A DNA stretch of 64,000 nt, taken from NCBI GenBank assembly GCA_949130485.1, contig OX422203.1:186001-250000 (forward strand), read 5' to 3'. Origin of the DNA: Agelas oroides (Eukaryota > Porifera > Demospongiae > Agelasida > Agelasidae). Under the pieces are notes generated by a model. The model was not told the origin of the DNA, did not search any database, and was given only the letters and a program-made list of their open reading frames with translations. The translations under genes were made by a program, and so were the position numbers. Of this stretch, positions 1 to 64,000 are shown in pieces (within the stretch, counting starts at the first letter, position 1; every line of letters starts with the position of its first letter).

Positions 1-3
1 CAG

Positions 4-9
4 TTTATT
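4..9 (-). promoter_or_regulatory. candidate poly(A) signal of the NEK4 gene
   Basis: On the minus strand the hexamer AATAAA lies just after the last NEK4 exon and overlaps one possible TAA stop. It suggests that the kinase gene ends at the very edge of the window rather than outside it. Confidence 0.45.
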
Positions 10-10
10 G

Positions 11-2225
11 CACAATAGTAGCCATGCTACCAGTGTTTCTTGAACACTCTACCTTCTTGGCACTGTTGTGCTTGTGGGCTGGTTTCTGCTGCTGCTGTAG
101 CCTGGGGCTTGCCTTGGCCTGCGGGAGGGAGGTAAGTGAGGTGCTGCGTCTTTTGTCTATACTGCCACTGGGCTTGGCCGGCTTGGAGTCAGTGATGTTT
201 GATCCCTCTCTGAGATGGGGGAGGACAGGGGAGGGTTAGGGATGAGAGGGAGAGGAGAGTGGGACACATTCACACAAACACACCTGTCATCACTAGAGCT
301 TCTTCGTCTAGCTAACTCTGGTGGGACTTCCTTCCCACCTGTCATCCCCTCATCCCCACCCCCTCCACTGGACAGCTCACCAGCTGTGGACTTTTGACTA
401 CCCTTCCTACACCAAGAGCAGTAGAAGTCATGTAATATCGTGTTAAGGTGCACAAAATGCAGTGCTCATGAATCTGTTCCTTACCGCCTTTTACTTGCTG
501 CTCGGTCAAGAAACATTCGAATGTGTCTACGTACAAAGTCCATGCGTAGGATCTGGTGGACACTTGGTCTGTCCTTCATGTTACTAGCTAACATTGCATG
601 AACCAGGTCAGAGAGGTCCTTGCTGAACTGTGAGGGAAGAGGAGGGACCTAGGGGAGGAGGGGAGGAGGGAGGGAGGGGAGGAGGGAGTGGCAGTAAGCT
701 ATAACCCTCCATTTTAATGACACACTCACGGCACCCATGTGGAGGACGCACCTTTCCTTGGAGGATCTTGTACATCAGTGCATTGATGTTGCGAGCAGTG
801 AAGGCATGCCGCAGTGTGGCCATCTCATACACACAGCAGCCAAGGGCCCAGATGTCTGACTTGTGGTTGTAGGGCTTGTTAGCAAACAGCTCCGGGCTCA
901 TGTAGTACGGTGTACCAATCACAGTGTGTGCCAAATCACATGATCCATCCAGCACGCGGGCTATACCTAGGTCACCCACCTGGTCAGAAGGACAGTGGTA
1001 TATTAATACTGAGTCCCCTAGGAGCCCTATCGTATCCCCTTGTTCACAGGAATTGTTGGCTTACTTTGATAATGTTGTTCTTACTGAGGAAGATGTTCTG
1101 CGTCTACAGTGAGGAACAAACAAACACCAATCTGAATACAGTCTCCATCCAATATCCATTCCTGTGGGTTGGCTGTTGAGGCTGAGTTTGCTGTACGACA
1201 TGCCTGTTGATTCTTGGCACAAACTAAACAGCTTGGTCCCCCGGCCATGAGAGAGGACCCACCTTACATTGCACAACCTGCACACTAGTTGATCTATCTC
1301 ACCTTCAAGTCCCGGTGTAAGATGTTTCGCTCGTGCAAATACTGCGGAAGAGAAGATAAGCGCATTGTTTTGTGCAATCAAGGGGTGTGCATCATGAAGG
1401 TGTGAAATATGTGTGTGTGTGTGCACAGGGAAGGGTGTGGGGGGGAGGGCCAACCTGCAGGGCGAGAGCAATCTGCACAAACCACTCCACGACCTGCACC
1501 TCAGGTAGCAGCTGTCCCTGGAAGGTCTTCAGCCGTGAGCACAAGTCACCGCCCTCACAGTAGCCCATCACAATGTGCAACATGCCTGCAGACAGGTATC
1601 AGCAAGACAGGCTCCATGCATAGCGCTTTGGACTAGCCTTGTTCCCAGGCCTTCACTGCAAACATGAGGCAGTGAAGGCCTGAGGAATGAGGCTATTTTT
1701 TTGTCTCCCTTTCCTCCCCCTTCCTCCTCCCCTTCCTCCTCACCCTCCCTCCCCCCTCTCTCTCCCTCCTCCCTCACCTCCCTCCCCCTCCCTCACCCTG
1801 CTGGTCTTGAAAGGATTCCCTGTAGGAGACAATGTTCGGGTGTTGTAGCTGAGACAGTAGAGATGCCTGCACAAGTGAGGGAGGGGGGAGGGGCAGACAT
1901 GCAAGTGCTCCTCAGCTGATAAATTGCTCCTCTCATGTCTCCCTTACCTCCTGTTCTGCAGCCAGCCTTTCCTTGGCACTGGCGGCAGTCAGCTTGATGT
2001 TCTTCATGACAAACTAAGCGGGGGAGGGAGGGGAAGGGAGGATGAAAAGTAGCTTACTGAACATGCTAGCGACGTCCAAAGAAAAGCTTGAGATCTCGCC
2101 AGCTGATGGCTCACTTGTTTCCTCTCCCTGCTGTGTCTCACGAGAAATACCTCCCCGTAGCTCCCCTTCCCGATCGCCTTCACCACTGAGTATGAGGACA
2201 GCCTGTCCTTGCCGGCGGAGGCCAT
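11..2225 (-). CDS. NEK4: NEK4-type NIMA-related serine/threonine kinase
   Basis: Protein kinase of the NIMA-related family; NEK4 relatives act in microtubule/ciliary function and DNA-damage responses (family knowledge). Exons read from splice sites: 2225-2115, 2013-1948, 1866-1797, 1585-1455, 1341-1303, 1103-1065, 979-752, 648-485, 406-284 and a last one from 118. The glycine loop GKGSYGEV is in exon 1, the catalytic HRDLK in exon 5, and the magnesium motif is DLG instead of DFG in exon 7, as in vertebrate NEK4. GTPYYMSPE follows the activation segment. Identity to NEK4 is high over the whole kinase domain ([27 protein letters not shown]). After the kinase comes only a short Ser/Gly- and Gln-rich tail, far shorter than the long tail of human NEK4. 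The end is uncertain: depending on the exon 9 donor, the stop is at 49-51 or near 11. A foldback element sits in intron 3. Confidence 0.9.
1634..1695. mobile_element. foldback/MITE copy in NEK4 intron 3
   Basis: A 62-bp near-palindrome starts TAGCCTTGTTCCCAGG and ends with its imperfect reverse complement (...GAGGCTA). It belongs to the TAGCCTCGTTCCCAGG family seen in many places in this window. I see no clear target-site duplication at this copy. Confidence 0.6.
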
Positions 2226-2773
2226 CCCGCGAAGCTACGAAGAAATTGTTTACGTGTTGCTCTAGTTACACGCAAGACACGTGAGCTCGCGCAGGGGGGA
2301 ATCCCCTCATTGATACAGCAGTATTGGTTTCCGCCCATGATACTTGAAGCTGATTGGTTAGTTTGAAGCATATGGCGGTACAACCGAGAAGGAGGGGAAC
2401 TGCTCACGTTTCTTTGTAAGAAGATATGTTATATAGTAAAGAACATTCTCATTGCAGTGAGTCTCTCAATGTTACGTATCCAAGCAGTACAGTCTTGCTT
2501 GTGAGCCTATAAGGCTGAGCCTGGATGCACACAGGTCCTTCCTCTAGCTTAAGAACATGATCACGTGACGTGGAAGACAAACATGACTTGAAAAACCAAG
2601 TGGCTATTATCAGAAGCTGATGTGGTGCACAAATTTGGGTATGCAGTTAAATAAAACATGATGAAATAAAAAGTGGGAATCAGAGCAGGAATTAAAAGTA
2701 CATGTACATAGCGTTTGGTTGTATGTCCAAAAAGTATAGTGGAAACTTGTCGAGTCAATAAGTTTTTATAGTT
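2226..2773. other. intergenic region between tandem minus-strand genes
   Basis: It holds the NEK4 promoter side and the 3' flank of the scaffold gene. I see no coding exon, RNA gene or clear minus-strand AATAAA signal here. Confidence 0.5.
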
Positions 2774-3526
2774 CTATGGATTGCTGGTGGAGGAGCGAGA
2801 TTCTTCTCCCTCCTCGGAGGGCAGTTGATCACCCTCTGCAGCCCCTGGAGCTGGGGGATGACTGGTTGGAGATGGTGGGGCAGGTTCATGCTCCTCCTCG
2901 TCTTCTCCTCTCACTTCCCAATCAGAGAGGTCTAAGGGAGGCTCTGAGGTGGGTAGAGGTGGGCCATGTTGGGTCTCACGCTCTCCAGTTTCCTCCCAGG
3001 CTGTGTCTTCATCCAGGTCAGCCACTGGTGGCTCAGACTGGGGAGGTGGCGGGCTCAACTTGGTTGGTGGCTCTGACTGGGGAGGTGACGGGCTCGACCT
3101 GGCTTCAAGTATTATGTTGGTGAGATTGTCCAGAGGGTGGGTGTGGGATGGAGCATGTGGGACAGTGTCACTTTCTACTGGTTCAGAGGGAATGTGTTCA
3201 AGAGGGGGCCCACTTGCTGGCAGAGGTGGCGTAGCTCTTTCTTCCTCAGGCTCACTAGTTTCTGGGTCCATATCAGGTGGCAGTTCAGATGGTGGTTCCC
3301 TTGGAGGTGGGGAGGGAGGTGGAGAGGGAGGTGGAGAGGGAGGTGGAGAGGGAGGTGGAGAGGGAGGTGGAGAGGGAGGAGGCGAGTCAGGAGGAGGAAT
3401 GTGGAATATGTGTGGCTTTAGCTGTGCGTCTTCTGCTGTGTTCACTAATGTTCTTTTCTCCTCCTGTGGCAAGCTGTCCCCCTCCTTTGGGCCTGCTGTT
3501 TCATTATCAGTATAGAGTGACTGTGG

Positions 3527-3571
<45 letters not shown>

Positions 3572-6500
3572 CGTGCGTGGGAGAAACAGCAAGCTAAAGT
3601 TGACAGCTAGAGAAAACACTCCTGGGCCCTGTTGCTATGACAACTGCCCACCTGTGTCATGCTCCTCCTGACAGTGAGAGTGACGGTGCCTTTTGTCTGT
3701 CTCAGCAGAGCCATCCCCTCAGCGTGAGGTCGGTTCACCAGGCTCTCACCATTCACCTGCACACACAAATGACCTCCTTGCTACTCTAAGAACCAGAAGT
3801 AAAGGGACATGCCCTCTTACCTGGATGACTTCGTCCCCAGGTTGCAGGTGACCATCAGACTTAGCTGGGTCATTGTCCACAGAGAGCACATACAGACCTT
3901 GGTCTGCGGAGGTTGAAAGGAAGGGAGGGAGGGAGGGGGAGGGAAGATAAACTCAACATGTATGCAACATAACTGTGATGTGTGGGTATATGAACCTTTC
4001 TGTTCAGAGCGTGACTTGTCAATGGTAAACCCGAGCCCCCTGAAGCCTTTCCTCAGGACCACTGTCTCCTCCTGTGGGGAGTGGTGGGCTAAAGCCTCCA
4101 AGATACATGGCTCTGACTGTGCCACAGGCAGGGCTCTCATCTCTCCTCCCTTCTCAACTGGCAACAGCTCTGGCTCTGACATGGTGGAGAGAGGGTCTGT
4201 GTTCTCCTGAGGGGGAAAGTCAAGAGAGGAGTGGAGGGGAGGCGGAGAGGCTGGCACAGCAGATGGGGTGGCATCATCGGGCAGAACTTCTCCACTCTGA
4301 TCCGTGACATTCTCTGCGTCTGCCCAGGATGCGTCTCGCTCCCCACTTAGGTCTCCTGGCCCCTCTTCCAAGGCCTCACTCGGCTCTGTGCTGACTGATG
4401 GTGGCAGTTCCGACTCCTCACTGACTGATGGAAGCCCTGACACGCCCCCTCCCATCATCTCCACCAACCAGTTATCATGAGAGGGGCGGTGAACATGAAG
4501 ACACACTCTCTCCCCTGACTGCAGCAGGATCTCTGCCGCCTGCCGGTGAGTCACTCCCACAAGACTCTCCCCATTCACCTACACATGAAACATGTGAAAC
4601 ATGAATAATGAGCCAGGCTGTCAGGCACATTGACAGCAGACCTCCCTCACCTGCAGCAAAATGTCTCCCTCCCTGAGCCTGCCGCACTCAGCTGCTGGAG
4701 ACTTTGCACCCAGCTGCTTGATACGAATAAACCCGGCTCCAATCGGCTTGTCTGCACCACCTGCAATCCGTAAGCCAAGAATGCCGCAATGTTTTATAAC
4801 CTCGACAATGAATCCTTCGCCATGGGGCAGATCAACGATGTGAGAGGTGGAGGTGGGCTTGGCTCGACGCAAAATCACCAGTTCAAGCTCCTCCCCACTG
4901 CTCTGCAGAAGAGACAGTACCTGAGAGAGATGGGGGAATGTAAGATGGCATTATCAATGATACGTTGCCAAAGATATAATATTGGGTCTCCCTCTCCCCA
5001 CCTCCCCACCTCTCTCTCTTCCTCCCCCCTCACCTCCCGGTAGCTCTTGCCCTCGGTGGTGGTGCCATTCACAGAGGTAATCTTGTCTCCGACTGCCACC
5101 TTCCCCTCGGCCACCCCTCCCTCCGAGACCTTGTGGACCACCACACCAACAGCAGAGTCCAGAGAGCTCCCCTGTGTGAGGGTGAGGGTGTGCAGGTGTG
5201 AGAGTGAGAGGATAAGAGGGTGATGGTGTGCATGCATGGAGTATGAGCACATGTAGGGGTGTGGAGGTGTGGGAAGGTGTGGGTGTGTGGTGTACTCAAA
5301 CAGCTTACTGAAATGGCCAGGCCAAAGCTTCTATTTGCTCCTTTCTTTATCCTCACTGTCAGCATCTCCTGCAGTGGAAGGGACGGTTCTTCTGTCAACA
5401 TGAGACAAGTTCAGAGAGAGCAAGGCCACTCACCAGAGGTGTGGGGGAGAGGAGGCGAGGGAAAGGATGGGGAGGAGGTGACTGGAGACTGGTGGAGTCT
5501 CTCTCCAGTGTGGTGGTGGCATAGGGAGGAGAGGAGGTGGAGGAGGAGGGGGAGGAGGGGGAGGAGGGGGGAGGGTGTTCCACCACCACCTCCGTCACAA
5601 TGCTAGGAGGACCTTTAATAGCTGAGAGAAGAAGACAAACACAGAAGCTCAAAAACAAATCTCTCTCCTTCATCATACCCTCTTACTTTCCCTTCCTCCT
5701 TCCCCCATCATCCTTCCCTCCTCCTCCCTCCCCCTCCCTCCCTCTCACCCTCCCTCCTCCCTTTCCCCATCACCCTTCCCTCCTCCTCCCTCCCTCCTCC
5801 CTCCCTCTCACCTTCCCTCCTCCCTCCCTCTCACCTTCCTCTCTCCCTCCTCCCTCCCTCTAACCTTCCTCTCTCCATACAGAGAAAGTAACGACGCTGG
5901 GTGCCTTTGCTAGCAGTTCCGCAGCCTCCCTGTGACCCAGCCCCTCCAGACTCTGTCCATCCAGAGACAGTAAGATATCTCCTGAAGCAAACAAACAAAC
6001 ATCACCATCACTCGCACCATCACTTGCACCATCACTTGCTCCATCTCTCTCACCATCACTCCCACCATCACTCGCACCATCACTCGCACCATCACTCCCA
6101 CCATCACTCGCACCATCACTCGCACCATCACTCCCACCATCACTCGCACCCACCTTTCTTCAGCTTGCCGTCCATGTCAGCTGCACCCTCCTTCAACACC
6201 TCAGCTACCATCACTTGACTTCCTCCCTCAGACATCTGGTCGGCAATGCGAATACCCAGCCCCTTACCCGGCTCTTTCAACAGTCGAATCTCATGTACTT
6301 GTCCAGACGGGGAAGAGGGAGTAAAGGACCCTGAAGGAGTATAAAACGAGTGAAGACTATTCAGCTGAAGTATTTCCTACTGCACACCTTTAGTTGGGGA
6401 CTCGAGTTGTGGACCAGGGACTGACTCATCACTCTGTGAGCTAAGACCGCGTGCGTACAACTGGAAACGATGGTAGGATCTACTCAGGTGTAGGAGATAC

Positions 6501-8649
6501 CGAGCTCTGGAGAAGAATCAGGAGGAGGGAGGAGGAGGAGGAGGAGGAGGAGGAGGAGGAGGAGGAGGAGGAGGAGGAGGAGGAGGAGGAGGGAGGAGGA
6601 GGAGGAGGAGGAGGAGGGAGGAGGAGGAGGAGGAGGAGGGAGGAGGAGGAGGAGGAGGAGGGAGGAGGAGGAGGAGGAGGAGGGAGGAGGAGGAGAAGGA
6701 GGAGGAGGAGAGGGAGGAGGAGGAGGAGGAGGAGGAGGGGGAGGAGGAGGAGGAGGAGGAGGAGGAGGAGGGGGAGGGGGAGGAGGGGGAGGAGGGAGAG
6801 GAGGAGGGGGGAGGAGGAGGAGGAGGAGGAGGGGGAGGAGGAGGAGGAGGAGGAGGGGGAGGAGGAGGAGGAAGAGGAGGAGGAGGAGGAGGGAGGAGGG
6901 AGGAGGGAGGAGGAGGAGGGAGGAGGAAGAAGAGGAAGAGGAGGGAGGAGGAGGAGGAGGGAGGATAGGAGGTATATCACTGCACTATACATACTGCAGA
7001 CAATGTTGTTACACTGACCTCTTGTAGGAGGCTGTGTAGAAGACAAGCGGCTTAGAGTCCTGCATCTCGACTATGAACTTGCGGTTCTGTGTGTGTGTAC
7101 ACACGTGCATACATCTCACTTTCAATATATCCACATGTGTACCAATCTACAATTCTACATCTAGTGTTGAAAGCAAACTGCCCTAGCTCTCCAGCCTGCA
7201 TGTAACCAGGCTGGAGAGCTAGAGCAGTTTGTACCCAGGCTGGAGAGCTAGAGCAGTTTGTACCCAGGCTGGAGAGCTAGGACAGTTCGTACCCAGGCTG
7301 GAGAGCTAGAGCAGTTTGTACCCAGGCTGGAGAGCTAGGACAGTTTGTACCCAGGCTGGAGAGCTAGGGCAGTTTGTACCCAGGCTGGAGAGCTAGGGCA
7401 GTTTGTACCCAGGCTGGAGAGCTAGTGTCCCTTTGTATACAAACTGCCCTAGCTCTCCAGCCTGGGTACAAACTGCCCTAGCTCTCCAGCCTGGGTACAA
7501 ACTGCTCTAGCTCTCCAGCCACTCACAGCAAAAGAGATGTTCTTGGTCTTCTTCCACGGGCAATGGTGGATGGGCGTCTTCACTTCCTTGTGTACATTGT
7601 ACACTACTATCCCTCGCACACAGAACCCCAGCCAGACCTCCCCCTCTGCACCATGCTTGTCCTGGAGGGAGGGAGACAATTGGACCATCTTCAACCATTC
7701 CCAAATAAGGGCATTGGACATATTGCTGACACACACCTTGGCAACCTGGTAGAACACATTCCCATACTCGGGCAGTTTCTGGGCCTCCTGTGAGGAGGGG
7801 TGGGGGGTGTGAGGGGGTGGGATATGTGAGGAGGCATGGCATGTGAGGAGGCGTGGCATGTGAGAGGTGTGGCATATGTGAGGGGATGTGGCAGGTAAGG
7901 GGGAATGTAAGAAAAGGGAAATGTGTGTTACCTTGAGGAACTCCAGTTCGGCAGCCTCCCTTGTCAGACCAAACTGCTCTGCGTGCATGTTTGGGAGGAG
8001 GTCGTGGATGTACTGATGACTCAGCTTGGCAATGACCTGATGAGAACACAGTACACACTAACGATGTGATCTACACAATCTGTGTGTGCACTAAACTGCA
8101 TGAGTAATGGTGGGGCAATGGAGTGGCAATGGAGTGGCCAACATGTGTGCATACCCCCACTTCCTCAGCTGGACAACCTATACTACGTTCTTCCTCATCG
8201 ACATGCATGGCCTTCCCTCCTCACCTTCTCTGGTAAGTAATCTTCAGGTCTGAAGTAGCCGTGGCGCTTCTCGAGTGCATCGTAGTTTCCTTTCTCAGCT
8301 TGCAGAGCGAAGGCTGCCACCTTTAGTGCAGTCTCCTCGTGGCAGTACATTTTCCCCTCCAGGAGGTCCTTGCGGAGCTGGAGGTAGTACTGGTGGCGGG
8401 TCTGGGGAAGCCTCAGCTGGGTCACATTCTCAATGTAGTACTTGACACGGAAGAAGACAATGAAGGAGGGAGGAGAGGTGGAAGGCTGCAGAGGAGACAA
8501 ACCACTTCCTTGGTCAGAACTAGTTTGTGCAAGTGCTAATATGGTGGCTTACTGCTGTAGTCCAGTTGGTGGGTGCATATTTGGCCAGCTTGCGATCCAA
8601 GTCAAGAAATATCTCCTGGCGGCCTGTGCAAAATGAGGTAGTTAGGGCT

Positions 8650-8680
<31 letters not shown>

Positions 8681-11600
8681 GTACTCTTGACCATGGCCAA
8701 TCCAAAGACATGTCGCTCCAAGAGACTCTGGTAGGAGACGACCAGGAGAAAGAGGTCCTGGCAACAGGAGTCATGCTACAGAAAGAAAGGGAGAGGGGAG
8801 GAGGGGGGAGGGGAGGAGGGGGGGAGGGGAGGGGGGTTCATCAAGCACTCACAGACCATACTTGCGGTGTACACACCTCTACTGTGAAGTCCACAGAGCG
8901 TCCGTTTAGGAGCACCACCCTCACCACCCTCCTCCCCATCACACTCTCACGCTGTGCAGGGGGAGGCTGTACATGGGAGGGGCACCAATGAAAGATGAGG
9001 AGGACAACAAAGAACAAGAGCACACACGATGAGGTCATCATGTGACCTGTTATGAATTGTTGTACCTTCTTCTGTCCGCCACTCAAGTGGGCAAACTCTG
9101 GACCAAACACCTTCTGCACAGGATATTGAGAACATGTAAACCATGTACCTACTACTGTACCTACTACTGTACCTACTGTACCTACTGTACCTACTACTGT
9201 ACCTACTGTACCTACTGTACCTACTGTACCTACTGTACCTACTGTACCTATTACTGTACCTACTGTACCTACTACTGTACCTACTGTACCTACTACTGTA
9301 CCTACTACTGTACCTACTGTACCTACTGTACCTACTACTGTACCTACTGTACCTACTACTGTACCTACTGTACCTACTCAACATCAAAATAGATGTTGTG
9401 AATGATACTTTGTGTACCTGCAGTTTTTGCAACGAGGTTTCATTTTCCTGCAGCTTCCGCCAGTCTTCATCAAATGTGACATCAAACATGTAACCTGGAG
9501 ATTTGGGAGGAAGGGGAGGGGCAGGGGAGGAGGGGACAAACTGCATCGCAGGGACAGAGTCTGGTGGCATGGAGGAGCGCTTCGGGTCATACACCTCGGC
9601 GACATGGACACTCATAACATTGTCTGCTGAAGGTGCTTTCCACACGAGCTCAGCCCCCTCATTCTCCCCACCACTGCGCCCAACCTTCTTCACCTTGGCA
9701 TACAATTCACTGACTGGTCGCTCATCCATCCTCTCCTCCTCCTTCTTTCGCAGCTTCACAGTCTCACTAGGCAGCTTGTTCACTTTGGCATAAAGCTCAC
9801 TAATCGGTCGTTGACTCTCCTCCTCCTCCTCATTCTTTCGCAACGTGACACCATGATCACTGACATCCAAAGTCGGTGATTCTTTTTCATTTGAAGTAGT
9901 TCCTGTTTTAGGCAGCTTGTTCACCTTGGCATAAAGCTCACTAATCAGTCGTTGACTCTCCTCCTTCTCCTCCTCATTCTTTCGCAACGTGACACCTTGA
10001 TCACTGACATCCAAAGACAGCGGCTCTTCCTCCAGTGTCGTAGGCAGCTTGTTCACTTTGGCATAAAGTTCACTGATCGGTCGTTGACTCTCTGATCCCG
10101 CAACTGGCGGCTGATCTCCAGAAACCTTTGGGTGTGATACCTCCTTCTCCATGTGCTGAAAGGCTTCATCGAGTGCTCTGTGAGTTGTGGCATTTCTTGC
10201 AACAGGAGGTGTGCTTGCAAAGGGCACACTTTCTTCGGCGTATGCTTCCACAATGGTGGCTGTTTCTTCAATGATGGGTGAGTCACACCGTGGTGGGGAG
10301 GATGGTGGGAGGGGAGGGGGAGAGGGGGGAGGAGTAAAGTCTTCAGGAGCTAGTTCAGGTGGTTCATAACCGAGCAGTGGAGGTGTGTGTGAAGTGGAAT
10401 CAGCAACTGGAAACTCAAATTCCTCTTCTCGCTTGTTCTCCATGTCCTTCACTGTGTCCCCCATCTCACTGTAGTCAAATGAGGCGTTGTACGTGTGCTC
10501 TGGGGCGGCTTTGTCCTCTCGTGTGAATGGAGTGAACATGGGCGGCTCTGTGGTGGGGAGGGGAGGGGGAGGGCATGATGGTTGAGGGGTGCGTTGTTGT
10601 TCTTCCTCCTCTGTGTCTGGAGGGGAGAGAGCACCATCACTAGCTGCATCCAGCTGGTCTTCTTCTTGGATCTGAGAGGAGGGGGAGGAGGGGGAGAGGA
10701 GGAAGAGGAGGGGGAAGAGGAGGGGGAAGAGGAGGGGGAAGAGGAGGGGGGAAGAGGAGGGGGAAGAGGAGGGGGAAGAGGAGGGGGAAGAGGAGGGGGG
10801 AAGAGGAGGGGGAAGAGGAGGGGGAAGAGGAGGGGGAAGAGGAGGGGGAAGAGGAGGAGGAAGAGGAGGGGGAAGAGGAGGGGGAAGAGGAGGGGGAAGA
10901 GGAGGGGGAAGAGGAGGGGGAAGAGGAGGGGGAAGAGGAGGGGGAAGAGGAGGGGGAAGAGGAGGGGGAAGAGGAGGGGGAAGAGGAGGGGGAGGAGGGG
11001 GAAGAGGGGGAAGAGGAGGGGGAAGAGGAGGGGGAAGAGGAGGGGGAGGAGGAGGGGGAAGGGAGGGAAATGCAGTATATAAACTAAAGAAAGTGACTTT
11101 TCAGCACACACATGTACAGTCCAATGTCGTCTGAAATGTTAAATTATCAGTTAGCCCGTACCTGTTCAGAGCCAGAGTCTTGCCTCCTTGTCTCCACTGC
11201 TGGTGGCATACCCTGCAGGATGGACTCAATCTTCTTCAGAGAGGGGTTCACCCCAGCTGGTGGTGTACCCTCAGGCTGTGTTTGCTCTCCTTCCTCGTCT
11301 TCTTCCTTGTCGGACGGAAGAAAGGAAGGTGGGGGAGGAGGAGGAAGAGTGGGCATGTCATCCAGAGTGATGCTGGTGATGGATAAGTTCATGGCAGCAT
11401 GCTCGGGAGTTTCTGTTGAGCTTGGGTGTTCCTCCTCTTCCTCTTCATCTGATGGTGGGACGGGAGGTGGAGGGAGGAATGGGAGGGAGGGCATGTTGTC
11501 TGAAGGAAGATCTTCTTCGTGATGTGGGTCTTCCTCTGGTGTTGTTAGATCCGGCAGTTCCCAGCTGGCTTCAAGTGGCATCTCACTCATAATGGGCTCC

Positions 11601-13607
11601 ATTGTATGGATCTCCATTACTGGTGATTGGAAGTCCTCCATGTCAATCTGTGATAGTGGAGGAGGGGGAGGAGGAGGAGGAGGAGGAGGAGGAGGAGGGA
11701 GTTCCGGCGGGAGAAACTCAGCTCTGTGAGGCGGTTTGTCTGACCCGGTCCTGTTGACTCCTACTTCCCAAGTACCAGCCTCATTGAGGAGGGACGGGGA
11801 AGGCTCATTGAAAGAAGCCGAACGGCGGACATCTGTTGGGAGGTGGTTTGAAATAGAGGCACATTTCCTGGACCGAACTGGTGTGTACAGATGAGAGTGA
11901 TGCATGCAAGGATCGGGAGGCAGCTGGCGCCTTCCCTTGGAGGTGAGGATAGCCAGGTCTTGCGGCTGGAGATGCAGCATGAGGCGTTCGTTGGAGGACC
12001 AGTGATGGCTCCTGGGGTGCTTGTTGAGCTGATCCTGGGACCTGGTGAAGTATACTGGGGGGAGCGAGGAGGAGGAGAGGGGAGACGAGGGGGGGAGGTT
12101 TTCATGGCTTCCACCCACACTGTGGAAACTGGAGATGCGTCGCACACCCTGAGAGCCTGCGTGGACAAAGGGTCATGTATGAGTAATGTCGAGTCTTATA
12201 CTGACTGTACTTCCAGAAGCTCCAGGGCTCTCTGCCAACTTTCTGAGACCTGTCTTTCACTTGTACGTACCTTTGCTGGTGATGCTCTGTGAGCTGCTTG
12301 TGCGGCTGCCATAGGAAGGAGAATACAGCTGCTCCACACTCCCAGCAGACCTCATGTTCTGTGCCTCCTGGATCTGAGGGGAGTAGGTGGAGTGCTCACG
12401 GTCATCGGAGTCTTTTTGTCTTGTCTCTCGAGCCCTTACAGCCTTGTTTCCAGGCCTCCAGCCAACTTTCTGCATTGTAAATGGCTGGGGACCTGGGAAC
12501 GAGGCCATCAAGCTCTGCATCTGCACAAATACACAACCATGTATATGGAAGGCTGGTTGAGGGTTGGGAACAAGGGTATGTACACATGAAATGCATATTC
12601 TTAGCATAAACACAACAATACTGACAACATACTTGAGTTTCAAGGTTGGCATCGTCTATGTCTGCGTCACCGCAGTCATCAGATGACAGCTGAGGAACAC
12701 ATTGAGACATGTCTCAGGGAATTGTTAGAAGCATGCATCAAGGGGTGCTCTTCTGACCTCATTTCCCAAGATGTAGGTGACGAGTCTGTCAATGAGCTCC
12801 TGTTCGGCCTCCTCCGTGTGCTGTTTGGAGAACTTGGTGACATGTTGCAGGGAGGAGCGGAGCTCTGAACTGTCCTCAATCATCCCCAACAGGAACTGTT
12901 GGAGAGGCTCACTCACTGAGGGAATCTGTGAGGGAGGGAGGGAAAGGAAGGAGGAAAGGAAGGAGGGAGGGGAGGTGGAGCACGTCACATCTGAAGCAAG
13001 GCAGTTGCACGTGATGGTGATAACCTGATCCTCCTCCAGTCCGTACTGCATAGCTGCAAACATGGTCATCCCCAGAGAGTAAACATAGGACTGCAGGTGA
13101 GGGGAGTCACACAGGTGAGGGGAGTCACACAAGTGTCTGAGGCAAGACTCAGGATATCTTACCTTCTCCACAGCATCCCTTCCGATCACCGGCTTGCCAG
13201 CAAACTGCTCTGGCGCCATGAAGCTGGAGTTGTCTGCAGTGCAAATGGAAGCACATAATCATAACGACTGAGAGGAGACTATTCCACAGTACGCAGCTGC
13301 AAGCACGTCGAGTTATACCTGGGAGACCTTGCAAGAACTGCACCACGCCACCGTGGTAGAGCAGCATGGACTCAGGAGAAATCAGCAGGCACGGGACTTC
13401 AGTCGCTGCACGGGGAGAGAAACGAACATAATTTTGTTCGCCTAATCGCGCACCGTTTCCGCGGCTGTTGTAGCTAGCTATCTCACCCCTGATCTCCCTC
13501 GCGAGGGTGCTGGCCCCTTGACGGAGCAGTGCCCATAGCGCCCTCTCCTCCAGAGGGCCTCCCAACGCAGACAACACCTCTTGCAAGCTGACGTGAGGCG
13601 TCGGCAT
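2774..13607 (-). CDS. KIND-FERM-PDZ scaffold protein (PTPN13/FRMPD2-like, no phosphatase domain)
   Basis: Membrane-cortex scaffold of the PTPN13/FRMPD2 type. Twenty-eight exons: 13607-13487, 13405-13319, 13233-13163, 13090-13025, 12925-12758, 12689-12633, 12373-12271, 12156-11162, 10671-9418, 9113-9066, 8966-8877, 8775-8685, 8623-8553, 8485-8225, 8036-7932, 7787-7527, 7086-7019, 6479-6388, 6330-6154, 5981-5865, 5621-5434, 5368-5309, 5171-5034, 4920-4651, 4578-3996, 3903-3821, 3756-3652, 3520-2774. All phases join, giving about 2,158 aa. Residues 1-170 are a KIND domain (HVSLQEVLSALGGPL; SYVYSLGMTMF). A disordered Pro/Ser-rich linker follows. FERM spans about 975-1310 (EHVFGLAM-type core, FLDLDRKLAKYAP). 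Four PDZ domains lie near 1350, 1500, 1595 and 1825 (carboxylate loops GLGI, SFGL, ILGL, GLGF). The acidic, proline-rich tail runs to a stop at 2774. PTPN13 carries five PDZ domains and a tyrosine phosphatase; this gene stops without one, so FRMPD2-like architecture fits better. Confidence 0.9.
3301..3386 (-). repeat. 12-bp coding minisatellite encoding SPPP units
   Basis: About seven tandem 12-bp units in the last exon of the scaffold gene, read as repeated Ser-Pro-Pro-Pro. The repeat stays in frame and lies in the disordered C-terminal tail. Confidence 0.85.
3529..3574. repeat. (TG)n microsatellite
   Basis: Dinucleotide run in the intron just upstream (minus strand) of the last scaffold exon. 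Confidence 0.95.
5995..6150. repeat. 12-bp minisatellite in scaffold intron 19
   Basis: Tandem CACCATCACTCG/CACCATCACTCC units fill almost the whole intron that splits the first PDZ domain. Long frames through it on both strands are repeat artefacts. Confidence 0.9.
6527..6964. repeat. (GGA)n-rich tract, about 440 bp
   Basis: Nearly pure polypurine GGA repeat with GGGA interruptions in the intron between the last FERM exons. A 188-codon open frame runs through it on each strand, with only Glu/Gly/Arg or Ser/Pro/Leu residues. I treat it as non-coding. Confidence 0.95.
7169..7521. repeat. 29-bp minisatellite in two opposite orientations
   Basis: About nine units of the type CCAGGCTGGAGAGCTAG plus spacer run one way (7209-7425). 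They are bracketed by one reverse-orientation unit on the left and three on the right. The whole block is a foldback structure inside the intron between two FERM exons. Confidence 0.9.
8649..8679. repeat. (CA)n microsatellite
   Basis: Dinucleotide run in the scaffold intron next to the donor of the FERM exon 8775-8685. Confidence 0.9.
9146..9377. repeat. 9/12-bp minisatellite (CTACTGTAC)
   Basis: Alternating 9-bp and 12-bp forms of a CTACTGTAC unit in the intron between the long linker exon and the first FERM exon. Confidence 0.95.
9680..10110 (-). repeat. four in-frame ELYAKV modules in scaffold linker
   Basis: Within the 1.25-kb linker exon the motif RPISELYAKVNKLP recurs three times with small changes, and a fourth divergent copy reads RPVSELYAKVKKV. 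Two of the spacers share a second motif (LDVSD.GVTLRKNEEE). The copies lie between about residues 745 and 885. The conserved tyrosine with valine at +3 could be a phospho-tyrosine docking site; that role is inference. Confidence 0.8.
10677..11067. repeat. 12-bp polypurine minisatellite
   Basis: About thirty GAGGAGGGGGAA-like units in the intron between the two long linker exons of the scaffold gene. Open frames on both strands through it are artefacts. Confidence 0.95.
12437..12508. mobile_element. degenerate foldback/MITE copy in scaffold intron
   Basis: Imperfect inverted repeat whose ends resemble the family seen elsewhere (right end CCTGGGAACGAGGC). It lies in the intron between the exons ending at 12633 and starting at 12373. 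Confidence 0.45.
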
Positions 13608-13912
13608 GGCGCGGCGGCTAGGCGTTGCAGCTTAGGGGGTGGGGCTCATAAACTCTTGAACGGTCGACTCCAGTGTCTGCGAACTCTTGTGTTCGGTTGG
13701 CGACTATCTGCCTGTGTCAGTATTACTAGACTCCATAAGTTTGCTCGCACAAAAGGTGGGTGGCTCTTTCACAGTGAAAGAATCTCATTTTGAACTCTGC
13801 CACACACGCAAACTCCACATTCATGAGAATTTTAATAGCAAAACATTCCATTGTGCGGATGTGCATGATACATATGCATGTATGAAGAGCATTTCATGTT
13901 ACAAAAGTTGAT
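13608..13912. other. intergenic region between TMA7 and the scaffold gene
   Basis: It separates two minus-strand genes, so it should hold the TMA7 3' UTR and the scaffold promoter. The part next to the scaffold start is GC-rich. I see no further gene. Confidence 0.5.
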
Positions 13913-14619
13913 TCATTTCTTTCCACTCTTCTTGATTCCTCCTCCGCCTGTGGGGGAGAAAACCAAAAAGGGTTACCTAAAAACTGCTAATACTAACTCT
14001 GGCAGGGTTAATAATCATTTGGCCTTGCTCTCTGACCCAAAGACTCACCCATGGGTCCCTTCTGACCGGCTCTCGCCTGTGCTTCAGCCATCTTCTTCTT
14101 CTCCTCCCTTTGCTTTTGCTTAAAGGCAGCATCACCCTGTACAAGATACAGATTAAGGCCAATTATCACTCAGCTGTAACCAATCAGCTAGTGCATATTC
14201 AAGGTAGTCACTTATATGTCCTGTGTATATAGAAGAGTTTGCAACCGGGATCAAAATTGAATCAAGTGATCAAAGCCTTTTTAGGGGCCAATCAAGGGAT
14301 CAAGAATGCACGGCTGCAATTTGACCTTTGACCCTTGAAAACCAAGCAATCAAGAGCCTCAGAAGGGAACGATCAAGCGATCAAGCACACTTTTTGCCGA
14401 TCAAACATTTTGATCACGGTCGCAAATGCTTCAACAGGCGACATATAAGTGACTACCCCTTGATATCCCCTCCGTCCATCCCTATTTTACCTCATCCATC
14501 TCTTGTTGCTGCTTCTTCGGCTGCTTTAGCGGCTTCTTCTTCCCGCCTGCGGGTAGGAGAAGGACCTCAATGCACAACCAGTGCAATGCACACACACACA
14601 TACCTTGTCTCCCAGACAT
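13913..14619 (-). CDS. TMA7: translation machinery-associated protein 7
   Basis: Small, highly conserved, lysine-rich protein that associates with ribosomes in yeast (TMA7; CCDC72 in vertebrates). Four exons: 14619-14604, 14546-14491, 14138-14049 and 13947-13913. They join in phase to exactly 64 aa, the length of human TMA7. Diagnostic stretches are GGKKKPLKQPKKQ near the N-terminus, AFKQKQREEKKKMAEAQ in the middle and GGGIKKSGKK at the C-terminus. The first exon codes for only five residues, so simple ORF searches miss the gene. Intron 2 holds a MITE. The start lies 91 bp from the oppositely oriented ATP synthase gamma start. Confidence 0.95.
14195..14465. mobile_element. MITE-like element in TMA7 intron 2
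   Basis: A perfect 18-bp inverted repeat, GGTAGTCACTTATATGTC at 14203-14220 and its reverse complement at 14440-14457, brackets about 220 bp. The match continues outward imperfectly (ATATTCAAGG against ATATCAAGGG). The interior has repeated AATCAAG/GATCAAG motifs and no coding potential. I see no target duplication outside the ends. Confidence 0.7.
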
Positions 14620-14710
14620 CTTCTCATGGGACTGGCTTCCAATTAATGCGCACCAAACGTTCCGTAAACTCTCGTCACGTGCTCCGCATACTGACACAGT
14701 TGGTTCGAAG
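14620..14710. promoter_or_regulatory. bidirectional promoter region TMA7 / ATP5F1C
   Basis: Only 91 bp separate the two start codons, so both 5' UTRs and core promoters must lie here or inside the first exons and introns. The pairing of a ribosome-associated and a mitochondrial housekeeping gene suggests shared constitutive expression (inference). Confidence 0.65.
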
Positions 14711-16684
14711 ATGGCGGCAGCTGTGTTTAGAAGATTGTACCCCTTCAGGCCCGCATGGTAGGTGTCTGACGTTCCCTAAACACAATGAGAGTTGCTGGCT
14801 ATCTATGCTAGTGGTTCCACTTGCACTAATTGTATGAGCAAGGTTGATGGCCATGATGCATGCTACAGACCATCAGTCTTACTCCTGCACACACTGCACA
14901 CAGGTACCAGTATGAGGGCTCACGAGGGATGGCAACCCTCAAGGAGTGTAAGTTACATTGGAGGACAATTGTGTGTGCATCAAGTAGTGCTTTAATAAGC
15001 CTCCTCATCATGTGCACATAACTGTAGTGTATTCTCACTAGCCATATTGAAGTGTGGTGGAGTCGAGGTGTCTGCAACAGATGATAATTGTTTATGAGAT
15101 TTTATGCCAGTTGCTAAACCCTCAGCTGAAGTGTAGTTTTTGTGCCTTGTCATTGCATGCGGTCACGAACCAATGAATGTGCCGTTGGGTATTTCCCAGA
15201 TGAGACAGTTGTCTCCATTGAACTCCCTTTAGTGAAGATTCGTCTGAAGTCTGTTCAGAACATGGAGAAGATCACAAAGTCCATGAAGATGGTGTCAGCC
15301 GCCAAGTTTACTCACTCTGAGAGAGAGCTGAAGCCAGCCAGGACCTATGGCGAGGGAGCCTCCGGTATGTGGCCCCCACTGTTCATGTTCATGTTCAGGC
15401 TTGTGAGGATAGTGACTGGCTTGTGAGGACAGTGACTGGCTTGTGTGTGATTTCATAGTTTACACTCTTCTCCTGTTTACATATGCAACCCTCCCTCCTT
15501 GCACACCTCCTCCCCTCCCTCCTCGCACACCTCCTTCTCCCCTCCCTCCTCGCACACCTCCTTCTCCCCTCCCTCCTCGCACACCTCCTTCTCCTCTCCC
15601 TCCTCGCACACCTCCTTCTCCCCTCCCTCCTCCTCTCCCTCCTCGCACACCTCCTCCTCCCCTCCTACCCATAGCTCTATTTGACAAATCAGAGGTTGTA
15701 TCAGATGAGCGTAAACCGAATCACCTCATCATCGCAATCTCTTCAGACCGGGGCCTCTGCGGGGGCATCCACTCTAACGTTTTCAAGGCCATTCGCTCCA
15801 CCATGGCAGAACGACCAGCTAACTCCACTACCAACATTGTGTGTATCGGAGATAAAGTCCGCACGATTCTCCAGCGCAAATTCCGCAAGAACATTCTGCT
15901 CGGCTTCTCTGAAGTTGGAAAGAAGCCACCAGTGTTTGTAGAGGCCTCTTTTATTGCACGACAGATCCTCAGTATGGGCGTGGAGTTTGAGAGCGCGGAG
16001 ATTGTGTACAACAAGTTCAGGAACGTCATATCATACAGAACGACGTCACAGTTTGTGGTCCCTTTCAGCACCCTCTCTGAGTCAGGTTGGTAGCCACCAC
16101 TGGGTATACACTGCACATTAATACCAGTACCCTATACTGCCAGGAGAAAGGCAGGCCAGATGTCATACAGTTTGTTTCAGATACCCTTGCATGTTATTTA
16201 TCTCATGACGTGCACTCACTTTCCCTACAGAAAAGCTGCTGCTGTATGATGAAGTGGACGCTGACACGCTGCAATGCTTCCATGAGATGGCGCTGGCTAA
16301 TCTCATCTTCTATGCCATGAAAGAGGGCTCCTGTAGTGAGCTGAGTGCACGGATGACTGCCATGGACAGCGCCAGCAAGAACGCAGGTAAAGATGGGAGA
16401 GAAGAGAGAGTGCAGCACCACTCTTACGACATACTTTCTTCCTCCTCTCTCTCCTTACCTTCCCCTCTCTCTCTCCTTCCCTTCCCCTCTCTTTCCTTCC
16501 CTTCCCCTCTCTTTCCTTCCCTTCCCCTCTCTTTCCTTCCCTTCCCCTCTCTCTCCTTACCTTCCCATCTCTTTTCCTTGCAGCTGATGTGATCAAGAAG
16601 CTGGAGCTGACCTACAACCGCACACGGCAGGCAGTGATCACGAGGGAACTTATTGAGATCATTTCGGGAGCTGCTGCAGTCTAG
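14711..16684 (+). CDS. ATP5F1C: mitochondrial F1 ATP synthase subunit gamma
   Basis: Central rotating stalk of mitochondrial F1Fo ATP synthase, coupling rotation of the c-ring to ATP formation. Six exons: 14711-14757, 14904-14947, 15233-15364, 15675-16085, 16231-16386 and 16584-16684. They join in phase to 296 aa (human 298). The N-terminus is a basic mitochondrial presequence ([16 protein letters not shown]). Then come the N-terminal coiled-coil helix ([19 protein letters not shown]), the [14 protein letters not shown] core and the C-terminal helix ([20 protein letters not shown]) with stop at 16682. Exon 2 and the TAG acceptor of exon 3 were fixed by phase. Intron 3 carries a 27-bp-type minisatellite. 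The gene is convergent with muskelin, with about 185 bp between the stop codons. Confidence 0.97.
15484..15668. repeat. minisatellite in ATP5F1C intron 3
   Basis: Tandem pyrimidine-rich units of the type CCCTCCTCGCACACCTCCTTCT. They end directly at the acceptor of exon 4 and so may double as its polypyrimidine tract. Confidence 0.9.
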
Positions 16685-16869
16685 CATAGCCACAGGACAT
16701 TAGCACTAGAGTATTCTATTCTCATGTTTGGAACATGTACTGTCGTCATGTGTATTATTGACATTGAGGGGGAAAAATACATACCACAGAATGTTAGCAT
16801 CATACACATACTGGGTGCTGGTCTCTCTATAGTTTGACCATGTCCACAAGGCTCTCTCTTGGCTGGTCT

Positions 16870-27696
<10,827 letters not shown>

Positions 27697-27823
27697 CTAG
27701 AGTCTTGCTTGGCTAGCTAGCTCCGATCAGCCATTACATCATCAAACAAAGCTGCTCCAAATAACGCCCAGGCAATGTAGGGGGAAACCCCTTCCAATCA
27801 CGGGTGTGCTAGGGATCCGGGAC
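27697..27823. promoter_or_regulatory. bidirectional promoter region MKLN1 / STIMATE
   Basis: 127 bp separate the divergent start codons. The segment must contain both transcription start regions unless these lie inside the genes. Confidence 0.6.
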
Positions 27824-30316
27824 ATGGCAGACCTGAACGTGAGCAGAGACAACCGGTCATCCAGCGAGGTGTTCTGTAACCTGACGGAGGGATACAGCTT
27901 TATACTACAGATTGTGCTGGGGATCCTGGCCTTCAGCACTCTCATACGTGAGTGGGCAGCCTTTGAAACCTCCGACAAAAGCGTAGTGGCATACTTGTGC
28001 ATGTTGTGGTCTGTCCACTACTCCTAGTAAAGCCACGTACAAACTGGAAGCCATTGTAGCCATTTATTTTCTGGCCCTCACCAGGCATTGTCTCGTGTGG
28101 CCAGACCCAACCAATGGGAATGAGACTATAGTTATGATCAGCTTGTCCCTCTCTTGCTTGTCTCTCATTGTTCACAGTGAAGCGGTATCGGGAGCCACGG
28201 GCAGAGAGAAGACCATTCTGGATATGGTGCGTTGTACTCTGACCTTAAAGTGGTATAACCTTAGCATTTCCAAGCCCTCACCTAGCTTGTACCTCAAGTT
28301 TGTTGTTGATTGCTTACACTTGTATTATACATAATTGTGTTTTGTGTTAACGAGATCATTGTTGGCAAGGGAGCTAACATCAGAGTGGGAAGCTTACACA
28401 GATAATAGCAGCTGAGCAGTCACTATACACTCGTACCACTGTCACAGGGTGGCGGACACAACGAAGCAGGCTCTTGGGATGTTGGAGGTTCACTTTGTGA
28501 ACCTGCTCCTCTCAGCGCTCATCAAGGAACAGGAGTGCATCAGGTGAGGCCACCACCAGACATGACTGTGTCACCAGCCCCAGTAGACGTTTGTCATACT
28601 AGCCATGACTGTGTCACCAGCCCCAGTAGACTTGTGTTATACTAGCCGTGACTGTGTCACCAGCCCCAGTAGACTTGTGTTATACTAACTGTGACTGTGT
28701 CACCAGCCCCAGTAGACTTGTGTTATAACACAAAGTGAACCTGCTCCTCTCAGCGCTCATCAAGGAACAGGAGTGCATCAGGTGAGGCCACCACCAGACA
28801 TGACTGTGTCACCAGCCCCAGTAGACGTTTGTCATACTAGCCATGACTGTGTCACCAGCCCCAGTAGACTTGTGTTATACTAGCCGTGACTGTGTCACCA
28901 GCCCCAGTAGACTTGTGTTATACTAACTGTGACTGTGTCACCAGCCCCAGTAGACGTTTGTCATACTAGCCATGACTGTGTCACCAGCCCCAGTAGACTT
29001 GTGTTATACTAGCCGTGACTGTGTCACCAGTCCCTTTAGACGTTTGTCATACTAGCCGTGACTGTGTCACCAGCCCCAGTAGACTCGTTGTCATACTAGC
29101 TGTGGCTGTGTCACCAGCCACTGTAACTCGTGTCATACTAGCCGTGACTGTGTCACCAGCCCCAGTAGACTCGTTGTCATACTAGCTGTGGCTGTGTCAC
29201 CAGCCACTGTAGACGTTTGTCATACTAGCCGTGACTGTGTCACCAGCCCCAGTAGACTCGTTGTCATACTAGCTGTGGCTGTGTCACCAGCCACTGTAAC
29301 TCGTGTCATACTAGCCGTGACTGTGTCACCAGCCCCAGTAGACTCGTTGTCATACTAGCCATGACTGTGTCACCAGCCCCAGTAGACTCGTGTCATACTA
29401 GCCATGACTGTGTCACCAGCCCCAGTAGACTCGTGTTATACTAGCTGTGACTGTGTCACCATTTTCTACCCCTCTAGCTACCTGGTAAACTTCATGCTGG
29501 ACTCCACAGTTGGACTTCTACTAATCTATGCACTGTTAAAGGCAGTGGCATGGTTGGTCAACCGATATAACATCACACCTCTGCGTTCAGGAGAATATGG
29601 TGCGTGTGATCATGTATGTGTCATGTGTATTGTGTGATGGTGTATGTTTTTGCTCTCGTGCAGGGGAGCCGTTCCGACTGCACTACTGGCTGGCCCAGTT
29701 GTCTGTGTACATGATAGTCATGCTGGTCATGAAGCTGATTGTAGGACCACTGGTCGCTTTCAACTTCTGGAAGGAGGTACACTTGCCACAGCCTATGAGA
29801 CAACCTTAAGCCTGGGGCTATTGTATGGCCCTATCATCCACTGTAATCTCTCTCTCTCTCTCTCTCCCTTCCCACTGACTCCCTCTCTCCTGCAACACCA
29901 GGTAGACAAGCTGATCCTGCCAAGAGACGAACATCTCAGGATTGCCATAGTGATCTTTATCGTACCATTCATTGTTAATGTGAGTTACCCCGGACCACAC
30001 CAACCTAGCTGCTCTCATCAAACTCCAGTTCCTGCCACAATATGCCAGTCTTGAGACTAGCTGATAAAGGGACATGCACTCACACTCCCCCTCCCACACA
30101 CAATACACACAATACACACAGGTGGTGATGTTTTGGATAGTAGACAGTATTCTGATGCGCAAGAAGCACAAGCCGAGCACAGTCGTCCACTTCCACAGGA
30201 ACCAGTGCAACCATCAATACAACCACGTACCCTCAGAGGACTCTGATAGCAGCCCATCAGACTGCTCAGTAACCATGGAAACCAGACAAAGTGACTCCAC
30301 CAATGTGGAGAGGTAG
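27824..30316 (+). CDS. STIMATE: STIMATE / TMEM110-like regulator of store-operated calcium entry
   Basis: Multi-pass ER membrane protein that in mammals binds STIM1 at ER-plasma membrane contacts and promotes store-operated calcium entry. Seven exons: 27824-27947, 28178-28226, 28448-28543, 29478-29599, 29664-29776, 29902-29979 and 30122-30316, in phase to 258 aa. Family landmarks: LKRYREPRAERRPFWIW after the first hydrophobic segment, DTTKQALGML, SYLVNFMLDSTVGLLLIY, SGEYGEP, then LRIAIVIFIVPFIVNVVMFWIVDSILMRKK, which I give here only in parts (IVPFIVN; MFWIVD; LMRKK). Four or five membrane helices are evident, followed by an acidic, serine-rich cytosolic tail (SEDSDSSPSD) shorter than the human one. 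Intron 3 holds a minisatellite containing a copy of part of exon 3. Confidence 0.93.
28553..29458 (+). repeat. about 43-bp minisatellite filling STIMATE intron 3
   Basis: About twenty units containing GACTGTGTCACCAGCCCCAG and a GTTATACTAGC-like spacer. A copy of the 3' part of exon 3 is embedded at about 28733-28795. Confidence 0.95.
28733..28795 (+). pseudogene. duplicated 3' half of STIMATE exon 3 with its splice donor
   Basis: GTGAACCTGCTCCTCTCAGC and the bases up to the donor and first intron bases of exon 3 (28492-28560) are repeated almost exactly here. The 5' half of the exon and any acceptor are missing, so it cannot be spliced in as a normal exon. Confidence 0.9.
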
Positions 30317-31277
30317 ACATACTTGTTTATTCTCAATATTGCTTCTATTTATTAGTGTTTTTTAAATATTCAGTCATGTGTCAACTTGTGAGGAAACAAA
30401 ATCTGGGTTAGAAAAGAACGGTGATTGAATCAAAAGTTGGTACATGTTTCAAAAAAAAAATCCAGTCCACACAGTAACCATGGCAACTAACGACTGGAAT
30501 ATTATTACAGTCTTTGACTCTGCCTTGGGGAACCTGAGGTGCATGAAGGAAAGGAGAAAATGTCAACCCACTGACACATCAAATCCTGCCCTGTGGCATG
30601 GGCATAAACAGACCACCTGAGCCTAAAATACAGGAGTAACTTCACAACTACTATAACTGGGATGACAATGAAGGGCAGCCGGTCTAAGGTCACCACGAGA
30701 AGGCTTGCATGGCGAGAAATTGAGATTGTACACAAACAGCTGTGATACGAGGACTGGTCCTATACATAGATAGGACACACTCGCTTCAGGAGTCAAATGT
30801 ATTGTGATGTATACATTAGCTCTCCCCCAGGCTCAGGGTGAACTTTTGTCATCTCAAGCTATGTACCAACAAAGTAGGCTCACCTATAGAGCTATCAAAT
30901 GCACCTAAGGCCATAACTGCTTGTAACATTTCCTCGCATCTTGCTGGTATATGTGGAAATGAGTCTGTTTAGGAGGTAATTTTAGTGTGTCTTAGGCTTA
31001 GGTTGGTAATTGGGGCGAGCCTGAGCGAGCCCCACACTAGCGAGACTACATTGCTCAAGTGTGACACATACGTACGCACATATGTACGTATGTGTTTGCG
31101 GCCATATACTGTAAATTTTAAATAAGCGTGGTTTAGTACGAAGATCGAGCTCAGTCCATGCACTCCGTAGGTGAAGGCTATTGCTATTGCCAGAGTTCAG
31201 CATCGGTGACCTGGAGCGGAGATGACTGACATTGAAGAACACATGGCAACTTAACTCCTTGCTGCTACAGATCATCA
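30317..31277. other. intergenic flank downstream of STIMATE
   Basis: AT-richer sequence with presumably the STIMATE 3' UTR. The open frames are short and lack homology I recognise, and there is no clear AATAAA directly after the stop. Confidence 0.4.
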
Positions 31278-31327
31278 ATGGCAGGTAGTACAAATTTCGA
31301 TCACGATGGTGGTCGAGGTCGCTCCAG
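31278..31327 (+). CDS. candidate first exon of the kinesin-14-like gene
   Basis: An ATG in good context (ATCAATGG) opens MAGSTNFDHDGGRGRS and ends in a consensus donor (CAG|GTAAGA). A small exon at 32551-32584 with TAG acceptor and donor continues it in phase (RGRSSSASNSTK). A basic, low-complexity start followed by coiled coil is what a kinesin-14 tail looks like. The link to the downstream pieces is inference; I could not fix the next junction. Confidence 0.3.
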
Positions 31328-31984
31328 GTAAGAGCCATGCATAAAAAATAAAAAATAAAAAGAAATTCAGCTCATGACTTTAGTGTAAAGCTTAGTACAT
31401 GCATATGTAGCCACACTGATAGTAGCTGTCCTGGCTGTTGGCATATGTGATACCTATTTATCTATATATTATGCATGACAAATCCTGCTTTGTGCAATGA
31501 CAAATCAGTCCGCTGCTTGCTCAGGCTCCTCTAACTATGATGAATCATCACACTATAAAACACTGAGGTTAAGGTCTGGGTATGAGCTAGGCCAAGTAAA
31601 TCAATTTCCATACCTGGAATGGAGGGGTCCCCCCTTTGGAAAGTGGTCCTGTGCGTCGCCCGGTCTCTTGCGTCCCCTGTGCAATGTAAAATCAACAGTA
31701 CTCTGACTAGGACAATGAGTTGGAGGACAATATATGCCATCTGACTGGGAAACAAGTGAAAATGAACACATGTAAAGAACAATGGTGTGTAAATCCGAAG
31801 CAAGTTCAGTGAACACATGACAAGCACACACAAGCTTACAGAAAGTGGATTTTGCTAAATTATTCTAACTAACTGGATGTACAAAGCATTCAGTTATATA
31901 ACAACAGCACACAGGGATAAAAGCTGACCATGGTGTGTGGAGCTCCTCCCCCTCTCCTGGTGATGAAAGGTGACCCCCTTCACT

Positions 31985-32193
31985 AAAATTGGCCGTCCAG
32001 TCTCACTTCTGCTAGTCTGGAGGACAAGTCTTGTGACCATGGTGTGTGGACTCCTCCCCCTCTCATTGGCCGTCCAGTCTCACTTCTGCTAGTCTGGAGG
32101 ACAAGTCTTCTGACCATGGTGTGTGGACTCCTCCCCCTCTCATTGGCCGTCCAGTCTCACTTCTGCTAGTCTGGAGGACAAGTCTTCTGACCT
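31985..32193. repeat. 76-bp tandem repeat, about three copies
   Basis: Copies of TTGGCCGTCCAGTCTCACTT...GGACAAGTCTTCTGACC follow one another; spacers also repeat (CATGGTGTGTGGACTCCTCC). Confidence 0.85.
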
Positions 32194-32739
32194 GGAAGGA
32201 GGGAAAAAGAAACACACAAATCACATATACACAATACACAAATTGGTAAGCAAAGAACCAAATACATGCACAAACACAACAAAAGAATAAACATTTCCAA
32301 CATTGGAAGCGAGTACACACATTTCAAGAATAAGACGTCCCGTCCCAATGATGGTTGGCGTAAGAAATTGTCGAAACACAAGTTTACTAATCTTGTAGTG
32401 TAGGTGGGTATCGGCTGCTGGGATGGGACACGTGTATGTACGCCTGCAAACATTAGGAATTTAGTATGCTTTAGTCAAGTATGACTGCCGAGCATCATAC
32501 GCAGCCTCTCTCACTGTTTGGACAACTACAGTAACTGACTTGTCTGTTAGAGGAAGAAGCTCAAGTGCAAGCAATTCGACCAAGGTAGTGTTGTGGACGC
32601 CATTTCCTTTTCCCGTCCTTAATTCCTGGACTCAGAGGAACACGAGACATTATCTGAAATCGTTTCTATTGCACTAACCTTCAGACCAACTTGTTGCTTT
32701 TGATAAACTTGTTTAACTTGTGACTGTCTTTACACTGAC

Positions 32740-34700
32740 ACACTTTAGACACTTATGAACTTATCTTCACCAAACTAAAGGAGGCGGAGGAGGAGTTAGC
32801 CACCCTCAAGGCAGAACTGTAGTATTGGCATGACCAGAAGTGCAGTAGTAACCTGAGCTAAATGTTAATAAAATGTCTGTGACCCTTCACTGAAATGAAG
32901 GCCTCAATGACCAAAGAGATCCTTATGCACTTATCGTTACCTGCACCCTCAAGGCACAACTGTCATCTACACAGGACTGCAAGCTAAAAGAGGCGGAGGA
33001 GTTAGCCACCCTCAAGGCACAACTGTCATCTACACAGGACTGCAAGCTAAAAGAGGAGGAGGAGGAGTTAGCCACCCTCGAGGCACAACTGTAGTATTGG
33101 CATTAAGTTTTAAGTAAATTTTGTTGCATGACCAGAAGTGCAGTAGTAACCTGAGCTAAATGTTAATAAAATGTCTGTGATCCTTCACTGAAATGAAGGC
33201 CTCAATGACCAAAGAGATCCTTATGCACTTATCGTTACCTGCACCCTCAAGGCACAACTGTCATCTACACAGGGCTGCAAGCTAAAAGAGGCGGAGAAGG
33301 AGAGAGCCACCCTCAAGGCACAACTGTCATCTACACAGGACTGCAAAAGCTAAAAGAGGCGGAGGAGGAGTTAGTCACCCTCAAGGCACAACTGTAGTAT
33401 TGGCATTAAGTTTTAAGTAAATTTTGTTGCATGACCAGAAGTGCAGTAGTAACCTGAGCTAAATGTTAATAAATGATGAGTTTGACCAGGTGTTCTCCCC
33501 AGCCAGCACACAGGAGGAGATTTTTGAAGAGATCGAGATGCTGGTGCAGAGTGCTGTTGACGGATGCAAGCTAAAAGAGGAGGAGGAGGAGTTAGCCACC
33601 CTCAAGGCACAACTGTAGTATTGGCATTAAGTTTTAAGTAAATTTTGTTGCATGACCAGAAGTGCAGTAGTAACCTGAGCTAAATGTTAATAAAATGTCT
33701 GTGACCCTTCACTGAAATGAAGGCCTCAATGACCAAAGAGATCCTTATGCACTTATCGTTACCTGCACCCTCAAGGCACAACTGTCATCTACACAGGACT
33801 GCAAGCTAAAAGAGGCGGAGGAGGAGAGAGCCACCCTCAAGGCACAACTGTCATCTACACAGGACTACAAAAGCTAAAAGAGGCGGAGGAGTTAGCCACC
33901 CTCAAGGCACAACTGTAGTATTGGCATTAAGTTTTAAGTAAATTTTGTTGCATGACCAGAAGTGCAGTAGTAACCTGAGCTAAATGTTAATAAAATGATG
34001 AGTTTGACCAGGTGTTCTCCCCAGCCGAAGAGATCGAGATGCTGGTGCAGAGTGCTGTTGACGGATGCAAGCTAAAAGAGGAGGAGGAGTTAGCCACCCT
34101 CAAGGCACAACTGTAGTATTGGCATTAAGTTTTAAGTAAATTTTGTTGCATGACCAGAAGTGCAGTAGTAATGTTAATAAAATGTCTGTGACCCTTCACT
34201 GAAATGAAGGCCTCAATGACCAAAGAGATCCTTATGCACTTATCGTTACCTGCACCCTCAAGGCACAACTGTCATCTACACAGGACTGCAAGCTAAAAGA
34301 GGCGGAGGAGGAGAGAGCAAACCTCAAGGCACAACTGTCAGGACTGCAAGCTAAAAGAGGCGGAGGAGGAGAGAGCCACCCTCAAGGCACAACTGTCGGC
34401 TATTCAATTACAGTCCAAGGCCACCAAAGATGGGTGGATATTAGGGAGGAACTACTGTTGGTGTTTGTCCTTCCACTGTGTATCAACAAACTTCTATCTA
34501 CATTATTCGTAACCTGAGCTAAATGTTAATAAAATGTCTAAGGTGAACCCGGTGATGAAAGGTGACCCTTCGCTGAAATGAACCGAAGAGATGCACTTAC
34601 CTTTACCTGAGTGCAAACTGAAGGAGGTGAAGGAGGAGATAGCCACCCTCAATGCAGAACTGTTGTATTGGCATTCGATTTTGTTGCAGCTGAATGACCA
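32740..34700 (+). repeat. amplified coiled-coil coding modules of the kinesin-14-like locus
   Basis: About a dozen copies of a 60-66 bp module encoding DCKLKEAEEELATLKAQLSS-like heptad repeats. Several are joined end to end in frame; others are separated by a non-coding block with AATAAA (GCTAAATGTTAATAAAATG). Many units end in TAG directly after AQL. The pattern looks like expansion of a coiled-coil exon plus its flanks, partly at higher order (300-450 bp). In kinesin-14 such a stalk precedes a C-terminal motor. Whether any path through the array is expressed cannot be told from the sequence. Confidence 0.6.
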
Positions 34701-34934
34701 GAAGTGCAGTAGTAACCTGAGCTAAAATGTCTAAGGTGAACCTGGTGATGGTGACCCTTCACTGAAATTAAATTGGCAGTGGAGCTAATACTTCCTGGCC
34801 CCCTGAAAACCTTGGTGGGGAAAAGGAGGTGAGAGAAAGAAACTGAGGCGCTTGACAAAATCCAGCCACTGGCCACCAGTACTCCTAATGTAAGTAGCTA
34901 AAATGCATGCTAAACATGGAACATTCAAGAAAAA

Positions 34935-35105
34935 AGGTAGGGACAGGGGCATCCGGTGACAGACTGAGGGAAGCCACACACATCAACAAGAGCCTCACCA
35001 GCATGCTAAACAAGAAACATTCAAGAAAAAAGGTAGGGACAGGGGCATCCGGTGACAGACTGAGGGAAGCAACAAAGAGCCTCACCAGCATGCTAAACAA
35101 GAAAC
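34935..35105 (+). pseudogene. two tandem kinesin switch-II-like fragments, out of order
   Basis: GASGDRLREATHINKSLTSM resembles the kinesin motor segment after switch II (consensus ...GDRLKEA.HINKSLS.L). A second copy follows after about 80 bp with HIN deleted. Both lie about 8 kb upstream of the P-loop exon, whereas this segment must follow the P-loop in a motor domain. They are therefore dislocated fragments or remnants of another copy. Confidence 0.6.
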
Positions 35106-36229
35106 ATTTCAGAAAAACTGTATGGGAGGGAAAGGGGGCAGAAACGGGGGCGGAAACACCTCCCTCTTCAGAGTCAACATAATTTTGACAGCGAGCGGAG
35201 GAGTACCAGCGCAACTATATACCCACACGATTTAGTAAGGACTGAGCAGCTAATTTGTCTTCTGTCCTCTGTGGGGGAAAACAAGGGGATGACAGGCTTA
35301 GCTTAGTTGAAAACAAATCTGCTTTACTCAGAATGTAGTCAGAAGACCGAAGAAGCTACAACGGTGGAAACGTGGGTACCCGCTGTGTACCTGAAAATTA
35401 CTGATAATACACGGCAAAAGTTGGCAGACAGTTTCAGCAAAGGTGTCGCTGACACAATTAGATAGTATATAGATGATAGAACAAGTAGCGTGTGGATATA
35501 AGCTGTACTGTGGCCAACTACGATCGGCAGGCAAACTTCGAATGCGATTTTGAGGGGAAGTCCCTATAGGACACTATGCACAGCTAATTATGCTTCGATT
35601 GACTTCCTGTTACACGTAATAACTCCAAGTACAAAAAGATCACGATAAATAGTGGAAGTGAAGTGCGGGCGTGTTTGGCCGCTATCGGGTGTAAAGGACA
35701 AGAAATTAAACTTGCATGTGTACCATGGGAAATGCATTAATTTGTGGGCAGCAGAAAGGGGGCAGAGGGAGGATCATCCCCGGCCATCCTTTACCCAGAC
35801 AGGGAGAAAAGATCAAACTGGAATTCTCTGAGACTGAGGTTTGACTAAGGCATCAATGACCAAAGAGATAGCCGCCACCCTGAAGGCACAACTGTCGGAG
35901 GCCACCAATGTGGGTGGATAATAGAGAGGAACTACTGTTAGTGTTCGTAATTAAATTTTGTTGCAGCACAGTAACCAACAGTTGTCTTAACTGGATGCCT
36001 CTGAGAGCAGCGCTGCCTGGTAGCAGTAAGGGAGGCAGAGGAGCTATCTCCACCATGTGGAAGAACCATCAAGGTATCCATCATCCTGAACCAAGCACAA
36101 ACTTGTCTATCTACATTATTTGTATTGCCATTAGGTTGTAGCACAGTAACCAACGTGCTATACCCCACAACAAATGCCCCCCAAGAGGAGGAAAAGAAAA
36201 GTGTGGGAGGTGGGAAGAAACCCACAGCC

Positions 36230-36960
36230 ACTGGTCACCAATGTAAGCTACATCACACTGAATAGAGGTTATTCCTGTCCGCTACACCATGAAATATGGA
36301 TTGGAAAGAGGGCAGGGAGGATAGAGTTTACAAATTTCTCTTTCTGTTTGAAGAAAGAAAAAGCAAAGACTTTTAGTGTAGGATTAGATCATATTTTCCA
36401 CCTCACCTTTGTTTCTAGACCCCACCCGAGGACTCCAATGTCTCAGAGAGGAGGAGGAGTACAATTTCATATGTAATCTTAAACCCTACGCACACATCTT
36501 CAGTCAAGATTTCAGTCAAGTAGACAAGATATCCAGGAAGAATACAACCACCCTGATTTCGAGAAATTCATTTGACACCTCAAGGAAAGGAAAGGTATCT
36601 AAAAATGTGGGAAGAAACCCAGCCACTGGCCACCAGCACCCCCCCAATGTAAGCTACATCGCACTGAATAGGTTATTCCTGTCTGCTACACCATGAAATA
36701 CGGATTGGAAAGAGGGCAGGGAGGATGGTCGAAGGTCATGCTATATAGTGTTTACAAATTTCTCCTTCCCCTACACAGACACCACCAAACAAAGAGAGAA
36801 AATTGCAGACGTAAGCTTTTAGTTTGAAGAAACTGAATAGGTTAGTCCTAGCTGTCTGCTACACCATGCATGAAACATTCAAAATATGTGTATATATTGA
36901 TTGGAAAGAGGGCAGGGAGGACAGTCGAATATAGCTAGTGTTTATAAATTTCTCTTTCCC
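36230..36960. repeat. three diverged tandem copies of a several-hundred-bp unit
   Basis: The sequence around GGTTATTCCTGTCCGCTACACC and GATTGGAAAGAGGGCAGGGA occurs at about 36240, 36650 and 36840, followed by similar ACAAATTTCTC blocks. Confidence 0.75.
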
Positions 36961-37024
36961 CTACACAAACACCACCAAACAAAAAGAGAAAAATTGAAGA
37001 CACCGCAAGCTTTTAGTTTTAAGA

Positions 37025-37310
37025 ATGGTGGATAGCCAGGTAGCCGACATTCAACACCTGGAGAACAAACTACGGCAGACCAGTATGATGCCATCAAAGA
37101 TCACATTGAGACAGCTGGAGAACAAACTACGGCAGACCAGTATGATACCATCAAAGATCACATTGAGACAGCTGGAGAACAAACTACGGCAGACCAGTAT
37201 GATACCATTAAAGATCACATTGAGACACCTGGAGAACAAACTACGGCAGACCAGTATGATACCATTAAAGATCACATTGAGACAGCTAGAAGATGACACA
37301 GACGGAAACG
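37025..37310 (+). CDS. possible coiled-coil exon with four 57-bp repeats
   Basis: An open frame encodes LENKLRQTSMIPSKITLRQ four times in tandem (57-bp units, with small changes), then LEDDTDGND. The amphipathic spacing suggests coiled coil. It lies in the region of kinesin-14-like fragments, but I do not recognise a specific family, and it may be non-coding repeat. Confidence 0.35.
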
Positions 37311-37324
37311 ATTATGTATGGGGC

Positions 37325-37510
37325 GTGTTCAGATTGGTTGCAGAGACACCTGCAGAGACACATGTCGCTTGTTCAGATTGGCTGCAGACACACCTACGGT
37401 TCAGAGACACCTGCAGAGACACATGTCGCTTGTTCAGATTGGCTGCAGACACACCTACGGTTCGGAGACATCTGCAGAGACACGTCGCTCGTTCAGATTG
37501 GTTGCAGGTG
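37325..37510. repeat. about 60-bp tandem repeat
   Basis: Units with CAGAGACACCTGCAGAGACA and GTTCAGATTGGCTGCAGACA, about three copies. Similar GGAGACACCTGC motifs reappear in the array at 39420-40010. Confidence 0.85.
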
Positions 37511-38019
37511 GTCTCTGCAGGTAGTCACAGTCTACGCAGATTGTCTCCACAGGTTAGCTGCGCCAGAAACTTTATATTTGTTGCTTGTGCTCCGTACTTT
37601 ATAAAACTATTCAGCTCTCTCCTCACTCCCACAAGGATTTTCACTTATTTTCTACTGCTCATAGGTTTTAGTGAAGTGCAGCGCAACATGCAGCACATTC
37701 CAAGATCACACATTCTAATTAAAACTTCATCCACACACGTCCACCTTAATCCACACACCCATCACCCATCCCTCCATCAATTCAACCAACTATGAGAGGA
37801 ACTTGACCAGCTAGCCTATATACGAGATGGCTACAATACTGCACGGGGTGAAAAACTTTGGTGAGTGGTGCACAAAACATCTCAAGAAGACAAAAGCAAA
37901 TGCTGGCACACTATTGCCTGGACCCATTCACTGATTGAAAGCAGCCACAAGAGCAACAGAAACTACAATTTTCAGTAGTTACACCACTAATTAACTATAA
38001 TTATGTGAGGCCTTGTTCT

Positions 38020-38215
38020 GACAATGACACTCTGGCACTAGACGAGATCTGAAGCTGGTGGAGGGTGAAGGGGAAAAGAGACCAACATTACAAAATTCAC
38101 CCCCATAAGAGTGACCCACACTGACACTCGGCACTAGACGAGATCTGAAGCTGGTGGAGGGTGAAGGGGAAAAGAGACAAACATTACAAAATTCACCCCC
38201 ATAAGAGTGACCCAG
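38020..38215. repeat. tandem duplication of about 93 bp
   Basis: GGCACTAGACGAGATCTGAA through CCATAAGAGTGACCCA occurs twice almost identically. Confidence 0.9.
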
Positions 38216-38611
38216 AAGAGCAGGTACGATTATCTTAGTACTATAACTAGGGTATGGAAGAAACAGTTGGAAACTAAGTTATTGTAAATCATACTGTGCT
38301 ATAATCACACAGACAAGGAACTGTTCAACTTAGCAAGGACTGCAGGGAGTCAATGGCTGATGGGAAAGAGGGTACCCATCAGAGTGTAGCAGTATGTTTG
38401 GAGAAAAACACAAACATCTCGAGAAGACACTTCATCATAACCAACATACTGTCTCCACACTATTGTGTTATTTACTGTGTACTAATGTGTTTATGCAGTT
38501 TCTCAACAAGCCTCATTAGTGTCTTACTGGCACAATATTGCCTGGAATCCCTTTTTCTAGAATGATGTTATGTTGAAAGAGTGAGGACCTACTGTCTTTA
38601 CTCTGTTCCAG

Positions 38612-38970
38612 GTCACCCAGTTGTTGCAGCATGTCGCTACCCAGAATAACGAGAGCTCTTCACAACTGAAGTTGACGGGCAAGAATGAAGTACTCTAGAA
38701 TAATGTTGAGAGTGAGGACCTACTGTCAGCTATATCAGCCTCTTTACTCTGTTCCAGGTCACCCAGTTGTTGCAGCATGTCGCTACCCAGAGTAACGAGA
38801 GCTCCTCACAACTGAAGTTGACGGGCAAGAATGATGTACTCTAGAATAATGTTGAAAGAGTGAGGACCTACTGTCACCTATATCAGCCTCTTTACTCTGT
38901 TCCAGGTCACTCAGTTGTTGCAGCACACAGCAAGCACCCATGGTATTGCTGCTACCCAGATAAAGAACGA
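38612..38970 (+). pseudogene. triplicated candidate exon VTQLLQHVATQNN
   Basis: Three copies spaced about 147 bp apart (starts 38612, 38758, 38906), each behind the same acceptor sequence (TTTACTCTGTTCCAG). The first two encode VTQLLQHVATQNNESSSQLK with one to three changes; the third diverges after VTQLLQH. The retained splice acceptor suggests genuine exon duplication. I do not recognise the protein segment; position suggests the kinesin-14-like gene. Confidence 0.5.
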
Positions 38971-39419
38971 ACTATGAAATGTTAGTATTATAACTAGGGC
39001 ATGAAGAAACACTCAAACTAAAGTCATCGTAAACCATACTGTGCCTGAAGCCATGACTAAGAAATCTTGGTACTTGAAACTAGTGGCTGAAAATACTGAA
39101 ACTGGTTAGCCGAAACCAGCACGACAACTAATCGAGGAACACGAGGTGTCTACCACCTCACAAAATTGAAGTGAGGTGCAGGTGGATGCAGGGGATGATT
39201 GTAAATCATACCGTGCCTGACTAAGAAATCTTGGTACTATAACTAGGGCATGGAAGAAATGCTGGCACAATATTGCTTAGATCTAGAATATTGCCTGGAT
39301 CTAGTCACTTGACAGTTGCCACAAGAGGAGCAGAAACTACATACAGTACATAGGCAACAATTTTCAGCACCTTTGCAACCCAGTGCACAACTCATAAAGC
39401 CTCCATCACGTGTCGCGTG

Positions 39420-40010
39420 TTCAGATACTACTGCGGAGACACCTGCGGAGACTAGCTGGGGAGACTAGCTGGGGAGACTACATGCAGAAACACCTGCGGA
39501 AACACCTGCGGATACTACCTGCCGGTCGGAGACTAGCTGGGGAGACTACCTACGGAGACTACCTGCGGATACTACCTGCCGGTCGGAGACTAGCTGCAGA
39601 GACACCTGCGGAGACTACCTGCGGATACTACCTGCCGGTCGGAGACTAGCTGGGGAGACTAGCTGGGGAGACTACATGCAGAAACACCTGCGGAAACTAC
39701 CTGCCGGTCGGAGACACCTGCGGAGACTACCTACGGAGACTACCTGCGGATACTACCTGCCGGTCGGAGACTACCTGCAGAGACACCTGCGGAGACTACC
39801 TACGGAGACTACCTGCGGATACTACCTGCCGGTCGGAGACTACCTGCAGAGACACCTGCGGAGACTACCTACGGAGACTACCTGCGGATACTACCTGCCG
39901 GTCGGAGACTACCTGCAGAGACACCTGCGGAGACTACCTACGGAGACTACCTGCGGATACTACCTGCCGGTCGGAGACTACCTGCGGAGACACCTGCGGA
40001 TTGGAGACCA
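39420..40010. repeat. GGAGACTACCTGCGG minisatellite with 66-75 bp higher order
   Basis: Units of 15-21 bp (GGAGACTACCTGCGGATACT, GCCGGTCGGAGACTA) form a higher-order repeat, most regular between 39700 and 39980. Confidence 0.9.
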
Positions 40011-40098
40011 CCTGATTTGTCTCCACAGGTTAGCTGCGCTAGAAAGTTTATACATCTCTCTTTTCGGCGTTTGTTGCTCGCACTCATTTCTCAAACTA

Positions 40099-40428
40099 AG
40101 GCCCCAGTTCGTTGCTTATTAGTTTCTCATCGGCCGCCCGCGGCATGGATTTTCTGCGATAGAATTTATCACCAATATTTTATTTTTACGTACTAACGGC
40201 GTGCGAACAAGCCGGATACGCCAACAAACGTGTCTGTCTACTGCACAGCATTCAAAATAACCGTTCTGCAATGGCGTATAACGAGCGCTGATCCTCCTGG
40301 CATCGTATTTCTCGATTTTTTTTTGGTGAGAAGTATCTGATAAATACATAATGGTAATACCCGCCCGCCCGCGTTGTGTGCAGGTGAAGCATCTGATGAG
40401 AAACTAAAAATCAACGAATTGGGGCCTT
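40099..40428. mobile_element. 330-bp MITE flanked by TA
   Basis: The ends AGGCCCCAGTTCGTTG... and the inverse of AGGCCCCAATTCGTTG... match over about 34 bp, including TTAGTTTCTCATC. TA directly flanks both ends, the target duplication of Tc1/mariner-like elements. The interior is non-coding. Confidence 0.75.
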
Positions 40429-41204
40429 ATCTGGTCTCTGCAGGTGGAAATTCTGTGTATGCTGGTGACCAATCTAATTTCGCGTCTTGTATGTGCCGTT
40501 AATCTCAAAATTAGTACTGTAAACAGTGCCCAGTGGTGTTGTGTACATGTTGAATACCAAGCTGTAGTGTGGCACATTTTATTGCTACATGGGCGCGCAG
40601 GTATAGGACTTGCCAGTATGTTAGGAGCTAACCACTGTCAGGCCTGTGGGTGCAAATGGGTGGTAGATAGTAAATGAAGAAAAAGGTTATCTGGTACCAA
40701 CTTTTTTAGCTCGGAAAGTAACTTGCTTATGTTTCGACTGAATGCTCCAGTCGTCATCAGGGCGAAAGTGAAGAGGTGCAAACAAACGTTGCTATTTATA
40801 GCCATGCACTAGCTTTTTTCTTCATTTATGCAGAAGCCAACTGAGAAGTCACTGAAAGGTTGTTGATAGTGTCTGGCTCCTCCTCAACCCTGAGGGTGAG
40901 GCTCTACACATTGAAAGCCAACCCTCTACAGCAACTTTTCAGCACCTTTGCAACCCAGTGCACAACTCTATGAAACCACAATTGGGTAAACTGATAGCAT
41001 GGAGTATGGCTTCACTATAGTACAAAGCTAGCTGGAACACCAGGAGCTTATGAGCTCTGTGAAGATAAAATCCTGTGTAACAGTTCATAAGCTCCTGTAA
41101 ACACTTAGCTGTGGTTTAGAATTGTGGTACACTTGTTGCAAATGTGCAGAAATATGCTGTAACATAAGTAGACATTGTCTAGGTTGTTAGCCTCAATCAC
41201 AAGA

Positions 41205-41395
41205 AGATCTGAAACGTATAGAAGCCAACAAAGGTTGTGGAAGTGTGATTTTGAGTAGTTTACAGACATTAGTGAGTCTTGCAGCCATCACAACTTCACT
41301 ATCGCTGTCTTTTCGCATCATTCTGCTTGCATCTTGCTTTTGCTCACTTAGTGTTGTAAGGCGTTGACTGGCCTCGGACTCCACTTCATTGAGCT
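41205..41395 (-). repeat. dispersed duplicate, copy A
   Basis: About 165 bp (GTTGTGGAAGTGTGATTTTG onward) recurs at 44590-44790. On the minus strand copy A reads through as a Glu/Ser/Lys-rich helical stretch (SEASQRLTTLSEQKQDASRM), which I cannot assign. Confidence 0.75.
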
Positions 41396-41511
41396 TTTTT
41401 TTCCCCCACTTTGCCCTAATCTAGCCAGGCTTCCGCACTGACCGTAGCTAGTGGGTTAGCTTAATGATTTCTTTATGGCAGTACAAGCTGATTTGACCAC
41501 CTGCATTCAAA

Positions 41512-41590
41512 CTAGCCTCGTCCCCAGGCTCTCTCTGCGTGAACGAAAAATCGAAAGGAACAGGGAGAGCCTGGTAAAATTAATCACGTG
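41512..41590. mobile_element. left end of a TAGCCTCGTCCCCAGG element
   Basis: A family-type terminus at 41514 followed by GAGAGCCTGGTAAAATTAAT; no complete right end. Truncated or diverged copy. Confidence 0.5.
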
Positions 41591-41864
41591 AGAAACGTCG
41601 TAGGTAGAGAGAACTTAATTACAGGTGGGCGAACGAATGAACTTGCCCACGCTTTATGGACAGAATATCTACTTGTTCCGTTGTGAAAGCTTTATGGCTG
41701 ACGGAATGGGACTGGGCAGTACCACGCTACATTACCTGGCAGTGCGGCAAGCTATGGTGAGCGTATTACCAGAGAATGGTTTTCAGGGCGCTATTAAACC
41801 CCAAGGCAGTCCCTTCTCTAAGCGAGTTTTATCATTAACATAATTTAACATCTCTTCATGCAAT

Positions 41865-42035
41865 GCTATTTGCAAAATGTCTCAGACCTCTGTAGCTCTT
41901 TCCTGGTGCATAGCTCCCACCCAGCACGTCAATGAGCTCAGTAGCATTCACGACATATCTGCCATTCCCAACCTGAGGCTGAGGGAGATCAGTAAAGTGA
42001 GTGGGAACGAAATTCAAACAGCAATTCTCCATATC
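41865..42035 (-). CDS. possible unassigned exon, minus strand
   Basis: After a pyrimidine-rich acceptor (CTGATCTCCCTCAG) the minus strand encodes PQPQVGNGRYVVNATELIDV and continues to LGGSYAPGKSYRGLRHFANS. The composition looks coding, but I recognise no family and see no partner exons. Confidence 0.25.
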
Positions 42036-42769
42036 GCATAGCTTCTGCAAGAACGTTTGTTGTGTCAACAATGCTAGAAGGGCTGGGGTGAAAATCCCCC
42101 GACAGTCATGACAACTCCAAACAAAGATAAAAGCTGGATGACTGAAATCTAGCAAAGAGCATTGAGTATACAATGGCTGTGAGTCACGGTCTCTTCAAGG
42201 AGGATGGAATCCTATGACTTTACATCGATACTTGCCAGGTGAATGTGTCTCCAGATCTACTGCACACTCGTGCCCGCCGCGCCTGTACATGTAGTGCGTG
42301 GCTTTCATTGCATCCCTTATTTAATGCACATCCTCTATTAGGTGCATATTTACTTACCACTTACACTTATAAGTGCATGCGCTTATTAACCAGAGTCTAC
42401 AGTCTTTTCCAATCTGTCCCTGCCAATCCTTGTCCCATTTGTAATTCATAGTTATGCATTGTGCGTCTGGCAGCACTTTGCATTTGTCTTAGTGGTGTAG
42501 CTATTAGCAGTTGCAACCCAGAACTTGCCTGGTATATAATGCACAATGTCTGAACACAGTGGAATTAGCCAACAAGGACTGTACCCAGCAGAAACTAAGT
42601 CAGTATACAAGCATCAAGGCTGAATGTCCCAAACCAGTGCAGGAAGTTTGGGAGATTTAGTCTGAACAGAGCTAATCGATGTCTGGACATCTTCCTAATT
42701 GAAGTTGATCTCTTCTCAGATTTCACTGTTCCCCTCTGTTCAAACGCTTTCTCTCTACCTCTACTGCAG

Positions 42770-42895
42770 ACTGGATCAGGAAAGACATACACAATGGAGG
42801 GGAGGGAAGGCAGAGAAAGAGGGATGATCCCTCGGGCGATGGAGAAGATTTTCTGCACTACATCCGCCCTTGAGGGATGGGAAGCGAGTTGGTCT
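42770..42895 (+). CDS. kinesin-14 motor exon with P-loop
   Basis: After a good acceptor (CTCTACTGCAG) the frame reads [11 protein letters not shown], the nucleotide-binding P-loop of kinesins. It continues [11 protein letters not shown], which matches the conserved G.IPRA...IF of kinesin-14 (KIFC1/HSET) motors. The frame closes at a TAA after WSVY; the donor is not obvious. This is the clearest kinesin piece in the region. The remaining core motor motifs (NxxSSRSH, DLAGSE in order) were not found nearby, so a complete motor is not demonstrated. Confidence 0.65.
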
Positions 42896-42939
42896 GTGTA
42901 CTAAACAACCTACTTATTCCGAGTCGGAGATACATGTTG

Positions 42940-43655
42940 GTGACAGGTAGCCTTGTTCAGGTCCTTACTGAGCTATTCAGTACTTCAAGTGAGACAAAGC
43001 TGGGCAAAGTAGCTAGGAAAAAGGCTAAGTGGCAGAAGTTAGCTTGATGCAGTTTAGAAACTACTAGAGATATTCCAGTGCATGTGTACCTATGCCATGC
43101 AATATGTCTCCTATAATGAGCTGAGTGACAGGGTAGCCTTGTTCAGGTCCTTACTGAGCTATTCAGTTTAGAAACTACTACAGATATTCCAGTGCATGTA
43201 TACCTATGCCATGCAATATGTCTCCTATAATGAGCTGAGTGACAGGGTAGCCTTGTTCAGGTCCTTACTGAGCTATTCAGTTTAGAAACTACTACAGATA
43301 TTCCAGTGCATGTATACCTATGCCATGCAATATGTCTCCTATAATGAGCTGAGTGACAGGTAGCCTTGTTCAGGTCCTTACTGAGCTATTCAGTTTAGAA
43401 ACTACTACAGATATTCCAGTGCATGTATACCTATGCCATGCAATATGTCTCCTATAATGAGCTGAGTGACAGGTAGCCTTGTTCAGGTCCTTACTGAGCT
43501 ATTCAGTTTAGAAACTACTACAGATATTCCAGTGCATGTATACCTATGCCATGCAATATGTCTCCTATAATGAGCTGAGTGACAGGTAGCCTTGTTCAGG
43601 TCCTTACTGAGCTATTCAGTTTAGAAACTACTACAGATATTCCAGTGCATGTATG
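42940..43655. repeat. about 113-bp satellite, six copies
   Basis: Units starting GACAGGTAGCCTTGTTCAGG and including TATGCCATGCAATATGTCTC, nearly identical, directly after the P-loop exon. Confidence 0.95.
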
Positions 43656-44589
43656 CTAAGTCTGCTCCACTGTTCACCCTGACAGGTGTGTGGATGGGAA
43701 TACTCCAAGCATAAAGGCCGCTCAGGGCGTACGGCTGCAAACTCTATCATGCGCCACTATCATTGTTTGCACAGTGAGTTTACAACTCTTCACTCAAACT
43801 TCTTGATGCTTGCTGTGTACCATTAACTAAAGTTTTGTTTTAATATGCTAACACACATACACAGTGTGTTTTCTGGCTAGGGGATTTAGGGCTGTAATGT
43901 AGGGATGGCCCAAAACAATGCTTGTGCTATGCCTTTGTAACTTCGGCTAGAGTGTTTGTAGGTTAAAAGGATTGTGTCATGGTATGCAATTTAGTATGGT
44001 TCGGTTGAGTATGACTGCCGAGCATCATACGCAGCCTCTCTCACTGTTTGGACAATGCTTGTTCCATGTCTTTGTAACTTAACTTTGTATATTAGAAGCT
44101 GATTGTGTCAAGGTATGCACTGTCATCGTGCAGGATATATTGCATTCCAATCTTGTAGATTCACACGTGCAGAGAGAACTCTGTCCGGTATTTGAAGGTA
44201 GGTATGCTATAAGCAGTGTTAATGGAGCGTGAGCAAGTGTAACTTTCCTGTGCATAGTGCATGCAGGGTTTTATTTGACAGAAACGTACACATAGAATAA
44301 CACTAGGCCGCTGTTCTTTCTCCCTGTTTTCTCTCCATGCATGGTTCCTCTTATTCAGAAAGGTGAGAAGTCAATCTGTCAATTCTGCACCAGCACAAGT
44401 CTAAACCACACTCCAATATATTCCCAGTGACATGACAGTTCAGTTTATCCTTTGCTAAATAGATGGCTTCACCTTCAGGGGAAGAGACGGACATGAGTTC
44501 AACACATAACCTTTGGTACAGGTGTACACATGTGCAGAGTAAGCCTTGCACACGCAATGCGCAAAAACTGAAGAGGACAGGTTTCGAGG

Positions 44590-44790
44590 CACAGTTGTGG
44601 AAGTGTGATTTTGAGTAGTTTACAGACATTAGTGAGTCTTGCAGCCATCGCCTAGTGGCATAATGGCGTGGCATAGTAACTTCACTATCGCTGTCTTTTC
44701 GCGTCATTCTGCTTGCATGTTGCCTTTGCTCACTTAGTGCTGCAAGATGTTGACTGTGGTCTGCTGGCCTCCGGAGTCCACTCCATTGAG
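44590..44790 (-). repeat. dispersed duplicate, copy B
   Basis: Second copy of the 41205-41395 segment with a 29-bp insertion (CGCCTAGTGGCATAATGGCG...) and scattered substitutions. Confidence 0.75.
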
Positions 44791-45218
44791 CCTCTGTTTT
44801 TTCACCCTATTCTGTCTAGCTCTCTGCCCTCATTTTATTGTCACTATCATGCGGGTACTGGGCTCTGCTAACAACGAGACCCTAGCACTGCTACAGGATC
44901 TTTTAATTGCATTCTGGGTGTTACACCTCGCCAACCGAGAATGGCCTAGCAGCCTTGCGCTAATGCGCTCTCAATGAAACACTGCCACCTATCTACTATA
45001 ATTTGGCTGCAAGGAAGCAGAGTCCTTAAACAGCGATACAGGAATAGAAATAAAAATGGGGAAGCGTGGTGCAACGATGAAGATCCAACCCTGTCATTCC
45101 CCACGAACGAGTACCATCACTGCTTCATAGGGTATTTGTCACTTGTGTTGTTTGCATACCTCACATGCTAATGGCTGCATTTTAATTTTATTTGATCGTC
45201 TTCCGCCCTCTGTAGAAG

Positions 45219-45297
45219 AGACAGACACCACAAACACTACTCACTCCTGCAAGATGACTGAGGAACAGACCTTGGAAACTGAAGCGAGGAGGGGGTA
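45219..45297 (+). CDS. candidate small exon
   Basis: Acceptor (CCGCCCTCTGTAG), frame EETDTTNTTHSCKMTEEQTL and a consensus donor (GGGG|GTAAGC). The family is not recognised; it may belong to the kinesin-14-like gene. Confidence 0.25.
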
Positions 45298-46415
45298 AGC
45301 TGGTTGTGTGTATTAAGGGGCAAAATGAGCCGGTTGTAATGTTAAGGAGAGGAACAAGACTGACCTGACCTCTGATGGAACAATTTGCACGCTGCCTGCG
45401 AAGAGCCTACCTGTGATACTACTGCTGCTGTTTGGATGTGCAGAGGTTAATGGAATGTAAAATGTAACAAAATGCTAGTTTAAATGAGGTGTCCGCATTT
45501 TTTTGTGGTTTGTTACTCATTTCAATTAAGACAATTGTTCATTCTGTTGGATGTGTTTGTTGCCCCAATATCACATGTGTATCATGATGTGCATGTATAC
45601 ATTGACTACTAGGCATGTGACTGGTTACAACATTTACCCATCAATTGGGTTCATGGTTGAGCATCAGACGTATACTGTCTCCAAAATCAGACAAGTCAAG
45701 GGCATTATTCAGCAGGTCTTTTTTTTTTTTTTTCTTTTTTTTTTTTAACTACATAAAGGTGGCATGTGAGGGCCCTTGAATTTGAGTAGTTTAGTAGGCT
45801 TATGCGGGGTAGTTCAAACTTATCTAGAAAATTGTGATGGAGTCACAACTGTCTGACATGCTCTTGAGGAGATTGTTAGTGTACTGGACAGAAAGAGCGG
45901 AAGAATCTAAAAGTGACATGGACTGCAGAAACAATTATGCATTTACTACCTGCATTCTATAATTAAATTGGTTGGAAAATGAGGAATAGCTTTTAGTGAT
46001 GAGAGCGACTTAAGGGGGGGCCCGACTGGCTTCCAAAGCGGAGCAAGTGCCCCTCCCCCCTAGATGAAACCCTGGTATTCACTTGTCACTTCAAAAGTAC
46101 CCAGTGCTTGGGCTGGAAGAAGTCGGCAATGTAACATCCTCATTTCCCAGTGGTAGGGACCTCTCAACACCAATCCAACGTCGCGATCGTGGAGCGGTAC
46201 GTGTCATGAACTTGTCTGAAAAGAGTCTTGACATAAGTTCCCATTGTACACTGTACGCACATGTATATAAACATGACACTGTGTCAACTGGGATGACTGC
46301 ATATAGAGGCCTGAATTATATGCATTAAGACGGGCTCAAACTGTCAATCTTAACCCTACTCCGTTTAACACCCTAACCAATGGGTATATATAGGTTGTTT
46401 GTTCTGCCTCGACAG

Positions 46416-46491
46416 ACTCATGTTCTTAAATATTAACCCGGAACTAAGTTCCTTCCAAGAAACACTATGTTCGCTGAAATTTGGCATGATG
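46416..46491 (+). CDS. kinesin-14 motor exon (copy 1), LMFLNINPE
   Basis: Acceptor CTCGACAG, frame LMFLNINPELSSFQETLCSL then KFGMM, and donor ATG|GTAAGT. It matches the last beta strand and alpha-6 helix of kinesin-14 motors (MFVNISP...ESLNSLRFA in KIFC1). A near-identical exon follows 311 bp downstream. Confidence 0.6.
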
Positions 46492-46726
46492 GTAAGTTAC
46501 CTACACACACTCACATATTGGTTTGTGTAGTTAGCTAAAGATGTTATTGGGACAAGCATGAAGGAGCCCCACACTAGTAATTTGAATGGCTGATTGTCTC
46601 CGATATATCTTAAAAAACATTAGAAATGGAAAAAGATATAGGGATTGCATGCCAAAGAGCATAGAAAAAAGATAGGGATGATATAAATACTTTCTTCAAC
46701 ACCGGTTGTTTGTTCTGCCTCTACAG

Positions 46727-46802
46727 ACTCATGTTCCTCAATATTAACCCGGAAGCAAGTTCTTTCCAAGAAACCGTATGTTCGTTGAGATTTGGGATGA
46801 TG
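46727..46802 (+). CDS. kinesin-14 motor exon (copy 2), LMFLNINPE
   Basis: Same length (76 bp), phase, acceptor and donor as copy 1, with amino-acid changes (NPEAS, ETVCSLRFGMM). Copy 2 has the more canonical SLRF. The two could be alternative, mutually exclusive exons, or one may be dead. Confidence 0.6.
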
Positions 46803-47531
46803 GTAAGTTACCTACACACACACTCACACATTGGGACAAGCATGAGCGAGTGTTTTGAATGGCAGATTGTTTCTGATATATCTTTAAAAACAAGAAAAAG
46901 ATATAGGGATTGCATGCCAAAGAGCATAGAAAAAAGATAGGGATGATATAAATGTGAACGCAAATGTACAAATATCTATCCTGTAGTCCAAACAAGAGAC
47001 AAGGATGGGGCTTTTTATCTTCTCCTATTTCTAATGACCGTTGTTTCCAAACTATTTTGACTGCTCGTCTTCTTCAGCCATGGCCTGTGATCACTAGTAA
47101 AGGACTGCAGCATTGATATGTTGTAAATTTATGTAACAGTTCAATGCCAGTACTGTAATATTTGCCTAGTTTATGTAGTCAGCTCAAGATGTTTTCATCC
47201 ATTATAGTGTTAGTTAATCAGTACAAGGGAGACTATCAGTTACACAGTACTGTAGTTGTACATTTAGTCATGTTCCTAGACTTACTCATTGTCTAGGTTT
47301 TGAGGTTGTAGTATACAAAAGACAATTGGTACAAGTGATCAAGGATGGAGGGTAGGGAAGGACTGGAGACAAGGAGACTGTCTTCATTTCCGAATCTTGA
47401 ATTGACTATGTGCCACAAGTGACGAAGCTATAACAAGTGGCAGTAAAGTCTAGTTTTCATGCTTGCATTTAATTTAGTATGTAGGAGATGAGAATTGGTT
47501 TAAAGCTGAGTGTTGCTTTCTCTGTTCCCAG

Positions 47532-47591
47532 GTGAAAAATTGCAACATAAAAAAGATAAAGAAATATTTGAAAATCAATGCCTCAAGCTGA
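47532..47591 (+). CDS. kinesin-14-like terminal exon (copy 1)
   Basis: Acceptor CTGTTCCCAG, then VKNCNIKKIKKYLKINASS and stop. It continues ...RFGMM in phase, as the short extension VNQC... ends KIFC1-type motors. A C-terminal motor ending this soon fits kinesin-14. Confidence 0.5.
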   Translation: MKNCNIKKIKKYLKINASS

Positions 47592-47745
47592 CTTTGTGTT
47601 TGTGGCTATAAAGATTTGCTGCACTTAATGACTATTTTTTGTCTCATTTAGAGCATCCTATAGGGAGGAGGGTGGGGCTGCTGGTGGAATTGGTTGTGTG
47701 GTTAAGGTTAGGGTATAAGGGTTAGTCTTTCTCTTCTGTTCCCAG

Positions 47746-47799
47746 GTGAAAAATTGCAGCCTCAGAAATGAACTAAGTATGTCATGTATACAAACGTAG
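47746..47799 (+). CDS. kinesin-14-like terminal exon (copy 2)
   Basis: Identical acceptor (CTGTTCCCAG) and start (VKNC), then SLRNELSMSCIQT and stop. Second, diverged copy of the terminal exon 214 bp downstream of the first. Confidence 0.45.
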   Translation: MKNCSLRNELSMSCIQT

Positions 47800-49925
47800 T
47801 CTGTTAGCTGCTACCTTTGATTTTTGACTATAGTTGATTTGTGGACTATAAGAAATGTACATGCAAGTGAAATAATTCAATCAATCACAATTGTTATTAT
47901 TGTCATTATAATTATCACAACAATACAATGAAGAAATAGATGAAAAGCGCTTCCAAGAAACAGATTTAGGCATGTGGTCATGTGTCAGCAGTTCCAGGCT
48001 GCAAGCTCACAAGTAGAGTTATTGGTTTTATCAACTTACAACGTTCGCGATTTGGGGCCTGGGAGGGTCCACATATCACTAGCATTTTGGGCCTGGGGGA
48101 CCCAAATTGCGGAGGACCCCATATCGTGCTTACACCGGTCAATACTTTGATGACTGCATTTGTCGCACAATTGCAAAAAAGTGATACACTATTGTAACAA
48201 AAAAACACTGCAGACAAACTCAGCAAGGTATGAAGATAAACTACTCTATCTGTACTTGAAGCAGCTACTGTTATCCTCTGCTCAAGGTAGTAAGTACATA
48301 GCTTTTACTGGTGTGTTAACCCAACCACAAAACTTCGCAACGTACTTAGCAACAGTAAAAACACTTAATGCTTGCTCTCTTCTGTCCAGTATTCTAAGTA
48401 GGTACCTCTTTCATTAGCAACTGGATTCATGTGCACATAACTTTGCCTCAAAAATATGCAGACATAATAACAGCATGGCCTGAACAGCCAGCAACAAAGG
48501 AAGGGTAAGAAAACTACTACATGCTGATAACTAGCAGTGCATGGCTTGCTGGTTAATTAAAAATAAGGTTTCAGATAATCTAAAGTGGAGCTGAGTGGCC
48601 TGTACTAATCACAATCTCTCAAGAAAGGAGGAGCCTGCCACTATCAATTTGCATCTATTTGCATCTATTTGCACCCACAGGCCAGACAGTGGTTAGCTGC
48701 AGCTAAATTAATAGGAAATCTTACCCCCTCACACTCCCTGGTGAGAGGACACTAAAACTAGTACCAAGAACTAGAACCAACCTCACCACTGTACAAGTTG
48801 CTATAGAAATGTGCTGTCGCTGCTACTGATGTGGGAGAGAGATGCCTAGAAATAAAAGATAACCCGCAGTCTTGCTAGGACTACAACCGCTAAGAGGCAG
48901 GCAGACCTGCTCAGGAGAGGTAACAGCTGGTTTTAAGACATTTCACATTTATCATTTTGTTTGTTGGTGCTCGCACTCATTTGTGTGTTGAACTTCGTAT
49001 TTCAGTATTTCGTTCTTACAGGTGAGGAGAACCACTGATACTGCAAACTAGTAACAACGTAAACCACACTTGCGCGCCCATGGTACAATGTTCAAACCAC
49101 TGCCGCGCGCAACATGCACACAACACAACGCTGTATTGTATATATGCAGTAAGGTTAAAACCTTACCTGACAATGTTCAGGCTCAGGTTGTTTGTAGTGC
49201 TCCTCCGAGCGTTGCTGCAATAATATTTCTGCCGGCTGTAAAAAGTGGGAGAAGGGCATGAGCAGAATAAGTGTTTGAGGCCACCACGCGCGCAAAAGCA
49301 AAAGGGGTATATATAAATATTAAACAGTCTGCACCATTTATTTCCCAGATCCAGTGCCAGACATTCCTGCTACATTTTGTTGAACCATTTCCAATATTCC
49401 ATCCTCGTTCTCAGACCTTCCCAACCGTCCCGAATAATTTATGTGGACATCAGTAAGATTATACTGACTTCGTCGTTCCCAGAAGACCGGCCAGCTTCCG
49501 TCGCTTATAGTAGTCGTCTCGTACCAAGCCATCTCACCGCCGGCCCTGACAAGTGTACTTTTAGCGGAAATTCACGCATGTAGTAACAGCATACGAGACT
49601 GACGCAGGCTGCTTGAACTTGGCCTCGGGAACGAGGCTAGCTTTAGCTATTATAGTATGCAGGTTATGAATATCAATTTGCGACCTAAAAAGTGTAGCGG
49701 CCAAAGCCGCTACGGCCGCCATGGTTCCTACGCCACTGCACAACAAAATCATGCAGCCTAAAATACTTGCGCAATTTGCGCCTAATATACTTGCAATTTC
49801 TAGTGCAACTCACCCATAGTTTTTTTGTAACACTCTTCCTCCCCGTGCTGACACTGAAAAAGCTGTGTAACGGAAAGGGAGACTAAGGTAGTTCTCCACA
49901 CCTGCACGAGACCACCTGCGAAGAG
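47800..49925. other. intergenic region without recognised genes
   Basis: AT-richer sequence with short frames only. A diverged GGGCCTGGG...GACCC inverted/direct repeat lies at about 48050-48120. A fragment of the TAGCCTCG foldback family (GGGAACGAGGCTAGC) lies near 49628. Confidence 0.4.
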
Positions 49926-50042
49926 AATAGTTCAATAACATACAGAAAATGTGCAAAGTTTGAACACACAAACGAGCGCGGAATAGTTCAATAACATACA
50001 GAAAATATGCAAAGTTTGAACACACAAACGAGCGCGAGCAAC
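49925..50042. repeat. tandem duplication of about 58 bp
   Basis: GAATAGTTCAATAACATACAGAAAAT... to CACAAACGAGCGCG occurs twice with one substitution, upstream of CPT2. Confidence 0.9.
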
Positions 50043-50269
50043 AACCGCCAAAATGATAAACTACCTTCAAGCCACGTTCGCCGACACACAGTGAATTCTG
50101 AAGTAAGACTAAAACACTACACGTGGTGGAGGTTTTATTATGCGGACGAGCGGAGCAGGTGCGCTAGCTGACCACGCCCTATACGTAATCGTCGGCCGCG
50201 GTTCCGTTCCAAGCAAAAATGGCCGAGGGGTCCGTCACGGCGCGGTTCGGCGTACGAGATTTCGAAATC

Positions 50270-50487
50270 CAGTGGATTTCAGGTGGATTTCTGGATTTCA
50301 GTTTGGATTTCTGGATTTCTGGATTTCAAAGTGGATTTCTGGATTTCAAAGTGGATTTCTGGATTTCAAAGTGGATTTCTGGATTTCAAAGTGGATTTCT
50401 GGATTTCAAGTGGATTTCTGGATTTCAAAGTGGATTTCTGGATTTCAAGCGGATTTCTGGATTTCAAAGCGGATTTCTGGATTTCGC
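50270..50487. repeat. 20-bp minisatellite inside the TIR element (left array)
   Basis: About ten units of GTGGATTTCTGGATTTCAAA type. Open frames DFWISKWISGF through it are repeat products. Confidence 0.95.
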
Positions 50488-50772
50488 TATTTCTGAAGAT
50501 ACAGCTAAAATATACTCATGAACAATCATGAACCACATTCCTCTCAGCCTATATGCTAACAGAATACAATGTCACAGGCAGTTCACCGCTACATAGCGCA
50601 TAGGCAGCGTGTTCGTTGATTGTCATACATATACATACGCATACTGCGTGTTCGTTGTCATACATATTCATACGCATACTGCGTGTTAGTTTACATACAT
50701 ATTCATACCGTACTGCATGTTCGTCATACATAAATTAATACATCTGACAATTGCAATTACAGCACCTTGGAA

Positions 50773-50823
50773 GAATGACCTTTGTACCCGACCGCGAAAT
50801 TCGGCCGGGTACAAAGGTCATTC
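50773..50823. repeat. palindrome with 18-bp perfect arms
   Basis: GAATGACCTTTGTACCCG and its exact reverse complement are separated by 15 bp, within the TIR element. It may be an independent nested hairpin element. Confidence 0.85.
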
Positions 50824-50929
50824 ATTGTGGTGACGTTCTATTACGTCATAGAAAATCGGTGCACGTGCACGTCCTTGTAGTGTAATTAATGTAAAGTATA
50901 CGGATATTTGCGGAGTATTTTAATAGAAT

Positions 50930-51112
50930 CCTGGATTGGATTTCCGGATTTTAGATTGGATTTCCGGATTTTAGAGTGGATTTCCGGATTTTAGAGTGGA
51001 TTTCCGGATTTCAGTGGATTTCTGGATTTCAGAGTGGATTTCTGGATTTCAGATTGGATTTCTGGATTTCATAGTGGATTTCTGGATTTCTGGATTTCAG
51101 TTTGGATTTCTG
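50930..51112. repeat. 20-bp minisatellite inside the TIR element (right array)
   Basis: About nine units of GATTGGATTTCCGGATTTTA/GTGGATTTCTGGATTTCAGA, a diverged version of the left array in the same orientation. Confidence 0.9.
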
Positions 51113-51154
51113 CCGACGGTGTACGAGATTTCTTTCGTGACGGACCCCTCGAAA

Positions 51155-53006
51155 ATGGCCCTAAACTTCATTGGGCAGTCAAGACCGGTGAGTCACCGTG
51201 AGCTTGCTGTATTAGCTTGCTGTATTAGCTAGCCTGCTACACAAGCATCCCGTTCCCCACCTCCCTAGTCTAGCCCCAGATTCTCCCACCCCTTGAGTTT
51301 GTTTTTTTTTGTCCAGTGATTTCATGACCCCGCCCCCCTCCCTTCCTGTAGCTCTCCAACTCCAGATGGCTGATCCCTGTCTTGCAGTGTTGCAGTCACC
51401 GTATCAGGTGTGTAGTGGCAGTAGTCGGAACCCGGGACCTGTCACATTTGATTTGGACCCCACTAAAATTGGTTTGCCCCGGAACGTATTTTACCTGTAG
51501 AGGGTCTGGGGTCTGTCTCACAAGCCAGAGCCAACTGAAGGTTACCAATCACTGTAGTGATCATGAAAGCGATCCTGTTGTGGTGGCTTGGAGTCTGGCA
51601 TGTGAGACTAGGTCCCGACTATGGTGTAGCCTCAGTAGAATGACCACACTGTCTTTATGCCTGTCTGTCCATCTTCCAGCACAACTCCCACTGTAACTGC
51701 TAGTGACCATGAGGAGCGATACATTCAGTACAGCAAGGTGCCTACTCTCCACTTCCAGCCCAGCCTGCCCCGCCTCCCAATCCCCAAACTATTGGACAGT
51801 TGCCAGCGCTACCTCGCTGCCCTCCAGCCTCTGGTGACGCCTGAACAACACCAGCACACCAAGACAATTGTGGAGGAGTTTGGGAGGGAGGGCGGAGAGG
51901 GAGAAGGTAGGTAAGATTACTGAACCACTTCTCAACAGGAGTCTGCATACGTTCAAACTGCATACCCTAGTAGATACTACATTAGAGACCCCAGTTTCCT
52001 GCAACTGCTGGCAGGAGTGCCAGACCTGACAGGCTGTGGGGCAATTGTGGCTGGGCAAACAGTCTAGACTCGTTCCAACTTTGTTTAGATCATCATCAGT
52101 AGACACATCCTTCATCCCCCCCCACCCCCCACCCCACCACCCCCCCAGTAGACACATCCTTCACCACCCCCCCCAGTAGACACAAGGAGAGGCAACTGCA
52201 TACCTTGTAACATGTTAGCCTCTGGTTGCTCCTCTAAGCTATTTCCATCTGCTATCAAGTTCCCCCCTCTTCCCACTTCCTCCAGCTCTGAACCGCAGGC
52301 TGATTCTGAAAGACTCGGAGAACAAACACACCAGCTACATTGCTGGTGAGCACCCGTGGGAAGATCGTATATCATGACTAGAGCTCCTTCCCCCCTCGTT
52401 CTCCTCTTTCACTCCCCTTCCTCATCCCTCCTACCTCCCTCCTCTCTCACTCCCCTCCTCCCCTCTCCTCCCTTCCTCCCTCCTACCTCCCCTCCTTATC
52501 CCTCCTACCTCACTCCCCTCCTCTCCTCCCCTCTCCTCCCTTCCTCCCTCACTCCCCTCATCCCTCACTTCCCCTCCAGGTCCTTGGTATGAGATGTATC
52601 TTGCTTCCCGAGATCCACTGGTACTGAACTTCAATCCTTTCATGGCCTTCAAAAATGACCCACGCACAACTGACCAGGTACACTCGAGTGTTAAACCATC
52701 AGGTGAACTTTCAAGTGCTTCACAGTATGCTCCATGCTAACTCTTCTTCCTCCCCAGGCAGACAGGGCGGCTAACTTCATTCGCTCTGCTGTAAGGTTTC
52801 GTGCCTCGCTACTGGCAAACAAGTTGGAGCCGGAAGTCTTCCACTTAAATCCTCAACGCTCCGACACACAACGCTTCAGAAACATTGTTAGGTACACACA
52901 TTGACACAACCAATCCTCCCTATCTGCCTCCCACCCTCTCTATCTCCCTCCTCCTCCCTCTTCCCTCCCATCTTTAAATAGACAGCTTATATCCACACAC
53001 AAACAC

Positions 53007-53041
<35 letters not shown>

Positions 53042-55644
53042 CACACACATACATAGGTTTGTTCCAAGCACCTTCTCATGGTACGCAGCCTACCTGATGA
53101 AAGCATTTCCTCTGGACATGAGTCAGTATTCACGGCTGTTTAACTCCACGCGTCTTCCTCGACCATCCATTGATGAACTTGTCTCCTTTGACAACCAGAG
53201 GCATGTGGTGGTCTTGAGGAATGGACACTTTTACACCCTTGACGCTGTCCAGCCTTGTGGTCAGTAAGCCCTGTATCCTGTGAGCCCACCCTCTCTCCTG
53301 TGTGTTTGTATCCTGTGAGCCCACCCTCTGTCCTGTGTGTTCAGTGTCCTGTGAGCCCACCTCTGTCCTGTGTGTTCAGTGTCCTGTGAGCCCACCCTCT
53401 GTCCTGTGTGTTCAGTGTCCTGTGAGCCCACCCTGTGTCCTGTGTGTTCAGTGTCCTGTGAGCCCACCCTCTGTCCTGTGTGTTCAGTGTCCTGTGAGCC
53501 CACCTCTGTCCTGTGTGTTCAGTGTCCTGTGAGCCCACCCTCTGTCCTGTGTGTTCAGTGTCCTGTGAGCCCACCCTGTGTCCTGTGTGTTCAGTGTCCT
53601 GTGAGCCCACCCTCTGTCCTGTGTGTTCAGTGTCCTGTGAGCCCACCCTGTGTCCTGCGTGTTCAGTATCCTGTGAGCCCACCTTCTGTCCTGTGTGTTC
53701 AGTGTCCTGTGAGCCCACCCTGTGTCCTGTGTGTTCAGTGTCCTGTGAGCCCACCCTCTGTCCTGCGTGTTCAGTGTCCTGTGAGCCCACCCTGTGTCCT
53801 GTGTGTTCAGTGTCCTGTGAGCCCACCCTCTGTCCTGTGTGTTCAGTGTCCTGTGACCAACATGTGTCCTGTGTGTTCAGTGTCCTGTGACCAACATGTG
53901 CAGAGAATGGTGAACATAATTAGCATCAATTGTCTTCCTCCATGTGTTACAGACAACCCAAATGTTTTCACAAACAATTTTTATTTATTAGAGCTACAAT
54001 GATATGACAATGTAGTCTGGTAATGTATGAATTTTGTTTTCAGCTGTTCTGTTTAACAGCTGTGATAATCCATTGAAAATTCCGTATATGAGATGCCGTT
54101 GTCAAGCACCTTAAGGTCTAGCCTCGTCCCCAGGCCCGTTCGAAAAATCGGAGAAAAGGGCCTGGTATCCACTGTTCGCGCATGCGCTTAATTTCCCGAC
54201 ATTCCGGGAATTCCGGATAATACCGTGTTACCTCCGCGTGTCGTGGCAAAGGGCTAGGAGAGCAGCGCTCGCCTCTTTGGCGTTATACTATAAAAGCCCA
54301 TATGCCATATATGAACGTCATAGTTCATAACCACATGATGTTGGTCGTCATTTGACACATCCTTGCACAATTTCACGTGAGCTGTACGCACTAATTAAGC
54401 GCATGCGCGAACAGTGGATACCAGGCCCTCTTCTCCGATTTTTCGAACGGGCCTGGGGACGAGGCTACTTAAGGTCATTAGTGTACAGATATTCGTACAA
54501 AACAAACACAGGTCTACTTGACTATCTAAACAATAATCATCATGCTGCCACACATACACATTCCACTGAACACATCGGTAACAGGTGATTACGGAACTAC
54601 ACACTCTTACTCTAGCTGCCCGTTATTATGCGCTCTTGGTGTAAGGTATGCCCTCATTGAAAGCCTCTCCCACCCCCCAGCCTCTCTCACCCCCCAACTT
54701 TCATTGCATGCGGTTTACTGCAAGCAATGAAAGTTGCAATGAAGTCGCTGTTCCTTGCGTTAGGCTCAATCTGTGTGTATCTGTGTTCCTCCAGGCCTCC
54801 CCACCCCTCCCTCCCTGGTCCACTCCCAGCTACTGTGGATTTTATCTGACCCCACTCCTTCCCCCTCACATCCCCTCGGCTATCTCACCGCTATCGACCG
54901 TGATTGCTGGGCAGGACTGCGTGAGGAGCTGGTGGCACAAGAACGGAACCGCAGAGCAGTGGAGAAGATTGATAGCGCCCTCTTTGTGCTGTGTTTGGAC
55001 GATCATGAACCAACAACTCCACTTGACGTCTCACACACATTTCTGCACAACTATGGAGCTAACAGGTGGCACCCTGGTGTGTGCATTAGTGTACATTGAT
55101 TTAGAGCACCCTCTTTCCTCTCTTCTCCCTCCCTTCCCTCCTTCCCTCCTCCTCCCATTGCAGGTGGTTTGACAAGTCCTTCTCTCTGATTGTGACCAAG
55201 GGTGGACTGTCGGCTGTCAACTTTGAGCATGCCTGGGGAGATGGAGTGGCTGTACTAAGATTCTTCAATGAGGTATGGAGGAGCAAAGACAGTTAAAATG
55301 TCCATTGATTTCATGATGGTACTTCTCTCTTTGTGTCAGGTGTTCAAGGACACCACGCAACAAAGTCCGTATGTCCCTGATGGTGATGTTGTCCCCTGCA
55401 GTGATGGTGTGGAGCGACTGACATTCGACCTCTCCCCAAGGTTGCAGTCAGCCGTTGAGACAGCAAGGGAGGAGGTGGAGGGGAAGACAAGGGCGCTGCA
55501 CTTTGACACACTCCAGTATGAGCAGTACGGAAAGGACTTTATAAAACAGAAGAACCTGAGTCCTGACGCCATTATGCAGCTCGCGTTCCAGGTAGACTAC
55601 TGTCTCTCCCTTCCGATGGCATACTTCCTCAAGATACTCTCATT

Positions 55645-55689
<45 letters not shown>

Positions 55690-56432
55690 TTTACCCATGC
55701 AGATGGCTTATTACCGGCAGTTCAAGTGCAGTGTACCCAGTTATGAATCCTGCAGTACTGCTGCATTCCGACATGGCCGCACGGAGACCATTCGACCAGC
55801 CAGCATGGCTACCAAGACCTGTGCTGAGGCATTTGAACATTCGCACCCAGCTGGAGTCGAGGAGATGGAGAAGTTGGTGAGGCAGGCAAGCACCTGGCAC
55901 TTCAAGCTGACCAAAGAGGCAGCCATGGGTAAGAGAGGAGGGAGAAAGGGGGTGTAGACAGATAGGTGAGGTTCATTTCCCCTTTCTGCTTGCAAGGTGC
56001 AAGGCTATGGATGGTAGAAGGGATGGGATGAAGAGAGAGAAAGGAGAAGGGGGGTATAGATCCATGCTAAATGGAACTTTCTTACTACTCTATTCAGGTC
56101 AAGGATTTGATCGCCATCTCTTTGCACTGAAGACACTGGCGACAGCCGAGGGGTTGTCCCCACCAATCTTCCAGGACCCCTCCTACTCCCATATCTGCCA
56201 CATCATCCTCTCCACCAGTACACTGTCGTCCGATGCCGTGCTAATTGGAGGGTTTGCCCCGGTCACCCCAGATGGCTATGGTGTTGGGTACGGTGTTCAT
56301 GATGACTGGTTGGGGACCCAGGTTGCAACATACCCCACATGCGACGGAGAAGAATTTGTTGCAAATATAAAGAATGCACTCGATAACATTCACAACGTCC
56401 TGAATGGAAGGAACTTTAAGGAAAGCAAATAG
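51155..56432 (+). CDS. CPT2: carnitine O-palmitoyltransferase 2, mitochondrial
   Basis: Inner-membrane enzyme that converts acylcarnitine and CoA to acyl-CoA and carnitine in the matrix, the last step of the carnitine shuttle. Twelve exons: 51155-51187, 51352-51407, 51680-51906, 52286-52345, 52580-52677, 52758-52891, 53057-53259, 54795-55065, 55164-55272, 55340-55591, 55703-55928 and 56098-56432, in phase to 667 aa (human 658). The first two exons give a basic presequence ([20 protein letters not shown]) without acidic residues, which supports the chosen ATG. Then [38 protein letters not shown], the catalytic histidine in FEHAWGDG (His383), [15 protein letters not shown]-like [19 protein letters not shown], and [18 protein letters not shown]. 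Exon 7 uses the weaker donor GTCAGT, required by phase. A TIR element lies directly upstream of the ATG; intron 7 holds a minisatellite and a MITE. Confidence 0.97.
53268..53895. repeat. about 36-bp minisatellite in CPT2 intron 7
   Basis: About seventeen units with TGTCCTGTGAGCCCACCCTC and TGTCCTGTGTGTTCAG, starting a few bases after the exon 7 donor. Cysteine-rich open frames through it are artefacts. Confidence 0.95.
54119..54467. mobile_element. 349-bp MITE with long terminal repeats and 9-bp target duplication
   Basis: The terminal inverted repeats of about 80 bp start TAGCCTCGTCCCCAGGCCCG and run to the GCGCATGCGC region. CTTAAGGTC flanks both ends exactly (54110-54118 and 54468-54476). 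It lies in CPT2 intron 7 and is the best-preserved member of the family in this window. Confidence 0.93.
55650..55685. repeat. (CA)n microsatellite
   Basis: Dinucleotide run in CPT2 intron 10, close to the ac-ceptor of exon 11. Confidence 0.95.
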
Positions 56433-56824
56433 CCACTGTTCTACTGGTAGCCATCAACCACAACTTGTTTGCCCACAGGTGTTCATGTATTTACTGTATT
56501 GTGTATTGGTTAATATTTGATTTTGATTGTTGTATCACCTATCATTTCTGTAATAGGATTTTTAACTATCACACTTGACAGAGAAGAGCACGTTAGAAGG
56601 GGTCTCTAAGAATCCAGAGCCATCGGTGTTCTGAGAATCCGAACCGTAACGCGACAGTATGATAGTACACACACAACGATTATGTACCTGTTACATAAGC
56701 ATCATGATATAGCAAGACAGATGTGTGACAAGTAGTAGGACAAAAAAAAAACAGAATTACAAATCAGATTAAAGAAAGAACCAGCTTCAAAGGTTGTTGA
56801 CAATGGTTGCTATGGAAACAATTG
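56433..56824. other. convergent intergenic region CPT2 / sortilin
   Basis: It holds the 3' UTRs of both genes. No AATAAA is seen; ATTAAA occurs at about 56770 on the plus strand. No other gene is visible. Confidence 0.45.
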
Positions 56825-59800
56825 CTAGGAGGCCTTGATCAGGTCCTCATCGCTAGAGCTGTCCTCATTAGCACTGAACTTGGAGGATTCATGAAGGGGG
56901 AGCCTTTGGTAGAACACACGCTCACGACTGAGGGGAGAGAGAGAGGAGGAAGAAGCATCATTATCTTAATCAGTGCCCTCTTCTTTCATCTAGCTCCAAG
57001 ACACTTACGACATTGCTCTGCTTCTGAACTTGAGCCAGCAGTAGAGACAAAGGAGGGCCGCAAGGAGAGAGGCGACCACTATCACAAACACACCGATGAT
57101 CTTCCCAGCTGTACTGTCCTGTGGAGTGAGCCATAGCCAGGTTCACACACACACACAGACACACACACACAGACACACACACACACACACACATACCACA
57201 AGGTGCATTCCTCCACTCCCTTCACTGTTCCCGACTCCCTGCTCATGGCCAGCACACGACTGCTGTTCAACCTTCAGGAGGGACAGGCTTTTGTCAGTTG
57301 TCATACAGAGATCACCAGCAATCAAACGAAACCTGGAGATATAATTCATGTCAATAGGTTTGCCACGGCTGGTGCTATGTAGCTACTTGCTCACCCTGAT
57401 TTGCTGCGGTTGTACGTGGATGTGCCAGGGGGGCAGACAGAGGCGAGGGAGAAGGTGCCGTCTGGAGAGCATGTAGTGGAACTTGTGCGGTTGTAGCCAT
57501 AGTCACTGTGCATATGTTGGGGGGGGAGTAGAGGGGAGGAGGAGGTGAAGGGGGAAGGATCAGTGGAGGATGAAATGTAGTATCAATGCTGTGACTCACC
57601 ATTCATAGTCAGTATAGTCACAGTAACATCTGTTCTGTCGTACAGGATAGTAGTTGTATCCTTTCTCATTGTAGCAACTGAAGGAGGGAGGGAGGGAGGG
57701 AGGGAGGGGAGTAGCGATGTACGCTTGTGGAAAGATAAAACATTGAAAGGCAGAACTAACATGGATGATGATTTGGTAAGGTTGTAGACGTTCTTGTATC
57801 CGAGCAGGCAGGAGGTAGCCGTAGCATGTTCTGTTACGGAATGGTAGTCACTCTTTTGACCTGAGTGAAAGGAGAGGGAGGAGGGAGTGGAGACAGGACG
57901 CCTGGTATGGTGCCCAATCAGATTGCGGTACACACGCCAGCAGCAGCTCACATTTAGTTCTGAGCAGAGTACCAAAGTTGACCGAGATCATTTTCCAAGC
58001 ATCACTGCTGCCCACGCCCTCCACACCCATCACAAAGGCGAACCGACTGGCAGCGCTGGGGTCCATCAACAAACCTCGGGTGAGAGAGAACACACTTGTG
58101 CTGTCCAACTGTTGCCGGACAAAGCAGGCACCTCGGTCATGTGAGAACCTGCAGAGGACAGAGGCAGGAGACTTTGTAGTGGGAAACCCCCTCTGTTAGG
58201 AGTTTACATACATGCACTTCCTAACTGCATTAGAGATTACACAAGGTTGCACTTTGTAAACCACTCTCCAACTGGTTTACACAAGCATGCCCTTGTTTAC
58301 CCGGCTCTCTCTTCCTTTTCAGGGGAGACGCTGAGCTGAGGCTAACACTAAGCACATGTACATGACCTCTTAATCCTCACCAGATGAAGGTGGAATGCTC
58401 CGAGTCGGGAGCTACGGCTATTATGTTGCCATAGTCAGCTATGCCATAGACATAGGTGCCTCCGGGAAGGCCCGGGTCCTAGGGAGGAGAAAAGGGGTGG
58501 TGGTGTGAGGAGAGGAGGGTGTGAGGAGAAGGGTGTGGGAGAAGAGGGTGGAGAGGGTAGAAGAGTGAGAGGAGGGTGGAGGGGGTAATATTATTCATAC
58601 AGTCTTACCTTCCATGTGTATCCACCATCATTGGACACAAAGAATCTAGGGTTGGAGTCGTTGCGCACAGACCCGAGAGAACCTACCAACACAGAGAGAA
58701 AAGACCATGGTTGCTCAACACTCAAAGTAGAATATCACAAAGACCATGGTTGCTCAACACTCAAAGTAGAATATCACATCAATGTATTTTAGCTTCGTTC
58801 AGGCACAGGCTGCAGGCAGTGGCTCACCGTGTGCGAGGATGATACCAACGGAAGAGTTGGTGCTGAGAGGGCCGGTGGAGAGGGAGAGGTTGTACTTGGG
58901 GGCAATCAGTCTGCTGTAGCGAAGATGCAGGTGCAGTGAGCACGCAGGGTAGTGCTGTGTGTGTGAGAGGGTGTGAGGGTATGTTGGTGAATCTGTCCAC
59001 AAAGTTGTAGTATCACATGCAGTACTTACACAATGTAGGGAGTCAGTAGGTGGGCGGAGTCTCTGCCACTGTCCACCATTATTGAAGGTGATCATGGTAA
59101 TATGACCACCATCTGTGTGTGTGTGTGTGGGAGGGAGGGGGCGGGGGGGGTGAAGATGGAACCATACAAGGTCTAGAGCTGTCCAAAGACTAGTGCACTC
59201 ACCGTTGGCCACAGTGGTGGTGATGTACACTCCGCGCATTGACTGCACCTCATAGAAATCATTTATTGAGAAGTGGGTGAAGCCAAAGTGAACCAACTTA
59301 TACTGGAGGGAGGGAGAGGGGAGGGAGAGGGAGGGAGGGAGGGAGGGAGGAAGAGGGGAGAGAGGGAGGGAGAGGGAGGGAGGAAGAGGGGAGAGAGGGA
59401 GGGGGAGAGGGAGGGAGGGAGGGAGAGGGGAGAGAGGGAGGGAGAGGGGAGGGATAGAGGGAGGGGTTACAGCAGGAGACACGGACACAGTGAGGTACCA
59501 GTGCACACACCAGATGGTTCCGGAGGGAGACGGAGAACTTTGACCCACTGCTGTCTGATGTGTAGAGGTTACCCCGTGACTCCTCTAGAGAGGTATGAAG
59601 GAGGAGGGAGAAGGAAGGAGGAGAAGGAGAGGGAGAAGACAGGAGGGAGGAGGGAGGAGAAGGGAGAGGACAATGTATCACACACAAGACTAACATGTAG
59701 ACTGACATTCTGCAGTATCCAGGACAAACAAGCTAGGTCTCACTTGGTTTATCTGCCAAGTGGATGAACGCTCCAGTCTCATGGGTGCCCATCACAACAT

Positions 59801-61030
59801 AGAGCTGTGTGTGGAGAGGTGTGAGGGAGTGAGTGTGTGAGGTGTGTGTGAGGGAGTGAGTGTGTGGTGTGTGTGTGTGTGGTGTGTGTGTTCATCATCA
59901 TACCTGTTCTGGTTTGAGGGAGGGTAGCTGGACCTCAGTGAAGAGAACACTGGGAGAGTCATAGTTTCTGGAGACATAGAGCCGTCGGGACTGGGGTTTA
60001 GCCTAGCAGTAGGGAGGGGAGGGAGAACACTAAGCTCAAGTGTGAGCACCAACACAAATGACCTACGGCTGCACTCTTGGTGTAGTTCTGCCGGGACACA
60101 AAGAGATACTTCCCATCCACTCTGAACCGGTATGCTGTGTGATCAATCACTGTACAGGAGAGAGCAATCAGTCACTGTCCTCCCCTTCCCCCCCCCCCCC
60201 CTCTCCTGTTACACTCACCATGTGTTGTGCGTGAAGCAATGTCCATGCGATACAGAGGGTTGTAAGGAGTTTCTGATGAGGTAGTGCTATAGTAGAGATA
60301 CTCCTTCCAGGTGGACCGACGTCCCGTAGCACTGGAGGGGAGAGACACAGATATCCAATACAATACTGCATCCACTGAAACATGGTGTACTCCCTCCTCC
60401 CCCTGCAACAACACAACCTGTTCTTACAATTCTGCCAGCACAACTCTCTCACTGACATGGTTCCAGCGTTCACCACTACTGTCAGAGACATACAGCTGTG
60501 TGGTAAAGACAGAATGACACAAATAAGGCTCCACAGCTCCTTGTTTCCCTCCCACTTCACATCCCTCTCCCTCCCACCTCCCATCCCTCCCCCTCCTACT
60601 TCCCATCCCTCTGCCTCCCACTTCCCATCCCTCTGCCTCCCATTTCCCATCCCTCCGCCTCCCACTTCTCCCATCCCTCCCCCTCCCACCTCCCATCCCT
60701 CCCCCTCCCACCTCCCATCCCTCCCCCTCCCACCTCCCCTCACCTTTCCATTCTCTGTGAGCAGCACCATGTGTCGAGGGTTCTTGCGGCTGAGGTAAAG
60801 GTTGCTTGTAGGGTCAAACAATGAGGAAGGAAGAGAGTAACGGGTCCACGTCCGTCCTCCATCACGACTGACAAACATAAACATCTTGGTATTGGAGACA
60901 GCCACTAGCTGCATGTGTGTGGGGCCGGGGGGAGAGGGGAGGGGGGGGTAGTGTCAACAACATTATCATACTTTGTTTATTAGCAGACAGACCGACACCA
61001 ACACACCCACACAGCCACACAGCTACACAG

Positions 61031-61068
<38 letters not shown>

Positions 61069-62222
61069 ACTGACCATGTTCCTCATGCCAGCTGGGGAGA
61101 CTTGCAATGAGTTGGAATGGATGGCCATATTGATTGCTTTGTGGTTTGCAGTGAAGGAGAACTGGCCAATGGCATTAGGAACACTGGAGGGAACAGGAAA
61201 AGAGGGTCAGGTCCGCCCATAGAAATAAACTTTATTGAACCACATCCTTTAGTCTGGAGTCTGAGTGCACAAGAGTCCCCTGGTACATACAGGGCACTAA
61301 AAACATACTGCTGGTGCCAACACTCACCCTCGCCACACCGTGGTGGTCCCAGGTATACCACGGCTAGACGCAACCATCAGAATCGCCTATGGTAACAAGC
61401 CAAAACATACGCAGTAAGCAGAACAATTCAGCCAATATATACTTCCATATAAGGGCAGAGGAGCTAGTACAAGTGTTGCATGCAAGCACTACATGTCAAT
61501 AGATAAATCTCCAACTAGAAGGTTTAGAATTCCATCCACCGTGCCACTTGTCACGACTCCTAAGCAGTTAGTTACTTACATCTTGGCCCACCCACATTGC
61601 CTGCATCGTGTTGGCTGTTTCACCAAGTTGTACCTGCAAGCAGTGGGAATGGAAGAAATTGATTGTTGGCGGAAAGCCCCTCCAGCTTGGGACTGGTCCA
61701 TCAGAATGTCAAAACAGGAAACAGTAAAACCGTACTTCACAAATTAGATGAAACTGAGCTGTAGTGGATAGTTGGGTTGCCAGGGCGTCCACTTCTATTA
61801 AAGTGAACATTGACATCATTGTTAGTTTGTAGGTGCCCCTGATAACACATTTAGTACACACGGCAAAATGTGATACACTTGAGAGAATGGCTCATGTGGT
61901 TTCATGTGTGCAGTCGGACTATGCTTGCTGGTGTGGGACAACATAGAAACACACTCACTGGGGTGTGCTCCAATACTGCATCTAGCAGCCCGCAGGTCGC
62001 CCCCCTCCTCTCCCGCTGAGAAGAGAGGGGGAGGGTGAAAGAGGTACCAGTCCTCAGGTGAGTCATCATGGACTCAGGAAGACGCACGACTGGTCGGGAA
62101 GGAGATTTCAGGAGCCCTCTTCCGGTATAGCCTTGCCATAGGTCACCGTCTGCCGCCAGAGACTGTACGCCCGCCAGACAGACGGAGAGGAGAACCAAAA
62201 GGCTAACTATAGTCTTCTGCAT
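56825..62222 (-). CDS. SORT1: sortilin-type VPS10-domain sorting receptor
   Basis: Type I receptor that carries ligands from the trans-Golgi to endosomes/lysosomes. Twenty-three exons: 62222-61959, 61633-61580, 61386-61328, 61183-61075, 60908-60744, 60495-60428, 60331-60219, 60149-60067, 60002-59904, 59804-59744, 59584-59511, 59302-59203, 59112-59030, 58954-58828, 58682-58609, 58478-58381, 58148-57952, 57860-57761, 57677-57600, 57505-57395, 57332-57197, 57118-57009, 56927-56825. All phases join to 821 aa (human sortilin 831). It has a signal peptide, a propeptide with furin site RERR (70-73), ten-bladed VPS10 propeller motifs (SRDGGRTWTRY, SDSSGERWNHV, NDGGYTWKDPG), a cysteine-rich 10CC domain from about 610 (CLLGYK; CYNEKGYNYYPVRQNRCYC), one membrane helix near 758-780 and a 40-residue tail. 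The tail has FYQRL and an acidic cluster ending DEDLI, like the DEDLL of human sortilin. No LDLR or fibronectin modules, so not SORL1. Confidence 0.95.
57146..57193. repeat. (CA)n-type microsatellite
   Basis: Interrupted CA run in the sortilin intron next to the donor of exon 57332-57197. Confidence 0.9.
59303..59466. repeat. GGGAGA-type polypurine tract in sortilin intron 11
   Basis: Degenerate GAGGGAGGGAGAGG units directly before the acceptor of exon 59302-59203, where they read as polypyrimidine on the coding strand. Confidence 0.85.
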
Positions 62223-62430
62223 GATGGTTTCCGTCCAGTGAAGCGTGCAAATTGTACACTAGCTTGTTCTTCTCAGATCACCAGGTTGAGGTACACACCT
62301 CCTTTACAATTGTTCTAAATATGCGAATAGAAGCAAATCACGTGATCCCATAGTGAGCGGGTGGGCGGGGCTAGTTCGACCATTGTTTACCATGACGTCA
62401 TCACTCTGGTGACAAGCTGCTCAAGTGGAG
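62223..62430. promoter_or_regulatory. bidirectional promoter region sortilin / CFAP20DC
   Basis: 208 bp separate the divergent start codons; the segment includes GGGCGGGGC at about 62361, a GC-box-like site. Confidence 0.6.
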
Positions 62431-63677
<1,247 letters not shown>

Positions 63678-63848
63678 GTGAGAGAGAGAGAGAGACAGTG
63701 GTCTTGATACACTGTCTGGTGTAAGAGAAGGAGATATGGCTTGCTTGCTGTATTTAATTCAGGGTTCTCGTTAGGTTGGTTTTGCACCATGTGGTTAATT
63801 GCAGCACCATTTGGATGTGGTGAATTTTGGTAAGAGCACCATTTGTCC

Positions 63849-63905
63849 TAGTCTATCATCTCTCACTTTTCTGGAGGGTGAGAGATGGGCTGGGTTGATA
63901 GACTA
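63849..63905. mobile_element. 57-bp foldback element with perfect 9-bp target duplication
   Basis: The ends TAGTCTATCA / TGATAGACTA are exactly inverted, with an inner inverted pair TCTCTCAC / GTGAGAGA. CATTTGTCC flanks both sides (63840-63848 and 63906-63914). It lies in CFAP20DC intron 5. Confidence 0.92.
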
Positions 63906-64000
63906 CATTTGTCCTAAACCCTGCCCATAGCAGTTACTATCCTGGCTTGCCACTTAACATTTCAATAGCTGTGTGTGGAGAGGAGGGTGTTTCATACCTG

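What the first reader, a model, noticed from the sequence alone, without database searches (positions are those of the whole stretch)
50216..51187. Transposable element inserted exactly at the CPT2 start codon, with the ATG inside the target duplication
The 927-bp element has 15-16 bp terminal inverted repeats and is flanked by the direct repeat AAAATGGCC. The right copy supplies the ATG and second codon of CPT2 (ATGGCC CTA AAC...). The left copy keeps an ATG next to the GC-rich ancestral 5' flank. The insertion therefore separated promoter and coding region without destroying the start. Transcripts from the old promoter would meet the left ATG first, which opens a frame of about 100 codons through the minisatellite. 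Either the element supplies a promoter, it is spliced out, or translation is re-initiated.
Basis: partly seen in the sequence, partly recalled or inferred. Interest (0 to 1): 0.78.

Follow-up and report, generated by a model that had tools for sequence, protein, structure and literature searches.

The report
Young transposon on CPT2 start codon
A recently moved piece of mobile DNA landed on what is very probably the start signal of a mitochondrial fat-burning gene, and the short duplication it made left the gene with a usable start but pushed its presumed old promoter almost a thousand bases away.

Summary
The element is 928 bp (50224-51151). It has perfect 16-bp terminal inverted repeats and an 8-bp (not 9-bp) target duplication, AAAATGGC. 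The TIR occurs 203 times exactly in the 259-Mb genome (control 0). 50 of 60 two-ended copies have perfect 8-bp duplications. No transposase was found in the copies examined; superfamily unresolved. It is young: 1 private substitution in 442 columns.

A 56-nt exon (51352-51407) restores the frame and gives an intact 12-exon, 667-aa CPT2 from ATG 51155, the best-scoring of five possible three-exon starts. A CPT2 paralogue on C17 supports that second exon and the intron phases, but leaves its own first exon uncertain.

The CpG-rich presumed promoter is now 936 bp from the start, behind nine upstream ATGs. Other copies lie in locally CpG-richer DNA (30 of 37, p about 1e-4), though only 2 of 37 flanks reach island level. 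Expression cannot be shown here; I favour a recent, probably segregating allele with altered or reduced output. It is a well-resolved example of a known kind of event.

The parts
50216..50223 (+). left copy of the 8-bp target-site duplication AAAATGGC; holds an ATG at 50219
50224..51151 (+). 928-bp non-autonomous DNA transposon, 16-bp perfect terminal inverted repeats at 50224-50239 and 51136-51151
50273..50485 (+). left minisatellite block of the element (about 20-bp unit TGGATTTCAAAGTGGATTTC)
50773..50823 (+). near-perfect hairpin, 22-nt arms (95% complementary) and 7-nt loop, shared by the family; no Rfam family over its threshold
50937..51098 (+). right minisatellite block of the element
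51152..51159 (+). right copy of the target-site duplication; supplies the probable CPT2 ATG (51155-51157) and two bases of codon 2
51155..51187 (+). CPT2 coding exon 1 (model), [11 protein letters not shown], donor CCG|GTGAGT
51352..51407 (+). CPT2 coding exon 2 (56 nt, model) that restores the frame; alternative in-frame acceptor at 51388
51680..56432 (+). CPT2 exons 3-12 with introns; rest of an intact 667-aa CPT2
49924..50223 (.). CpG-rich old 5' flank (CpG observed/expected 1.43), presumed ancestral CPT2 promoter

Best explanation
Shown: a young, non-autonomous DNA transposon of a multi-copy family with 16-bp inverted repeats and 8-bp target duplications inserted between a CpG-rich flank and an intact CPT2 coding region, at a site whose duplication holds an ATG. 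Well supported but not proved by transcripts: the gene-side ATG (51155) is the first codon of a 667-aa CPT2, so fill-in repair of the staggered cut gave both sides a start codon with its -4 to +5 context. Inferred: the family tends to enter or survive in CpG-richer, probably open DNA, which makes a hit at a gene start more likely. Inferred, most likely mechanism: the allele is recent and probably still segregating. Transcripts from the old promoter carry up to nine upstream ATGs and yield little CPT2. CPT2 is made mainly from transcripts that begin inside the element, or from which the element is spliced, at altered or lower output. A second CPT2-type gene on C17 and, if the animal is heterozygous, the empty allele soften the effect.
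For: TIR 203 exact matches genome-wide, control 0. 50 of 60 two-ended copies have a perfect 8-bp duplication, 3 more have one mismatch. 1 private substitution in 442 columns (median of the 40 rows 2); three other copies 99.8% identical in the middle part. The CPT2 model is GT-AG at all 11 introns, without a stop in 667 codons, 733.6 bits to rat CPT2. The frame-restoring exon is matched by 3 of 1000 shuffles. Of five three-exon starts with sites scoring 0 or more between 50100 and 51680, the 51155 model ranks first, 16.5 against 11.2 for the best one with another ATG. All 4 such models of the C17 paralogue share a 62-nt second exon and phases 0 then 2, as here with 56 nt. First 38 residues free of D/E with R10, R16, H27, R28. 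CpG observed/expected 1.43 upstream, 0.35 downstream. Copies sit in CpG-richer DNA than their surroundings: 17 of 20 (p 4.5e-4), 30 of 37 pooled.
Against: No transcript, methylation or population data exist here, so the expression part is inference. The assembly holds only the filled site, so segregation is not shown. The element itself is CpG-rich (1.19), so it may be a good promoter and output may be normal. Only 2 of 37 other copies have flanks with CpG observed/expected of 1 or more, so strong CpG islands are not the usual target; the bias could reflect retention; the first set of 18 gave only p 0.037. No other copy was checked for lying at a gene start. Copies were picked for similarity to the window copy or an exact TIR, which favours intact ends and a low private count. 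In the paralogue two other first exons score higher (9.3 and 7.6) than the one at 2376 (6.8), whose donor scores -0.8. Other window starts exist on paper: ATG 50775 inside the element (11.2) and ATG 50140 joined from an element donor. Splice scores use recalled general matrices.
Confidence: 0.77

Rival explanations
1. The element has become the CPT2 promoter: transcription starts in its CpG-rich right half, and the mRNA meets ATG 51155 first or nearly first.
For: Element CpG observed/expected 1.19, and 1.4-1.8 in 50550-50999. Its last upstream ATG is at 50889, so any start after that meets 51155 first. The family carries CRE-like TTACGTCA (38 of 40 rows) and CAAAGGTCA (39 of 40) in this half.
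Against: The motif names are recalled and function was not tested; nearly every position of this young family is conserved, so conservation proves nothing. No transcript data.
Confidence: 0.3
2. The element is removed as part of a new 5' UTR intron: donor in the old leader, acceptor in the right minisatellite, so the upstream ATGs from the donor onwards never reach the ribosome. A variant joins an element donor or ATG directly to CPT2 exon 2 or 3 and makes a chimeric N-terminus.
For: Donors at 50159 (CAG|GTGCGC, 3.5) and 50103 (GAA|GTAAGA, 3.0) and element acceptors up to 0.9 at 51101. Chimeric in-frame models exist, e.g. ATG 50775-donor 50817-exon 51352.
Against: The element acceptors score below 10 of the 11 CPT2 acceptors (1.6-8.6; one CPT2 acceptor, 53057, scores -4.0). 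With donor 50159 a start upstream of 50140 would still retain ATG 50140.
Confidence: 0.15
3. The true CPT2 start is elsewhere (ATG 51657 in exon 3, or an exon upstream of or inside the element), and the ATG in the duplication is irrelevant. Raised from 0.07 to 0.12 after one search showed the paralogue's first exon to be ambiguous.
For: ATG 51657 is in frame with exon 3. The direct exon 1-exon 3 join is out of frame. Alternative starts exist on paper, and the paralogue does not fix exon 1.
Against: The 56-nt exon fixes the frame with good sites and the 51155 model ranks first. The paralogue has a matching second exon and phases. The 51657 start has no basic residue before its first acidic one.
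Confidence: 0.12
4. The direct and inverted repeats are not an insertion but chance or a local rearrangement.
For: None found.
Against: 203 exact TIRs, control 0; 50 of 60 copies with perfect 8-bp duplications.
Confidence: 0.01

Closest known systems
Promoter-directed DNA transposons, Drosophila P and maize Mu (PMC7337890, passages read; Mu generates 9-bp duplications, PMC2774946, listing and start of abstract)
   Same: Short fixed-length duplications; reported insertion in open chromatin near 5' ends of genes; here a bias to locally CpG-richer sites.
   Different: No transposase linked to this family; distance to transcription starts not measured; duplication is 8 bp, not the 9 bp of Mu.
roo solo-LTR insertions in the CG18446 promoter of Drosophila (PMC4982627, abstract and section list)
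   Same: Transposable elements in a proximal promoter, two of which provided alternative transcription starts.
   Different: LTR retroelement with transcripts and phenotypes measured; placement on the start codon is not mentioned in what I saw.
MITE with an internal minisatellite: BrickBuilt of Porphyromonas gingivalis (PMC4596501, abstract); the foldback element Tetris of Drosophila virilis came up in the same search (PMC4079207, title and start of abstract only)
   Same: BrickBuilt: a minisatellite between small inverted ends, with promoter activity reported.
   Different: Bacterial, different sequence; here two minisatellite blocks flank a unique middle with a hairpin.
MITE in the maize PIP2;5 promoter (PMC11376376, passages)
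   Same: MITE near a start codon as a candidate expression variant.

Membership tests
Non-autonomous DNA transposon (MITE-like) | terminal inverted repeats shared by many copies | tested here: met
   16-bp TIR, 203 exact matches, reversed control 0
Non-autonomous DNA transposon (MITE-like) | fixed-length target-site duplication | tested here: met
   perfect 8 bp in 50 of 60 two-ended copies, 3 more with one mismatch, 7 with three or more
Non-autonomous DNA transposon (MITE-like) | no transposase gene | tested here: met
   none by eye in ORF lists for L024, L054, L056, L057, L069; Pfam on 6 of the 12 ORFs of 90 aa or more in L056 and L069 gave no family; the L024 ORF is a reverse transcriptase, PF00078, 140.1 bits. 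Other copies were not read for ORFs
Non-autonomous DNA transposon (MITE-like) | small size, usually under about 600-800 bp (recalled) | tested here: not met
   928 bp here; 46 of 60 two-ended copies are 700-1000 bp, 10 longer, 4 shorter
hAT superfamily | 8-bp target duplication | tested here: met
hAT superfamily | TIR beginning CA (recalled) and duplication like nTnnnnAn (recalled) | tested here: not met
   TIR begins CG; T at position 2 in 12 of 48 and A at position 7 in 18 of 48 unique sites
hAT superfamily | hAT transposase between the same TIRs | tested here: inconclusive
   150 hAT domain matches scored of 249 candidates; 0 of the 12 loci given hold the TIR within 4 mismatches
P superfamily | 8-bp duplication; P-type transposase between the same TIRs | tested here: inconclusive
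   duplication length fits; 11 PF21788 matches, 0 of the 4 loci given hold the TIR within 5 mismatches
Helitron | no TIR and no target duplication (recalled) | tested here: not met
   both present
CPT2 | carnitine acyltransferase family, closest to CPT2, with an N-terminal presequence | tested here: met
   PF00755 591.6 bits; rat CPT2 733.6 bits against 279.6 for the best non-CPT2 chain; residues 1-38 of the model without D/E; targeting itself not tested

The most novel reading that the evidence does not exclude
The family targets CpG-rich gene starts, and at CPT2 its conserved middle (CRE-like TTACGTCA, paired CAAAGGTCA nuclear-receptor-type half sites in a hairpin) now acts as the promoter. 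A single recent insertion would have replaced the control of a fatty-acid oxidation gene in one step while its own duplication rebuilt the start codon.
Probability: 0.08. Interest if true: 0.7.

Novelty: new member of a known kind. Interest (0 to 1): 0.42.

Why it matters
It is a clean snapshot of promoter displacement close to its first moment: the insertion is so young that the old flank, the duplicated ATG and the intact gene can all still be read. It makes a direct test possible of how a gene survives when a mobile element separates promoter from start codon without damaging the protein. The CpG bias of the family, in a CpG-depleted genome, hints at a preference for open DNA outside the well-studied P and Mu elements.

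Tried and rejected
A 9-bp duplication was rejected. A preference of the element for ATG was rejected: 10 of 48 unique sites, window included, hold ATG or CAT; 48 x 12/64 = 9 are expected.

A direct exon join 51187-51680 was rejected as out of frame. Acceptor 51639 and donor 51178 would fit the frame but score -6.6 and -6.4.

An autonomous partner was sought in long copies (L024 2828 bp, L056 4501 bp, L069 3756 bp) and by hAT and P-type domain searches. None was found. KDZ was asked once, not answered and not repeated. Merlin and MULE were not searched.

A hidden empty site was sought with both flanks: only the window itself matches over the full query. The hairpin was compared with Rfam: MIR5148 28.1 bits against a 93.5 cut-off, so rejected.

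Paper searches for a transposon on a start codon preserved by its own duplication listed 5, 2 and 4 papers, none with such a case in its title or the start of its abstract. This covers only the held open-licence library; of those papers I opened PMC11376376 (passages) and PMC4982627 (abstract and section list).

Full report
The window is bases 186001-250000 of contig C21 in an unnamed 259.3-Mb assembly of 141 contigs. The CPT2 gene and strong CpG depletion (window CpG observed/expected 0.36) fit an animal with a heavily methylated genome. A sponge is possible but was not tested; a review reports vertebrate-like methylation in Amphimedon (PMC9246332, passages).

The element. One search gives a perfect 16-nt inverted pair, 50224-50239 and 51136-51151. 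The pattern search found 203 exact copies of the TIR genome-wide and none of the reversed control (only the first 100 places were listed). A search with the 972-base stretch scored 40 of 779 first-look candidates; many are full-length at 84-95% identity. I scanned 68 stretches: the window, 7 loci, 40, and 20. In these, 60 elements have both ends within 4 mismatches: 50 have a perfect 8-bp duplication, 3 have one mismatch, and 7 have three or more. These stretches were chosen for similarity or an exact TIR, and where several right ends were possible the one with the best duplication was taken, so intact sites are over-represented. None of the 60 has a 9-bp duplication outside the TIRs, so the duplication is 8 bp and the element is 928 bp. 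46 of the 60 are 700-1000 bp long.

Anatomy. Two minisatellite blocks with a unit near TGGATTTC lie inside the ends. The middle holds a 22-nt-arm hairpin (folding energy z-score -6.8). ORF lists for L024, L054, L056, L057 and L069 show no recognisable transposase by eye. Pfam on 6 of the 12 long ORFs of L056 and L069 gave nothing; the 589-codon ORF inside L024 is a reverse transcriptase (PF00078, 140.1 bits), a nested insertion. Twelve hAT loci and four P-type loci from this genome lack the TIR. I therefore call it a non-autonomous element of unresolved superfamily; the 8-bp duplication is compatible with hAT or P.

Age. In the 442 well-aligned columns of the middle part, over 40 rows, the window copy has 3 deviations from the majority, 1 of them private. 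The medians are 5 and 2, and eight rows have no private change, so it is young but not the youngest. Three other copies are 99.8% identical to it. Both TIRs and both duplication copies are identical. Picking copies by similarity to the window copy lowers its private count somewhat.

Is 51155 the CPT2 start? The exon with CPT2 homology (51680-51906) needs a donor of phase 2. ATG 51155 with its strong donor at 51188 gives phase 0, and the direct join is out of frame. Searching the intron for an exon that fixes the frame gave 51352-51407 (acceptor 5.0, donor 5.4). 3 of 1000 dinucleotide shuffles do as well. Listing every three-exon start between 50100 and 51680 whose sites score 0 or more gives five; the 51155 model ranks first (16.5), its 51388 variant second (13.5), and models starting at 50775 inside the element (11.2, 8.1) or at 50140 (9.5) follow. 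Two two-exon starts that bypass 51155 (50140 and 50717) also exist with weak donors (2.4 and 0.2). The full model has 12 exons, all GT-AG, and 667 codons without a stop. Some of its sites score poorly with the recalled matrices (acceptor 53057 -4.0, donor 52892 -0.9). It aligns at 41-664 with rat CPT2 26-652, 733.6 bits, and with PF00755, 591.6 bits. The presequence has no D or E in its first 38 residues and R at 10, 16 and 28.

Check with a paralogue. After the model was fixed, a protein search of the genome found a second CPT2-type gene on C17:2516359-2522316, with pieces 41-59% identical. Its 5' end (L112) reads, with sites first picked by eye, as exons of 27, 62 and 224 nt against 33, 56 and 227 nt here, with the same phases 0, 2, 1. 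Its first 37 residues are free of D/E. When all three-exon models at or above its own site scores are listed, 4 remain. All 4 share the 62-nt second exon and the phases, but two use other first exons that score higher (9.3, 7.6) than the one at 2376/2379 (6.8). So the paralogue supports the second exon, favours acceptor 51352 over 51388 by length, and supports the phases; it does not fix the first exon. It has no exact TIR in the 4.7 kb read.

What the insertion did. Before it, the CpG-rich flank ran straight into AAAAATGGCC. CpG observed/expected is 1.43 in the 300 bases upstream, 1.19 in the element and 0.35 in the 300 bases downstream. Of 637 stretches of 300 bases in the window, 4 reach the upstream value, two of them inside the element and one overlapping that flank. 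That this flank is the old promoter is inference. Ten ATGs now lie from 50140 to 51155: 50140 (118 codons), 50219 (100 codons), seven inside the element, and 51155 itself. A scanning ribosome on a transcript starting before 50140 would meet nine before the right one. Transcripts that start after 50889 would meet 51155 first. Weak options for splicing the element out exist (donor 50159, acceptor 51101).

Why there? If the element inserted at random, one copy would cover a whole start codon with its 8-bp duplication with a probability of about 6 positions times 20,000-25,000 genes (assumed) over 259 Mb, near 0.0005. With 100-400 copies (a guess from 203 TIR ends and 779 candidates) the family would do so 0.05-0.2 times. 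The duplications show no ATG preference (10 of 48 unique sites). But the flanks are not average. In 18 copies the nearest 300 nt had a median CpG observed/expected of 0.735 against 0.545 at 600-1500 nt (p 0.037). In a separate 20 of the 40 loci, taken in list order with perfect duplications and compared with a far stretch on the left only, it was 0.77 against 0.49, higher near the element in 17 of 20 (p 0.00045). Pooled, with one duplicate locus dropped, it was 30 of 37 (p 0.00012). The value falls from 0.75-0.82 within 100 nt to 0.54 beyond 1000 nt (34 copies, 12 stretches in the far bins). Against a strong island preference, only 2 of 37 copies have flanks at 1.0 or more, so the CPT2 site is unusual even for the family. 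Targeting of, or survival in, CpG-richer open DNA would explain the trend. The bias was not tested against annotated gene starts.

Known relatives. P and Mu elements are reported to insert near the 5' ends of genes and Pol II initiation (PMC7337890, passages). Two roo insertions supply alternative start sites for a Drosophila gene (PMC4982627, abstract). A minisatellite-bearing MITE is known in a bacterium (PMC4596501, abstract). So the parts are known kinds; the family and the exact placement are new instances as far as searches show.

Change after checking. One search showed that the paralogue's first exon is ambiguous and that alternative starts exist on paper. I lowered the main confidence from 0.80 to 0.77 and raised the rival 'start elsewhere' from 0.07 to 0.12.

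Limits. No transcripts, no second individual, no relatives' genomes. Only the filled site is in the assembly. The expression mechanism is inference.

Noticed in passing
G000 C17:2516359-2522316 (5' part in L112 2376-3276): A second, diverged CPT2-type gene (pieces 41-59% identical) with the same 5' intron phases and a more basic presequence; possible redundancy for CPT2.
   Followed up: partly
L024 2301-5128: A 2828-bp copy of the same element contains a reverse-transcriptase ORF of 589 codons (PF00078, 140.1 bits) in its middle: a retroelement nested in the MITE.
   Followed up: yes
window 54117-54470 (CPT2 intron): An inverted repeat with arms of roughly 70 nt (CCCAGGCCCGTTCGAAAAATCGG...), read by eye, in a CpG-rich stretch; probably another small transposon.
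   Followed up: no
window 49606-49738: A dispersed repeat of about 135 bp with at least 39 other copies at 85-91% identity, upstream of the presumed old promoter.
   Followed up: no
L006 and L007; L032 and L033: Two pairs of element copies share the same target duplication and adjoining flanking bases, so they look like duplicated loci, not separate insertions.
   Followed up: no
window 50773-50823: Hairpin arms contain TGACCTTTG/CAAAGGTCA (37 and 39 of 40 family rows), a nuclear-receptor-like half site by recall; near-complete conservation of the young family makes this uninformative.
   Followed up: partly
window 50775-50816 and 50140-50282: In-frame chimeric CPT2 starts that use an ATG or a donor inside the element are possible on paper.
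   Followed up: partly
whole genome, e.g. C4:1133691 and C23:2197971: Many open hAT transposase frames (up to 907 codons) in this genome, so hAT elements may be active.
   Followed up: no
whole window: Very rich in tandem repeats: 145 tandem-repeat rows, some overlapping, in 64 kb.
   Followed up: no
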